Assembly: GCA_028284805.1 (NCBI GenBank)
Contig: JANQQZ010000006.1
Location: 1-64,000, forward strand
Direction of reading: 5' to 3'
Length of the DNA stretch: 64,000 bases
Source: Phycisphaerales bacterium
Lineage (GTDB): Bacteria > Planctomycetota > Phycisphaerae > Phycisphaerales > UBA1924
In this document: in pieces, positions 1 through 64,000 of the stretch
Layout: each line of letters opens with the position of its first letter
Position numbering within the stretch: the stretch's first letter is position 1
Notes under the pieces: model-generated
Seen by the model: only the letters and a program-made list of their open reading frames with translations
Database searches by the model: none
What the model was told of the DNA's origin: nothing
Translations under genes and position numbers: made by a program

Positions 1-2
1 GC

Positions 3-764
3 ACGCGTCAGGGGGTTGCGCTCCGGAAAATGGGCAACGCGATGCCCGTTGTCACGCTCGATTCGGACAGCGAGCTGTCCGGACGTCTGTGCTTCGTCGG
101 GCCCGACAACTACAGCGCCGGGCGTCGGTGCGGCGAGCTGCTCATGGAAGCCGCCCCCGAGGGCGCCAACATCGTCATCATCTCCGGGCCCATGGCGAAG
201 GAGAACGGTCGGCTGCGCCGTCAGGGGTTCATCGACGAGGTGGTCGGGCGTTCCTACGGGCCCGGGCGCCCGATGGACCCGCTCGAAGATCAGCTGACCA
301 ACGAGGGGTACACGGTGCTCGCGACGTATGTGGACCCCATCGACCCGGAGCAAGCGAGGGCCAACGTTGCTGCGGCATTGGAGAACCATCCCAACCTTGA
401 TGCGGTGGTCGGTCTGTACGCCTACCACGTGCCCGCGGCGGTCGCGGCGCTCGAAGAGGCCGGCAAGATGGGCTCCGTGCGCGTCGTCGGCTTCGACGAC
501 CGTCAAGAGACGCTCGAGGCGATCGCCGACGGGCGTGTGTTCGGCACGATCGCGCAGGACCAGTACAGCTACGGGCGTGCGAGCGTCCGCCTGCTCGCGG
601 ACGTAGCCCGAGCCGACGAGGCGGGGCGCGAGGTCGCCGTGCCCATGAAGGGGCACATCAACTTCCCCCCGATCATGGTCAAGCGCGACGGCCTGGAAGC
701 GTTCATGAACGTACGCGACGGCAGCCGGGCGCTGCTCGGGATCCGGAGTGCCCCGGGCGAGTAG
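3..764 (+). CDS. Periplasmic-binding-protein-like sugar substrate-binding protein (type 1/RbsB-LacI fold), 5' truncated by window edge
   Basis: Open frame continues upstream of ATG at 30 (TRQGVALRKMGNAMPVVTLDSD); type-1 PBP features such as NLDAVVGLYAYHVPAAVAALEEAGK...VRVVGFDD and GTIAQDQYSYG. Confidence 0.8.
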   Translation, partial: TRQGVALRKMGNAMPVVTLDSDSELSGRLCFVGPDNYSAGRRCGELLMEAAPEGANIVIISGPMAKENGRLRRQGFIDEVVGRSYGPGRPMDPLEDQLTNEGYTVLATYVDPIDPEQARANVAAALENHPNLDAVVGLYAYHVPAAVAALEEAGKMGSVRVVGFDDRQETLEAIADGRVFGTIAQDQYSYGRASVRLLADVARADEAGREVAVPMKGHINFPPIMVKRDGLEAFMNVRDGSRALLGIRSAPGE

Positions 765-767
765 TTC

Positions 768-1451
768 TCAGCGGTAACGCGTCGGATCTGGCACGCCCGC
801 GGCCTCGAACCCCTGCCGGCGGAGCACGCAGGAATCGCAAGCGCCGCACGCCCGTCCATCTTCGTCGGGGTCGTAGCAGGATGACGTCAGGGCGAAGTCC
901 ACACCGAGCCCGACGCCCTGTCTGATGATCTCGGCCTTGGTCAGATCCATCAGCGGCGCGATGATCGAAACACCGGCTCCCTCAACGCCCGCCTTGGTCG
1001 CGAGGTTGGCGGTCGCCTCGAACGACCGCACGAACTCGGGCCGGCAATCGGGGTAGCCCGAGTAGTCGATGGCGTTCACCCCGAGGTAGATCGATCGGGC
1101 CCCCACCACTTCGGCGTGCCCCACGGCGAGCGAGAGGAAAACGAGGTTGCGCGCCGGCACATAGGTAACCGGGATGCCATCCGCGATCTCGTCCCCGCTT
1201 CGGTGCTTGGGCACGTCGATGTCGTCGGTCAGTGCGCTGCCTCCAAACATGCGGAGGTCCAGCGGCACCAGGGTGTGGCTCGCCGCCCCGAGCGCGGCCG
1301 CGACACGCCTCGCAGCCGCGAGTTCCGTGCGGTGACGCTGCCCGTAGTCGAGGCTGAGGGCGTGGCACTCCAGACCACGGTCTCGTGCGATGGCGAGCGC
1401 CGCGGCGCTGTCCAGCCCACCCGAGAGCAGCACGACGGCACGCTCAGGCAT
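768..1451 (-). CDS. queC: 7-cyano-7-deazaguanine synthase QueC
   Basis: [23 protein letters not shown]-loop, [12 protein letters not shown]-terminal CxxCxxC zinc site ([15 protein letters not shown]). Confidence 0.95.
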
Positions 1452-1812
1452 CCGACGGTTCGCCCGAGTAGACGCACCCGCTCGTGGCGTTCTCCCAGAG
1501 CTCGACGCGGCAGAGCCCAGACAACTCGGGTGCGAGCCGGTCCCAGATCCAGACCGCGATACGCTCGACCGTCGGCTGCCCGAGCCCGGGCACGTCGTTC
1601 AGCATGTGGTGATCAAGGGGCTCAAGCACGACCTGGACGAGCCGCTTGATCTCGGCGAAATCGACAACCCAGCCCAAGACGGGATCCGGCTCGCCCGCGA
1701 TGTGCACCCGGAGCCGGTAGGTGTGCCCGTGGACCCGGGCGCACTTGTGCCCGTCGGGCAGGTGGTTCAGCCTGTGGGCGGCGTCGAAGGTGAACTCGCG
1801 AAAGATTTCCAT
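1444..1812 (-). CDS. queD: 6-carboxy-5,6,7,8-tetrahydropterin synthase QueD
   Basis: [38 protein letters not shown]; overlaps queC start. Confidence 0.93.
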
Positions 1813-2174
1813 GGGTGTGCTGGTCCGAAGCTCACGCGGCCGACGACGCCTGGGAAAGTGGGAGGTAAAGAGCCGAACCCTCGACATCGGGCGTGAGACT
1901 CAGCCGCCTCTGCCACTTCGAAAGCCCAGAGATCCTGTGTTCTCAGCAGGTTAGCCGCCGGTTCGATGTCGGTCATGCAGCCCATCGAGAGGGTGCGGAC
2001 CAGAGTCTCAACCCGTGAGGCTCGCGATCGATCCCGGCCCGACATCTGGGATGAGCAGGAACAACTGAGCCCCCGCGCGCCGGGATTGCGCAGCGGCACA
2101 GATTCTGCAAAGTGTTTCTCTACAGCAGGTTGTGCGGTTTTTGAGTGCGAACCATGTTTCCCTTGGCCAGAATC

Positions 2175-2217
2175 TTGATACGATGACGAATAAAAGTAAA
2201 CTGAACGGTGTAGTTTA
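2175..2217 (+). promoter_or_regulatory. Candidate promoter (TTGATA-N16-TAAACT) with palindromic operator TAAACT-N9-AGTTTA overlapping the -10
   Basis: TTGATA 2175-2180; perfect 6-bp inverted repeat 2197-2202/2212-2217, 25 bp before TetR start. Confidence 0.5.
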
Positions 2218-2241
2218 TTTACCTGCCCTGGCGGAGACCCG

Positions 2242-2886
2242 ATGACCAGCACCCTGACCAAGCGAAGCCAGCGGAAGCGTGACGCGATCCTCATGGCCGC
2301 GGCGGACGAGTTCCTCGCAGCCGGGTTCTCTGGGACGAGCATGGACCGCATCGCCGAGGTCGCGGACGTCTCGAAGAAGACCGTCTACAGCCACTTCGAG
2401 AGCAAGGAAGCGCTGTTCGAGGCCATCGTCGCTCAGCTCGTGGATCGCATCAACACCATGCCTCATCAGCAGTACGACTCACAGATCGATCTCGCTACGC
2501 AGCTCGGCACGATCGGTCAGGCGTTCGCCGACACGGTCACGAGCGCCGAGTTCCTCAAGCTCGCTCGGATCGTGCTCTCACGATACATGCAGGCCCAGCA
2601 TCTCTCACAGGCGACGCTCAGTGAACAGGCCAAGCTGCGAGCCAACTGCATCGACTGGCTCAATGCGGGCACTGCCGATGGTCGTCTTTGCGTGGAAGAC
2701 GCTGCTCGGGCGACCGCGCAGTTCTACGGGCTCATCAAGGAGCTCGTCTTCTGGCCGCAGTTGGTCAACGGCGATCCGGTCGCCAGCGCTCGAGAACGGG
2801 CCGACGTCGTGCAGTCGGCCGTGCAGATCTTCCTCGCGCACTACGCGACTGGGAAACCGATGCAGGAACCGCGAAAGGGTGCGTGA
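2242..2886 (+). CDS. TetR/AcrR family transcriptional regulator
   Basis: N-terminal HTH: RDAILMAAADEFLAAGFSGTSMDRIAEVADVSKKTVYSHFESKEALFEAIV. Confidence 0.93.
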   Translation: MTSTLTKRSQRKRDAILMAAADEFLAAGFSGTSMDRIAEVADVSKKTVYSHFESKEALFEAIVAQLVDRINTMPHQQYDSQIDLATQLGTIGQAFADTVTSAEFLKLARIVLSRYMQAQHLSQATLSEQAKLRANCIDWLNAGTADGRLCVEDAARATAQFYGLIKELVFWPQLVNGDPVASARERADVVQSAVQIFLAHYATGKPMQEPRKGA

Positions 2887-2889
2887 GAC

Positions 2890-3231
2890 ATGAACACGAT
2901 CGCGACGACAACCCGGGGGGCGTCTCGCATCATCAAGGGGCGACAGTATCTCTGGTGGCACCGCCTCCGCAAGCTTGGTCGAGCGAAGTTCGTGCTCATC
3001 GGCGGAGGTTTCCTGTCACCTCTGGTCACCTGCGCACTCGTCGTTGCGACCAACGTTTGGCTGGGCGTACCCCTCGCTCCGGCGGACCTCGCGATCATCT
3101 GGATCTGCTCGCTCCCCGTCTTCGTCGGATCCTGGCTGTGGACATGGTCTCACATGGAAGGTCGATACGGCGTCACGCTTGGAACCAGCTGCCCCGGTTG
3201 CGGCTACTCGCGCGAGGGGGTCGGCACGTGA
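2890..3231 (+). CDS. Small membrane protein ending inside a zinc ribbon (CPGCGYSREGVGT-stop); possible interrupted gene
   Basis: Two hydrophobic segments then CPGCG; same frame after the TGA encodes APCPECGRIEPRAHSEG to 3285. Confidence 0.65.
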   Translation: MNTIATTTRGASRIIKGRQYLWWHRLRKLGRAKFVLIGGGFLSPLVTCALVVATNVWLGVPLAPADLAIIWICSLPVFVGSWLWTWSHMEGRYGVTLGTSCPGCGYSREGVGT

Positions 3232-3292
3232 GCGCCTTGCCCGGAGTGCGGGCGCATCGAACCCCGCGCTCATTCGGAGGGATGAAGGCGAC

Positions 3293-4504
3293 ATGTTGAA
3301 GACACCTATTCACTACGCCCTGCGCACATTGTCGACGCTCTTCCCGCCCCAGAAGCCGCTCGTGTTCTCGGGGACCGGATCGACGCTCAAGCTCGCGGAT
3401 CTCATGGTCGCCAGCGGGCACCGGCGCCCGCTCCTAGTTACGGGCGGCTTCTTGCTCGAGAACGGAACGCTCGATCCTTTGTTCGGGCGACTGAAGGACG
3501 CGGGGTGCGAGCCCACCGTCTTCGACGGGATCGTCCCGAACCCGACGTTCGACGTCGTCGAGGCCGGTCTCGAGGCGTGCTCGAAGGGGCATTGCGACAG
3601 CGTTTTCGTGGTCGGGGGAGGATCGGCCATCGACGCTGCGAAAGTGATCGCTGCGAGCGCTGCAACTTCCAAGCCTGGCGGCCCACAGAAGCTCGTCGGC
3701 ATCCTGAAGGTCAAGTCAATCTTGCCGTTCTATGTCGTGCCCACAACGTCCGGAACGGGGTCCGAGGTGACGACCGCTGCGGTCATCTCCGACAGTACGA
3801 CTCACAAGAAGCAGTTCGTGGTCGATCCGAAGCTGATCCCGATCGGCGCCGCGCTCGATCCGGGCCTGTTGAAGTCTCTGCCACCGGGAATGACCTCGAC
3901 AACCGGGATGGATGCGCTCACGCATGCCATCGAGGCGTACACGTCGACCAACGCGTTCAAGGACACCAGCCGTGATGCCGCTCTGGCGATCAGGCTCCTC
4001 GTCGAGCACCTGCCCGCCGCGTATCGCAACGGAACCGATGAGCGCGCCAGGGAGATGGTCGCGATCGCGTCGTTCCTCGCGGGGTTCGCGTTTACGAAAG
4101 CGAGCCTCGGGTACGTGCACGCGATCTCGCACCAGATCAGCGGGCACTACGACACCCCGCACGGGCTCGCCAATGCGGTGCTCCTCCCGCGGGTGCTCCG
4201 GTTCAACCGTCATGCGTGCGAGAGGCAGTTCGCCGAACTCGAAGCCATGCTGGCGGGAGAATCACAAGGGCGTGAGCCCGAGCGAGCGGAGCGTTTCATC
4301 GAACGCATCGATCGGCTCTCGGAAGAGCTCGAGATCCAGGCCTCGCTCCCTGAGTTGAAACAAGAGCACTTCCGTGAAATCGCGAATCAGGCGAGAGCGG
4401 AGGCGAGACGTACGTACGGCGTGCCCAGGGTGATGTCTCGCGCTGACGCAATCACAATTCTCGAATCGGTTGCGAGCGGGTCTGCATCGCCCTCGTTCGG
4501 CTAG
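3293..4504 (+). CDS. Iron-containing alcohol dehydrogenase
   Basis: VFVVGGGSAIDAAKVIAA, PTTSGTGSEVTTAAVI, YVHAISHQISGHYDTPHGLANAVLLP; internal ATG at 3293 chosen. Confidence 0.92.
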   Translation: MLKTPIHYALRTLSTLFPPQKPLVFSGTGSTLKLADLMVASGHRRPLLVTGGFLLENGTLDPLFGRLKDAGCEPTVFDGIVPNPTFDVVEAGLEACSKGHCDSVFVVGGGSAIDAAKVIAASAATSKPGGPQKLVGILKVKSILPFYVVPTTSGTGSEVTTAAVISDSTTHKKQFVVDPKLIPIGAALDPGLLKSLPPGMTSTTGMDALTHAIEAYTSTNAFKDTSRDAALAIRLLVEHLPAAYRNGTDERAREMVAIASFLAGFAFTKASLGYVHAISHQISGHYDTPHGLANAVLLPRVLRFNRHACERQFAELEAMLAGESQGREPERAERFIERIDRLSEELEIQASLPELKQEHFREIANQARAEARRTYGVPRVMSRADAITILESVASGSASPSFG

Positions 4505-4565
4505 CAGATCTGGGCAACAGAAGCGAAGGAACTCCATCCGGCCATGAGCCTGGGCTTCGGCACGT

Positions 4566-4594
4566 CCGGGCGGAAGGATCGTCCCCCCGCCCGG
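4566..4594. terminator. Terminator-like hairpin between convergent genes
   Basis: CCGGGCGG ... CCGCCCGG perfect 8-bp stem, 13-nt loop; no T run. Confidence 0.4.
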
Positions 4595-4621
4595 AGCGGT
4601 GCCTGCACAGGGTGACGTTGT

Positions 4622-4999
4622 TCAGGCCAAGGCCGGGGTGGCACGAAGGGATTCCGGGTTGCTCAGGGACACGACGGCCAGGACGGTCGCGCCGTTTACA
4701 AGGTAGAACCAGGCATCGATCCCCGAAAGCCCGAGCGCGAAGGGTGCAGCGATGAAGACCAAGCCGACCAGCCCGTCGACTGCGACATGGATGCGGTACG
4801 GCAGCACCCGAATGAGCCCGAGCCGGTGGTTCGTCAACACAGTCAAGAGAAGTGCCGCGATCCCCGTGCCGACACCCAGCCAGAGCGCGGCAGGATTCTC
4901 GGTACCGAGCCCGAGCAGGAACGGAGCCCCGATCAAGAGCGCTGCGACGGGGTAGTCGAGGAACGCGTGGATGTCCTTGGTCACGAATCGAGTGGTCAT
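4622..4999 (-). CDS. SPW-repeat-like small integral membrane protein
   Basis: Four hydrophobic helices in 125 aa; repeated hydrophobic blocks similar to SPW family. Confidence 0.55.
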   Translation of the reverse strand: MTTRFVTKDIHAFLDYPVAALLIGAPFLLGLGTENPAALWLGVGTGIAALLLTVLTNHRLGLIRVLPYRIHVAVDGLVGLVFIAAPFALGLSGIDAWFYLVNGATVLAVVSLSNPESLRATPALA

Positions 5000-5119
5000 T
5001 GCTGTCTTCCTTTCTTTGCGGGTGTGAGGGCGGTTGTCACCCCGGCGTGCCCTGCTGGGTCGCGGGGTATCGGTTCCATGCGCGATCGTGCGCAGGAGGA
5101 ACGGGTCAGTTCGGTGGGG

Positions 5120-5722
5120 TCAGCGCAAGGGCACGTCTCGTTCCGCGGACCGAATGACGCGGCGCACGCGGCGCTGCACGGCCGGAAGCACCTGGGCCTC
5201 GAACCACGGGTTCCGCTTCAACCACAGGTTGTTTCTTGGGGACGGATGGGGGAGGGCCATCCGTTTTGGGAGCGTCTGGGCGTGGGCACGCACAGCGTCT
5301 GTCAGCGTGCTGTATCGGTCGCCTATGTATCGCTCGTACGCGTACCGCCCGGTGTAGAGCGTGAGCGCGAATGGCTCGTACGCGTCGAGGAGGCGTTGGT
5401 GCCATTCCGGCGCACACTCGGGTCTTGGTCGCAGGTCGCCGCTCGTGCCGGTCCCGGGGTAGCAGAATCCCATCGGCATGAGCGCGAAGAGGTTCGGGTC
5501 GTAGAACTCCTCGCGCGTAACGCCGAGCCAGTCGCGGAGACGGTCCCCGCTCTTGTCATCCCAAGGAACGCCGGACTCATGGGCCGCTGCGCCCGGTGCT
5601 TGGCCGATCACGAGGATGCGTGACGAGTCCGCTCCCTGCAGCAGTGGCTTGCAGCCGTGCGGAAGGTGCGGTTCGCAGATGCGGCACGCCCGTGCCTGTT
5701 TGAGCAGCAGACTGATTTTCAT
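5120..5722 (-). CDS. Uracil-DNA glycosylase family protein
   Basis: RILVIGQAPGAAAHESGVPWDDKSGDRLRDWLG and LPHPSPRNNLWLKRNPWFE. Confidence 0.85.
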   Translation of the reverse strand: MKISLLLKQARACRICEPHLPHGCKPLLQGADSSRILVIGQAPGAAAHESGVPWDDKSGDRLRDWLGVTREEFYDPNLFALMPMGFCYPGTGTSGDLRPRPECAPEWHQRLLDAYEPFALTLYTGRYAYERYIGDRYSTLTDAVRAHAQTLPKRMALPHPSPRNNLWLKRNPWFEAQVLPAVQRRVRRVIRSAERDVPLR

Positions 5723-6456
5723 GAGCTCTACCCTGAGCAGACCCCACTCGCGCAAACGCACGGGCGGGCTGGGATACTTGTTCGAAGTTCGTGTCGAAGA
5801 CGCCGCTGACAATGGCGGCCCCCGAACGCATCAGCATGTAAATCGCTGTCGTGAGACCGCACGATCACGCACTGTGCTGGGGACGGGTTCAGTTATGGGA
5901 TCAGGATGGCGAAGACGGTGCAGAGAGCGCACACCGTCCCTTACGCACGCTTGATGCCACCTAAAAGAGCATCAAACCCATTCCGCTGAGGCACGCCTGG
6001 GAGGCGTCTCGGCGGTCGCACTTTGCAGGGCGGGTGATGGACTGCGAGGAACCCATACCAGGAGAAGTCAACGGGGCTCCCAAGTATTCCATCGTTTTGC
6101 GCATCCGCCGTAACCCCACGCGTTGACGAGGCAGCCCCTGAGTAGCGGGTGGCCTGTGGTGGAGACGTCGATGAGCGAAGCAGAACCAGCGGCACTCATC
6201 TTGAAACATGATGGGCCGGTCGGATCGAGTGCCTCGTCGATCAGCGGTTGAGATACTCGGCCCTCGTCTGCGGCCTGCTCGGGAAGCAGCACACGATGTG
6301 GGCGAACAAGACTGTTCGTGCGGTTGGCCGCGCTCCGCTGTAGTTCAACGGAGACGAGACAGCCGCGAACGACGCTCAGCCGACCGATGGCGGAGTGCTT
6401 CAATCCGTGGGGTTTCGCATCGCCTTGCACCCCCATGCACAGGCGAAGACGGGAAA

Positions 6457-6527
6457 GCGGGTGATCGGGATCGAACCGACGACATTCAGCTTGGGAAGCT
6501 GACGTTCTACCACTGAACTACACCCGC
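6457..6527 (-). tRNA. tRNA-Gly (anticodon CCC)
   Basis: Reverse complement GCGGGTGTAGTTCAGTGGTAGAACGTCAGCTTCCCAAGCTGAATGTCGTCGGTTCGATCCCGATCACCCGC folds as cloverleaf; loop TTCCCAA. Confidence 0.95.
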
Positions 6528-6838
6528 GATGTCGCACAAGTCTCTGTCGACAAGATACTTGCCGACTTTAACTGGCGCTCAAACGACGTTGGTTACCGAT
6601 TAGGGCCCAACGTCTGCATCGAATTGTACGCGACCTCGGTGACCGAAGGCAGCGGGGATGTCTGTTTCCTCCGCTTCCGCTCTGCCAGCCATCGCACGGG
6701 CTACCTGCGGGCGAGGCGACGCCGGCACTATGCGCCCCGGTTTGCATGCTCACCAGTCGTGCGCAACCTGGAGGTAGCTTTACGCCTGGTGGAACGCCGT
6801 CCGCCGGTGCCTCACACGGGCACGCGGGACGGGCTGAG

Positions 6839-7798
6839 TTACTTCCAGGGGCGCTCGATCAGCAGCCGCGAGATGTCCTCCGAGGACAGCTGCGACTTGT
6901 AGAGACCGCAGCCCCCGTAGAGAGGGAGTTCGTTAATGGCGTCCACGAGTTTCTCTGTGTCGTCCTCGCAGTTCAGGACATGCGCCTTGTGCCCTTGGCC
7001 ATGTTCGTGGTTGTGTTCGTGGTCATGGTCATGGTCATGGTCATGGTCATGGTCGTGATTGTGAGATGACCACCCCCCAAGCCAGGCACCGCCCCAGTCG
7101 ATCGTGCCGTTCTCGCGTTCCCAGACGTTGACCTGCTCGTCGATCCAGGTATGGATGCCCCAGAACCACGGGTGTACGTGCGCGGAATAGGCATCGAACA
7201 GCGTGTCGTAGCCAGGTTCGTCCCAGACATCGTTGGCTTCGGGTGCCTGGTTCTTCGGCTCCCTGGTCTTCCCGTTGGTCGCGACATCACCGTACCGGAG
7301 ATGGAGACGCGCGTGGATGCCGTACTCGATGAGCGTGCCCAGCACACCAAGCGGCATGCCACGGATCGACTCGGGGCTGGTGAGCTCCGCCGCCTGCTCG
7401 AGTTCTTTCTCCCAGACGTCCGCGCGCTTCTCAGGGTACGTGGCAGCCGTGACGCTCCACGGGGTGATCGGGGGCGGGAAGTTCGGATCGTCGGGCCCGG
7501 GGAGCCCGGATCCCCACTCGAGGATCGGGGGGTCGGTGCTGCGCGACACGACCATCCTGGCATGCTCCACCATCACGCGGTGCATGAACAAGAAATCGCG
7601 CCCCGCGTCGTTGTCGAGCAGAGGCGTGCCGTCCCTGCTGAGCGACGGCCTGGGCGGGGCCCAGTCGTCTCCGAATCGCTGCCTGAAGGACTGCTGCTCG
7701 TCGTGAGACATCACGTTCCATCGCTCGCGTGACACATGCCACATGAGATGCGACAGGCGCATGTGCCGCTGAGACATCTCTTGTATCAGCTCGCTCAC
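6839..7798 (-). CDS. Divergent tyrosinase-like (type-3 copper) candidate with His-Asp repeat region
   Basis: FLFMHRVMVEHAR...PILEWG resembles CuA FLPWHR...LPYWDW; GTLIEYGIHARLHLRYGD and HVHPWFWGIHTWIDEQVNVW resemble the CuB motif; HNHDHDHDHDHDHDHDHEHNHEH tract. Confidence 0.5.
   Translation of the reverse strand: MSELIQEMSQRHMRLSHLMWHVSRERWNVMSHDEQQSFRQRFGDDWAPPRPSLSRDGTPLLDNDAGRDFLFMHRVMVEHARMVVSRSTDPPILEWGSGLPGPDDPNFPPPITPWSVTAATYPEKRADVWEKELEQAAELTSPESIRGMPLGVLGTLIEYGIHARLHLRYGDVATNGKTREPKNQAPEANDVWDEPGYDTLFDAYSAHVHPWFWGIHTWIDEQVNVWERENGTIDWGGAWLGGWSSHNHDHDHDHDHDHDHEHNHEHGQGHKAHVLNCEDDTEKLVDAINELPLYGGCGLYKSQLSSEDISRLLIERPWK
7000..7066 (-). repeat. In-frame hexanucleotide microsatellite encoding (His-Asp)n
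   Basis: Five exact tandem ATGGTC copies at 7025-7054 (+ strand) with degenerate flanking copies. Confidence 0.9.
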
Positions 7799-8238
7799 GA
7801 CGTTGCCTCGATCGCCATGAACAGGACGCCGATGCCCCCGAGGCTCAGCCCCCCGGGTCCCGTGACCAGATCAAGCTTGAGGGGGCTGCCGTTCTGCACG
7901 ACGACGGTGATGGTGTCGTGCCCGACGACGTTGTTGTCGTCGTCGTAGATCGGCTTGTACGCGGTTGTTTCATAGATCATCTGGAACGCACCGCCAATGT
8001 CTTGCGTCAGCTGTTCTCCGACGTACTCGATCGCTTCTTGCATGGCCTTCTCCGCGGACACGCCAGCCTGCGATTGGAACTGATTCCGGCAGCGGTCCAG
8101 GCAGGCCTGGATCTTGCCGTCGGGGTCCAGATTGAGGGCGATGACCTGCGGGTACTGGTACTGAGTGTGGTCGAACTCGTCACCAAAGGTGCTCAGAAGA
8201 AGACGAGCGGCCGTCAGGCGGTAGGTTGCTGCTTTCAC
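7795..8238 (-). CDS. Uncharacterised 147-aa protein, overlaps the start of the tyrosinase-like gene
   Basis: Complete ORF between same-strand genes; 4-bp overlap suggests translational coupling; no family recognised. Confidence 0.65.
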   Translation of the reverse strand: MKAATYRLTAARLLLSTFGDEFDHTQYQYPQVIALNLDPDGKIQACLDRCRNQFQSQAGVSAEKAMQEAIEYVGEQLTQDIGGAFQMIYETTAYKPIYDDDNNVVGHDTITVVVQNGSPLKLDLVTGPGGLSLGGIGVLFMAIEATS

Positions 8239-8263
8239 TTTCGGTTCCCTTTCTCTCGGGTGT

Positions 8264-10477
8264 TTAAGGTCCCGGATCGCCGATGCTCTTGACGCATCGG
8301 AATCCGCTCAGTGGTGATCCGTACTGCATGGGCGCCAGCAGGTAGCGGCGCAGCGTGTGCTCGGTCTCCGAATCGGCCCATGACCGCCCGGCGAGGACGA
8401 TGTCACGGCCCTGCAGGTCGACCGTCGCGGTGATCTCGCGGACATTCGAGTGCATGTGCAGCAGCCCCCGCGATGGGTCCCAGGGTGCCGGGCCCCGCGC
8501 ATCCCGTGTGCCGGCGGCGTATCGGGCGAACGCGAACTCGGCGTCGCTCATCGATTCGTCTCTTGTCACCTGGCTGGCTCGCGCGCGGCTCGACGCGTCC
8601 TCGCTGGGCGCCTGATCCGTATCCCACGGGTACAGCGCGCCGTCGGTCCCGCGGGCCGACGCCTGCCATTCCATGAGCGTGGGCAGACGCTTGCCACGCC
8701 ATCGGGCGTAGGCCTCCGCGTCCTCCTGGGTCACCCAGACGACCGGGAGATCGCTGATCTCCTTCATCGACGCGAACTTGCCGAAGTAGTACGGCTGGGG
8801 GTGCCCGGTCGCGTCGATGAACTGCTGGTACTCCGCGTTGGTCACCTCACGCCGATCGATGAGGAAGCCCTGGAGGCTGACGACTTCTGGGAGTCGCGGG
8901 TCGGTGTCGCCTTCGAACCCGAGCGCGTACTCGCCAGCGCTGACCGCGAGCATGTCCTCCGAGACCGCTTCGGGCGTCTGGAGCACCGCGATGCGTTCGT
9001 CCAAGGCGTGCTCGGGCCACGCCTCGGACGGGTCCAGGATCCTCAGCACCAGTCGTTCCGGCTGCTCCGGGAGAGGCAGCACAAGATTGAACTCACCCGT
9101 TGCGCCGTCGCCTTCCCTGAGGGCCGTGACCCTGTACTGCCCCGGTGCGAGCGTCAGGTTTCTTCCCCGGATGCGCCGACGTTCCGTCCAGATCGGCTCG
9201 CCAGCGGATCCGATGGGCGTAACGGACACGACGCAGTCCTCTTGCGAGGTCTCGAGGACGATGCTCGTCGACCCGGGTTCCTTTCTGTCCGCGAGCGGTA
9301 TGCCTATGGCGAATCCGAGAAGGACGATCAGCACGCCGATCGCAACACCTCTCCGTCGGTGAACGGTGCGCCCGATACGTCTGACCAGCGAAGGCGGCCT
9401 CGCGAGGATCGGGTCGCCGTTCTGCCAGCTGCGCAGGTCCGCTGCCAGCTGAGTAGCGGCCTGGTACCTGTCCGACGGACGCTTCTCGAGGGCCTTGTGA
9501 CAGATCGTTGCCAGATCGGTCGGCACGCTGCGATTCCGCAGCCTGACCGAACTCGCCTCGTAGGTCCGCAGCGCGTGCAGCACCTGGTGAGGTGTCGACC
9601 CATCGAAGGGGCGCCGTGTGGTGAGGGCTTCATAGAGCACGACTCCGAGCGAGAAGATGTCGGAGCGGTGGTCGATCTTGTGCTCGGTCAGGGCCGCCTG
9701 CTCAGGGCTCATGTAGTGCGGCGTGCCCGGCGTGACGCCGTCGAGCGTGAGGCCCTCGGACTCCATGATCTTGGCGATCCCGAAGTCGGCGATCTTCGCG
9801 TTCCCGTCTCGGTCGACCAGGATGTTGGATGGCTTCACGTCGCGGTGGATGATCGGCGGCTCGTTCATGTGGGCCGCGTGCAACGCCGTAGCGACCTGTT
9901 CGATGACCCTGGCGATGGCCAAGTAGCGTTCGCGGGTTCCCGAAGATCGCTTCGTCCGTGTGCGGTGTTGGGCGTCCTGCCCCTCGCTGGCCGCGGGCGT
10001 CGGGTACGGTGTTGGCGTTGTCGCGAGCCATTCCGCGAAGGTCTGGCCTTCGACGTACTCCATCGAGATGAAGTGCTTGCCCTCGTACTCGCCGAACTGG
10101 TAGATTTGAACGATGCCCGGCACGCTGAGCTGCGCCGCGAGCCTGGCCTCATCGTGGAACCGCTCGACGGTGTGCCTCGAGGCCGTGAAGGAGTCCAGGA
10201 GGACCTTGAGCGCGACCTGCCGCTTCAGGATCTCGTCGTAGGCGATGTAGACGACGCCCATGCCGCCTCGCCCGATCTCGCGGATGATCCTGAACTCGCG
10301 CAGCCTGGACGGCTGGTCGTCCTCGGGCGGCTCGACATGCGCGTCGAGAAGATCCTGGATGCGCTGGCGGAGGGCGGCGTCGTCGCCGCACGCACCATCC
10401 AGGAACGCTTCGCGGTCTTCCGGGCTGAGTGCGAGAGCGGCGAGGAAGATCTCCCGCTCCGTCTGCTTCTCATCCAT
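8264..10477 (-). CDS. Ser/Thr protein kinase with C-terminal FGE/SUMF1-like domain
   Basis: IGRGGMGVVYIAYDEILKRQVALKVL, IIHRDVKPSNILVDRDGNAKIADFGIAK; one TM; C-terminal VSAGEYALGF...REVTNAEYQQFID...KRLPTLMEWQASARG...GFRCVKS. Confidence 0.93.
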   Translation of the reverse strand: MDEKQTEREIFLAALALSPEDREAFLDGACGDDAALRQRIQDLLDAHVEPPEDDQPSRLREFRIIREIGRGGMGVVYIAYDEILKRQVALKVLLDSFTASRHTVERFHDEARLAAQLSVPGIVQIYQFGEYEGKHFISMEYVEGQTFAEWLATTPTPYPTPAASEGQDAQHRTRTKRSSGTRERYLAIARVIEQVATALHAAHMNEPPIIHRDVKPSNILVDRDGNAKIADFGIAKIMESEGLTLDGVTPGTPHYMSPEQAALTEHKIDHRSDIFSLGVVLYEALTTRRPFDGSTPHQVLHALRTYEASSVRLRNRSVPTDLATICHKALEKRPSDRYQAATQLAADLRSWQNGDPILARPPSLVRRIGRTVHRRRGVAIGVLIVLLGFAIGIPLADRKEPGSTSIVLETSQEDCVVSVTPIGSAGEPIWTERRRIRGRNLTLAPGQYRVTALREGDGATGEFNLVLPLPEQPERLVLRILDPSEAWPEHALDERIAVLQTPEAVSEDMLAVSAGEYALGFEGDTDPRLPEVVSLQGFLIDRREVTNAEYQQFIDATGHPQPYYFGKFASMKEISDLPVVWVTQEDAEAYARWRGKRLPTLMEWQASARGTDGALYPWDTDQAPSEDASSRARASQVTRDESMSDAEFAFARYAAGTRDARGPAPWDPSRGLLHMHSNVREITATVDLQGRDIVLAGRSWADSETEHTLRRYLLAPMQYGSPLSGFRCVKSIGDPGP

Positions 10478-10557
10478 CCTCACCCTCGGTCGCTCGCGCA
10501 GTGAACATGGAACTCCCACCGCATTCTGGCCGTTGGTGTGCGCGAATCCTGTCGTGT

Positions 10558-11139
10558 TTAGCCCGAGGACTCCAGGCGCGTTCGCAGCCACGCGCTGCCG
10601 TAGGTCACGTGCTGACGCACCGTAAACAGCGAAACACCCATGAGTTCAGATGTCTCGCGGAGGCTCCGGCCGGCCAGATAATGATGCTCGAGCGCGTCCG
10701 CGCTGCCCGGATCGACCGAACGCAACGCGCCGAGGGCGCCCGTAAGATCGACCAGGCTGACCGTGCGCATGCCCACGGGATCCGGGATTTCGAACATCGG
10801 TTCGTGCGTCCGATCGCCCCCCCGCTTGCGCGAGAGCGCCTTCCGGGCCTCGTCGGCGAGCGCGTCCCGCATCGCACGCCCCATCAGATAGAAGAAGTGG
10901 GCACGGTCCTCGGCCCGGAGCTGATCACGCCCCAGCAGGCGCTCGCATGCCATGTTGACGAGCTCGGTGCCGCGTATGGCACCGGGCCCGAGACCCCTCG
11001 CACGCAGCATTGAGCGTGCAACCTCGCGGAGCTCGGTGTCGACCCGAACAAAGAGCTGGTCTCTGGCGCCGAGATCACCCGCCTGCGACAGCCTGAGCAG
11101 ATCGGTCACGGTCCCCGGATCGCTTGGGCGGCTGGTCAT
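10558..11139 (-). CDS. ECF-type RNA polymerase sigma factor (planctomycete/acidobacterial type)
   Basis: VTDLLRLSQAGDLGARDQLFVRVDTELREVARSMLRA..TELVNMACERLL...FFYLMGRAMRDALADEARK; C-terminal sigma4-like HTH. Confidence 0.9.
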   Translation of the reverse strand: MTSRPSDPGTVTDLLRLSQAGDLGARDQLFVRVDTELREVARSMLRARGLGPGAIRGTELVNMACERLLGRDQLRAEDRAHFFYLMGRAMRDALADEARKALSRKRGGDRTHEPMFEIPDPVGMRTVSLVDLTGALGALRSVDPGSADALEHHYLAGRSLRETSELMGVSLFTVRQHVTYGSAWLRTRLESSG

Positions 11140-11322
11140 AGAGAGATTCTACCCGATCGTTTTTTCCTGTTTTTTGGCGCACGGATGCCTCTGGTTTGCG
11201 GTGGGTACCCGGAGGCGGGCATCGGCGCCGAGTCTCGGCTGCGACTGAAACAGGGATCTTCTCGGACCACAGCTTGGATCCGGAGTGAACCCAGACAACA
11301 CACGACGGACGCGACACTGGCC

Positions 11323-11817
11323 ATGCTGCCGAAAGAGTTCATTCGCACGGTGTCATTCCTCGTCACGATGGGCGGGCTGATCGCGTTCGCCATCCTCCAC
11401 GGGCTCGCGATCAGCGAGGCATTTCGGCCTCGCCCGTTCCCGGTCTGGCTGACATCGGACGCGATGCTGTGGAGCGCAACGACCCTGACGGGGCTTGTCG
11501 GCGGCGTGGTCGCGGTCGCGTTCGGAGTGAAACCGGACACCGATCTGCAAGGCGGCGCAGAGACAAAGGGTCAGACCGCGCAGATGACCCGAGCGCTGCG
11601 TCGGATGACCGGGCTCGACAGCACCGGTGAACAGACGAGCAACCGACTCAAGGACACCGCCGCGATGGTGTACGTCTGTATGTACCTGATCGTCGGTGGT
11701 TTCTCGTGGGTGGCATACATCTTTGCCCCTGGTGGTGTGACCGAACAGACCAAGAGCCTCGCTCTCGTCACGGTCGGGATCATGGTCGCGGTCATCAACA
11801 AGTTTGTGAGCAAGTAA
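11323..11817 (+). CDS. Small membrane protein, about four predicted TM helices
   Basis: Hydrophobic stretches TVSFLVTMGGLIAFAILHGLAI, TLTGLVGGVVAVAFG, AAMVYVCMYLIVGGFSWVAYIF, LALVTVGIMVAVI; start at 11323 chosen. Confidence 0.65.
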   Translation: MLPKEFIRTVSFLVTMGGLIAFAILHGLAISEAFRPRPFPVWLTSDAMLWSATTLTGLVGGVVAVAFGVKPDTDLQGGAETKGQTAQMTRALRRMTGLDSTGEQTSNRLKDTAAMVYVCMYLIVGGFSWVAYIFAPGGVTEQTKSLALVTVGIMVAVINKFVSK

Positions 11818-11835
11818 GAGGAAGGAAACAGAGTC

Positions 11836-13083
11836 ATGGGCTACAGGACCGAACCCGGAAAGTACATCATTCTTCGCTCCGATCAGCCGGACTACGAAGG
11901 CGTCCTGCACCGCCGCGCGGCGGTAGGTCCGTTCGCACGGTCGTCCGAGCTGCCTCGGGAGAGTCTGACCGTCCATGTCGAGGACCTCTCGCGCACCGGC
12001 ATCACCGACTTGGAGCGCAACCCTTCGGTCAAGGCGTACGCACGCCCGATGCCCGTGCAGCTGTTCGAGCCCGAGCGGGACACCGTGGGCGTGTCGCCTT
12101 CATCCGAACCCGAGAACACGTGGGGTGTCGAGGCGGTTGAGGCGCACACGAGCCCGTTCGATGGCAGCGGTGTCACTGTCGCGGTGCTCGACACAGGGAT
12201 CGACACGGGTCACGTCGCGTTCCAGAACATGACGAACATCGTTCAGCGGGACTTCACCTCGGAGGGCGACGGCGACACCAACGGGCACGGCACCCATGTC
12301 GCGGGCACCGTGTTCGGGCAGGATGTCGCCGGCACCCGGATCGGCGTCGCGCGGGGCGTCGAGCGCGCCCTGATCGGGAAGGTGCTCGGCGCGAACGGCG
12401 GGGGCTCGACCGAACAGATCTACGAGGCCATGCTCTGGGCCGACAGGGAGGGCGCCGACATCATCTCGATGTCTCTGGGCATCAGCTACCCGCAGTACGC
12501 CGCGTACCTGATCGAGAGGCAGGGGTTCCCGAAGGACCTTGCCGCGTCGTACGCGCTCGAGGCATACCGAGACACGGTCCGGCTCTTCGACGCGATCGCC
12601 GAGAGCCTCGAGGCCCGCGCACTGTTCGACAACTCCTCCAGCGCCATCGTCGCGGCGGCCGGCAACGAGAGCCGGCGGAACGATCACCCCGAGTGGGTGC
12701 TCGGGACGGCCCCGCCGGCCGCCAGCGACGGGTGCATCTCGGTCGGAGCCCTCGGGCGCACGAGTTCGCGGACCGCTCCGTACTCGATCGCGTCTTTCTC
12801 GAACACGGGTGTCAGCGTCACGGCACCGGGTGTGGGGGTTCTCTCGGCCCGCGCGGGCTCGGATCTGGATCTGATCGAATTCAGCGGGACCAGCATGGCG
12901 ACACCCCATGTCGCGGGGATCGCAGCGCTGTGGGCCCAGAAGATCAAGATGCAGACCGGCTCGGTCGAGCACCGACGGGTCAAGGGACGCCTGCTGGGCA
13001 GTGCGCGCCCGCTGACCTATCTCAATGCGTCGGATGTCGGTCTGGGCATCGTGCGGGCGCCGCAGCCTGATCCGATCTCGTAA
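11836..13083 (+). CDS. Subtilisin-like serine peptidase (S8), no evident signal peptide
   Basis: VAVLDTGID, NGHGTHVAGTVFG, FSGTSMATPHVAGIAAL catalytic Asp/His/Ser motifs; hydrophilic N-terminus MGYRTEPGKYIILRSDQPDY. Confidence 0.93.
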   Translation: MGYRTEPGKYIILRSDQPDYEGVLHRRAAVGPFARSSELPRESLTVHVEDLSRTGITDLERNPSVKAYARPMPVQLFEPERDTVGVSPSSEPENTWGVEAVEAHTSPFDGSGVTVAVLDTGIDTGHVAFQNMTNIVQRDFTSEGDGDTNGHGTHVAGTVFGQDVAGTRIGVARGVERALIGKVLGANGGGSTEQIYEAMLWADREGADIISMSLGISYPQYAAYLIERQGFPKDLAASYALEAYRDTVRLFDAIAESLEARALFDNSSSAIVAAAGNESRRNDHPEWVLGTAPPAASDGCISVGALGRTSSRTAPYSIASFSNTGVSVTAPGVGVLSARAGSDLDLIEFSGTSMATPHVAGIAALWAQKIKMQTGSVEHRRVKGRLLGSARPLTYLNASDVGLGIVRAPQPDPIS

Positions 13084-13210
13084 GCGAGCGCATGCGCAGG
13101 ATGACGCGGGCGGAAGGGCATCCTCCGACCGATGCCTGGGCGAACGCCAAAAACGAGTACCGGCTGGGTCTTTCTCCGCGGAACCAGTTCGGGCCGGGGT
13201 AACGAAAGGG

Positions 13211-13243
13211 ACGCTCACGCCTTCACAAAGAGGGCGTGAGCGT
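13211..13243. terminator. Strong stem-loop downstream of subtilase gene
   Basis: ACGCTCACGCC / GGCGTGAGCGT perfect 11-bp inverted repeat with 11-nt loop; no clear T tract. Confidence 0.55.
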
Positions 13244-13277
13244 ACCCTGACTTCTCGAAGTCCCCGGAGCTGCCCAG

Positions 13278-14816
13278 ATGCCGAGGCACGCCAGTTCGAT
13301 CCGTGTCAGTCGTACGGGGCGCGCTTTCTCCGCGATCGTGATTGCGTGTTCTCTGTGTAGTTTCGCGATGTCAGGCTGCCTTCGCGATGCGGCTCATCCC
13401 TGGCCTGATACCCCAGCGTTGCCGCCCGAGAGCACGGCCGATCTCAGTGTGGCTGTGGACTGGGCGGCGGTCCGGGGCGTGATCTACGACCGGTGCGTGA
13501 CCTGCCATGCCGAGCCCGGTCCGGCAGCGGATCTCAACCTGACGCTGGCGACCTCGGCGCAGCGATCGGCGCTCGAGGGTCGGCTGATCGCGCGGATCAA
13601 CGATGCGGTGTTCCCGATGCCACCGAGCGGGCTGCTGCCCGAGGAGACGCGTGAGTTGCTGGGACGATGGGCCGCTCAGGGGGCGCCGATCGAGTCGTCG
13701 GCCGAGCCGAGGACGTGGCTGGACCTGTCGGCGGACCTCGAAAGAGCAGACCTGAGCACGGAGGGCGAACGGATGGGTTCCGCGGCATCATCGGTCGTCC
13801 CGCTCGCGGTCGGCGATCGCGGCATCGGATTCCTCGAACGCATGAACGGCCACTGGGTCGGCTCGATGGAACTCATGGGGCAGGCGATGCCGTGGTTCGC
13901 GTTCGACTACCGCCCGATCGGGCCCTCGCACGTGCACGGGATCTTCGAGGGCGGGACGATGGGCAACCTGATGACCTCGTTCTTCCTCGCACGCTACCGC
14001 GGCGTGGACACGCTGGTCGCCCGCAACGGCGGCGTTCTCAACGGCATCTACCGCACGAGCTACTTTGTCCTGGACCGCATCGAAGAGCGCAGCGGATCAA
14101 CCGAGTACCGCTTCGTCGATGCGATCGGCGGCGCCGAGATCATGTGGATGACGCTCGTGTTCACGGAGGACCGCCTCGAGTGGGAGGCATACACGAGCCG
14201 GATGGGCGAGCAGCCCGAGCCCTCGAGGCACATGCTCTTCTCGGCGAAGCGGAAATCCGTCGATCTTGCCGAGCGCGCAGCTGTCGAGGTCGGATTCCCA
14301 TCTGATGAACCTCTGCTCGATCTGCCCGACGGGTTCGCAGCCCCTGACTGGGGTAGCTATGGTCGGGCGACCTCGGCCAGCTACATGTGGGAGGACCGTG
14401 GACTCGACGCCGAACGGATGGGCGTGCTCGCGGGCGACCCCGTGCGTATCGAGCACCTGACACACCTGTCGAGGCTCACGGTCTCGGTGGAGCGCACGCC
14501 CGCAATCGCCGACGCGACGTTGCTGGTCTATCTCTCGCGGGAACCGTTCACAGACGAGAGCGGCTCGCTGCGTGCGAGTGGCGGCTCCATCCGGGAGAAC
14601 GTCTTCGACACCGTGCTGCTCTTCCCAGAGATTCGGCGGACACAGAACGACTTGACGTTCACGTACCTCCACCCGGGGGAGTACGAGCTCACGATCGTCG
14701 CCGATCTCGATCGAGATGGCATCCCAGGCTCAGGCGACCCCGTCGGGCCGAGCCGGCGGCTCGTGATCGAGCCGGGAACCCACCCGCGGGTGATCGTCGA
14801 TGATGTTCCTCCCTGA
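13278..14816 (+). CDS. Exported planctomycete cytochrome-c-like heme protein (CxxCH) with uncharacterised C-terminal part
   Basis: N-terminal hydrophobic segment; VIYDRCVTCHAEPGPAADLNL single CxxCH motif. Confidence 0.7.
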   Translation: MPRHASSIRVSRTGRAFSAIVIACSLCSFAMSGCLRDAAHPWPDTPALPPESTADLSVAVDWAAVRGVIYDRCVTCHAEPGPAADLNLTLATSAQRSALEGRLIARINDAVFPMPPSGLLPEETRELLGRWAAQGAPIESSAEPRTWLDLSADLERADLSTEGERMGSAASSVVPLAVGDRGIGFLERMNGHWVGSMELMGQAMPWFAFDYRPIGPSHVHGIFEGGTMGNLMTSFFLARYRGVDTLVARNGGVLNGIYRTSYFVLDRIEERSGSTEYRFVDAIGGAEIMWMTLVFTEDRLEWEAYTSRMGEQPEPSRHMLFSAKRKSVDLAERAAVEVGFPSDEPLLDLPDGFAAPDWGSYGRATSASYMWEDRGLDAERMGVLAGDPVRIEHLTHLSRLTVSVERTPAIADATLLVYLSREPFTDESGSLRASGGSIRENVFDTVLLFPEIRRTQNDLTFTYLHPGEYELTIVADLDRDGIPGSGDPVGPSRRLVIEPGTHPRVIVDDVPP

Positions 14817-14954
14817 TCACCTATCGGAAGCGGATCACCGGGCGGCGAGTGCCGCCGCTTCGATCACGAAGCGGGAACGGACGTCGCTCCGCTCTATGCG
14901 CTCGTAGCGCTTCGGGGATGCTCTTGATGTCGCGCCTCTCGACATCGTGGGCGG

Positions 14955-16346
14955 TCACACGCCGGGGGGGATGGCCTTGCCGTGCGGGTCGGTGTCGGCG
15001 GGCAGATCGGGTTGCGGCGGAAGGTGCTCGAGACGCTCGGCGGTCTCGTGGACGTGATCGGGCGAGACGCCCGCCTGCTCGACGAGGTAGGTTTCCCAGA
15101 GCCGGTGCCTGCGGATGATGGCACCGCCGGTATCCAAACCGGTGGGCGTTAGAGCAACTAGCCCATCATCGAGCGTGACCAGGTCCCGCTTCCGTGCGAG
15201 CCCGAGGGCACGGTCGAGGCGGATCCCGGGAACGAGCTGCGCGAGCCTCGCACGGGGTACCTTGGGCTCACCTTGCTCTGCAAACCGGAACAACGCGGCG
15301 AGCAGGTCGTCGAGCGCAACGCTCGCTGCAAGGCGACGCCGGCGGATCGCGCGAACGACCAGCCCGTGCTTGGGCGACACCACGATCGCGAGCGTGAGCA
15401 GCACGCCTGCTGCAACGGTCATCGAACCCGCCGCGTTCACGGGCTCCTTGCCCCACATTGATGGGATGGCCGTTGCCGCGACGTAGCCACCGATGGATGC
15501 GGCGATGGCAAACGCAAGACTCCAGGCAATCTGAGCCAGGAGTCGATCGGTCATGAGCCGAGCGGTCGCTGCCGGGCAGATGAGCATGGCGATGACCAGG
15601 ATCGAGCCGACCGCCTCGAAGCTCGCGACGGTCGCTGCCGCGACGAAGACCATGAGCGCGTAGTGCAGCGCGGAGGCGTTGAAGCCGAGCGTGGTCGCGA
15701 GCGCGGGATCGAACGCCGCGATGCGGAGTTCCTTGAACAGCAACCCGACGAAGGCGAACGCAGCCAGGACCATGACCGCGAGGGTGACGACCTGACGCGG
15801 AACGCCCTGGTGGTAGATCGCAGACCGAACGACTTCACCGGTCTCGGGGTTGACGACCGCGGGATCGATGACATATCCGGTCCACGTTCTCAGCTGAAAG
15901 ACCTCGTCCCAGGACTGCACGGGCGTGGTCCAGAAGAGCGTCTCCAGCTGACCGTGGAGCACGCAGTCGGCATCGAGGTCGACGTGGCGCACGGCGGCGC
16001 TCTCGATCAGTAGCACCCCAAGGGCAAAGAGCACGCTGAAGACAACGCCCATCGCGGCGCCGGGCTCGACGCGCCCCAGCTTCTTCACGAGCTCGACGAG
16101 CACCACCGTCGCGATGCCCGCGACCGCGGCGCCGACGAACATCGCGAGCGGGCTGCGCGAGGTCGCGATGAGGAACGCGATGACGAGACCGGGCAGCACG
16201 CTGTGGCTGATCGCGTCACCCATCAGGCTGATGCGCCGGAGAACGAGGAAGTTGCCCAGCAGCCCGCAGCCGACCGCCGCGAGCAGGCCCGCGAGCATGG
16301 GGAACAGATCGAGCGCGACGTCGAACTGGAACGCGGGCCAGCTCAC
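14955..16346 (-). CDS. Metal (Mn/Zn/Fe) ABC transporter permease with C-terminal DtxR-like winged-helix domain
   Basis: GNFLVLRRISLMGDAISHSVLPGLVIAFL ABC-3 permease; C-terminus LTPTGLDTGGAIIRRHRLWETYLVEQAGVSPDHVHETAERLEH resembles DtxR/MntR. Confidence 0.88.
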   Translation of the reverse strand: MSWPAFQFDVALDLFPMLAGLLAAVGCGLLGNFLVLRRISLMGDAISHSVLPGLVIAFLIATSRSPLAMFVGAAVAGIATVVLVELVKKLGRVEPGAAMGVVFSVLFALGVLLIESAAVRHVDLDADCVLHGQLETLFWTTPVQSWDEVFQLRTWTGYVIDPAVVNPETGEVVRSAIYHQGVPRQVVTLAVMVLAAFAFVGLLFKELRIAAFDPALATTLGFNASALHYALMVFVAAATVASFEAVGSILVIAMLICPAATARLMTDRLLAQIAWSLAFAIAASIGGYVAATAIPSMWGKEPVNAAGSMTVAAGVLLTLAIVVSPKHGLVVRAIRRRRLAASVALDDLLAALFRFAEQGEPKVPRARLAQLVPGIRLDRALGLARKRDLVTLDDGLVALTPTGLDTGGAIIRRHRLWETYLVEQAGVSPDHVHETAERLEHLPPQPDLPADTDPHGKAIPPGV

Positions 16347-17656
16347 GATGAGTGCCCCGCGGGCGCGGGCACGCTGATGCCCCGCTCGGCAAGCCTGGCC
16401 TCGAGACGAGCGATGAGCTCATCGGAGAGCACGTGCTCGACCTGGTCGACCGACCAGTCGACGTGACTCGGGGCGATGTCGGCATCGCTGATGAGGTACT
16501 GCTCCCAGAGGGCGTGGTTTCGGCTCACCCGCTGGCCCCGCGCGAGTCCTGCGGGAGACACGGACACACCGGCCTTGGTCGAGCCCGCTACGAACCCAGC
16601 AAGCCGGAGGCGGAACAGCAGCAACACGCGGAACGGGGTCGACCAGCCTCGGACCGTCGCGAGATCGTCGACCGCCGCACGCGACAGCAAGTGGTCGCCT
16701 CGCTCGAACGCAGCCTCCAGCAGGTGATCGCTCGCGATGCGCAGCCTGAGCCCAAGCCTGCGGAACGAGGCGGCGATCACACCCCTCGCGGGGGCAGCGA
16801 TCAGGCTGAGCGCAAACACACCGCCCGCTGTGAGCACGATCACCGCGCCAGCGGGCTTGCGCGGGAGCATCGACGAGATCACCGCGCCCAGATAGCCGCT
16901 CGCGGCGCCGAAGACACCCGCGAGCAGCACGAGCAGCCAGATGCGCTCCGTCCAGAAGCGGGCCGCGACGGACGGGATGATCAGCAGCGCAACGACGAGG
17001 ATCAGCCCGACGGCCTGGATGCCCGCGACCGTAACGAGCACGACGAGCGCCATCATCAGCAGGTCGATCAGGCTCACGGGCCAGCCCGTGACGCGCGCGA
17101 AGGCGTCGTTGAACGCGACGAGCGTGAACTCCTTGAGAAGCAGCGCGGTCGCGAGGACGCCGAAAATCGCAATGCCCGCCATGAGCCTGACGTCGCTCGG
17201 CTGCATGCTGGCGGCCTGCCCGTAGATGAACGCGTCGATTCCCGCGCTGCCGTCGGCGCGGTTGGCCTGGATGTAGCTGAGCCCGACGACGCCAACACCG
17301 AAGAAGACGCTGAGGACGATGCCAATGGCGGCGTCCTCGTGCAGGCGCGTGTACCGGAGTATGGCCTGGATCGCGAGCACGCCGAGCACGCCCGTGAACA
17401 CGGCACCAGCGAGCAGCACGGGCATCGACCGGCCCTCGGCGCCCAGCCAGCTCGCAGCGAGGAATGCGGCAGCAATCCCGGGCAGCGTCGCGTGGCTAAG
17501 CGCATCGGCCATGAGTGCGCGCTTGCGCAGCATCGCGAACACCCCCACCACACCTGCCGCGAGCCCGAGCAGCGTCGTGCCCGCAACGACCAGCGAGGTG
17601 TTGAAGCCCGCGCGGAAGGTGAGCGTCTCGACCAGGGATGGCCCGGCGTCGATCAC
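16343..17656 (-). CDS. Metal ABC transporter permease with C-terminal DtxR-like winged-helix domain
   Basis: [28 protein letters not shown]-terminus [47 protein letters not shown]. Confidence 0.88.
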
Positions 17657-18492
17657 GGGGCCCGCTCGCCGCTGGCGGCGCGGGCGACCGCCTCGGCTGC
17701 CTCGGCGAGCAGGGTGAGCCGCCCGCCGTAGGTCTGGTGCAGGTTCTCTTGCGTGAACACCTCGGCGACGGGCCCGGAGGCGACGACGCGCATGTTCAGC
17801 AGGATCACATCGTCGAAGTACTCGGGCACGGTCTGCAGATCATGATGCACGGCGATGACCGTCCGCCCAGCAGCACGCAGATCACGCAGCACGTCGACGA
17901 TCGCCCGTTCGGTCGCGGCGTCGACACCCGCGAAGGGCTCGTCCATGAAGTACAGCTCGGCCTCCTGCGCGAGCGCACGGGCGAGGAACACCCGCTGCTG
18001 CTGCCCGCCCGAGAGCTGGCTGATCTGGCGTTTGGCGAGGTCGGCCATACCAACCCGGTCGAGGGCATCGAGCGAGGCTCGCTTGTGCTTCCGCGAGACC
18101 GGGCGGCACCAGCCGATGCGCCGGTACCGCCCCATGCACACGACATCGAGCGCAGAGACCGGGAAGTCCCAGTCGACGCTCTCGCGTTGCGGCACGTAGC
18201 CGAGTCGTGAACGCGCTTCACCGTGCGGGCGACCCCAGAACTCAACCTGGCCCGACGAGCGAGGCACCAAGCCCAAGCAGCCTTTGATGAGCGTGCTCTT
18301 GCCCGCGCCGTTGGGCCCGACGATCGCGATGAGCCGGTTGGGCGGCGCGTCGTAATCGACGTCCCACAGGACGGGCTTGCGGTGGTAAGCGACGGTCATC
18401 GCGTGCACCGAGAGCGGGCTGTCGGGCGAGTGCTCGGGGCGTTCGGCGAGGTTAGTCGGCCGACGGGCCGCGGTGGGCGAGAGCTCGGGCAT
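17653..18492 (-). CDS. Metal ABC transporter ATP-binding protein
   Basis: Walker [10 protein letters not shown], signature LSGGQQQR, Walker [14 protein letters not shown]. Confidence 0.95.
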
Positions 18493-19451
18493 CAGTCGGC
18501 CAGCTTGCCGTGCAGGCCGCGTTCGGGCGCGTCGCCCCCGAGGGCGCGGGCGATCGTGGTCACGTTGTGGTCGATCATGCCGACGTACGTGCCCTCGTAT
18601 GTGCCCTCGTCGCCCATCGCGTCGCTAAAGAGCTCGCCGCCGATGACGACCTCGTGCCCGCGGGCTTCGGCGCCCGCGATCAGTGCCTTCACGTTGCGGT
18701 CGGAGACGGTCGACTCAACGAAGACGGCGCGGATCTCTCGCTCGACGAGCAGGTCAACGAGCCGCTCGATGTCGCGCACGCCGGCCTCGGACTCGGTCGA
18801 GATGCCCTGGATGCCCACGACCTCGAAGCCGAAGCGGCTGCCGAAGTAGTTGAAGGCGTCGTGGGCCGTCACGAGCACGCGCTGGCCCTCGGGCACGGAC
18901 GAGAGCACGCGCTCCGCGTAGGCGTCGAGCTCGCCCAGCTCATCGGCATAGCGGGCCGCGTTCTCGGTGTAGGTCGATGCGCCGTCGGGATCGGCGTCGG
19001 CGAGCGCGTCGCGGATGACCTCGATGGTGCGCGACCAGGCGCGTGGGTCCATCCACAGGTGCGGGTCGAAGTGGCCCTCGAAGTCCTCCGGACTGAGCAG
19101 CGCCGACTCGTCCACCAGCTCGGTCACCGCATGCACGGGCGTCCCCGCGGTCGCGGTGCGGATGAGCGCGTCGGTCATCTTGCCCTCGAGCAGCAGCCCG
19201 TTGTACAGGATGACATCCGCGTTCATCAGCCGCCCGATGTCGGAGCGGGTGGGCTTGTAGAGGTGCGGATCGATGCCCGGGCCCAGCAGGCCCTCGACCT
19301 CGGCGCGGTCGCCCGCGACGTTCCGGGCGACATCGGCGACCATGCCGATGGTGGCGACGACGGTCAACGCGTCATCCTGCGCCGATGTCGTGGGCGTCAA
19401 GCCGATCAGCGCCGCGACGGCAACGGAAAGAACTCGGATCAGCGTGGTCAT
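18492..19451 (-). CDS. Metal ABC transporter substrate-binding protein (ZnuA/MntC-like)
   Basis: Signal peptide; [59 protein letters not shown]. Confidence 0.93.
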
Positions 19452-19488
19452 ACAGGTCCCCTGCGTGCCGCCTCGGATGAGCCGACAC

Positions 19489-19510
19489 AATTGTAGCCTT
19501 GGTTACAATT
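19489..19510 (-). promoter_or_regulatory. Palindromic operator, probable MntR/DtxR-type metal box
   Basis: AATTGTAGCCTTGGTTACAATT, near-perfect inverted repeat, between mntR-like gene and the transporter operon. Confidence 0.7.
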
Positions 19511-19559
19511 ATGGTAGCCGGACGCCCCCGAGTGGGTCAACCTCCTGTCCTTGCAGGGG

Positions 19560-19973
19560 TCAGGACCCCGCGTCGGCGATGGCCCTCAGGCGGTCGAGTG
19601 TCTCGGCGCTGACGTGGTGCTCGATGCCCTCGGCGTCGACCGCCGCGACCTCCGGGCTCACCCCGATGGCGAGCAGGAAGCGGTAGACGATGTCGTGCCT
19701 TCGCCGGCACTCCTCGGCGAGGGCCCGGCCTTCCGGGGTCAGCTCGACGGGCCTGTAGGGCTCGGTGCGGACCAGCCCGTCGCGCTCGAGACGCTGGAGC
19801 GTGCGGATGACGGTGACGTGAGTGACGCCGAAGCGTTCGGCGAGGTCGGTCACGCGGCAGGCCCCCCCGGCGTCGACGAGATCGGCGATCGCCTCTGCGT
19901 AGTCCTGAGCGGTCTCGGAGGCGTGATCCTGGCGGGTGCGCAGGTGGGCGGAGCGTTCGGGTTGCTCGCTCAT
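19560..19973 (-). CDS. mntR: MntR/DtxR-family metal-dependent transcriptional regulator
   Basis: AQDYAEAIADLVDAGGACRVTDLAERFGVTHVTVIRTLQRLERDGLV...LTPEGRALAEECRRRHDIVYRFLLAIGVSPEVAAVDAEGIEHHVSAETLDRL. Confidence 0.92.
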   Translation of the reverse strand: MSEQPERSAHLRTRQDHASETAQDYAEAIADLVDAGGACRVTDLAERFGVTHVTVIRTLQRLERDGLVRTEPYRPVELTPEGRALAEECRRRHDIVYRFLLAIGVSPEVAAVDAEGIEHHVSAETLDRLRAIADAGS

Positions 19974-20056
19974 GCGGCGGGTCCTCGGGCGGGTCTTTCC
20001 GAGGGTAGCGCCGAGCGTGCGGGGGCTATACTCCGCCCTTCGCGGCGACGCGAGCC

Positions 20057-20129
20057 GCCACTTTAGCTCAGTTGGTAGAGCGGAGCTTTCGTAAAGCTCA
20101 GGTCGCCGGTTCAAGTCCGGCAAGTGGCT
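20057..20129 (+). tRNA. tRNA-Thr (anticodon CGT)
   Basis: GCCACTTTAGCTCAGTTGGTAGAGCGGAGCTTTCGTAAAGCTCAGGTCGCCGGTTCAAGTCCGGCAAGTGGC cloverleaf; loop TTCGTAA. Confidence 0.95.
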
Positions 20130-20161
20130 TTGGCGGTTGAGGCGGGTTTCAAGCCTCCCGG

Positions 20162-21625
20162 CTAGCACCCATTGTTGAAGTTCAGCACCCAGGCGTTGAG
20201 GTCGGCGGGCGTGCAGAGCCCGTCGCTGTTCTGGTCGCACGCCGGGGACTGGGCGTTGTAGGCCAGGATCCACGCGTTGAAGTCGGCGGGTGTAACAAGC
20301 CCGTCGCCGTTGGTGTCCGCGCGGCACACGGTCGCGTCGAAGGTCACGCTGTCGACAAAGACCGACCCGCCCAGGTTGAACGCTGTCTGGCGGAAGAGGA
20401 GCGTGACGCGCGCCTCGACCGCATCGATCGGCGCGATGCCGGAGAGTTCCGCGTAGGACCACGCGTCTTCGGGCGAACTGCTGTCGGCGAGGGTGACCTC
20501 GTGCTCGCCAAGGAAGTCGGGCGAGCCGTAGGCGGCGCCCGCCTGGCTGTAGAACTCGACCTTGAGGAGGGCCTCGTTGCCGGTGCCCGCGATGGAGTCT
20601 TCGGATCGCGTGAGGGCGTGCGCACCCGCAGTGAACCGCTCGCCTCCGCTGACCGGGATGTTCTGGAGCGCGCCGGAGTAGTTCTCCTCGCCTGTGAACT
20701 GGCCGAACATCTTGAGCGAGCGAACGCCGTCGAGAGGCGTGCCCCAATCGGAGACGACGTTGTCGTTGAGGTTGCCGAACCGGGGCCAGTCGGCGAGTGC
20801 GCCGTCGGCGTCCTCGAAGCCCGGGTCGCGGATCAGGGAAGTCGGGGGAGGCGTCGGGTCGGAGCGCTGCCACACGCGGACGTAGTCGACATCGAAGTAT
20901 GACGGGAACGGTGTGGTCCAGTCTGGGTAACCCGAGTAGTCGCCCCCGACAGCGAGATTGAGCACGATGCTCTTGGGCGTGCCCGGGATGCCAACCGCGG
21001 GCTCGTAGACCCGGAAGTGCTCGACGCCATCGACGAAGAAGCCGACGGTACCGATGTCCCACTCCATCGCGTAGACGTGGTAGTCCGCCTGGAAGTTGGC
21101 GCCGCTCTCATACGCCTGAGAGACGTACTGGTGGTTGGGGACATCCCACCCCCAGTGCACCGCGCTGCTGATGCGCCAGGGCAGGTCGCCCCGGGCCTCC
21201 ATGATGTCGAGCTCTCCCCCCGCGGGCCAGGGCGCCGAGCGAGGCAGCAGCCAGATCGCGGGCCAGAAGCCCTGCCCCCAAGGGACCCTGGCACGCACCT
21301 CGACGCGCCCATAGCTCCATTCCTGCCAGGTCCGGACCAGCCCGGAGTTGTACTCACGCCCGAAGCTCCAGCTCGGATCGCGATCGGCCCGAAGGCGGAG
21401 CGCGCCGCCCGAAACCGACACTTGGTTGGGGTGGTAGTACTGCGACTCGTTGTTGTTGTTCCCGGGCCAGTCGGCGACCTGCCACGTGCCCCAGTCGATG
21501 GACCCGCCGTCGAAGTTGTCCTCGAAGATCGGGGCTCCCCAGCCCGGGACGATGCGGACCTGGCCCGCCGCGGGCGCGGCCATCGTCAGAGCCGCAGCAA
21601 TGGCTCCCGCAAGGACCGCAGACAT
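20162..21625 (-). CDS. Glycoside hydrolase family 16 (beta-glucanase/laminarinase-like) with C-terminal GC-type dockerin-like domain
   Basis: GGELDIMEARGDLPWRISSAVHWGW GH16 catalytic ExDxxE motif; C-terminal DTNGDGLVTPADFNAWILAYN...DQNSDGLCTPADLNAWVLNFNNGC. Confidence 0.92.
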   Translation of the reverse strand: MSAVLAGAIAAALTMAAPAAGQVRIVPGWGAPIFEDNFDGGSIDWGTWQVADWPGNNNNESQYYHPNQVSVSGGALRLRADRDPSWSFGREYNSGLVRTWQEWSYGRVEVRARVPWGQGFWPAIWLLPRSAPWPAGGELDIMEARGDLPWRISSAVHWGWDVPNHQYVSQAYESGANFQADYHVYAMEWDIGTVGFFVDGVEHFRVYEPAVGIPGTPKSIVLNLAVGGDYSGYPDWTTPFPSYFDVDYVRVWQRSDPTPPPTSLIRDPGFEDADGALADWPRFGNLNDNVVSDWGTPLDGVRSLKMFGQFTGEENYSGALQNIPVSGGERFTAGAHALTRSEDSIAGTGNEALLKVEFYSQAGAAYGSPDFLGEHEVTLADSSSPEDAWSYAELSGIAPIDAVEARVTLLFRQTAFNLGGSVFVDSVTFDATVCRADTNGDGLVTPADFNAWILAYNAQSPACDQNSDGLCTPADLNAWVLNFNNGC

Positions 21626-21771
21626 TCGGTAGGTTTGACGTCGGATAACACACCTCCAGGCTCGGTAACGGGCACCGCGTTCGAGAGAGTGTAATTGCAC
21701 TCCGTGTCACGGGGAAGCGCGATGTTGAGCCCGTGCGAGAATGCTCGAACCGTGCACGAATGCATCCAGTA

Positions 21772-23289
21772 TCAGGCCCCGCGGGTCCGGATCTCGTCGA
21801 ACCGGATCATCGCGAGCTTTCTTGCGCGTTTCGCCCGCACTCTGAGCTGACGGACGCGCTCGCTCGGGTTGGCGAGAGCCGCAACGCGGGCGCGAACCGG
21901 GCCCACCAACTCGGCATCGCTCGGCGTGCGTGGGAAGCTCGCGATCGCGGGCGCGAGGCGCTCGATCAGCGGGATCTCGAACGCACGCTCGCGGCGCTTG
22001 TCGTGATCGAGCGCCATCATGAGCGCGGTCAGGGTGCCGGCGTTCGCGACCGAGAACCGCTCGAGCGTCTGCATGTCGTAGAGCTGCTCTTTCGGAGCCT
22101 GCCAGCCGGTGGCGCTCTGCTCGATGGGCCAGCGGCTCTGATAGTTCAATCCCTCGACGGGCGTCCGCGCGACGTGCTCGAGCCAGCGGGCGTACTGCTT
22201 GGCAAAGAACGAACGCGGGCGTTCGAAGTACACGCGGGCCATGATGGCGGCGCTGCGCTGGATGTCCCCGAGATCGCCCGTGAACCTGACTTCCTTGGAG
22301 GATTTCCAGGCGTCGAGACACTGGCCCCCGGTGCAGAAGCCCGTCAGGCCCAAGCGTGCCCCGCGGAGGAGCGGGATGGCGTCGCCAGTCGAGAGCCTCG
22401 GACCGGCGTGCTCCACGACAAGCCTCATGCGGGCCCGGTCGATCGGGCCCGCGTGGATCTCGGTGTGCTCCACGCCCGCCGCCTGAGCGATCTTCGGCCC
22501 AAGCCGACAATCGCAGAGCAGCGTGCGCCCCGTGACCCACGTGAACGGGCACACGTCGCGCCCCGAGGCGAGCGCCGCGGCGAAAACCACACGCGAGTCG
22601 CCGCCCGACGACAGCCCGAGCCAGAGCGGTTTGCCCTCGTCGGGCAGCCGTTCGAACGCGGTGCGCATGCGGGCGGCAATCTCGTCGAGCAGACCGTCGT
22701 CGTCTCGATCGGCCGGGATAGCAGGCAGCAGCTTGGTGTCGGAGGTCTCGCCCGTCGTCGGATCGAGGATCTGGCTCGGCATGAGACGCGAGGCGCCGAC
22801 GAGGCTGCACGAGGGCACCGGGAAGAACTCCGCGCCGCACTGATAGGACGGGCGGACGGACTGCCACGCGTTGCCGCAGATCGCGCGGAGCAGGACGGGG
22901 CTCGAGGACATCCACGGACGACCCTCGTGGTCGCGCGTGAACAGGCAGCCGATCTGCGCACTCATGTCGGTGTACAGCGCGTGCTCACTCAGCAGGAGCC
23001 ATCGCCCCGCCCAATCGTGGCGGAGATCGGGCACACCCGCGGTCGGCGCTGCGGCGATCTGCTGGGCAGGGTCCGGCGCACCCGGCGCGGTCTGCAGCGC
23101 AAGGCCAAGGAGCACCCAGAGCCGGCCCTCGGCGTCGACGATTTGCTCGAGTCGCAACTCCGGGCAAACGCTGAGTCTCACTGCGCCCAGCGCGATCACA
23201 CGCCAGTCGTCGCGCGGGGCCCAGGGGTCCGGGCCCAGCACGTACTGGCGGCGGTGGACCTGCAGCGTAGGTGCATCCAAAAAGTTCAC
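21772..23289 (-). CDS. Asparagine synthetase-like (PP-loop) protein
   Basis: PLWLGLSSGGDSRVVFAAALASG PP-loop; N-terminal Ntn-like region lacking an obvious Cys2. Confidence 0.65.
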   Translation of the reverse strand: MNFLDAPTLQVHRRQYVLGPDPWAPRDDWRVIALGAVRLSVCPELRLEQIVDAEGRLWVLLGLALQTAPGAPDPAQQIAAAPTAGVPDLRHDWAGRWLLLSEHALYTDMSAQIGCLFTRDHEGRPWMSSSPVLLRAICGNAWQSVRPSYQCGAEFFPVPSCSLVGASRLMPSQILDPTTGETSDTKLLPAIPADRDDDGLLDEIAARMRTAFERLPDEGKPLWLGLSSGGDSRVVFAAALASGRDVCPFTWVTGRTLLCDCRLGPKIAQAAGVEHTEIHAGPIDRARMRLVVEHAGPRLSTGDAIPLLRGARLGLTGFCTGGQCLDAWKSSKEVRFTGDLGDIQRSAAIMARVYFERPRSFFAKQYARWLEHVARTPVEGLNYQSRWPIEQSATGWQAPKEQLYDMQTLERFSVANAGTLTALMMALDHDKRRERAFEIPLIERLAPAIASFPRTPSDAELVGPVRARVAALANPSERVRQLRVRAKRARKLAMIRFDEIRTRGA

Positions 23290-23378
23290 GGCCTGGTATC
23301 GTCACGCCGCATGCGGGCGCTGCAGGATCATGTTGCGTGAGAGGTGATCTGGTGCCCGCAGGCGCCGAGTGGGGGAAG

Positions 23379-23450
23379 TAGGGCCACAGGGACTTGAACC
23401 CTGACTAACAGAATCAGAATCTGTCGTGCTACCGATTACACCATAGCCCC
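23379..23450 (-). tRNA. tRNA-Gln (anticodon CTG)
   Basis: Reverse complement GGGGCTATGGTGTAATCGGTAGCACGACAGATTCTGATTCTGTTAGTCAGGGTTCAAGTCCCTGTGGCCCT cloverleaf; loop TTCTGAT. Confidence 0.95.
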
Positions 23451-23499
23451 ACCAGATCATCGGCAGGCCAGGGGTGAAAGGCAAGCAGGGCGGAGAGGT

Positions 23500-23988
23500 T
23501 CAGGCCGCGGAGTGGCGGCTGACGATCGCGACCGCCTTCATCACGTCGCGGCAGATCGGCAGCATGCGGTCGAGCTGCGTCAGGCGGAACATGTCCTCGA
23601 GGCCGCAGCTCGCGTTCACGACGGCGACGCGCCCACCCAGGATGTTCAGCCGGTTGTTCAGGAAGACCATCATGCCCAACGACGACGAGTCCATCGCCTC
23701 GACGTTCTGGAGGTCGATGATGACATGAGACCCCTCGCCGCGCGACTCGAGCTCGTGCAGGATGGTCTCGACGAGGTCGGCGGCGTCGTTGCCCCAGAGG
23801 CGATCGATACAGACGGTCGCGACGAGGGCCTGGTCGATGAGGTCGAAGCTGGCCAGCTCGGGCCTGATCTTCGGCTCGTTCATCATCTGGCTCTGCGGGA
23901 CGGACGTGCTGGGCACGCCCGACGCGGTCCGGGCCTTGGGCGAGGGATCACCGCCGAGGAGCTTGCGGAACATGTCGAACATGGTCAT
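23500..23988 (-). CDS. STAS-domain (anti-anti-sigma-like) protein
   Basis: HVIIDLQNVEAMDSSSLGMMVFLNNRLNILGGRVAVVNASCGLEDMFRLTQLDRMLPI. Confidence 0.88.
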   Translation of the reverse strand: MTMFDMFRKLLGGDPSPKARTASGVPSTSVPQSQMMNEPKIRPELASFDLIDQALVATVCIDRLWGNDAADLVETILHELESRGEGSHVIIDLQNVEAMDSSSLGMMVFLNNRLNILGGRVAVVNASCGLEDMFRLTQLDRMLPICRDVMKAVAIVSRHSAA

Positions 23989-24022
23989 CCCTCCGTTTCC
24001 AGCCCTTGAGGTGGCTCGTGGT

Positions 24023-24298
24023 TCATCCGTCTCCGGCGCGTCGGAGAGGCTTGGCCCGTCCGAAGGGGCTGGGGGCGCGCGACGAAGCCCGCCTGGGCCC
24101 GACCGGGGGCGGGGGTGCCTCACCCGGGCGGCGGGGCGCGGGGTCGCCACGCTCCGGTTCGGCAGCGGGAGCTTGGTCCTGTGTCTCCTCGGGCTCGGTG
24201 TCGCCTCGCAGACGGCGGTCGCGGGCCTCGTCGATCGAACGATCGAGGCGTCCGAGGATGTTGCGGACCTGATTGATGGTGTGCTCAGACGTGCTCAT
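24023..24298 (-). CDS. Small hypothetical protein with Pro/Arg-rich tail
   Basis: MSTSEHTINQVRNILGRLDRSIDEARDRRL..., same strand upstream of STAS gene. Confidence 0.5.
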   Translation of the reverse strand: MSTSEHTINQVRNILGRLDRSIDEARDRRLRGDTEPEETQDQAPAAEPERGDPAPRRPGEAPPPPVGPRRASSRAPSPFGRAKPLRRAGDG

Positions 24299-24481
24299 GG
24301 GTGTGTTGCTCCGTGAATCGCTATCGGTGAACGGGGCGATCGCCTGAGTGCCTGTGCGGGTCGGTCGCGATGCGTCACGGAAGCTGGTCCGGTTGTGCCG
24401 TCTGGTCCTGTCGGGCTGAACCCCTGCTCCCCGGTTCACGGACCCCACCCGGGCGGGCTAGGCTCTCACCGAGGTGCAGGC

Positions 24482-25078
24482 ATGAGTCATCCCACCGCGA
24501 TCACCCCCACGCAGCCGAGCCGCGACCACTCCGACCCGGTCCGGACACAGGGGGTCCGAGAACTCTTCTGGCAGAACGTGATCCGCGAGATGCTGACGGC
24601 GCTCTCGACCGCGGCGATGCGGCGCGATGCCGAGATCCAGGCCGCCAAGCGTCGCGTGATGACCACCTCGATCGACACCGCTGAGGGTCGGATCCGCGAG
24701 GCGGTGATCGAGTCCGAGCCGCCCGAGGACAACCTGTTCGACGGGCGGCTGGCGGTCATCACGTCGCAGGGAACACGCATCCCGCTCGCGGGCGTGATGC
24801 CCATGTTCGCCTGCGGGATCAACACCTCGGACCACGAACGCCGGCTTTCCGTAGCCGTCGAGTGCACGGTGTTCCAGCTGCGCACGCCCACGGGCGAGGT
24901 CTACACGCTGCCTCTGCACGAGATCCGGGGGTTCCACGCGCTCACGCCCGAGCTGGTCGAGACGCTCAAGTCTCAGGCCTCGCCCGGGCTGCAGGCGGAC
25001 GAGCCCTTCGGATTCGCGGCGTTCACGAGCCTGGCCCGGGAGGCCGAGGCACGGGCGTCGCAGCAGCCCCAGGGCTAA
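24482..25078 (+). CDS. Hypothetical protein
   Basis: ORF with consistent GC-rich coding composition; MSHPTAITPTQPSRDH..., no family recognised. Confidence 0.6.
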   Translation: MSHPTAITPTQPSRDHSDPVRTQGVRELFWQNVIREMLTALSTAAMRRDAEIQAAKRRVMTTSIDTAEGRIREAVIESEPPEDNLFDGRLAVITSQGTRIPLAGVMPMFACGINTSDHERRLSVAVECTVFQLRTPTGEVYTLPLHEIRGFHALTPELVETLKSQASPGLQADEPFGFAAFTSLAREAEARASQQPQG

Positions 25079-25129
25079 CGGTCGCGTCGCGATCTACAGT
25101 CCCCGCGGTGAACGGGGCAGGAGGTGACG

Positions 25130-25891
25130 ATGCGCACGCTGGTTGCCGTGCCGGTCTACAACGAGCAGAAGCACGTCGCCCGGGTGCTCGAGCGGCTCCG
25201 GGAGCACCACGCCGAAGATGTGCTCGTGATCGACGACGGGTCGACCGACGCGACGCCGCAGCTGCTGGCGACGTTCCCGGTCGAGGTGATCCGGCACTCG
25301 ACGAACCGGGGCTATGGGCGGAGCATGCAGGACGCGTTCCGCTGGGCCGCGGTCGACGGGTTCGACTGGGTCATCACCATGGACTGCGATGAGCAGCACG
25401 AGCCCGAGTCGCTCCCGGCCTTCCTCGAAGCGATGCGCACGGGCGACGCGGATGTCGTGAGCGGATCTCGGTACCTGGTCCCGCTGGACGAGCAGAACCC
25501 CGATGTCGGGCCGCCTCCAGAGAGGCGTGAGATCAACGGGCTGATCACGCGTGAGCTGAACGAGCGGCTCGGTCTCGGGCTGACCGACGCGTTCTGCGGG
25601 TTCAAGGCCTACCGCGTGCGCTCGCTCGCGGGGCTGAACTTCGACGAGGACGGCTACGCGTTCCCCATGCAGTTCTGGGTGCAGGCGGTCGCGGCGGGGC
25701 TGCGCGTGCGCGAGGTGCCGATCAAGCTGATCTACAACGACCTGCGTCGGAGCTTCGGCGGACCTCTGGACGACCGCGACGTGCGCCTCGACCACTACCG
25801 CCGCGTGCTGCATTGCGAATTGGAGCGGTGCGCTGCCCGCCTGCCGGCTTCGGCGCGCGAGGGCGCCGAGAGCGGCTGCTGCGGCTCGTGA
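25130..25891 (+). CDS. Glycosyltransferase family 2
   Basis: MRTLVAVPVYNEQKHVARVLERL...VLVIDDGSTDAT...FDWVITMDCDEQHEPESLP. Confidence 0.92.
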   Translation: MRTLVAVPVYNEQKHVARVLERLREHHAEDVLVIDDGSTDATPQLLATFPVEVIRHSTNRGYGRSMQDAFRWAAVDGFDWVITMDCDEQHEPESLPAFLEAMRTGDADVVSGSRYLVPLDEQNPDVGPPPERREINGLITRELNERLGLGLTDAFCGFKAYRVRSLAGLNFDEDGYAFPMQFWVQAVAAGLRVREVPIKLIYNDLRRSFGGPLDDRDVRLDHYRRVLHCELERCAARLPASAREGAESGCCGS

Positions 25892-27102
25892 GCGATCCGG
25901 TCGTCGAGCTCGACCCGCCCGCCCACGAGTGGGCGTCGATGATCGACTTCGATCCCAGCCGGCACGCGAGCGAACGCGAGCGGTTCGGGCTACCGACCGA
26001 CCGACCGATCATCATGGCCGGGCACCAGGGCGAGTTCTGGCACGCGGGGATCGCGGCGAAGGTGTTCGCGGCGCAGGCGCTGGCCGAGCGGATCGGAGGC
26101 ACTGCGGCGTGGCTGGTCGTGGACACGGGGGATGCCTCGCTCACCGAGCTGCGCGTGCCCGCGCGCGACGAGCGGGGACGTCTGACCGCGATCACAGCCA
26201 AGATCGACCGAGACACGATCGATCATCCTCGCGCCGCCGATGCAACCGGGGCGTACGAGCGGCACGAGGGTGAGGCCTCCCCGGAGGTAAGAGCGACGAT
26301 GGCGACGATGGACCTGCTGCCAGGCCCGACGCCCACGCTCCTCCGCTCGTCGAGCCTCTCTGAGACCGAAGCGTTCCGTGCGATCGTGGAGCGATTTGAA
26401 AACGATGCGATGGGCGCTCGCCAGGCGTACAACGACGCGGTCCGTGCGCGCGCCAACGGAGGCGTCGCAGAGCTCATGGGGGACGCGGTCCCGTTCTGGC
26501 GTGTGACGCCGAGCGGCGCGAGACTGCCGGCGCGGGAGACGGATCTGCGCAGCACGCTCTGGCCCAGGGCGCTTGCGATGACTGGTGTCGTGCGCGCCTC
26601 GCTGTGCGACGTGTTCATCCACGGCACAGGCGGACGCGGCTACGAGCCGATCAACGACCGATGGCTCGGAGAAATGATGGGCTGGAGACTTGCGCCGTAT
26701 GTCACCGCGACCGCGACGCTCCGGCTGCGCTTCGAGGGCAGGGTGGTAACCGAGGCTGACGCCGCACGAGCCGCGTGGCACGCGCAGCACGCGCGGCATC
26801 ACCCGGGGGACTTCGGCGACGCCGCGGCGCAGCGCGAGCGTGACGCGATCGTTCGGCAGATCTCGGCACTGCCCAGGGCGGACGCGCGCCGGGCTGGGCT
26901 GTTCGCCGATCTGCACGCGATTCTCGATCGGTCACGCACAAATCACGCGGGCACGCTGGATGAGCTTCGGGTTCACGCCGATACGCTCGCGCATCGCGCA
27001 TCGGAACGCGCCCTTCGCGAGGACCGAACATGGCCCGCGGTGCTGCACGAACGCGACGATCTGCTGGCGCTGCGCGATAGCATTGATGCGGCGTTCGGCT
27101 AA
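25888..27102 (+). CDS. Conserved hypothetical; possibly distantly BshC-like
   Basis: GTG start in GTGA overlap with upstream stop; PIIMAGHQGEFWHAGIAAKVFAAQALAERIGGTAAWLVVDTGDASLTEL and FIHGTGGRGYEPINDRWLGEMMGW. Confidence 0.6.
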   Translation: MSDPVVELDPPAHEWASMIDFDPSRHASERERFGLPTDRPIIMAGHQGEFWHAGIAAKVFAAQALAERIGGTAAWLVVDTGDASLTELRVPARDERGRLTAITAKIDRDTIDHPRAADATGAYERHEGEASPEVRATMATMDLLPGPTPTLLRSSSLSETEAFRAIVERFENDAMGARQAYNDAVRARANGGVAELMGDAVPFWRVTPSGARLPARETDLRSTLWPRALAMTGVVRASLCDVFIHGTGGRGYEPINDRWLGEMMGWRLAPYVTATATLRLRFEGRVVTEADAARAAWHAQHARHHPGDFGDAAAQRERDAIVRQISALPRADARRAGLFADLHAILDRSRTNHAGTLDELRVHADTLAHRASERALREDRTWPAVLHERDDLLALRDSIDAAFG

Positions 27103-27121
27103 CCGCTCATAGACTCCAGGC

Positions 27122-27976
27122 GTGCGTTGGCTCTGGCTCATCCTGGTTCTGGTTTCGTGCTCGTGCTCGGAGCGGACGCCCGATGTCGAGCTGGCGGACG
27201 ATCCGCGGATCGTGTCGCTGTCTCCGGCAGCCAGCATCATGCTGCGCGACGCGGGGCTCGAGGGCTTCGTCGTCGGTCGGCACGGGTGGGACGCGGTGCT
27301 CGATCAGTCGCTGCCGGTCGCGGGAGATCAGACGGGCCTCGACTACGAGCGACTGATCGGGCTGGACCCGACGCACGTCGTGATCGAGTGGGGCTCACGC
27401 GAGCTGCCCGAGCGCCTCGTTTTGCTCGCAGAGTCACGCGGGTTTGAGCTGGTCTCCATCGACACGCTCACGCTCGCGGACATCGCCGCGTCGTACGCCG
27501 AAATCTGCGTGACGTTTCACGAACATGCGGATGGCATCGCGGACACGGGGCTGTTCGATCCGACCGAGGCAGCACGGGAAGGCTGGGGATCGGTCCTGCT
27601 GGTGGTTGCGACGTCGCCCAGCGTGGACTGCCTCGGGCCAGGCTCGGCGCACCACGAACTGCTCGTCGCGGGCGGGTTCACGCCTGCGCTCGACGAAGGG
27701 GCGCCGTGGATGACCCTGAGCCTGGAGGACGTGATCCGGCTCGACCCGGCGTGCATCGTTCTGGTGCAGCCTGGCGGCTCGCCCGACGCGGGCGCAGGCA
27801 CGCTCGACGAGCGCCTCGGGCCGCTCGCGCGGACAGATATCACCGCCGTACGCCGCGGCCGGGTCGTGCTGATCGACGACCCGACGGCGCTCATCCCGAG
27901 CACGAACCTCGTCGGTGTCGCGGAGACGATGCGGGGCAGGCTGGTCGCGCTCGGGCCCCTACCATCGCCGCCATGA
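27122..27976 (+). CDS. TroA/BtuF-like ABC substrate-binding lipoprotein
   Basis: Lipoprotein-like N-terminus LILVLVSCSCS; RIVSLSPAASIMLRDAGLEGFVVGRHGWD...LIGLDPTHVVIEWG. Confidence 0.82.
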   Translation: MRWLWLILVLVSCSCSERTPDVELADDPRIVSLSPAASIMLRDAGLEGFVVGRHGWDAVLDQSLPVAGDQTGLDYERLIGLDPTHVVIEWGSRELPERLVLLAESRGFELVSIDTLTLADIAASYAEICVTFHEHADGIADTGLFDPTEAAREGWGSVLLVVATSPSVDCLGPGSAHHELLVAGGFTPALDEGAPWMTLSLEDVIRLDPACIVLVQPGGSPDAGAGTLDERLGPLARTDITAVRRGRVVLIDDPTALIPSTNLVGVAETMRGRLVALGPLPSPP

Positions 27977-29838
27977 GCGAAACAAGCACCGAGACACCGT
28001 CGTTCGATCCCGTCGCGCTGCTGGGCGAGCGGTTCGAGGCCGCGATCCGCGCGGCGTTGGGCGAGAAGCTGGGCAATGCCCCTGTGGACCCGCTCATCGC
28101 CCCGAGCAAGCAGCAGCAGCTTGCGGACTACCAGTCGAACGCAGCGATGGCGCTCGCGAAGCGTGTGGGCATGAAGCCCCGCGATGTCGCCGAGAAGATC
28201 GTGGCGGAGCTCGAGCTGGGCGAACTGGCCGAGCCCATGACGAGCGACTCGATCGCCGGGCCCGGCTTCATCAACGTGCGCCTCAGGCCCGAGGCGCTCG
28301 CCGACCTGCTGGGCAGGATGGACACGCCAGGGCTGGGCGTGGGCGATGCGTCTCACGAGACGATCGTGGTCGATCTCTGCGGCGTGAACCTCGCCAAGCA
28401 GATGCACGTCGGGCATCTGCGCGCCACTGTGATCGGTGACGCGATCGCGAGGGTGTTCGAGAAGCTCGGGCACCGGGTCATCCGCCAGAACCACGTGGGC
28501 GACTGGGGTCTGCCCATCGCGATGGTCGCGGCGAAGCTGCAGTCCGAGGCCGACGCGGGGCGGATCGACATGGGCTCGGTCACGCTCGACGACCTGGACC
28601 GTCTGTACCGCGTCGCGAAGATGGAATCATCTGCCGACCGCAAGGGACTGGCGGCGGTCGAACGGTTTCAGCTGGGCCCGAAGGCGCGGGCGGAGCTGGA
28701 GGCCCAGGTCTCCGGCGCCGACGAGGCGCTCGCGAAGGCCAAGGACGCGCTGGTGCGCCTGCAAGCCGGTGACGAAGCCATGGTCGCGGTCTGGCAGCGG
28801 CTGTACGACGTGACGATGACCGCGTGTCTGGAGACGTGCGCCCGCCTGCACGCGACCGTGACCGACGAGGCGACCGCGGGCGAGAGCACCTATCGCGACG
28901 AGCTGGCTGGGATCGTCGAGCACCTGATCGAGTCGCGGGCCGCCGAGGAAGACGACGGCGCGCTGATCGTGCGCAACGAGGGGCTGGATCCCACACTCGT
29001 GCGCAAGAGCGACGGGGGGTTCCTGTACGCCACGACCGACCTGGCGGGCATCAGGCGGCGTGTACAGGAGCTCGGCGCCGACCGGGTGATCTACTGCGTC
29101 GACGCCCGGCAGGCACTGCACTTCAGGCAGGTCTTCGCGACGGCACACAAGGCCGGCTTCGCGAACCGCGACGGCCGAGAAGCACAGCTCGAACACGCCC
29201 CCTTCGGCATGGTGCTGGGCGAGGACGGGCGCCCCTTCAAGACACGATCGGGCGAGAATGTGAAGCTCGCCGACGTGATCGACGAGGCGACCGAGCGGGC
29301 AGAACGGATCGTCGCAGCGAAATCGGGCGATCTGGACGCGGGCGAGCGCCGCGCGATCGCGGAGACGGTCGCGGTGGCGGCGCTCAAGTACGCCGACCTG
29401 TCGAGCGACCGCGTGAAGGACTACGTGTTCAGCTACGACCGGATGGTGAGCTTCGAGGGCAACACGGGGCCGTACCTGCTGTACGCGGGCGTGAGGATCC
29501 GGAGCATCTTCCGGAAAGCGAATGAGCAGGGGCTCGCGGATGGCTTCGCGTCGGCCCCGCTCTCGATCGTCGAAGCCGCGGAGAAGCAGCTCGCGCTCGC
29601 GCTGCTTCGGTACCCGGGCACGGTGCGGTCGGTCGCGGTGTCGCTCGAGCCTCACCGTCTGTGCGGGTACCTCTACGAGCTTGCCGGAGCGTTCAGCACG
29701 TTCTTCGAGAACTGCCCGGTGCTGAAGGCGCCTGACGACGCGATGCGTTTGAGCCGGCTCCGTCTGTGCGATCTGACGTCGCGCGTGCTGACCGACGGGC
29801 TCGACGCGCTGGGCATCCGCTCGCTCGATCGCATGTGA
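27973..29838 (+). CDS. argS: Arginyl-tRNA synthetase
   Basis: DLCGVNLAKQMHVGHLRATVIGDAIARVFEKLGHRVIRQNHVGDWGLP...FKTRSGENVKLADVIDEA; DALB-type C-terminus. Confidence 0.96.
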   Translation: MSETSTETPSFDPVALLGERFEAAIRAALGEKLGNAPVDPLIAPSKQQQLADYQSNAAMALAKRVGMKPRDVAEKIVAELELGELAEPMTSDSIAGPGFINVRLRPEALADLLGRMDTPGLGVGDASHETIVVDLCGVNLAKQMHVGHLRATVIGDAIARVFEKLGHRVIRQNHVGDWGLPIAMVAAKLQSEADAGRIDMGSVTLDDLDRLYRVAKMESSADRKGLAAVERFQLGPKARAELEAQVSGADEALAKAKDALVRLQAGDEAMVAVWQRLYDVTMTACLETCARLHATVTDEATAGESTYRDELAGIVEHLIESRAAEEDDGALIVRNEGLDPTLVRKSDGGFLYATTDLAGIRRRVQELGADRVIYCVDARQALHFRQVFATAHKAGFANRDGREAQLEHAPFGMVLGEDGRPFKTRSGENVKLADVIDEATERAERIVAAKSGDLDAGERRAIAETVAVAALKYADLSSDRVKDYVFSYDRMVSFEGNTGPYLLYAGVRIRSIFRKANEQGLADGFASAPLSIVEAAEKQLALALLRYPGTVRSVAVSLEPHRLCGYLYELAGAFSTFFENCPVLKAPDDAMRLSRLRLCDLTSRVLTDGLDALGIRSLDRM

Positions 29839-29839
29839 A

Positions 29840-31390
<1,551 letters not shown>

Positions 31391-31459
31391 GACTGCGTTA
31401 TCGGCGGCACGGAGGGTGCGGTTCAGGGTGGCCCACGAACCGCGATCACTCCGAGGTCC

Positions 31460-31497
31460 CAAAAATAGACAGGCCGGCCCTGACAGGGGCCGGCCTG
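31460..31497 (-). terminator. Rho-independent-type terminator of the porin gene
   Basis: CAGGCCGGCCC-N6-GGGCCGGCCTG 11-bp stem followed on the minus strand by TCTATTTTT. Confidence 0.8.
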
Positions 31498-31524
31498 CGA
31501 GAAATCAGACTGATGTCAGGGTGA

Positions 31525-32808
31525 TCAGAGCTGGATCTGGCCCTGGCCGGTGATGGCGAGCTGGCCGTCCTCGCTGCTGCCGAGCAGGCCGAGCCAGGTG
31601 TTCTGGGACACGAGCCCGCCTGTCTCGCTCGGGTTGTCGAGGAAGATGATGACGCCGCCCGAGAACTTGACAGCGCGGCTGCCCGCGAAGGGCCAGTAGT
31701 TGACGTTGGCCTGCAGCGTGTTGAACTCGCTGACGTCGGCGCCGCGGTCGTCGTCGGGGCTCACGATGTCCCACGCGGCCGCGATTTCCGTCTGGTCATC
31801 GATGAAGAAGCCGCCCTGGACAGCGATACCGAAGTCGTTGAAGGTGGGCGATCCCTCGGTGTCGGTGTAACGGCCGACGAATTCGGCGAAGATGTTCCAG
31901 CCATCGGGGCTCTGGAAGATGATGTCGCCGCCCCACTGGATGAGGTACGCACGCTGGACGAGCGGCGCGTTGGCGCCTTCCTGGATGTGGATGTTGGCAC
32001 CGAGGATCGTGGCGCCGTCAGCACCCGGGTACTGACGGACCGAGTCCGCGAAGGCGGCCATGTCGCCCTGGACCGCGAAGTCGAACCGGCTGGTGACAGC
32101 CCAGTCGCCCTCGGGCGGGTTGGTGGTGAAGTCGGTGTTCTGGGTGGCGGCGCCGTCGGTGAACGCACCGGTGTAGCGCCAGTTGCCCTGCTCGCCCTCG
32201 TAGGCGACGAAGATACCCTGCGACCGGCCCGGGTTGAACACGCTCTCGACGACCGTGCCCTCGATGAGCTGGTTCATGTTGCTCGCCTGGTTGAACGAGC
32301 GGAGCAGATCCACCTTCCGCTGACCGAGGGTCACCTCGAGCCCGCTGGAGTAGCGGTGACCGAAGTAGGCGTCGAGCAGCTTGCCCATGCCCGAGTCGGA
32401 GGTGTTGTCGGAGTTGTCGAACCCGAACTCGATGCGGTAGAAGGTGTCGGGGTTGACGACGTTGCCGTCGAGGATGATGCGGGTGCGGGGCTGGTTGAAG
32501 CCGGACTCGAAGCCGTCGTTGGCGAACGTGCCGGTGGCCTCGTCGTCGCGGAAGTTGGCGTTGAGCCTGGTCTGGTTGTAGGCCGAGATGTTCAGGAGGA
32601 AGGTGCCCTCGGCGTTGGCGATGGTGAAGTTGTCACCCCTCCAGGCGGAGGTCGGGGCCCCGAGCAGCGAGGTGCGCTGCTCGGCATCGGCGAGCAGCTC
32701 CGCGGCGTAGCCACGGGTCTCATCGAGCGTCTGACCGTTCACAGCGCCGGCGGCCGATGCCATACCCGCCAGCAGAACAAGACGAATGTTCGCGTTCTTC
32801 ATTGCCAC
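31525..32808 (-). CDS. Outer-membrane porin, phosphate-selective porin O/P-like
   Basis: Signal peptide; NAEGTFLLNISAYNQTRLNANF...TRIILDGNVVNPDTFYRIEFGF...LLDAYFGHRYSSGLEVTLGQRKVDLLRSF beta-barrel pattern. Confidence 0.8.
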   Translation of the reverse strand: MAMKNANIRLVLLAGMASAAGAVNGQTLDETRGYAAELLADAEQRTSLLGAPTSAWRGDNFTIANAEGTFLLNISAYNQTRLNANFRDDEATGTFANDGFESGFNQPRTRIILDGNVVNPDTFYRIEFGFDNSDNTSDSGMGKLLDAYFGHRYSSGLEVTLGQRKVDLLRSFNQASNMNQLIEGTVVESVFNPGRSQGIFVAYEGEQGNWRYTGAFTDGAATQNTDFTTNPPEGDWAVTSRFDFAVQGDMAAFADSVRQYPGADGATILGANIHIQEGANAPLVQRAYLIQWGGDIIFQSPDGWNIFAEFVGRYTDTEGSPTFNDFGIAVQGGFFIDDQTEIAAAWDIVSPDDDRGADVSEFNTLQANVNYWPFAGSRAVKFSGGVIIFLDNPSETGGLVSQNTWLGLLGSSEDGQLAITGQGQIQL

Positions 32809-33305
32809 TCCTCATGTCGCAAAGCGCTCGTGCGGTTCGACTCTGAACCGATAGACCACGACGCGGGTACGGCAGGCCCACGAGGCACTGCCACTCCAAT
32901 CCGGCACGCGCGGTATCTCACTCGGCACCATGCCGATGCGTGCGTGCCACCTCTTGTTCCGGTCACGGGGCGCGATCTCGCGAAAGGTCGTGCCCGCGGC
33001 CGGCATCTCCACGCGTCGGCTCGCTCCGAAGCCGACACGGCGGGGTCCACCGATCGAGTGATCGACGGACCTGTTCCCCCCGGGCTCCGCCGGGGTGAGC
33101 GGGGCGTGCCCGCTCGATCTTCTCCCGCTGCCGTGGCGAGGACAGGCATCCTGCCGCCCCTGATGGCCCGCCATTGAACATGGCGGTTTACCGACAGCAG
33201 TGTACACATCGGTTATCGGTTCCGCATCCACTCAAAAACCACGATCTGGAACCCGGGTGAATCCCAGAAAGCGGCCCAGATCCTTACACAATACAATCAA
33301 ACCAC

Positions 33306-33326
33306 CTTGCGCAAAGAATGTGCAAG
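33306..33326 (+). promoter_or_regulatory. Inverted repeat CTTGCGCA-N5-TGTGCAAG upstream of phoB
   Basis: Seven of eight complementary positions, 73 nt before GTG start of response regulator. Confidence 0.3.
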
Positions 33327-33398
33327 CGGTGCTCGTCCGGACCTGCGCGGACCGCGTGATGATCTACGCTGGCCCCAGGAATCGATGCGGGGACCACC

Positions 33399-34100
33399 GT
33401 GAGTGATCGCAAGTACATTCTGGTGGTCGAAGACGAGCGCGATCTCGCTGAGTTGCTCCGGTACAACCTAAACGTCGGCGGGTACGACGCCGAGGTCGCC
33501 CGGGACGGGCGCCAGGCGTTGGAGATGGTCGGCGCCCGTCGCCCCGACCTGATCGTGCTCGACATCATGATCCCGATCTACGACGGGATCAGCGTCGCCG
33601 AGCAGCTCCGCGCCGATGACGCGACGAAGCAGATCCCGATCGTGATGCTGACCGCCAAGGCGAGCGACACCGACCAGGTCGCAGGGCTGAAGGCGGGCGC
33701 AGACGACTACCTGACCAAGCCCTTCAGCGTGCCCGTGCTGCTGGCACGGATCGAGGCGGTGCTCCGTCGGTCGACGGGGCGTGACGGCCCGAGCACGCTG
33801 CTCTCGCTGGGCGGCGTCGACGTGGACACCGAGCGGCACGAGGTGCGCGCCGACGACGACCCCGTCCGGCTGACGCTGACCGAATTCCGCCTGCTCGCGA
33901 CGCTGATGGCCTCGCCCGGGCGCGTGCTGACGCGGCAGTCGCTGATCTCGCGCGCCATCGGGCCCGGGATTACCGTGACCGAGCGGACGATCGACGTGCA
34001 CATCGCCGCGATCCGCAAGAAGCTGGGTGATGCCGGGGCGATGATCAAGACCGTCCGCGGGGTTGGCTACCGCATGACCGAGATCGGGGGCGGGGAGTAG
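33399..34100 (+). CDS. phoB: OmpR/PhoB-family response regulator
   Basis: VVEDERDLAELLRYNLNVGGYDAEVARDGRQAL...LIVLDIMIPIYDG...KPFSVPVLLARIEAVLRR; winged-helix C-terminus. Confidence 0.92.
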   Translation: MSDRKYILVVEDERDLAELLRYNLNVGGYDAEVARDGRQALEMVGARRPDLIVLDIMIPIYDGISVAEQLRADDATKQIPIVMLTAKASDTDQVAGLKAGADDYLTKPFSVPVLLARIEAVLRRSTGRDGPSTLLSLGGVDVDTERHEVRADDDPVRLTLTEFRLLATLMASPGRVLTRQSLISRAIGPGITVTERTIDVHIAAIRKKLGDAGAMIKTVRGVGYRMTEIGGGE

Positions 34101-34164
34101 GCCTGGTTCGGGCCGCCCTTCGGCCCGAGTCGCTGGGGCTTTGGCGCACGTCTAGGCTCCAAGG

Positions 34165-35532
34165 ATGGTGACTCCACTGGTCCAGGGCTCTCGGATACCG
34201 GCGCTGCTGGTCTCGGTCGGTGCGCTCACCATCTCGATCCTTGGCTCGCAGGCGGGCCTGCCGGGCTGGGCTGTGGTGCTGCTGGGGGCGACAGGGCTGG
34301 TCGCGGGCGCGGTGGTGCTCCGGGCACCCGCCTTGACCGAGCGCCGGACGCTCGGGCTGCTGACCGACCGGCTCGGGCTGCGTCGTGCGCTGACGCTCGA
34401 ACAGGCGGCGAGCGAGGCTGCCCTGATGGTGTCGCGGGCGGAGCGCAACCTGGAACGCGAACAGTCGCGGGGCTGGCACAGCCGCCCCGAGGCGGCGATG
34501 CTGGTCGAGGCGCTGAGCGAGGCAACCATGCTCGTGGGCGGCGACGGGGTGGTGCGCCTGGCGAACGACCGGTGCCAACGCCTGCTCGGGCTCGAGCAGA
34601 CGCCCGCTGGCCGGCACGTCGAGGAGCTGATCACCAAGGTGGAATTGCTCGAGGAGATCGCCAGCGCCCGGCGCGGGATCGGGGGGCGATCGACGATCCG
34701 CCTGCCCAGGGCGGACGGAGCGCGGATCTGCGAGACCACCGCGACGCCCATCCCCAGCAGCGGATCGCCCACGGACGTGCTGGTTTCGATCCGCGACATC
34801 ACCGATCTGGCCGGCGCGATGCAGCTCAAGACCGACTTCGTCGCCAACGCGAGCCATGAGCTGCGCACGCCGATCAGCGCGATCCGTGCCGCGGCCGACA
34901 CGCTCCAGGCCGCGGGCGGAGACGAGTCCATGCGCGAGCGTCTGATCGGGATGATCCAGACGCACGTGACGCAGCTGGATCAGCTCGTGCGCGACCTGCT
35001 CGACCTATCGAAGCTCGAGTCGGCCGAGGCACCGGTCGCGATCAAGCCGTTTGCGTTGTCGGACCTCGCGGCGGATCTGGCGTCGATGTACAGCGATACC
35101 TGTGCGCAGCGCGGCGTTTCGCTCGAATTCGAGCTGGATCCGGCTCTGGAGTACCTGCGCACCGATCGCAGGCTGCTGATGCTGATCGCCAAGAACCTGG
35201 TCGAGAATGCGACGAAGTACGCGAGGGAGGGAACCGCGGTGCGCGTGCTCGGTCGGGTCATCCCGTCCGACTCGGATCCGCTCCGCGGGCTCGAGTTGAG
35301 AGTGGTCGACCGCGGGCAGGGGATCCCGCTCTCGCAGCAGCAGCGCATCTTCGAGCGGTTCTACCAGGTCGATCCCGCGCGGTCGGGTGACGGGCCGCGA
35401 GGCACGGGGCTCGGGCTGGCGATCGTGAAGCACGCCGTGAAACTGCTGGAGGGCACGGTCGAGGTCGAGTCGGTGTGGGGCCAGGGGACGACCATGATCG
35501 CGCGCATCCCGTCGTGCGTTGCGGATGCGTGA
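34165..35532 (+). CDS. phoR: Sensor histidine kinase, PhoR-like
   Basis: DFVANASHELRTPISAIRAAADTL H-box, LVENATKYAREGTAVRV N-box, GTGLGLAIVKHAVKLLEG; follows phoB. Confidence 0.9.
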   Translation: MVTPLVQGSRIPALLVSVGALTISILGSQAGLPGWAVVLLGATGLVAGAVVLRAPALTERRTLGLLTDRLGLRRALTLEQAASEAALMVSRAERNLEREQSRGWHSRPEAAMLVEALSEATMLVGGDGVVRLANDRCQRLLGLEQTPAGRHVEELITKVELLEEIASARRGIGGRSTIRLPRADGARICETTATPIPSSGSPTDVLVSIRDITDLAGAMQLKTDFVANASHELRTPISAIRAAADTLQAAGGDESMRERLIGMIQTHVTQLDQLVRDLLDLSKLESAEAPVAIKPFALSDLAADLASMYSDTCAQRGVSLEFELDPALEYLRTDRRLLMLIAKNLVENATKYAREGTAVRVLGRVIPSDSDPLRGLELRVVDRGQGIPLSQQQRIFERFYQVDPARSGDGPRGTGLGLAIVKHAVKLLEGTVEVESVWGQGTTMIARIPSCVADA

Positions 35533-35535
35533 GCG

Positions 35536-36006
35536 TTAGCGAGGCGCGATGTCCCGCCCGGCGAGCGACTCGAGCTCGCGGGCGATCAGGCGAATCAGCG
35601 CCGCCGACCGTCCGGGGTCATCAGGCTCGCCGAACGCGGCCTCGATCGTGATCGGCGATGTTCCTGGATCGATCGTTCCCAGGAAGCGGACCTGGGCGAC
35701 CTGCCCGTCCACCGCAAGAAGCGTGACCGTGCGTTCGCGGGTGGTTTCGGTCTCACGCTCGTCGCTGGACAGCGGGGCGACCGCGGCACGCGGCGCGGCG
35801 CGGTCGATCGCCGCGGGAATGTCGTCCCAGTCCCCCCGGACGGTCACGGTCCCAGCCGCCTCGCCAGAACGGGGGGGTGTGTTTGGTACCCCGGGGTTCG
35901 TGCACCCGCTCGGGACCACCAGGAGCCCGAGGGCGATCCAGAGTCGCAGCACGCCCGCGGATCGGCGGATTGGGTTCGAGTCGCCCCCGCCCGGCGTACG
36001 ATGCAT
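35536..36006 (-). CDS. Hypothetical lipoprotein
   Basis: RLWIALGLLVVPSGCTNPG lipobox; 156 aa. Confidence 0.7.
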   Translation of the reverse strand: MHRTPGGGDSNPIRRSAGVLRLWIALGLLVVPSGCTNPGVPNTPPRSGEAAGTVTVRGDWDDIPAAIDRAAPRAAVAPLSSDERETETTRERTVTLLAVDGQVAQVRFLGTIDPGTSPITIEAAFGEPDDPGRSAALIRLIARELESLAGRDIAPR

Positions 36007-36091
36007 GCTCCGATAGTCCGCGCACGTGACGGCGTGTCGGGAAGACGGAACGGAGATCCGCCGGCGGAGCCCGGCCCGGAGTTGACTCGGT

Positions 36092-37072
36092 TTGGACGTC
36101 ACGGTTCGCATCCCGGTGCTGGGTGATTGGGTCGGTGTGGCCGGCTCGGCCGATCGGAACCTGAAACTGATCCGCGAGGCACTCGGCGTCAGCATCGCCG
36201 CGCGCGATGGGGTTGTCCAGTTGACGGGCCCGGAATCGGGCGTCGCGGCAGCCAGCGCGGTGCTCGAAAAGCTGGGCGAGCAGGCGGGACAGCACCGCCT
36301 GCTCGATCGCCAGCAGGTGCTCGAACTGATCTCGGACATCACCACCCGGCAGTCCATGGCAGGCCCCCGCGCGACCGGCGCTCGCCCCAGCGGCACCGTC
36401 TCCTGGGAGGGCGAGCTGGACGTCTACGCCTCGGGCAAGCGCATCCGCCCTCGCTCGGACAATCAGCGCTACTACCTCGACGCGATCCGGACCAACGACT
36501 TGGTCTTCGGCGTGGGCCCGGCGGGCACGGGCAAGACGTACCTCGCGGTCGCCGCCGCGGTGCACCTGCTCAAGACCGACCGCGTCCGCAAGATCATCCT
36601 GGTCCGCCCTGCGGTCGAGGCGGGCGAGAAGCTGGGGTTCCTCCCGGGCGATCTGGAAGCGAAGGTGCACCCGTACCTCCGCCCGCTGCTCGACGCGCTG
36701 CACGACATGATCGACTTCGCAACGATCAGGCGGTTCATGGAGACCGACGTGCTCGAGATCGCGCCGCTGGCGTACATGCGAGGGCGGACACTGAACCATG
36801 CAGTTGTCATCCTCGACGAGGCCCAGAACACGACCGTGGCGCAGATGAAGATGTTCCTGACACGCCTCGGGGACGGGTCGAAGATGATCATCACAGGCGA
36901 CCCGACGCAGATCGATCTGCCCGATCCATCGACGAGCGGGCTCATCGACGCGGGGCGACGATTCCAGCGGACCAAGGGCGTCGGATTCGTCGCGCTCGAA
37001 CGGGCCGACGTGGTCCGGCACCCGCTCGTCCAGCGCATCATCGACGCCTACGGCGACGAGGGGCGGGGCTGA
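36092..37072 (+). CDS. phoH: PhoH family ATPase
   Basis: FGVGPAGTGKTYLAVAAAV, PAVEAGEKLGFLPGDLEAKVHPYLRPLLDAL, VILDEAQNTTVAQMKMFLTRLGDGSKMIITGDPTQIDLP; TTG start. Confidence 0.95.
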   Translation: MDVTVRIPVLGDWVGVAGSADRNLKLIREALGVSIAARDGVVQLTGPESGVAAASAVLEKLGEQAGQHRLLDRQQVLELISDITTRQSMAGPRATGARPSGTVSWEGELDVYASGKRIRPRSDNQRYYLDAIRTNDLVFGVGPAGTGKTYLAVAAAVHLLKTDRVRKIILVRPAVEAGEKLGFLPGDLEAKVHPYLRPLLDALHDMIDFATIRRFMETDVLEIAPLAYMRGRTLNHAVVILDEAQNTTVAQMKMFLTRLGDGSKMIITGDPTQIDLPDPSTSGLIDAGRRFQRTKGVGFVALERADVVRHPLVQRIIDAYGDEGRG

Positions 37073-37075
37073 TCG

Positions 37076-39397
37076 GTGGCCAAGCAGTCGTCGAGCAAGG
37101 GACACAAGCCGCCCGCGAAGGGCGCCCTCGGGGCGAGGGCTCGCACGCGCCGCAAGCTGGCCGTGCGCCGGCGGGGCATCTCGGCGACGGAACTCGCGAG
37201 CCTCCTGACGCGCTCCCCGGAGTTCGGCTGGGGCCTGGCGATCGGAGCGGTGTTCATCGTGCTGGCGACCGCGGTGATGGCGTGGTCCAGCTCGCGTCCG
37301 CTGCACGCGCCGGATCAGCCTGCACGGGAGACGGTGCTAGCCAGGGTCGCGGTCGAGGTCGTCGACGACTCCCGGACGGCGTTCGAGCGCGAGACCGCGC
37401 GCCAGCGGGTCCCGAGGGTCTACACGCCCGACGAGGCGCTGATGCGAGAGGCGCTCTCGACGCTGCGGAGCCTGCCGGGGATTGTTGGGCGAGCGGAGAA
37501 ACTCGATGAGGTCTCGCGCGACGACCGTCGGCGGTTCTCGATCAGCGAGGCATCGTTCGCTGTGCTCAAGTCTGCGGTGGAGGCAGACGGGCAGCCCAGC
37601 GACGCGTGGTCGAGCTGGGTCGTGGAGTTCGGGCAGCTGCTGCGTCGGCACCCGCTTCTGGATGGTGCGACGGCGCGCATGCAGTCGCAGTCTGTGTCGG
37701 ACCTCGTGCAGCTGACGCTGGTCGAGGGCCCGACACGCGTGGCGGCCTCATCGGTGATCGACCTCGATGACCCCGAGATGGTGACCGAGCGGGTCGGCGC
37801 ACTCGCGGCGCGATCGCGGTTCCCGGAAGCCGTGCGGCCAAGCGTGATCGCGGTACTCTCGGCGCTGGACGGCCCGACCTTCCGGTTCGACGCGGCCAAC
37901 ACGAGATCCCTGGAAGACACCGCCGAGGCGATGGTCGAGCCCGTGGTGACCACCACGCCCGCGGGCGCGCTGATCTTCAGGCGTGGAGAGCCGGTCACGC
38001 AGACACAGATCCGCCTGTTCGAGGCAGAAACTCAGCGGTTCGCCTCAGAAGGCCCCGCGTGGTCGCACAGGCTGCGTACGGCAGGGCTGTTCGTGACCGC
38101 GGCGTCGGTCGCGGCGGGCATCATGGGCTACGTGGGCCTCTACGCGCCCCGGATCAGGCGGAACCCGCAGCGGATGACGGCGCTGGCGGGGCTGCTGCTC
38201 GCGGGGCTCTGCGTCGCGGCCGTCGGTGTGGTCAGCGCGCCGGACCTGCGGGCGTTGGCGCTGCTCGGGCCGCCTGTGTTCGTGGCGGCCGTGCTGGCGA
38301 TCGCGTACGAGGGACGGCTGGCGCTTGCGCTTGGGAGCATGGTGTCGCTGCTGATCACCGTCGCGCTGCGCGAGCCCGCGCCGGTGCTGGCGGCGATGAT
38401 CGCCGGGGTTGTCGTCGCGGCGTGGCAGCTGAGCGAGCTGCGCGATCGTCGGTCGCTGATCCGGGCGGGCGTCACCATCGGCGCCTCGCTCGCGGTGGTC
38501 TTTGCCGGCGCCACGCTGGTCGGGCGCACGCCCGGCGCCGAGCCGAGGTGGCACCTGATCGCGGTCGGCGGGATGTGGGCCGCGTTCGCGGGCGTGCTGG
38601 TAATGGGGCTGACGCTCTTCATCCTGCCCGCGCTCGAGCGTCTGTTCGATATCACAACCGGGATGACGCTGATCGAGCTGCGCGATCCGAAGCAGCCTCT
38701 GCTCCGCGAGCTGCAACGCCGAGCCCCCGGGACGTACAACCACTCGCTGAACGTGGCTTCGATCAGCGAGCAGGCGGCCGAGGCGATCGGCGCCGACTCA
38801 CTGCTGACCTACGCGGGCGTGCTCTACCACGACATCGGCAAGATGAACAAGCCCGAGTACTTCGTGGAGAACCAGTCGGGCGGTCCCAACAAGCACGACA
38901 AGCTCAGCCCGGCGATGTCTCTGCTCGTGATCGTGGGGCACGTCAAGGACGGGCTGGAACTCGCCAAGGAGTTCGGCCTGCCCAGGCGTCTGCACCACTT
39001 CATCGAGGCGCACCACGGGACCACGCTCGTGGAGTACTTCTATGAGCGGGCGCGCAAGGCTGCCATCGAGCAGGAAGAGGCTTCGGGTCAGGCCGACGAG
39101 ATGCCCGAAGAGGTCGAGTACCGCTACCCGGGTCCGAAGCCCCAGACAAAGGAAGTGGCGATCGTCATGATCGCCGACGCGGTCGAGAGCGCAACACGCA
39201 CCATGCCCGAGCCGACGCCCAGCCGGATCGAGAGCCTCGTGCACTCGATCGCCCGCAAGAGGCTTGAGGACGGGCAGTTCGACGAGTGCGGCCTGACGCT
39301 CAAAGAGCTCCACACCATCACCGAGTCGATCGCCAAGAGCGTGACCGCGATCTATCACGGGCGGATCTCCTACCCGGGCACCGCCGCGGCCAGGTAA
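37076..39397 (+). CDS. YqfF/PgpH-type 7TM-HD domain hydrolase
   Basis: Multiple TM segments; GTYNHSLNVASISEQAAEAIGADSLLTYAGVLYHDIGKMNKPEYFVENQ HD motif. Confidence 0.92.
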   Translation: MAKQSSSKGHKPPAKGALGARARTRRKLAVRRRGISATELASLLTRSPEFGWGLAIGAVFIVLATAVMAWSSSRPLHAPDQPARETVLARVAVEVVDDSRTAFERETARQRVPRVYTPDEALMREALSTLRSLPGIVGRAEKLDEVSRDDRRRFSISEASFAVLKSAVEADGQPSDAWSSWVVEFGQLLRRHPLLDGATARMQSQSVSDLVQLTLVEGPTRVAASSVIDLDDPEMVTERVGALAARSRFPEAVRPSVIAVLSALDGPTFRFDAANTRSLEDTAEAMVEPVVTTTPAGALIFRRGEPVTQTQIRLFEAETQRFASEGPAWSHRLRTAGLFVTAASVAAGIMGYVGLYAPRIRRNPQRMTALAGLLLAGLCVAAVGVVSAPDLRALALLGPPVFVAAVLAIAYEGRLALALGSMVSLLITVALREPAPVLAAMIAGVVVAAWQLSELRDRRSLIRAGVTIGASLAVVFAGATLVGRTPGAEPRWHLIAVGGMWAAFAGVLVMGLTLFILPALERLFDITTGMTLIELRDPKQPLLRELQRRAPGTYNHSLNVASISEQAAEAIGADSLLTYAGVLYHDIGKMNKPEYFVENQSGGPNKHDKLSPAMSLLVIVGHVKDGLELAKEFGLPRRLHHFIEAHHGTTLVEYFYERARKAAIEQEEASGQADEMPEEVEYRYPGPKPQTKEVAIVMIADAVESATRTMPEPTPSRIESLVHSIARKRLEDGQFDECGLTLKELHTITESIAKSVTAIYHGRISYPGTAAAR

Positions 39398-39447
39398 CAA
39401 CAATTCGTAAACAACCGCGCCGGACAATCGCGTATGCTTATGTGAGC

Positions 39448-39795
39448 ATGCTCGACCGCCTCTGGCTCATCGCGTTGCTCCTCGTGCACTCGTTCGCCTT
39501 CCCTTGCATCGGGCGTGCGATGCCCCCCAGCGCGTGCGGGCCGATCCCGGCTGCCCACACCTGCGAGGGCTGCGTGTGCGGCGCCGCCTGCGACTGTGCT
39601 GCGACGGAGCCAGACGAAGAGCAGCCTCGCGAGGCGATTCCGACCCGACCCGCGGAGGTTGTGTCGCTGATGGCTTCACCGGTCCGAGCGGTTGCCCGGT
39701 CGATGCAGCCGCGGAGGCAGACCGCGTGTGTGACCGACCCGCGCGCCGAGCCCTTGGGCCGAGCGCTCGCGTTTCTGTGTGTCTGGCAAACGTAG
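39448..39795 (+). CDS. Small exported cysteine-rich protein
   Basis: Signal-like N-terminus; CGPIPAAHTCEGCVCGAACDCAATEPDEE. Confidence 0.55.
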   Translation: MLDRLWLIALLLVHSFAFPCIGRAMPPSACGPIPAAHTCEGCVCGAACDCAATEPDEEQPREAIPTRPAEVVSLMASPVRAVARSMQPRRQTACVTDPRAEPLGRALAFLCVWQT

Positions 39796-39877
39796 ACCTG
39801 AGCTCTCGCGCGACAAGTGCGCGCAGAGCTATCGCTACCTGTTTGCCAATTCACCTCACACACACAGGAGATCCACC

Positions 39878-40222
39878 ATGCTGTCCTTCCGTTCCACCGT
39901 GACGATCGCGGCAGTTTTGCTCTCGCTGCTCGCTGTTTCCCTTGGCGCGGGCTGCGCGACGCAGCCCTTGGGCGTGATGCCCGAGCAGTTCGACACGGGC
40001 CAAGCTTCTGCCCAGGTCGCGGGGTTGAGTTGCCCGCTCTGCGCCGAGAGCCTCATCGCGACCGTCCAGGGAGTCGATGGCGTCGAAGCCGCATCGCTCG
40101 ACCTTGAAGCGGGGCTGCTGACCATGACGTTCGGCAAGGTGCCTCCCTCGCCTGCCGACGTCGCGCGATCGATCGAAGACGCGGGCTTCACACTCGTCAG
40201 CTTTGGGCTCGCGACAAACTGA
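39878..40222 (+). CDS. HMA-domain (heavy-metal-associated) lipoprotein
   Basis: SLLAVSLGAGCATQ lipobox; AQVAGLSCPLCAESLIATVQGVDGVEAASLDLEAGLLTMTF. Confidence 0.85.
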   Translation: MLSFRSTVTIAAVLLSLLAVSLGAGCATQPLGVMPEQFDTGQASAQVAGLSCPLCAESLIATVQGVDGVEAASLDLEAGLLTMTFGKVPPSPADVARSIEDAGFTLVSFGLATN

Positions 40223-41064
40223 TGCTTGTTCCGAAACGAACTTTGCTCGCCGCGCTGCTGGCATGCACGCTCACCACCGACGACGTGCGCGCACAACAGC
40301 CAACGAACTCGCCCTCGGCCACGATGCCGGCGCCGGGGCTGCTGTCGCTTCGAGTGATGGTCCGCTACAACCGTTTCGGCGACGACCCGACCGGCGCGGG
40401 GCGGCGCGTCGATGCGTTTCGCCAGATGCTGCACGGGACCTATGGCATCGTTCCGGGCTTGGTCGCGTTCGGTGAAACGGCGCTCGAGCAGGAGAAGATC
40501 GACGCACCCGGCTCTGACGACGGCACACAGTCTGGCCTCGCCGACACGGTACTCGGTGTGCGTTACCGGTTCCTCCGCCATGACACGGGGCCCATCGACA
40601 CGCTGCGGATGGCGGTGCAAGCCGCGGCTCGGCTGCCCACGGGTGCGAACGCGTTCTCGACCGATACGGTCACCCCCTCGATCGGCATCAACCTGACCAT
40701 GATCCGGGGTCGGCACGGGCTTAACGCGACCGCGAAGTATGTGCTCACGACCGGCAGCACACCGCAGCAGCTGTACCCGGGTGATGGGCGGGCGGATCTC
40801 GTTCGCGTGTCGGCAACGCACCTCTACCGGCTTGCGCCCGCGAGCTATGCCGAGTCGAGCGGCGACGCGTGGTTCACTCAGCTCGAGCTGATCGGCTCGG
40901 CCGAGACGAACGGCGACGTGAGCCTCGAGATCGCCCCAGGCGTCCTGTACGAAGCCAGGCGATGGGCGGGCGAGGCATCGGTCCTGTTGCCGATCGCGGA
41001 GGATCTCGAGCATCGCCCCCGCCGAGAACTCGGGATCGCACTCGGTATCCGGCTGCTGTTCTGA
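40222..41064 (+). CDS. Putative outer-membrane/exported beta-rich protein
   Basis: Signal peptide; amphipathic beta pattern with C-terminal aromatic residue (LGIALGIRLLF). Confidence 0.6.
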   Translation: MLVPKRTLLAALLACTLTTDDVRAQQPTNSPSATMPAPGLLSLRVMVRYNRFGDDPTGAGRRVDAFRQMLHGTYGIVPGLVAFGETALEQEKIDAPGSDDGTQSGLADTVLGVRYRFLRHDTGPIDTLRMAVQAAARLPTGANAFSTDTVTPSIGINLTMIRGRHGLNATAKYVLTTGSTPQQLYPGDGRADLVRVSATHLYRLAPASYAESSGDAWFTQLELIGSAETNGDVSLEIAPGVLYEARRWAGEASVLLPIAEDLEHRPRRELGIALGIRLLF

Positions 41065-41129
41065 GAGTTTTCCGCCTTCTCCGCGAACCGACCCGCCCCC
41101 GAGGCGGTCTGAATGAGCGGAGAACGTTC

Positions 41130-41723
41130 GTGACGACCGACCCGGGCTCGCTTCAGATCGACGGTTCCGAAACGCCGCCAAGCGACGAGATGCTGCTCGC
41201 GCGGTTCGTGTCGGGGGATGACGAAGCGCTGGGCGAGCTCGCGGGTCGGCACGAGCGCGCGATGATCGGTCTGGCTCGGGGTCTGGTCGGGAGTGACGAG
41301 CTCGCGCGCGAGGCGGTGCAGGAGACCTGGGTCCGCGTCATCCGCTTCGCGGGCACATACGACGGCAGGGCGAGCGTGAAGACCTGGATGTACACGATCC
41401 TGACGAACAAGTGCCGAGACATGCGCACGACTGAGCGATCGCGAACGCGTCGCGAGCACACACGTCGCTCGCCAGAACCCGCAGGCGAGCGCGGGGCGGT
41501 CGACCCCCGTGTGAGTGAGGCAGTGAGCGAGTTGGAAGAGCCCGGGCGCGAGACGCTGGTGCTCTGCTTCTGCCGGGGCATGTCGCACAGCCAGGCGGCA
41601 GAGATCCTGGGCGTGCCGATCGGAACGGTGAAGAGCCGGGTGCACAAGGCCATCGCCCGCCTGCGCGAACGCCTGGGGGTGGAAGCCGGTCTCAGGGCAC
41701 AGAGCGGGGAGGTGTCGGCATGA
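41130..41723 (+). CDS. ECF-type RNA polymerase sigma factor
   Basis: ALGELAGRHERAMIGLARGLVGSDELAREAVQETWVRVIRFAGTYDGRASVKTWMYTILTNKCRD; ETLVLCFCRGMSHSQAAEILGVPIGTVKSRVHKAIARLRE; GTG start. Confidence 0.93.
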   Translation: MTTDPGSLQIDGSETPPSDEMLLARFVSGDDEALGELAGRHERAMIGLARGLVGSDELAREAVQETWVRVIRFAGTYDGRASVKTWMYTILTNKCRDMRTTERSRTRREHTRRSPEPAGERGAVDPRVSEAVSELEEPGRETLVLCFCRGMSHSQAAEILGVPIGTVKSRVHKAIARLRERLGVEAGLRAQSGEVSA

Positions 41724-43039
41724 GCGACCAACCGAACCCCATGACAGAGCGTGACCTCGAACGCGAGCTGGTGCAGATGACCGAGCCCACGACCGAACCG
41801 AGCGAGCTCTGGCGCGAGGCGCTGCAGCGGGTTCGGCGCGAACGCGGGCGCGGCACGCGGCGGATCCCGGGGCGGAGACGCATCGGACGGGCGACCGGGA
41901 TCGGTGCGCTGGTCACCGCCTCACTCGCGCTCGCAGTGAGTGTCTTCGTCTGGCCGGGTTCGGAATCGGAACCGGTCGTCTTGCCCGAGACGGCCGCGGC
42001 GGCGTCCGCGCCGATCTCGTCTGGGATGGACATCACGCGCGCACTTGATCGGATGCTGCCGCAATCGGCGAGCGTCCGTCGCGATGCCGAACTGAATCGG
42101 CAGTTGCAATCGCTCCAGGACGGGAGAGCGGCATTCGGCTCGTACGATGCCCAGATCGATCTGCGGAGTCGCGCAGACGGCCGATCCCTCAACCTCGCAA
42201 GCGATGAATCGGCGGACATGCGCCCCTCCCGGACACCGATGCCCGCGGCCCCGGCCGAGCCTCAAAGTCCGGCGACGCTGCTCGAGGGCGACGCGGTCTC
42301 TGTGACCGGCAGCGCGGCGGGCACAATGGGTCGTCCCGCGTGGCGCCTGCTCGAACGGCGCGCCGATGTCGGCATCCGCGTGCAAGACGTCGCATCGACC
42401 GCCTCGGCTGTGGAGACCATCGCCGATACAAACGCCGGTGAGTTCGTCAGCGAGCGAAGCGTCCAGGGCGAGGGGCACCGGGCCAAGGCGGGCATCGTGA
42501 TGCGGGTCGCGGCGGATCGGTACGACGCCGTGCTCGAGCAGGTTTCGGCGCTCGGGGCGGTGGTCTCGTCCGAAGCTCGTGCCGATGACCTCTCGCTCAT
42601 GGCGGACGATCTCGACGTCCGCATGCTCTCGGCCGAGAAGACGGAGCGGGACTACTCCGACCTCTACCACAACTACGGGACCTCGGAACGCAACGAGGCG
42701 GAGGGACTGATCCGTCAGTCCGCGGGGGCTCGCTCGGAGGTGAACCGGCTCATGGCGGAGCGGGCCAAACTCGTGGATCGCGCGGCGTGGTCAACGGTCC
42801 GCGTGCTCATCGTCGCCGACCCGCCCCCGAGACCGCCTCGCACCAACTCACAGCCTCGTTCGAAGTCATTTCTCGCGAAGGTCATCGACGAGGCCCGAGA
42901 GGCCGGACACAACGCGGGGCACGGGGTGCTCGTGATCATCCGCGCGGCGACCGTCGCCCTGCCCACGGCGGCGGTGCTGGTGCCGCTGGGGCTTCTGCTG
43001 TGGTGGAGGCTCCGGAAGCGGTCAGGCGGGGGCGAGTGA
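41720..43039 (+). CDS. DUF4349-like membrane protein, probable membrane anti-sigma partner
   Basis: ATGA overlap with ECF sigma; N-terminal TM; RAKAGIVMRVAADRYDAVLEQVSALGAVVSSEARADDL...coiled coil...WSTVRVLIV; C-terminal TM. Confidence 0.75.
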   Translation: MSDQPNPMTERDLERELVQMTEPTTEPSELWREALQRVRRERGRGTRRIPGRRRIGRATGIGALVTASLALAVSVFVWPGSESEPVVLPETAAAASAPISSGMDITRALDRMLPQSASVRRDAELNRQLQSLQDGRAAFGSYDAQIDLRSRADGRSLNLASDESADMRPSRTPMPAAPAEPQSPATLLEGDAVSVTGSAAGTMGRPAWRLLERRADVGIRVQDVASTASAVETIADTNAGEFVSERSVQGEGHRAKAGIVMRVAADRYDAVLEQVSALGAVVSSEARADDLSLMADDLDVRMLSAEKTERDYSDLYHNYGTSERNEAEGLIRQSAGARSEVNRLMAERAKLVDRAAWSTVRVLIVADPPPRPPRTNSQPRSKSFLAKVIDEAREAGHNAGHGVLVIIRAATVALPTAAVLVPLGLLLWWRLRKRSGGGE

Positions 43040-43447
43040 CGACTCCACCACCGTCTCACCCACGAGCATCTGATGCACGGGGCATTTGGCGGTGATCTCG
43101 TAGATGCGTTTTCGCTGCTCGTCGTCCAGGTCGCCCTTGAGCTGCACGTCGCACTCGAAGACATCGCGCGGCTTGCCGTCGATCGTCTTGCGGACATGAC
43201 GCACGTCGACGCGGATGGCCTCGAGGGGCCAGCCCTTTCGATTGGCGTACATCTTGGCGGTGATGGTCTTGCACGACGCGAGCGCCCCCGTGAGCTGAGC
43301 GACGGGCGAGGCGCCGAGGTCCTTTCCTCCGTGCTCGCCCGGTGCGTCGCTCACCTGAACGAACCGCGGCTCGTTCCCGATGTGGACCTCGGTCCGGAAG
43401 GGCTCGACGCCCGTGACCGCGGATGCCTCGTGCAGCGTGTCACTCAT
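43022..43447 (-). CDS. OsmC family protein
   Basis: LTGALASCKTITAKMYANRKGWPLEAIRVDVRHVRK...KCPVHQMLVG two Cys positions. Confidence 0.9.
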   Translation of the reverse strand: MSDTLHEASAVTGVEPFRTEVHIGNEPRFVQVSDAPGEHGGKDLGASPVAQLTGALASCKTITAKMYANRKGWPLEAIRVDVRHVRKTIDGKPRDVFECDVQLKGDLDDEQRKRIYEITAKCPVHQMLVGETVVESSLAPA

Positions 43448-44943
43448 GATCGGTTCTCCTGTTCGGGCCCCAGCCCGAAATAGCGGTTCACGTCGCCCGC
43501 GACATCGCCCGAGCGCGTCATCTGCACGACGCTCAGCAGCCTCTCGAGGTCGCGGCGTTTCTTCTGGGCGAGGAACCCCTCGTCCACGTCGCTTTCTTCC
43601 AGCTCACGCACGAGCCTGTAGCGAGGTGGCTCGACGCGCACGCTCGTGGTCTCGACCACGCCCATGTCCTCAAGGGTGATCAGCCCGTGCTCCACGCGGC
43701 GGTCGCTTCGGTTCTTGCCCACGATGTCGAGCTTCAGCTCGTCCGCGTCCGTATCGGCGTGCGGGGAGCGCCGCATCACGTCCACGATCTCGCGCAGCAG
43801 CGGCGCGGGCGGGTTCTTCCACTCCACGAACTGCTGCTGGATCGCCAGATCGTCCTGCGAGTAGAGCAGCACGCAGCGCGATGGCTCGCCGTCGCGACCG
43901 GCGCGCCCGACCTCCTGGTGGTAGCTCTCGATCGAGCCGGGCACCTGGGCGTGCACGATGAAGCGGATGTCGGGCTTGTCGACGCCCATGCCGAAGGCGT
44001 TGGTCGCCAGCAGCAGCAGGTTGTCTTCGGGCCGCGCCGCCCGAAACTCGTCGTAGACGCGTTTCTTGTCGCGCGGGTCGAGCTTGCCGTGGTAGACCGC
44101 GATGGGGCGATCGGTGATCTCGCGCCTCAGCCGGTCGGTGGAGCGGTCGAGGTCCTTGATCAGCGCGAAGTAGACGATGCCCGTGCCCGGCAGCTCGCCA
44201 GCGACCTCGCGGATGCGTCTGCACTTGTCATCGTCGTCCCAGACATCTTCTGCGGTCAGCTCCAGATTCGGGCGGTCGATGGGTGTCGCGAACAGCGGCA
44301 TCGAGCCCTCGTCCGCGCCGAGCACCGAGCGGACATCGTCGCGAACTTCGGCCGTGGCCGTCGCTGTCAATGCAACCGTGGTCGGCTTGCCGAGCCGCTC
44401 GCGGAACTCGCCCACGCGCGCATACGCGGGCCGGAGGTCGTGCCCCCAGCGGCTGATGCAGTGGCACTCGTCGATCGCCAGCAGGTTCACGCCCCCGGGC
44501 AGAGCGTCCAGAGCGGCGACGAAGTCGGGCTTGAGCATGCGCTCGGGCGTCGCGTACATCAGCTCGTACGCGCCCTGGGCCAGCTTGGCGTACCGCTTCT
44601 CTCGCTCGCGCTTGTCGAGCGTGCTGTTCACGTAGCTCGCGCGGATGCCCTTCTCTCGCAGCGCCGCGACCTGGTCCTCCATCAACGCGATCAGCGGGCT
44701 GAACACCAGCCCCACGCCCGGCGCCTCGCCCGCCGCACTCCGCCGGGCGGCTTCCGCGAGCGACGGCAGCTGGTAGCACAGGCTCTTGCCCGAGCCTGTG
44801 GGCAGCACGACCAACGCGTCGCCGCCGCCGAGAACCCGATCCGTCACCTGTTGCTGCTCGCCATGTAAGCCGGCGTCGCCGATCAACTGTGCCCTCGCCT
44901 GCTCGCGAAAGCTCTCCCATGTCTGTACGCTCTGTGTGTCCAC
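43444..44943 (-). CDS. recQ: ATP-dependent DNA helicase RecQ family
   Basis: VVLPTGSGKSLCYQLP, AIDECHCISRWGHDLRPAY, FGMGVDKPDIRFIVHAQVPGSIESYHQEVGRAGRDG. Confidence 0.95.
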   Translation of the reverse strand: MDTQSVQTWESFREQARAQLIGDAGLHGEQQQVTDRVLGGGDALVVLPTGSGKSLCYQLPSLAEAARRSAAGEAPGVGLVFSPLIALMEDQVAALREKGIRASYVNSTLDKREREKRYAKLAQGAYELMYATPERMLKPDFVAALDALPGGVNLLAIDECHCISRWGHDLRPAYARVGEFRERLGKPTTVALTATATAEVRDDVRSVLGADEGSMPLFATPIDRPNLELTAEDVWDDDDKCRRIREVAGELPGTGIVYFALIKDLDRSTDRLRREITDRPIAVYHGKLDPRDKKRVYDEFRAARPEDNLLLLATNAFGMGVDKPDIRFIVHAQVPGSIESYHQEVGRAGRDGEPSRCVLLYSQDDLAIQQQFVEWKNPPAPLLREIVDVMRRSPHADTDADELKLDIVGKNRSDRRVEHGLITLEDMGVVETTSVRVEPPRYRLVRELEESDVDEGFLAQKKRRDLERLLSVVQMTRSGDVAGDVNRYFGLGPEQENRS

Positions 44944-44975
44944 GACCAGAGCCTAGCGCCTGAAGGAGCAGCCGC

Positions 44976-45974
44976 ATGAAAGTCAGAACGTACGAAAGGC
45001 TCCTGAGGATCATCGAGGGTGATGATCCGAGCAGGATTCGCCGGGTCGGTGCGCTCGTGATCCACGGCATGGGCACGCCCGACTTCGCGCCGAAGTGGCC
45101 CAGGGCAACCAAGCCCTACCCCGACTTGAAGGAGCGCAGGCCGGCCTTCCACCTGCGCATGGCGAAGGCAATCGCCGACAGAATCAAGGTGAAGCACAGC
45201 CCGCTCGACCCGCTCGACATCGCGTGGCAGCCGATCGACTATCACTCGGTCATGGGGCCGTCGCAGCACAACTACCTTCAACGCATCGCATCGAATACAC
45301 GCTGGGACAGTCTCAGGAGTTTCACGCTTTCCGCGCTGGGTGATGCGGCGTCCTACGACTACCGTGATGACGATGACGGCGCGGTGTACAAGCGCATTCA
45401 GATGTCGATCTACAACGCTGTCAGAAGCCTCGCGTCACGGATCGAGCAGGGCGCACCGATCATCCTCTTCGCCAACTCGCTGGGCGGTGCCGTCGTCACC
45501 GACTACATCTGGGACAGGCAGAAGATGGAAGAAGAGCGCAAAAAAACGCTGAGCAAGGGGAACGAGCCGAAGATCGACCCGCTCGCCGATGCGGGGATTG
45601 ACTTCACGACGCAGCTCACCGGCATCGTTACGTTCGGGTGCAACATCCCGATTTTTGCGCACTCCCACAAACCCATCGAGGCCATCGACTTCCCGGACAA
45701 GCTGCCACCGAAGTACAGAAGCGTCGCGCAGTGGCGCAACATCAACGACAAAGATGACGTCCTCGGATTCCCGCTCATCGACCTCGGTGGGCACTACCTC
45801 GCGATGTCGAAGAAGACCAACGACTTCGAGGAGCGTGTCCTTGTTGACATGCCCATCAACACGGACTGGATCCCGTGGCTCGGCACACCGTTTAGCCATA
45901 TGAGTTACTGGACCGACGATGACTTCATCAGACCGTCCGCCGAGATGGTGGCGCGCATCCTCGAAATCGCCTGA
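44976..45974 (+). CDS. Alpha/beta-hydrolase-like protein (serine hydrolase)
   Basis: GALVIHGMGTPDFAPKWPR oxyanion region; IILFANSLGGAVVTDYIWD nucleophile elbow. Confidence 0.65.
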   Translation: MKVRTYERLLRIIEGDDPSRIRRVGALVIHGMGTPDFAPKWPRATKPYPDLKERRPAFHLRMAKAIADRIKVKHSPLDPLDIAWQPIDYHSVMGPSQHNYLQRIASNTRWDSLRSFTLSALGDAASYDYRDDDDGAVYKRIQMSIYNAVRSLASRIEQGAPIILFANSLGGAVVTDYIWDRQKMEEERKKTLSKGNEPKIDPLADAGIDFTTQLTGIVTFGCNIPIFAHSHKPIEAIDFPDKLPPKYRSVAQWRNINDKDDVLGFPLIDLGGHYLAMSKKTNDFEERVLVDMPINTDWIPWLGTPFSHMSYWTDDDFIRPSAEMVARILEIA

Positions 45975-46030
45975 ACGTGCCAGGTTTGGCACGTTGGAAC
46001 ATCCACGCCCTGACCCGCGTTGTCCTCTCG

Positions 46031-46948
46031 ATGAGCGAGCGGGCGCGATCGGTGCTGTTCAAGAAAGAAGCCCGCGCCTTCGCGCTCTCGTGGTCCGCGG
46101 CGCTGCTCGCCGGGTGTACCGTGCCAGGCCCTAAGTCGTCGGGCGACGCGATCAAGTCGCTCGAGCGCGTCGAGTACTCGGACCAGACCGGCACGCGCCT
46201 CTCGATGCTGCGTGCGGGCGACGCGGACGCCCCACGGATCATCTACGTGCATGGCTCGCCCAGCGACGCGACGGCGTTCGCGGACGAGCTCGTCGAGCCA
46301 CTGCCCGGGTTCGAGTCCATCTCGATCGACCGCCCGGGCTACGGCAGGGCAAAGCACACCGGCGCCGTGGGCAGCTTCGAGGCGCAGGCCCGAGCCATCG
46401 AGCCCCTGCTCGTCGAGCGCGACGGGCGCTGGCCCATCCTCGTTGGGCACTCGCTGGGCGGGCCAATCATCGCGCGCGCTGCGGCGGACTATCCAGACCG
46501 GGTTGGCGGGCTGGTGATCGTCGCGGGATCGCTCGACCCGGAGTTGGAAGAGCTGAAGTGGTTCAACCACGTCGCGGGCGCGCCTCCGGTGCGTTGGCTG
46601 CTGCCAGGGCTGCTGAAGGTCAGCAACGAGGAGATGTTCGCAGCGGCCGAGCAGACCCGGAAACTTGCCAAGGTGCTGGATCGGGTGCGCTGCCCGGTCG
46701 CGGTCGTGCACGGCCGAAAGGACGGGCTGGTGCCCTACGCGAACGTGGGCTACATGGAACGGACGCTGATAAACGCGGCATCAATCCGGACCTTCACGCT
46801 CGATGACCAGGGGCACTTCCTGGTGTGGAACGACGAGGGCCGGGGGACGATCCGGGCGGCGGTCAGGCACATCGCGTCCGAGATGACCGACGGCAGCGCG
46901 GACGCCGATGCATCCACAGTCGATACAGATCGAATTCAGGACCGATGA
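46031..46948 (+). CDS. Alpha/beta hydrolase (lipoprotein-like N-terminus)
   Basis: SAALLAGCTVPG lipobox; IIYVHGSPSDATAF, ISIDRPGYGRA, ILVGHSLGGPIIARAAADYPDRVGGLVIVAGS. Confidence 0.9.
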   Translation: MSERARSVLFKKEARAFALSWSAALLAGCTVPGPKSSGDAIKSLERVEYSDQTGTRLSMLRAGDADAPRIIYVHGSPSDATAFADELVEPLPGFESISIDRPGYGRAKHTGAVGSFEAQARAIEPLLVERDGRWPILVGHSLGGPIIARAAADYPDRVGGLVIVAGSLDPELEELKWFNHVAGAPPVRWLLPGLLKVSNEEMFAAAEQTRKLAKVLDRVRCPVAVVHGRKDGLVPYANVGYMERTLINAASIRTFTLDDQGHFLVWNDEGRGTIRAAVRHIASEMTDGSADADASTVDTDRIQDR

Positions 46949-47343
46949 GCACCCCGGAATTCACGATCCTGATCGACGGCGACTGCCCGCTGTGTCGGCA
47001 CGAGGCGAACCTGATGCGCAGGCTCGACCGCGGACGGGGCAATCTGGAGTTGGTCGATATCGCCGCACCCGGGTTCGATGCGGGACGCTATGGGACGACG
47101 CTGGACGCGGTCATGGGGCACATCCACGGCGTGCTGCCCGACGGGCGGCTGGTGACGGGCGTCGAGGTCTTCCGCCGGGCGTACGCAGCAGTGGGCTGGG
47201 GCTGGGCGCTGGGCTGGACGCGGCTGCCTGTGATCCGATTGATCGCCGATCGCGTGTACGCGTTCTTCGCTCGGTACCGGCTCGCGCTGACGGGGCGAAA
47301 GAGCGCGTGCGAAACCGATCGGTGCCGCGTGCCCGGGACCTGA
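46945..47343 (+). CDS. DUF393 (DCC-type thiol-disulfide oxidoreductase-like) protein
   Basis: FTILIDGDCPLCRHEANLMRRLDRGRGNLELVDIAAPGFD; ATGA overlap. Confidence 0.88.
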   Translation: MSTPEFTILIDGDCPLCRHEANLMRRLDRGRGNLELVDIAAPGFDAGRYGTTLDAVMGHIHGVLPDGRLVTGVEVFRRAYAAVGWGWALGWTRLPVIRLIADRVYAFFARYRLALTGRKSACETDRCRVPGT

Positions 47344-47362
47344 GGCATCAGTTCCGGATCGT

Positions 47363-48223
47363 CTAGCCCAGCAGCGTGAGGATCCGCGAGGTGTCGAGGG
47401 GCTCAACGGTCGCCGCGGTCAGCGATGCGTTCTGGAGCACGTTGAGACGAGCCAGCTCTGCGGTGGCCTCCGCGTATTCGGTATCGCGGATGCTGCTTTC
47501 TGCGGCCGCGGCGTTCTCGATGGTGACACCCAGGACGGAGGCGCTGGGCTCGAGCGTGTTCTGGACGAACGCGCCGATCTCACCGCGCGACCTGAGGATC
47601 TCGTCGCGTGCTGCACGCAGGACCTCGATCGCGTTCGTGCTCACCCCGTCCCGCGTCGTGTCGAGCGACCCGCCCGACCCGACGTCGCTGAGCCGGTAGA
47701 CCTCGCTGTCGATCTCTGTCTCGCCCAGATCGGTCACGCCCGCGCTGGCGATCGCGATCTCGTCGCCGCCGGCCCTGAGCGATGCGCCGCCTCGCAGAAG
47801 CGACAGATCGGCGAACGAACTCCGCTGCGCGAGGCGATCGACCGACTGCAGGATCGAGTTGATCTCGAGCTGGTTCGCCTCGCGCTCGGCATCGGACAGC
47901 GCACCCTCGTTTGCGTTCGCCACCGCGAGCGCCTGGGCCTCGGTTAGCAGATCACCGATCGCGCCGAGCGAGCCGTCGGCGATGTCCGCGGCCTGCCTGG
48001 TGCGCTCAAGCGATCGTGACTCGGCTTCGAGCTCGGCAAGCAGTGCCCGCAGGCCCTCGGATGAGATCAGGCCCGCGGGGTCGTCTGCACCCCGGTTGAT
48101 TCTCTGACCCGTCGCGAGCTGCTCGAACACCCCAGCCTGCTGCTGTTGAAGCTGGCCGATGCGCCGTGCCGCGAGGCCCGTCTGGATGCTGCCCGGCCCA
48201 AGTGATCCCCCAGTGGCTTCCAT
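47363..48223 (-). CDS. Flagellin
   Basis: LATGQRINRGADDPAGLISSEGLRALLAELE...ADGSLGAIGDLLTEAQALAVANANEGALSDAEREANQLEINSIL N-domain; C-terminal ATAELARLNVLQNASLTA... Confidence 0.88.
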   Translation of the reverse strand: MEATGGSLGPGSIQTGLAARRIGQLQQQQAGVFEQLATGQRINRGADDPAGLISSEGLRALLAELEAESRSLERTRQAADIADGSLGAIGDLLTEAQALAVANANEGALSDAEREANQLEINSILQSVDRLAQRSSFADLSLLRGGASLRAGGDEIAIASAGVTDLGETEIDSEVYRLSDVGSGGSLDTTRDGVSTNAIEVLRAARDEILRSRGEIGAFVQNTLEPSASVLGVTIENAAAAESSIRDTEYAEATAELARLNVLQNASLTAATVEPLDTSRILTLLG

Positions 48224-48441
48224 CCTGCTCCTCCCTGAGTCGGTAGTGTCCCAGAGAATGGCAGTAGCAATCGGACGGGGTGCAAACCCGGAAAGGGGCC
48301 TCGAACTCGTGCCCCCTACCGATCCGCGGTCGTCAGATGCCATGCAACCCGTGCAGCCCGAACGGATCGGGTCCGGGAAGCAAAACCGTGAGACGCGTCG
48401 ATCTGGCAAGGGGAGAAGCGCGAGGCCCCGATGCGTTCGCT

Positions 48442-48876
48442 TCAGTAGGACTCGGCAGCCTGGTGCGAGTCGTCACCAACCAGGTAGAAACGCCCGATCG
48501 CGACACGGATGGTCTCGCTCGGTTCGGCGTGCATCTCGAACGAGCCCTCCATGGTGCCCCAACTGGTCGCCAGGGGGCACCAACTGCTGTACTCGAAGAC
48601 GTGCCCGGGCTCGATGACGGGCTGCTGACCGACCACGCCCTCGCCCTCGACCACGCTGCGATCGCCGTCGCTGTCGATGATGACCCAGCGTCTGCGGAGA
48701 AGCTGGACGCGCCGGTCCGACTCATTGGCGATGCGGATGCGATACGAGAACACGAATCGCTCCGCATCGGCGAGCGACTCACCGGGCTCGAACGCCGGCG
48801 TAACAGTCACACGGATCCCGTGACTCCGGGTCTCCGATCCCTTGCAACGGCTCTGGGTTTCGACATCGAACGCCAT
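48442..48876 (-). CDS. apaG: ApaG protein
   Basis: GIRVTVTPAFEPGESLADAERFVFSYRIRIANESDRRVQLLRRRWVIIDSDGDRSVVEGEGVVGQQPVIEPGHVFEYSSWCPLATSWGTMEGSF. Confidence 0.95.
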   Translation of the reverse strand: MAFDVETQSRCKGSETRSHGIRVTVTPAFEPGESLADAERFVFSYRIRIANESDRRVQLLRRRWVIIDSDGDRSVVEGEGVVGQQPVIEPGHVFEYSSWCPLATSWGTMEGSFEMHAEPSETIRVAIGRFYLVGDDSHQAAESY

Positions 48877-48937
48877 CGGTCGACCTCCGGAGCACGATAC
48901 GCACCGGGACCCCGATCGGATGCCGCTACGGCGCGCG

Positions 48938-49309
48938 TCAGGCGGACCCTTCTTCGACGTAGACATCCTTCTCGAGCTCGCGCAGGTGCTTAGCCTGGGG
49001 CTCGTAGCCCGATCGCTGGGCGTCGGCCGCCATGCGTTGCAGCAGGTCGTGGATGTACCCGTTGTGGTCGAAGCTCGCGCCCGTCCGCCTGGAGCCCATC
49101 TTGTAGTGCTCCTCGAAGGCAAGCTCGTGGTGCGTGTCGCACAGGCCCTCGTAATAGTCGCGTGCCTGCTCGTAGTCGGGCAGCGTGACCAAGAGCGTCG
49201 TCACCTGCTCGCGTACGTCGTCCGATGCGTCCGACTTGTTCGAGAATTTGAACCCAACCGCGACGATCGCGATGACCACCGCGACGATGATGCCCCCTGC
49301 CTTGACCAT
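48938..49309 (-). CDS. Hypothetical protein with N-terminal TM
   Basis: MVKAGGIIVAVVIAIVAVGFKFSNKSD...; same strand as apaG. Confidence 0.6.
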   Translation of the reverse strand: MVKAGGIIVAVVIAIVAVGFKFSNKSDASDDVREQVTTLLVTLPDYEQARDYYEGLCDTHHELAFEEHYKMGSRRTGASFDHNGYIHDLLQRMAADAQRSGYEPQAKHLRELEKDVYVEEGSA

Positions 49310-49411
49310 GATGCGTCCCCCAGCCGACCAGACCAAGGCCGGCAACCCGATCCTATCGGATCGCAGCGATTCACGACAGACCCGGGTTCGAATCTTGACA
49401 CAGCCTGAGCG

Positions 49412-49897
49412 TTACTCGTCGATGTATCGCGAGTTGTCGGGGTCGCGGGCCCAATCTTCGATGTAGGCGTTGTAGCGATCGAGCTCAACGAAGAGCTGCT
49501 TTGTAAACAGGGCGGCAATGCCGCGCTGCTGCGGAGTGCGGGCCTCGGTCCGGATCTTCGTGACCGAGGGTGTTTCCTCCCGGAGCTCGATGAAGAGCAC
49601 CGCACGCCCACGCAACGCGTAGTTGCGGATCTCCCAGTTGCCCGAGGGCCACTCGTCCTCCGGATAACGGGTGTACCGCAGTTCCAGCTCGAGCACTTCG
49701 GCGGCCCGATCGGCAGCGGCGACCGCGTCCTCGTACCGAACCAGCTCGAACGATCGCACGTCGTCGCCGTCGAAGAAGGCGATCCCGGCCTCGGCTGTCG
49801 AGAGCCCGACGCCGACCACAGCGGGCTCGACACCAGTGCACCCATGAAGAAGGCCCGAGAGACAAGCCGCGGCGACAGCGGCAGTGGCAGTACGCAT
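49412..49897 (-). CDS. Hypothetical lipoprotein
   Basis: AAAVACLSGLLHGCTGVEP-like lipobox region (MRTATAAVAAACLSGLLHGC). Confidence 0.65.
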   Translation of the reverse strand: MRTATAAVAAACLSGLLHGCTGVEPAVVGVGLSTAEAGIAFFDGDDVRSFELVRYEDAVAAADRAAEVLELELRYTRYPEDEWPSGNWEIRNYALRGRAVLFIELREETPSVTKIRTEARTPQQRGIAALFTKQLFVELDRYNAYIEDWARDPDNSRYIDE

Positions 49898-49947
49898 GAC
49901 GAACCGTATGCCACGCCCCACCGCTACACTCGACGCGGGAGGGTGCA

Positions 49948-50607
49948 ATGAAGCTGATCATTCCGATGCTGTCGCTGCTCGTCGCCGCCTCTGTCTTGGG
50001 CGGCTGCTCCTCGGCCAAGATCTGGGCCCGCGAGACGGTGCTGGGCGAGGCGAAACGCGATCAACTGGTCGCGAACGTCGAGAAGGCCAGGAAAGAGCAG
50101 CAAGAGGCCAAGGAGACGTTCGCGTCCGCACTGGACGAGCTCCTGGCGATCTCGACCGGCGGCGACGCCCGCGACACGCTCGAGGCGCAGTACCGCAAGA
50201 TCGAGTCGACGTACAAGGCGAGCGAATCGAAGGCCAAGGCGGTCAACTCCCGGATCGCGACGATCCAGCGCGTCGCCGACAAGCTGTTCGCCGAGTGGGA
50301 AGACGAGCTCGACGACTACGAGAGCGACAGCCTTCGAGGGCAGAGCGAGGTGCAGCTCTCGGCGACGAAACAGAAGTACGAGCAGCTGATCGCCGCGATG
50401 CGCCGTGCCGCGGCGAAGATGGACCCGGTGCTCTCGGCCTTCAAGGACCAGACGCTGTTCCTGAAGCACAACCTGAACGCGCAGGCCATCGCCTCGCTCG
50501 AATCCGACCTCGAGGAGATCCGCGTGGACGTGACCACGCTGATCGAAGAGATGGAGGAGGCGATCGCGGAGGCGGAGACGTTCATCGAATCCGTACGAGG
50601 CAGCTGA
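49948..50607 (+). CDS. DUF2959-like lipoprotein
   Basis: MLSLLVAASVLGGCSSAKIWARETVLGEAKRDQLVANVEKARKEQQEAKETFASALDELLAI coiled-coil lipoprotein. Confidence 0.85.
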   Translation: MKLIIPMLSLLVAASVLGGCSSAKIWARETVLGEAKRDQLVANVEKARKEQQEAKETFASALDELLAISTGGDARDTLEAQYRKIESTYKASESKAKAVNSRIATIQRVADKLFAEWEDELDDYESDSLRGQSEVQLSATKQKYEQLIAAMRRAAAKMDPVLSAFKDQTLFLKHNLNAQAIASLESDLEEIRVDVTTLIEEMEEAIAEAETFIESVRGS

Positions 50608-50662
50608 GGCGCCGCCGCGCGTGTGGCACCGCCCGCACTGAGCCAACGCGTGGTCGGGGCGG

Positions 50663-50971
50663 TCAGCCCTCGAGGCGATCAAACCTCTTCGCGAGCGCCC
50701 GCTTCAGCTTGCTGGCCGCCTCCCGGGCGGCGTCGTAGTAGTCCGAGGCGTGCACCTCGACCGCGATCGGGTCGAGCCCCTTGGGCCTGGCCTCGAGCAG
50801 GCAGCGTTTGTCCGCCTGGCCTGGCTTGTGGGCGTTCTCATCACCCAGGTGGACCTCGACGCGGGTGAGCTTGTCGGTCAGGTGCCCGAGAGTGGACTCG
50901 ATCACCTCGCGGATGCGCGCGTCGAGAGCCTCGGATGACTGGCCGTCGCGATAGTTGATCTCGATGAGCAT
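50663..50971 (-). CDS. HPF/RaiA-like ribosome hibernation/ribosome-associated protein
   Basis: MLIEINYRDGQSSEALDARIREVIESTLGHLTDKLTRVEVHLGDEN...AVEVHASDYYDAAREAASKLKRAL. Confidence 0.75.
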   Translation of the reverse strand: MLIEINYRDGQSSEALDARIREVIESTLGHLTDKLTRVEVHLGDENAHKPGQADKRCLLEARPKGLDPIAVEVHASDYYDAAREAASKLKRALAKRFDRLEG

Positions 50972-51007
50972 GGCAGAGTGTATACACCCGAGGCGACGGC
51001 CCCACCC

Positions 51008-51820
51008 TCACCCAAGCTCGATCCGCGGGCGTGCAACGCCCGCGAGCGTGCCGCCGTCCAAGTTGAACGACGCGCCGGTCGTGTACGCCGACTCGTCCGA
51101 CGCGAGATAGACGGCCAGCGCCGCCACCTCCTCGGCTGTGCCGAACCGGCCGAGCGGGCAGTCGGCGACAATCGCCTTCACCGCCGCGTCGTGCTCGGGC
51201 GTGCCGGGGGGCCCAAGCATCGGCTCCCACATCGGCGTCATGATCGCGGCCGGCTGGATGACGTTGCAGCAGATGCCCAGGCCTTGCTCCGCGCAATAGA
51301 TCGCGACCGACCGCGTGTGGTTCGCGACCGCGGCCTTGCTCGCCGCATATGCCGATGCGCCGGGGATGCCCACCACGCCCGACCGCGAGCCCATGTTGAT
51401 GATCGAGCCGCCGCCAGGATCGTTCGTTCGCATGGCACGGATCGCGTGCCTGCACCCGAGCGCGACGCCCTCAAGGTTCGTCGCCATCACCGCACGCCAG
51501 ACATCGAGTTCGAGCGACTCGGGATCGTGCCCCGTCGGCGACAGATCAAACCCGGTGATGCCCGCGTTGTTGACCACGGCGTCAAGCCGACCGTGCTCGG
51601 CCAGGACGGCATCGACCACCCGCCGCCATGCCGCGTCGTCCCGCACATCGAGTTCTGCGAAGCTCGCACCGACTTCCGCCGCGGCCGACGGGCCGAGCTC
51701 GGTGTTCAGATCCGTCGCAACGACGGCCGCGCCTTCGCGCACACACGCGGCGGCGACGGCCTTGCCGATGCCCCGGGCGGCACCCGTGATGAGGCAGACT
51801 TTCGAGGAGAGACGCGCCAT
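51008..51820 (-). CDS. Short-chain dehydrogenase/reductase
   Basis: [67 protein letters not shown]. Confidence 0.95.
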
Positions 51821-51936
51821 GGGAACAGCGTATGCCAGCGTCCGAGGCCCGTTGCGCCGCCACAAACACCTGCGTGCTCGATCGCTGCAACCATGAGAAG
51901 CTCGCTTCGTACCGGAGCAAGGGAGCGGCAGCGCAG

Positions 51937-52158
51937 ATGGTCGTAACGGTTCTCTACAGCCTGCTCGCGGGTTTCTTCGTGTGGATCGTCCTCGACTTCG
52001 TCACCGAAGCCCTGTTCCCGCGCCTGATGGACCCGTCGGTCACTCAACGGTCGAAGCCACCGCTGGCGGCCGTCATAGTCAATTGCACGCTCGTCGGTGT
52101 GGGCGTCGCGGTAGCCGCGGTTGTCTTCGTGATGCGCCTCGGACTCACCGGCGCGTGA
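51937..52158 (+). CDS. Small two-TM membrane protein
   Basis: [20 protein letters not shown] and [24 protein letters not shown]. Confidence 0.45.
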
Positions 52159-52258
52159 CCGCGGCTCAGACCTCTGCGATCAGCTTGCGTGCCGCGACGG
52201 CCGCCCCTTTACGCCTATATGCGACGACGACAGTGGGCGAAGTTCCGCCCTCAAAGCA

Positions 52259-52723
52259 CTACTCGACTTGAAGCAGCAACTCACCCAGATTCCGCTGCGG
52301 ATCGGTTCTGAAATCGGAACGGGGTTCGAATGGCCCACCGGCGAACGACACAAACTCGAGTGCCTCAACGCGAAAGAACGTCCATCCCTCGTAGCCACCC
52401 TGGCCGTTCGCCTTCTTGCCGCTTGCTGCGCCCCAAGGGCTCCCGCCATCGACCTGGTATGCCTCGAGCAGATAGCTTCCATCGATCTGCCGCCACAGTC
52501 GGTACAACGCAAGAAGCCGAACGACACCCTCGTACCGCATGCGGATACGTCTTGCATTCGTGATCGCCTTCCAGATCCAGTAGAGCAGAAAGATCAAGCC
52601 AAAGGGCAACTCAGGCAGCTCGTCGTCATCGTCGCGAAGCCAATCAAGAAAGACGCCAATCACGTCTTCATCATCGTCGGTTTCTCGCAGCAGTCGTTCC
52701 GTGATGGATGTATCGGTTTCCAT
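52259..52723 (-). CDS. Hypothetical protein with acidic N-terminus and one TM
   Basis: METDTSITERLLRETDDDEDVIGVFLDWLRDDDDELPELPFGLIFLLYWIWKAITNARR. Confidence 0.55.
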   Translation of the reverse strand: METDTSITERLLRETDDDEDVIGVFLDWLRDDDDELPELPFGLIFLLYWIWKAITNARRIRMRYEGVVRLLALYRLWRQIDGSYLLEAYQVDGGSPWGAASGKKANGQGGYEGWTFFRVEALEFVSFAGGPFEPRSDFRTDPQRNLGELLLQVE

Positions 52724-52834
52724 GCACCGACGATACAGGACGCCGCAACTCCTGCGCCACATCTGCGTGCGATCGCAATGGAGTGTCCGCGCATCTCAGG
52801 TGATCTGGAGCACTTTTCTAAACGGCAGATGCTC

Positions 52835-54772
52835 CTACACCACCCGATCTTCCTTCGCAATCCCCATCGCCGGCCGCACATCAACCTGCACCAGCGGCTC
52901 GCCCTGGATCTCCTTCGCCTCGTCGGCGTCCACGAAGTCGGAGTGGCACGAGGCCTTGCCCGCGTCGTCGCCGGGCTTGGCGTCCTTCTTCACCTTGCTG
53001 GCGAGCTTGTGGATCTCTTCGGGCTTGAGGTACCCCCGCTGCTCGAGGATCTTCTGCTGCTCCTCGGTGAGCGCGTCGGACTTCACGGGCTTGCCGCGGT
53101 CGAAGCCCTCCGCTTTCCCTGACGCGAACTCCTGGATCTCCTTGCTGATCCGCACGCTGCACCAGTCGTGCCCGCACATGGCGCAGAAGTCGGTGTCGAC
53201 GTCGAGGTCCTCGTCGTGGTACGCGCGGGCGGTATCGGTGTCGAAGGCCAGCTCGAAGTGCCTCTCCCAGTTGAGCGCGGCGCGGGCCTTGGTCAGCTCG
53301 TCGTCCCAGTCGCGCGTGCCCGGGATGCCCAACGCGACGTCGGCGGCGTGGGCCGCGATCTTGTAGGCGATGCAGCCCTCTTTCACGTCGCCCTTCTTGG
53401 GCAGGCCCAGGTGCTCCTTGGGCGTGACGTAGCAGAGCATGCTCGCGCCGTGGTAGGCGGCGTTGGTCGCGCCGATGCAGCTGGTGATGTGGTCGTAGCC
53501 CGGGAAGACGTCGGTCACAAGCGGGCCGAGCACGTAGAACGGCGCGCCGTGGCAGAGCCGGCGCTGGAGCTTCATGTTGTACTCGATCTGGTCCAGCGGA
53601 ACGTGCCCGGGGCCCTCGACCATGACCTGCACGCCGTGACGCCACGCGCGCTCGGTCAGCTCGCCGATGGTCTCGAGTTCGGCCAGCTGCGCATCGTCGG
53701 AGGCGTCGGCCAGGCCGCCCGGGCGCATGCCGTCGCCGATCGAGAAGGTGACGTCGTGCCGACGCATCAGCTGGCAGATGTCGTCCCACATGGTGTACAT
53801 CAGGTTGTCTTTGTTGTGGGTGAGCATCCATTTGGCGAGCAGCGAGCCGCCGCGGCTGACGATGCCGATGAGCCGGTTCTTGACGTACTTCAGGTCCTTC
53901 TTGCGGACGCCCGCGTGGATCGTGAAGTAGTCGACGCCCTGCTGTGCCTGGTGCTCGAGGGTCTCGAGCACAGTCTGCTCGTCCAGGTCTTCCAGGCGCT
54001 TGCCGATGATCATGGAGTAGATGGGCACGGTCCCGATGGGCACCGTCGAGTTCCGGAGGATCGCCTCCCGGCAGGCGTCGAGGTCGCCCCCGGTCGACAG
54101 GTCCATGACCGTGTCGCCCCCCCACTTCTCGGCCCACTTGAGCTTCTCGACTTCTTCTTCTGTACCACTGCTGACAGGCGATGCACCCATGTTGGCGTTG
54201 ATCTTGGTCTTGGTCGCGCGCCCGATCGCCATCGGGTCGAGGTTGTACTTGAGGTGCGTCACGTTCGCGGGGATCACGCATCGGCCCGCGGCGACTTCAT
54301 CCCTGACCTGCTCGGGCGTCAGGTGCCCCTCGCGCTCGGCGACGCGCTTCATCTGCGGCGTGACGATGCCGAGCCGCGCCGACTCGAGCTGCGTGATAGG
54401 AACAAATCCTTGTGGAGCAACGCAGCGGATGAACGCGCCCTGCTTCTGGTTGTGTCCGCCGCAGCCCTGGGCGTGCGAATCCACGGCCTCGATCGTCCAG
54501 CCCTCGGGCAGGAAGTCCCACGCGGTGTAGGGGCTGGGCTGGGGTGTGTTGGGTGTGTCGGGGCTGCTGAAGGTCAGCGGGCCCCCGATGTTCGCGGCGT
54601 TGGCGAAGCTGCCCGGCGTGGTCGCGGGGCCGTTGCCCGGGTTGGTCGCGCCGCGGGTGGGCACGCCCAGGCGCTCGGTGGGCCTGTCCGCGCCGGGGTT
54701 CGCCCCGAGGGTGTAGGCCTTGGCGGTGTCGGCGTGGGCCGTTGTATCTGTGGTGGTATCGAACGTCGTCAT
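52835..54772 (-). CDS. thiC: Phosphomethylpyrimidine synthase ThiC
   Basis: [67 protein letters not shown]-terminal [12 protein letters not shown] Fe-S CX2CX4C. Confidence 0.97.
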
Positions 54773-54778
54773 AATCGC

Positions 54779-54855
54779 ATCCCTCCGCCGGCATGATCCG
54801 GATCAGGTTCGTCGGGTGCTTCTCAGCCGCTCGACAGGAGCGACGCCCCGTGCGT
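54779..54855 (-). promoter_or_regulatory. TPP (THI element) riboswitch upstream of thiC
   Basis: Minus strand GGGGCGTCGCTCC...CGGCTGAGAAGCACCCGACGAACCTGATCCGGATCATGCCGGCGGAGGGATGC matches the CUGAGA...ACCYGAWCYGGAUAAUNCCRGCGNAGGGA consensus, immediately 5' of thiC ATG. Confidence 0.95.
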
Positions 54856-54925
54856 TGTGATGACAGTGTAGGGGTTTGCCCCTCGGGCGATGCCCGGCGG
54901 CGGAGCAACGCTGACAGCCGACCGC

Positions 54926-56788
54926 CTAAGCCCTTGCGTTCCCAGAACCGCCCCCGAGCCAAGGCACGGGCGAATCGATCACCGCACTAGGGCCGATCAC
55001 GTCCGGCTGCTGGTCGTAGCCCAGCTCGTCGAGTTCCTTACCCGCGGCAGCAACGAGCTCGGAGTACGTCGGGACCCGCTTGCGCCGCCCGAGGGCGCGG
55101 AGTGTCTTCGCGGCAACGTAGCTGAACGCGCCGTAGCTCGTTGCGCCGTGCCGGTACTCGAACGCGTACTCGTGCTCGCGCGCGGAGGTGATGATGACGG
55201 GCATGTACGGGCCCGGGAACGTCCCGTCGCCCTGCTGCTCGGCCAACCGCTTGCGTGCCTTGTTGTACTCCCGCGTCGTGTCCTGTCGCTGGGGCCCTCC
55301 CCGACCGATGCGGAAGGTATCCAGTTGCTCGCCGAAGACCTGCTGCGCGAACCGCTCGGCATCGCCTCCCAGTTTGTCGAGCGCCCGGTGCCGCGCGTCG
55401 AGCTTGCGGTCCACCCAGAGCTCGCGTTTCGGGTCCCATCGCATCGCACGGTGACGGATGTCATCCGGCGCGCGCAGGCCGCGGATCCTGCGCCCCGGTT
55501 CCCGGTCGAGACCGCCCGAGTGGCAGCAGTCGAGCACCATCGTGAACGAGACGTCCGCGGGCAGATCGCAGTAGCGGGTGACGAGCCAGTCGTCGGTGAT
55601 CGACCGCTCCATCGAGAAATCAAAGTCGACGGGGCAGAGGCATTCGTCCTTGCCGTCGACCACCTCGGCCGCGTTGTACGTGGGCAGACACGCGCCGTGC
55701 CCGCTGAAGCCCAGGACACGGACGTCTCCCGGCAGGGCATCCGCGAGCAGCCAGTCGATCCGCTCCCGGATCGCCTCGGCCGTCGCGCGCTCGTCCAGCA
55801 GCAGGCGGATGTCCTCGGCCTCGAACCCGCACTCCTGGAGCACCGAGCTGACCAGAAACGCGTCGTTGACGCACCCCTCCAGCGGGGCGTCGGAGTAGGC
55901 ATCAATGCCGATGAGCAGGGCCTTCTTCTGTCTGCGGCGTTCAGATCGGGCGGCCTCGCGCGCGGCGGGCGCCGCCGGGAGCAGAGGCTTCCGAACCGAA
56001 CGCTGCGCGTTCGTCGTGCGGGATCTCCAATCGCTCGCCAGCGGCACCCAGAATCGGCTGGTGACCTCAGGCTCGCTGAGATACAGATCGGCATCGTGAT
56101 TGAGCAGGCTGCCGTCCTCGTCGAACTCGGCATCGAGCTGCTGATAGTTCGCGTCGGAGAGACGGATCTGGGCGGTGAACACGATGTCGTGCTTGTTGTA
56201 CGCGTGGAACCAGTTGGCGGCCGAGCGGATGGTGGTCACCCGCCCGAACTGCGAGCGGACCGAGGGGTGCCCGATCTGGGTCCCGAACGTCAGCACGGTC
56301 CGCCCCTTGAACAGATCGGATCCGCTCCGGTGCCACCGGTAGGTGTCGTAGAGCACCAGCGCGCCGAGGCTGTGCGCACAAATCAGGTGCGGGTCGAACG
56401 CGCCGATGTGATCCGCGAGCGCCTTGCGGGTCTTGGAGCGGAGGTTGTGGTCGTCGTCCACCCACTTGACGACCATGCCCGCGGTCCACGAGAACTTGTC
56501 GGGCAGATCGGTCACCGACCAGCCCCTGCGTCGGCGGAACAGCCCCGAGATGCCCGTCCACAGCCAACTCGAACTGAGGCGGATCAGCGCTTCAGTCATG
56601 TCGCCCGGGTCGAGGGGATCGGCCGCAAAGTGCTCGTCGTACGCGAGCGCCTCGATCTCGACCTGGTCGCTCGACACCCCGCCTAGCGCGAGCTGCTCGT
56701 GAATGGTGTCCTTCCACTGGTTCTGCCAGCCCGTGTGCTGCTCGTGCCCACCGACGCCGTGAATGGTCAGGATCCGGAGCTTGTTCAT
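54926..56788 (-). CDS. Alpha/beta-hydrolase (lipase-like) fused to a C-terminal metacaspase/caspase (C14) domain
   Basis: LRILTIHGVGGHE and LICAHSLGALVLYDTY hydrolase motifs; KKALLIGIDAYSD, VRVLGFSGHGA (His) and FTMVLDCCHSGGLDRE (Cys) caspase dyad. Confidence 0.9.
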   Translation of the reverse strand: MNKLRILTIHGVGGHEQHTGWQNQWKDTIHEQLALGGVSSDQVEIEALAYDEHFAADPLDPGDMTEALIRLSSSWLWTGISGLFRRRRGWSVTDLPDKFSWTAGMVVKWVDDDHNLRSKTRKALADHIGAFDPHLICAHSLGALVLYDTYRWHRSGSDLFKGRTVLTFGTQIGHPSVRSQFGRVTTIRSAANWFHAYNKHDIVFTAQIRLSDANYQQLDAEFDEDGSLLNHDADLYLSEPEVTSRFWVPLASDWRSRTTNAQRSVRKPLLPAAPAAREAARSERRRQKKALLIGIDAYSDAPLEGCVNDAFLVSSVLQECGFEAEDIRLLLDERATAEAIRERIDWLLADALPGDVRVLGFSGHGACLPTYNAAEVVDGKDECLCPVDFDFSMERSITDDWLVTRYCDLPADVSFTMVLDCCHSGGLDREPGRRIRGLRAPDDIRHRAMRWDPKRELWVDRKLDARHRALDKLGGDAERFAQQVFGEQLDTFRIGRGGPQRQDTTREYNKARKRLAEQQGDGTFPGPYMPVIITSAREHEYAFEYRHGATSYGAFSYVAAKTLRALGRRKRVPTYSELVAAAGKELDELGYDQQPDVIGPSAVIDSPVPWLGGGSGNARA

Positions 56789-56891
56789 GCCGTGGCCCCC
56801 TTTGGCTGCGCGGTTGCGAGCCAACCCAAATCCTATCAGGCTACGGACAGGATTACAGGTCTTTGTCAGGGAACATGTTGTGAGCGGATGT

Positions 56892-57647
56892 TCAGCAGCC
56901 GGCGTTGTAGTTCGTGATCCAGGCGCTGAAATCGCCGGGCGTGACCAGGCCGTCAACGTTCTGGTCGGCCCGCGGGTCGCGGGTGTTGTACGCCATGATC
57001 CAGGCGCTGAGGTCCGCGGGCGAAAGCAGGCCGTCGCCGTTGACGTCGGCGACGCAGGGAGGTGTCAAGATCTCGCCGAGCACCTCGAACGCGACGCCCG
57101 GGTGATCCACGCGGCTGAAGCCCTGCCCCTCGTCGACGAGCACGCTGCCGTCACCCTCAGCGCCGTGCCAGCGCCACGAATGCTCGGGATCCCCGAGTGT
57201 CGGGCTCGTGAGAAGTGCGGCGACTTCGATGCCGTAGCGTGCACCGAGACGCAGGCCGATGGCGCCGTCGAGCGTGACCTCGTATCCGGTCATCGTCGGG
57301 TCGGACTTATCGAGGGTGACCCGGCCGATACCGACGGTCTGGTTCGCGAGTTCGGCAAGCTCGTTGTTCTGCGGGTCGAGCTCGACAACGCGGAGCCGGA
57401 GGGCGTAGATGTTCTCGGTCGGGAGCGCGAAGACCCGGACGCGCTCTGCGGTCGCGTCGTGCTGTGCGGAGAAGTCCTCGAGCACGACGCGCGCCTGCTC
57501 GACGTCCTGCCCTCCGGTGACGCGCTGGGCGACCTGCGGGCCGACGGCACCCGAGGGCGCCTGCCCCGCGACGACGTCGAGCGGCTGGGCCGCGACCGCG
57601 CCGGTGAGCATCAACGTACCGAGAACGCCGACAAGACCCGTCTCCAT
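56892..57647 (-). CDS. Exported protein with C-terminal GC-type dockerin-like module
   Basis: Signal peptide; CVADVNGDGLLSPADLSAWIMAYNTRDPRADQNVDGLVTPGDFSAWITNYNAGC. Confidence 0.85.
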   Translation of the reverse strand: METGLVGVLGTLMLTGAVAAQPLDVVAGQAPSGAVGPQVAQRVTGGQDVEQARVVLEDFSAQHDATAERVRVFALPTENIYALRLRVVELDPQNNELAELANQTVGIGRVTLDKSDPTMTGYEVTLDGAIGLRLGARYGIEVAALLTSPTLGDPEHSWRWHGAEGDGSVLVDEGQGFSRVDHPGVAFEVLGEILTPPCVADVNGDGLLSPADLSAWIMAYNTRDPRADQNVDGLVTPGDFSAWITNYNAGC

Positions 57648-57692
57648 GGCATCGCTCCGAGGGCCGGCCTTGGCCCTTGAGCGATAGATACA

Positions 57693-57722
57693 CCGATCCC
57701 GCGGGTTGACCCGCGGGATCGG
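57693..57722 (-). terminator. Strong stem-loop downstream of the S9 peptidase gene
   Basis: CCGATCCCGCGGG-TTGA-CCCGCGGGATCGG perfect 13-bp stem, 4-nt loop; no T run. Confidence 0.6.
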
Positions 57723-57799
57723 CACAGTTTCCAGCGATACGCGTTCGCGACCCGCGATCGCCGATGTTCTGGGACACCGGCGCGAGGGCGTCCGTCCGA

Positions 57800-59839
57800 T
57801 TACTTCAAGGTATCGACGGTCGGCATCGCGTCGGCGAGACCCGGGACACCCTCGGCACCCGTCGGCACCTGGATCGTCGACTCGAGCAGGTCGTCGTCGA
57901 TCGGCTCGTACCGCCCGCCCAGGTGCTCGCTCAGGAACGACTCGGCGACCGCGTTGAACGCCGTGCGGTTCTCGGGGCGGGCGAACCCGTGCCCCTCGTC
58001 GGGGAACAGGGCGTAGGTCACGGGGATGCTCTTGGCCTGCATCGCCTCGACGATCTGGTCGGACTCGGACTGCTTGACACGCGGGTCGTTCGCGCCCTGC
58101 CCGATCAGCAGCGGACGCTCGATCTTCTCAACGTAGTTGAGCGGGCTGCGCTCCTCGAGCAGGGCCAAGCCCTCCTCGGTGTTCGGATCGCCCACGCGTG
58201 TCGTGAACATTTTCATGACCGGCGCCCAGTAGGGCGGGATGGTCGCGAGAAGCGTGCGCAGGTTCGAGGGTCCAACGATGCTCACACCGCACGCGAACGT
58301 GTCCGGTGTGAAGGTCAGACCGACAAGCGTGGCGTACCCGCCGTAGCTGCCGCCCATGATGGCGACGCGCTGCTCGTCTGCGATGCCCTGGGCAACCGCC
58401 CAATCGACCGCGTCGATCAGGTCGTCGTGCATCTTGCCTGCCCACTCGAAGTTGCCGGCGTTGATGAAGTCCTTGCCGAAGCCGGTCGACCCGCGGTAGT
58501 TCACGCTCAACACCGCGTAGCCCCGGTTCGAGAGCCACTGGTGCATGCTGTTGTAGCCCCAGCTGTCGCGGGCCCACGGGCCACCGTGCACGAGCAGGAC
58601 CATGGGCAGCGGGTCCGCGTCGGGGCGCACGTCGCCGTCCGAATCGGAGCCGTAGGGCAGCGTCAGATAGCTCACGAGCTCGAGCCCGTCGCGCGAGTCG
58701 ATAACGACGGGGTGCATCTCGGCGAGGGGCAGGCCCTCGATCGCCGGGCGGTTGCTGAAGAGATACCGCGCGTCCTTCGCGGCGCGGTCGTACAGGTAGT
58801 ACTTCACAGGCCCGTCGCTCAGCGTGTAGGCGATCGTCCAGAGCGTGTCGTCCTTCGATCGGCTCGTGACGTTCACCTCGGCGTTCTCGACGGTGCGGAG
58901 GTACGCGAGGTCGGCCTCGACGCGTTCGTCGAGCACCGTCCACTCGGTCCGCGTGTAGTTCGCCCGCACCGCCTCGATCGCGTACGTGGTCGGGTGCGCC
59001 ATCACACCCGAGACGTCGGCCTTCGGGTGCTCGAAGACCAGGTCGGTCTCGCCCGTCGCCAGGTTCTTGGTGTACAGCGCCGCGGTGTTGCCCAGGCGGC
59101 TGTCGAGCATGTAGAGCACGGTCCCGTCGGCGTTGAACCCGGCAAGGCCTGTCGTCAACGTGTCCTCGTTGGGCACGGACAGGAACGCCTCGTCGGTCCG
59201 CACGGTCGAGTTGCCCTCGACCTCGAAGTACGAGAGCGAGCCGTCGCCCTCGAAGCGGACAGCGAACCGCACGTTGTAGTCGTCATCGAGCGTGTAGCCC
59301 GCGTAGCCCTCGTTCGTCATGAGCATCGTGCGCTCGCCCGTGACCACGTTGACCCGGTAGAGGTCGTGCAGCTGAGGGTTGCGGTCGTTGATGCCCAGGA
59401 TCATCTCGTCGGGGAACCGCGGAGAGACCTGGTTGACCTGCACCCGAACGCCCTCGAACGGAGTGAGGTCGATGCGCTCGCCGGTCTCGACGTTCACGCT
59501 ATAGGCGAGGAAGTTCTCGTCGCCCCCGGTGTCCTGGAGGTAGACCACATGCGTGCCGTTCCACGCCCAGAAGTGCTGCCGGATGCCGCGGTAGTCGTCG
59601 TCGGTGATGGGCTTGGCCGCATCCAGGTCGTCGACCGGGGCGACCCAGACGTTGAGCACGCCCTCGAGCGGCGCAAGCCAACTGAGGTGCTGGCCGGTCG
59701 GGCTGATGGTCACGCCCGCCCGCTCGGGGTTGCCGAACAGCACGTCGCGCGGGATGAGCGGCGTATCGCCTGGCTGTGCGGCGGCGCCGCCCGTGCCCAG
59801 AGTCGCGATCGCCAACGCCAGCACCTGTCCGATTCGCAT
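57800..59839 (-). CDS. S9 family prolyl-oligopeptidase-like peptidase
   Basis: VLLVHGGPWARDSWGYNSMHQWLSNRGYAVLSVNYRGSTGFGKDF, VAIMGGSYGGYATL, GANDPRVKQSESDQIVEAM, LFPDEGHGF. Confidence 0.95.
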   Translation of the reverse strand: MRIGQVLALAIATLGTGGAAAQPGDTPLIPRDVLFGNPERAGVTISPTGQHLSWLAPLEGVLNVWVAPVDDLDAAKPITDDDYRGIRQHFWAWNGTHVVYLQDTGGDENFLAYSVNVETGERIDLTPFEGVRVQVNQVSPRFPDEMILGINDRNPQLHDLYRVNVVTGERTMLMTNEGYAGYTLDDDYNVRFAVRFEGDGSLSYFEVEGNSTVRTDEAFLSVPNEDTLTTGLAGFNADGTVLYMLDSRLGNTAALYTKNLATGETDLVFEHPKADVSGVMAHPTTYAIEAVRANYTRTEWTVLDERVEADLAYLRTVENAEVNVTSRSKDDTLWTIAYTLSDGPVKYYLYDRAAKDARYLFSNRPAIEGLPLAEMHPVVIDSRDGLELVSYLTLPYGSDSDGDVRPDADPLPMVLLVHGGPWARDSWGYNSMHQWLSNRGYAVLSVNYRGSTGFGKDFINAGNFEWAGKMHDDLIDAVDWAVAQGIADEQRVAIMGGSYGGYATLVGLTFTPDTFACGVSIVGPSNLRTLLATIPPYWAPVMKMFTTRVGDPNTEEGLALLEERSPLNYVEKIERPLLIGQGANDPRVKQSESDQIVEAMQAKSIPVTYALFPDEGHGFARPENRTAFNAVAESFLSEHLGGRYEPIDDDLLESTIQVPTGAEGVPGLADAMPTVDTLK

Positions 59840-59951
59840 GATCCGTGTCCCCTCGATGAGCCCAAGCAGCAAGGTGTTCCGCGGCGGTATCTACCGGGTA
59901 CCCGGCCCGCCGATGCAAGAACGGACACTAGCTCGGACCGGCGCCGGGCGT

Positions 59952-61472
59952 CTAGTCGCCGTCGATCTGGCGTTCGGCGTGCCCGGCGAGGTCCTCGAGC
60001 AGCTCGCGGGCCGCGTCGGACCGCAGCACCGAGCCATGCGTCGCCCCGGGCACGATCGCGTACCAGCCCGACTCGTCCTCGAATCCGAAGCCACCCAGCG
60101 ATTCGACGAACAGGCGGACCCCCTCGTCGAGATCGAACTCGTCGGCGTCGCCCACGATCACCCGGACGCGGTCCCGCGCGACGCGCCCCGCGCCGCCCGG
60201 ATCGCGACGGACGAGATCTGCGAGATCGGCCCGGCGGTACCGCTCGGCGACGCTTCGGTCGATGACGCCGGTGCGCTCGTTGTAGAGACGGGCCGCCCGC
60301 CCTTCGTCGTCGACCGGGCCGAACGCGGCCTGCCAGGAGTCCCACTGCTGTGCGCTGGTGTTGTGCGGACCGAGCACGGTCTCCATCGCGTTCTCGTCGG
60401 CGATGGTCATGCGCACCACGCCCGACGAGTCCGTGTAGCTAGGGCGAGTGGTGCCCGACGCGTCGGTGTACATGTTCTCGTCGTCGTAGATGTTCACCGC
60501 CTGGAACGCGCGGAAGTCGAGAGGATCGGGCGCGCTCGACCACGCGCCGCCGAACGTGTCTGGGTAGCTCAGCGCGAGGTGGATCACGGTCCACCCGCCC
60601 GAGCTGTGCCCGCGGAGCATGCGCGCACCGGGTTCGGCGATCGTGGGATAGAACTGATCGATCGCGGGGACCACCTCCTCGACCAGCGCACGGCCGATGG
60701 GGCCGTTGGCGCGCGAATCGCGGAACAGATGGTGCCCGTTGGGCCCCTCTGGGTTGAGCACGACCCAGAACGCCGAGCGCGCGAGCCGCCCGAGGGGAGA
60801 GCCGGGGCGCGCCGAGGCGAGCTGCTGGGCGCGCCGGGCGGCCGACGCGTGCGTGCCCCCGAACCCCGGCACCTCGTAGACGACCGGGTACCGGCGCCCG
60901 GGTTCGGCGTCGATGGGCGGGACGACGCCCGCGTCGATCACCACGCGCGTCTCGCGCGCATCGCTCAGCAGCCGCGATTCGAATGCTCGGAACTCGGCGC
61001 GTCCGCCAGCGGGCGGTGCGGCATCTCCGACCGCATCGTCGAGCCTGAGCGTGACCACGGGCGACTCGCCCTCCTCGAACGAGAACCGCGCGATGCCCGA
61101 GAACAGATTGCCAGGCTCGCGCTCCCAGCGGCTGTCGAGCCCGTGCCGGTCCAGAACGGCCTGGGCCCGGTACGACCCGGGCGGGATGCCCCCAACCGGG
61201 AACCGATCGGCCGAAGCGCCCACGAGCACGCCCCGATCGGGCTCCCATCGCGGCACGTCAACGCCCAGCATGGGTTGGGGAGCGCTGAAGAACGGTGCGT
61301 CGGCGGGCGAGTCGTCGATCGAGGACGACTCGTCGACCAGGTAGACGACGAGCCTTCCCTGCACCGGACGGTCGACGAGCCCTTCGGCAATCGTCACACG
61401 GAACTCGGGCTCGGCGGCGCACGCGAAGGCAATCAACCAGCTCAGCGCGCCCGCCGCGCCCGCGCACCTCAC
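59952..61472 (-). CDS. Putative exported esterase (alpha/beta hydrolase)
   Basis: YPVVYEVPGFGGTHASA...ARMLRGHSSGGWTVIHLALSYPDTFGGAWSSAPDPLDF; signal peptide. Confidence 0.82.
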   Translation of the reverse strand: MRCAGAAGALSWLIAFACAAEPEFRVTIAEGLVDRPVQGRLVVYLVDESSSIDDSPADAPFFSAPQPMLGVDVPRWEPDRGVLVGASADRFPVGGIPPGSYRAQAVLDRHGLDSRWEREPGNLFSGIARFSFEEGESPVVTLRLDDAVGDAAPPAGGRAEFRAFESRLLSDARETRVVIDAGVVPPIDAEPGRRYPVVYEVPGFGGTHASAARRAQQLASARPGSPLGRLARSAFWVVLNPEGPNGHHLFRDSRANGPIGRALVEEVVPAIDQFYPTIAEPGARMLRGHSSGGWTVIHLALSYPDTFGGAWSSAPDPLDFRAFQAVNIYDDENMYTDASGTTRPSYTDSSGVVRMTIADENAMETVLGPHNTSAQQWDSWQAAFGPVDDEGRAARLYNERTGVIDRSVAERYRRADLADLVRRDPGGAGRVARDRVRVIVGDADEFDLDEGVRLFVESLGGFGFEDESGWYAIVPGATHGSVLRSDAARELLEDLAGHAERQIDGD

Positions 61473-61984
61473 CCCGCATCCCCGGCGAGCTGGGCGTCGA
61501 TGATCCGGCTGAAGTCCTCGATGTCCGACTCGCCGAAGCCGGTCTGGCGGTGCACGATGGTGCCTTCAGAGTCGATCACGACGAACTGGGGCACGGCCGA
61601 GACCCCATACGCCGCGGCGATCTCGCGCCCGTCGGGGATCAGATCGAATGTGTAGCCGTTGTCATCGAAGTAGTCGGCGGGGTTCGCAAAGCGGTAGTTC
61701 GCGTCGACGTGGACCCCCACGACCGCAACGTCCGGGTTGTCGGCGTACTGCTCGTGCAGCGCCTGAACGTGGGGCATCGCCTTGCGGCACGGGCCGCACC
61801 AGGTCGCCCAGAAATCGAGCACCGTCACCCTGCCCTCGTAGCTCGCGAGTTCAACGGTCTGCCCCTGGCTGTCCATCGCCGAGAACGACGGCGCCGGCTC
61901 GCCCGCGCGGGGGCCGCTGCTGCAGCCCGCCAGAACAGCCGACACACCGATACCCACCGCCGCCAGAATCGCATTCCGCGTCAT
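61469..61984 (-). CDS. TlpA/ResA-like thioredoxin-fold lipoprotein
   Basis: VSAVLAGCSSG lipobox; VTVLDFWATWCGPCRKAMPHVQALHEQY. Confidence 0.93.
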   Translation of the reverse strand: MTRNAILAAVGIGVSAVLAGCSSGPRAGEPAPSFSAMDSQGQTVELASYEGRVTVLDFWATWCGPCRKAMPHVQALHEQYADNPDVAVVGVHVDANYRFANPADYFDDNGYTFDLIPDGREIAAAYGVSAVPQFVVIDSEGTIVHRQTGFGESDIEDFSRIIDAQLAGDAG

Positions 61985-63288
61985 ACCGACACCTCCCGGT
62001 TCGCGCCCGCGTCCGCCTGTGCGGCTGGGGGCGCAGCATCCTCATAGTGCTCCGCGAGCACCTGATGCCAGTCCTCAACCGACGAGACCGCGATCATCTT
62101 CCGCCGGACGGCTTCTCCGTCCGGGTGATGGTGCGAAAACTTGATCCCGAACTTCCGCATCGTCTTGCCCGTGTGCTTCTCGGGGTCGCGCATCGTCGCG
62201 CGATTCACCCTGAGCGCCAACTCGAAGTGCTGCTCGAGCACCGCCCGCTGCTCGGCGATGGTCGGAGGGGCTGGCTGACGCCCCGCCATCAGGTCACGGG
62301 CCTGGCGGAAGATCCAAGGGTTGCCGATGCACCCCCGCGCGACGCTCGCGCCGGTTAGGCCCGTGTAGCGGATCATCCGGAAGATCTCGCCCGCCGACCA
62401 GACGTCGCCTGAGCCGAAGATCACGCGATCGGGCCTCTGCTCCCGGATCCCGCGGAGCAGGTCCCACCGGCTCGGGCCGACGTACTTCTGCTCGACGGTC
62501 CGCCCATGCACGGTGACCCACGCGCAGCCCATGTCGTACGCCGCGTCGAAGATCCGCCAGAAGCTCTCGACCATCTCCGGCGTGTCGTCGAAGCTCCGGC
62601 GCATCTTGACGGTGACGGGGATGCCCGCCGGCACGGCCTCGCGCACCGCTTCGAGGATCTTGACCGCGCCCTCGGGCGCCGCGAGCCAGTGCCCGCCGCG
62701 CGCCTTCTTGGCGATCTTCTTCACGGGGCACGCGAGGTTGACGTCGATCGCGGCGAACGTGCGCCGGACCGGCGCAACATCGTCGTGCTCGGCCAGCGAT
62801 GCCCGCACGACGTGCCGAGTGATGTCCTCGTAGGCCAGATCGCGATAGTCGCGCTCGGAGCGCTTGCCCTGCTCGATCATCTTGAGAGCGGCTGCCGCCA
62901 TCTCCGCGGGCTCGGAGCCCATGATCTGCCCGATGAGAGGGTGGTCCTCGTCACCTCCGGGCACGTTGTCGTGGATCTCGCCCAGATCGGCCTTCGCGAA
63001 GCCTCGCCCGCCCGCGAGCAGGGTGCGGTCGAGCAGGGCCTCGGTGACGCACGCGGGGCACCCGTGACGCCGGGCGACGATCCGCATCGCCGCGTCGGAG
63101 TAGCCCGCCAGGCCTGCCTGAAAGAACGGGGCATCGAACCCAGGAACGGCCTCTGGCACGCGGGGATCGATGCCGAGGCCCCCGAAGCTCGCCGCGACCT
63201 CCTCGGCGCACCGGCGCGGGTCGAGAACCTCGCTCCCAGGGGCGATCGCGGCCTCCGCTGGCGTCGCGTTGTTGCTCTGGCAGCCCAT
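61981..63288 (-). CDS. tRNA-dihydrouridine synthase family protein
   Basis: APFFQAGLAGYSDAAMRIVARRHG, DVNLACPVKKIAKKARGGHWL, VTVKMRRSFDDTPEMVESFW, TVHGRTVEQKYVGPSRWDLLR; start at 63288 or 63309. Confidence 0.9.
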   Translation of the reverse strand: MGCQSNNATPAEAAIAPGSEVLDPRRCAEEVAASFGGLGIDPRVPEAVPGFDAPFFQAGLAGYSDAAMRIVARRHGCPACVTEALLDRTLLAGGRGFAKADLGEIHDNVPGGDEDHPLIGQIMGSEPAEMAAAALKMIEQGKRSERDYRDLAYEDITRHVVRASLAEHDDVAPVRRTFAAIDVNLACPVKKIAKKARGGHWLAAPEGAVKILEAVREAVPAGIPVTVKMRRSFDDTPEMVESFWRIFDAAYDMGCAWVTVHGRTVEQKYVGPSRWDLLRGIREQRPDRVIFGSGDVWSAGEIFRMIRYTGLTGASVARGCIGNPWIFRQARDLMAGRQPAPPTIAEQRAVLEQHFELALRVNRATMRDPEKHTGKTMRKFGIKFSHHHPDGEAVRRKMIAVSSVEDWHQVLAEHYEDAAPPAAQADAGANREVSV

Positions 63289-63307
63289 GAGCCGAACGAT
63301 AGGGGAC

Positions 63308-63754
63308 ATGCGCACGATCCCTGTCATCGCTCTCGCCCTGCTGCTCACCCCTTGGCTGACCGCCTGTTCGTCGAGCGGCCCGCTCAAGCCTGGTGTGAGC
63401 TACCCCTCGATCCTCGTCCGCACCGAGCCCAGCACGATCCAGCTCGTGCGCGAGACGCGCCGCGTCGAGATGACCAACGTCACCGCCCGCAGCTTCGGAC
63501 CGAGCCGGATCTGGTTGAACCAGTGGTACTCCGCCGAGATCGAGGGCTTCGCGGTGGGCGAGACCATCCGCCTCCCTCTGACCCGCTTCACAGACGAGTT
63601 CGGCGACAGCTTCCGCGGCGGGGGCTTCTTCGCGGCCGAGGCGCCCGACACCATCGTCAAGGCCGAACTCGAGACCGACGCCCCTCGCACGCAGGGCACC
63701 CTGGGCGGCGAGCGTGTGCTCGTCCCCCTGATCGTCGTGGGCGATCAGGAGTAG
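63308..63754 (+). CDS. Hypothetical lipoprotein
   Basis: MRTIPVIALALLLTPWLTACSSSGP lipobox. Confidence 0.75.
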   Translation: MRTIPVIALALLLTPWLTACSSSGPLKPGVSYPSILVRTEPSTIQLVRETRRVEMTNVTARSFGPSRIWLNQWYSAEIEGFAVGETIRLPLTRFTDEFGDSFRGGGFFAAEAPDTIVKAELETDAPRTQGTLGGERVLVPLIVVGDQE

Positions 63755-63757
63755 GGC

Positions 63758-64000
63758 TCAGCCCCCGACCAGCTTCGCGACATCGTCGAGTATGTCGTTC
63801 GCAGTCGCCTCGTCTTCCGCCTCGGCGATGAGCCGCAGGATCGGCTCGGTGTTGCTCGCGCGGACGTGCACCCAGGCTTTCTTGTCGTCGAAGTCGACGC
63901 GCACGCCGTCCTGGGTATCGACGCGCTCGCTCGCATAAGCCGCGGCGATGCGCTCGATCGCGGGCTGGGCGTCCGTCTTCTTCGCCAGCGGCTGCTTGCG
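63758..64000 (-). CDS. Phosphoglucosamine mutase/phosphomannomutase family, C-terminal fragment (continues beyond window)
   Basis: Minus-strand translation ends ...DTQDGVRVDFDDKKAWVHVRASNTEPILRLIAEAEDEATANDILDDVAKLVGG*; phosphohexomutase RxSNTEP motif. Confidence 0.88.
   Translation of the reverse strand, partial: RKQPLAKKTDAQPAIERIAAAYASERVDTQDGVRVDFDDKKAWVHVRASNTEPILRLIAEAEDEATANDILDDVAKLVGG

Follow-up and report, generated by a model that had tools for sequence, protein, structure and literature searches.

In ECF sigma factors that are activated by kinases, the acidic DAED motif is missing, and phosphorylation of a Thr or Ser restores the charge (PMC8999054, PMC13147305). The described cases include EcfP–PknT of Vibrio, with the phosphosite motif STTA, and EcfK–PknS of Xanthomonas, with the phosphosite Thr51 (PMC8999054, PMC13147305). 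In these ECF43 pairs, as in the planctomycete groups ECF59, 61, 62, and 217, the sigma factor is found beside a transmembrane (TM) Ser/Thr kinase. Such pairs have been reported for several groups, and in reviews they mostly appear without a known target. Two described tyrosinases are also relevant here: PvdP, from pyoverdine maturation in Pseudomonas, and MelC2 of Streptomyces, whose gene lies directly downstream of that of MelC1, a protein with a described caddie role (PMC9454253). Finally, NucA–trypsin/peptidase conflict systems have been catalogued (Kaur et al. 2020, PMC7159879) in a paper in which the word "tyrosinase" does not occur.

The locus described here occupies positions 6839–13083 of the window, the whole stretch of 64,000 nucleotides of Phycisphaerales DNA that was analyzed. 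Four genes on the minus strand encode, in this order, an ECF sigma factor (10558–11139), a Ser/Thr receptor kinase with an FGE-like domain (open from 10591 to 8264), a 147-aa protein (P0002, 7795–8238), and a PvdP-type tyrosinase with a type-3 copper site (P0001, 6839–7798). A divergent intergenic region of 183 bp (11140–11322) separates the sigma gene, head-to-head, from two genes on the plus strand, for a 164-aa four-TM protein (P0005, 11323–11817) and, 18 bp further on, an S8 subtilase (P0006, 11836–13083). An earlier note on this DNA had listed the same six genes, and all the ORFs, the gap, and the spacing are present as it described them, as are the four hydrophobic segments of the small membrane protein and the lack of an export signal in the peptidase. 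Every part of the locus is of a known kind and its novelty lies in their combination; no description of an operon that joins a kinase/ECF pair to a PvdP-type tyrosinase was found in the open-licence papers searched.

The gene order ECF sigma, kinase–FGE, protein of about 150 aa, tyrosinase is common to three genomes. The second carrier, the Phycisphaerales MAG SJ401 (locus L023), was found by scanning 84,980 species with the tyrosinase alignment, and its small protein has 156 aa. The third, genome G541 (locus L103), was found by searching the class with the small protein as query; it belongs to the same class as the window genome (Phycisphaerae) and to a different family. Most neighboring genes in the three operons overlap by a few base pairs or sit no more than about 25 bp apart, so that a single transcript for the four genes is likely. 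The tyrosinase and small-protein genes overlap by 4 bp in the window, and an overlap is also found in L103. Among the three operons, the sigma, kinase, and tyrosinase sequences are 33–43% identical (sigmas 38–39%, kinases 42–43%, tyrosinases about 34–39%), while the small proteins share about 22–24% (BLASTP 3e-9 for the window copy against that of L023). In the phylogenetic tree, the three tyrosinases form one clade with support of 99/97, apart from the pyoverdine enzymes; their long branches leave the inner order of the clade unsure. The repetition of the order in three genomes takes the four-gene arrangement beyond chance, which does not hold for all six genes. The sigma factor, the kinase–FGE, the 147-aa protein, and the tyrosinase are thus a real co-inherited module.

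The operon is rare, occurring in about one in several hundred planctomycete genomes. With the small protein as query, the window genome is the sole positive among 151 genomes of its order; two of 298 genomes are positive in the class, and a three-row model searched against the phylum retrieved the window and two weak matches only (E 0.001 and 0.01). The tyrosinase alignment is matched in two of 397 genomes of the class, in G541 alone among the 114 genomes of its order, and in two of 392 genomes of the phylum, where the second is an Anammoxibacter-type locus of a different kind. Order-level matches to P0001 proved to be spurious low-complexity hits confined to its HDHD His tract and were discarded.

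The sigma factor is of the Sigma70_ECF/Sig-70_X6 type, an assignment based on PF07638 (E 1.8e-27) and TIGR02999 (E 7.8e-34); in this it differs from the sigmas of EcfP–PknT and EcfK–PknS. In its σ2.2 region, the DAED motif is replaced by RGTE (residues 56–59), which places Thr58 at the position of the EcfP and EcfK phosphosites. Across the three operons the motif of the sigma is RGTE, QATA, or GGTE; all three have lost DAED, and Thr58 is invariant. Thr is common at that position within this sigma family, and Thr58 by itself is therefore no proof of phosphorylation. Each of the three sigmas adjoins a TM Ser/Thr kinase with intact catalytic residues (K129, D251 of HRD, and D269 of DFG, invariant in the three genomes).

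The likely start of the window kinase is the ATG at 10477 (residue 39 of the long ORF), giving a gene of 8264–10477. The protein consists of a kinase domain (PF00069, 9.5e-44), one TM segment (about residues 416–434 of the long ORF), and a C-terminal FGE-like domain (PF03781, 1e-29), an ectodomain that distinguishes it from PknT and PknS. Its only Cys residues are at positions 29, 68, 364, 453, and 766. None falls within the stretch 736–760, which we take to be the site of the catalytic Cys pair of formylglycine-generating enzymes; the FGE-like domain lacks this pair and is therefore probably a non-catalytic sensor. FGE domains belong, as a subtype, to the C-type-lectin fold, and a sensor role has been proposed for them in other systems (PMC10907252). 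The possibility that a diversity-generating retroelement acts on the FGE domain was considered and dropped, as the window has no reverse transcriptase; the single one of the genome is encoded on another contig (G000:C127:37679-38125, PF00078, 2.1e-12).

Residues 11–230 of P0001 match PvdP (PDB 6eys, E 6e-17), and the protein also matches the NCBIfam PvdP model (2.4e-25); no Pfam tyrosinase match is found. A structure model built from 19 relatives (pLDDT 77.9) was compared with the PDB by Foldseek, where PvdP is the sole strong match (E 1e-8, TMq 0.65) and the next entry has an E value of about 1. The predicted copper ligands H17, H21, and H73 (CuA) and H162, H166, and H216 (CuB) are conserved in the three operons, and the six His are kept at 90% or more in 22 sequences. 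Sequence and model thus identify P0001 as a PvdP-type tyrosinase, a predicted type-3 copper enzyme, which sharpens the description of a tyrosinase-like His-rich protein given in the earlier note.

P0001 shares with PvdP the tyrosinase core, the six copper-ligand His, the fold, and the C-terminal helical tail. The N-terminal β domain of the pyoverdine enzyme is absent, the tyrosinase domain beginning at residue 11, and for this reason we call P0001 PvdP-like and not PvdP. Further differences are a distinct clade, the lack of a pyoverdine context, and the lack of a signal peptide, this last being the one ground on which we would place the enzyme in the cytoplasm. Between the core and the C-terminal helices runs a His-rich tail (H246–H273) with 12 His in 25 residues, where PvdP of Pseudomonas has a Cys-containing motif. 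A His-rich stretch between the core and the terminal helix is common in PvdP-like proteins outside Pseudomonas and is strongest in P0001, where it probably loads copper.

These features suggest how the operon might work. The kinase would sense an outside ligand through the non-catalytic, C-type-lectin-fold FGE-like domain beyond its TM segment and phosphorylate the co-encoded sigma factor at Thr58, providing the negative charge required for RNA polymerase binding. The phosphorylated sigma would then turn on its own operon, yielding the presumably cytoplasmic tyrosinase and its translationally coupled partner of about 147 aa. The enzyme, its copper probably loaded with the help of the His-rich tail, would most likely form an o-quinone by oxidation of a tyrosyl or phenolic group, and P0002 may act as a chaperone or lid for the tyrosinase or as its protein substrate. 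We consider this sequence of events, from ligand sensing through Thr58 to induction of the tyrosinase and its partner, to be probable, though well short of assured; that the ECF–kinase pair controls the copper enzyme is in itself very likely. The predicted output is a tyrosinase operon, and not polymyxin resistance or T6SS as in the EcfP–PknT and EcfK–PknS systems. A planctomycete ECF–kinase pair is thereby given a concrete predicted output, and the operon makes testable both the Thr phosphorylation of an ECF sigma in Planctomycetes and the effect of the small partner on the enzyme.

P0002 had been taken for an orphan. Homologs are encoded at the same position of the other two operons (L023:9512-9979 and L103:7269-7691), which makes it a member of an operon-specific family. 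Its gene is directly upstream of the tyrosinase gene in all three operons. The family has a conserved block, Y94..I97.D99....V104.GHD (GHD at 106–108), in which Tyr94 is invariant. The AlphaFold2 model of P0002 (pLDDT 76) is a mostly folded α/β protein whose fold has no match in the PDB at E ≤ 0.001, and the sequence has no Pfam match.

As a tentative possibility, P0002 may serve the tyrosinase as a copper chaperone and as a lid of its active site, in the way that the caddie MelC1 serves the Streptomyces tyrosinase. The protein is small and strand-rich, the position of its gene is that of melC1, and Tyr94 and the GHD motif are conserved. However, it is related to MelC1 neither in sequence nor in fold, the searches of Pfam and the PDB having given no support for homology to caddies, and MelC2 is a tyrosinase of another subclass. 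In addition, P0002 has few His residues and no Tat signal, and the tyrosinase already carries a His-rich tail of its own.

It is more doubtful that P0002 is itself the substrate, either a RiPP-like precursor or a structural protein in which Tyr94 would be oxidized or cross-linked. This would fit the 4-bp gene overlap, the co-conservation with the tyrosinase, and the invariance of Tyr94 within the conserved block. PvdP acts on a peptide-borne Tyr (PMC6206403), and a PvdP-like tyrosinase of locus L026 adjoins an 18-copy Tyr-rich repeat protein. Against it, P0002 is predicted to be mostly folded and has no leader/core layout, and its family consists of three sequences only.

The plus-strand pair stands apart from the operon. 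The hydrophobic segments of P0005 start at residues 12, 51, 116, and 145; it has no Pfam, NCBIfam, or PDB family, and no relatives were found in 151 genomes, plasmids, or the retrieved comparison loci. P0006 is an S8 subtilase (PF00082, 1.7e-36) with an intact D119/H151/S353 triad and no hydrophobic signal sequence. Its closest relatives are on plasmids (39–45% identity), where they adjoin genes for caspase and TIR (L106), CHAT, TIR, and caspase (L108), a NACHT protein with several TM segments (L107), CHAT and trypsin (L110), or trypsin (L109); L111 has no neighbor of the caspase, CHAT, TIR, NACHT, or trypsin type. These neighborhoods, which resemble the NucA–trypsin/peptidase conflict systems, suggest that the S8 protein is a conflict-type peptidase. 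At the window locus itself, no NTPase, EAD, or nuclease is seen, and a Pfam scan of the seven proteins of 6839–14816 detected no sensor NTPase, TIR, CHAT, or caspase.

The earlier note had proposed that all six genes form one module, in which the kinase and sigma drive a copper and a proteolytic effector. In its elaborated form, the kinase/sigma circuit would control tyrosinase and protease, the protease would cut the partner or the His-rich tail (activating a zymogen), and the four-TM protein would serve as anchor or pore. We regard this as unlikely. Bacterial and other tyrosinases are known as zymogens (PMC9454253), two of the three operons have a divergent protease, and PvdP-like tyrosinases are encoded near S8 or trypsin/NucA genes in L014, L015, L017, L036, L039, L052, and L072. 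The two divergent proteases, however, belong to different families, S8 in the window and a secreted trypsin-like protease in L103, and the L023 operon has no adjoining protease. Profiles seeded from the loci had suggested an enrichment of S8 and trypsin genes near PvdP-like tyrosinases, which independently built profiles do not show: S8 hits are about as common near these tyrosinases (3 in 497 kb) as far from them (2 in 421 kb), and so no S8 enrichment is shown.

Control shared across the 183-bp gap, as the earlier note had supposed, also lacks a visible basis: neither a sigma70-like promoter or terminator nor a motif in common with the sister operons was found within it, and a comparison of the regions upstream of the three sigma genes gave no promoter motif that they have in common. 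Both sister operons occur without the four-TM/S8 pair, and S8 relatives occur without the operon, in the caspase, CHAT, and TIR loci. The operon and the peptidase are thus independent of each other in the neighborhood comparison, the outcome that the earlier note had named as refuting its proposal, and a conserved six-gene unit is rejected; what stands of the original proposal is the co-inheritance of the four minus-strand genes and the control of the copper enzyme by the ECF–kinase pair. The divergent pair is a separate locus and no part of the module. A looser tie to proteolysis may exist, since a divergent protease recurs in L103.

A related reading likens the locus to the prophenoloxidase response of arthropods, as its bacterial equivalent, in which the receptor kinase and sigma would induce a type-3 copper oxidase held inactive by its partner or tail, and the divergent protease (S8 here, trypsin-like in G541) would activate it by cleavage against invaders or predators. 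This we rate as quite improbable. PvdO, a further pyoverdine protein, is FGE-like. Least probable of all, and by our estimate very improbable, is a siderophore-type pathway in which P0001 and the FGE-like domain would mirror PvdP and PvdO: PvdP is the closest relative of P0001 in sequence and fold and needs PvdO alongside it (PMC6206403), but P0001 is missing the N-terminal PvdP domain, the pyoverdine clade lies elsewhere in the tyrosinase tree, the FGE domain is part of a kinase and lies on the opposite side of the membrane from a tyrosinase that has no signal peptide, and homology to PvdO was dropped as no chain of that name is among the FGE-domain matches at E ≤ 0.01.

The G+C content in 6839–8238 and 11323–11817 is lower, at 0.63, 0.61, and 0.62, than the window mean of 0.671 (s.d. 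0.024 per kb). A tRNA-Gly(ccc) gene is located at 6456–6527 of the window; no second copy of its end was found in a search for an island boundary, and an attempt to place such a boundary by flanking synteny was dropped, the flanking genes showing no conservation in relatives.

The four-gene operon extends the known range of the PvdP subclass. Known from siderophore maturation, this subclass has members across both bacteria and archaea that bear a His-rich tail and occur in contexts unrelated to pyoverdine. Some members are found next to conflict-type genes, directly adjoining a NucA–trypsin-type protein in L015, L016, L036, and L039 and within about 5 kb of one in L072. In some, a LodA/GoxA-type oxidase is encoded beside or near the tyrosinase (L036, L040, and L043), together with a LodB-like flavoprotein in L018:5512-10169 and L104:3367-9255; these loci include a Mesorhizobium plasmid and an Anammoxibacter MAG. 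In Streptomyces morookaense, a PvdP-like tyrosinase adjoins, on the opposite strand, a gene for a small His-rich cupredoxin-like protein (L019:10910-11392). In Nitrosovibrio tenuis (L026:8131-10885), two tandem PvdP-like tyrosinases flank the gene of a repeat protein with 18.5 copies of a 12-aa unit (ALRGYPGYTSLE) containing two Tyr each; this candidate for a protein substrate recalls the repeats of mussel-foot proteins.
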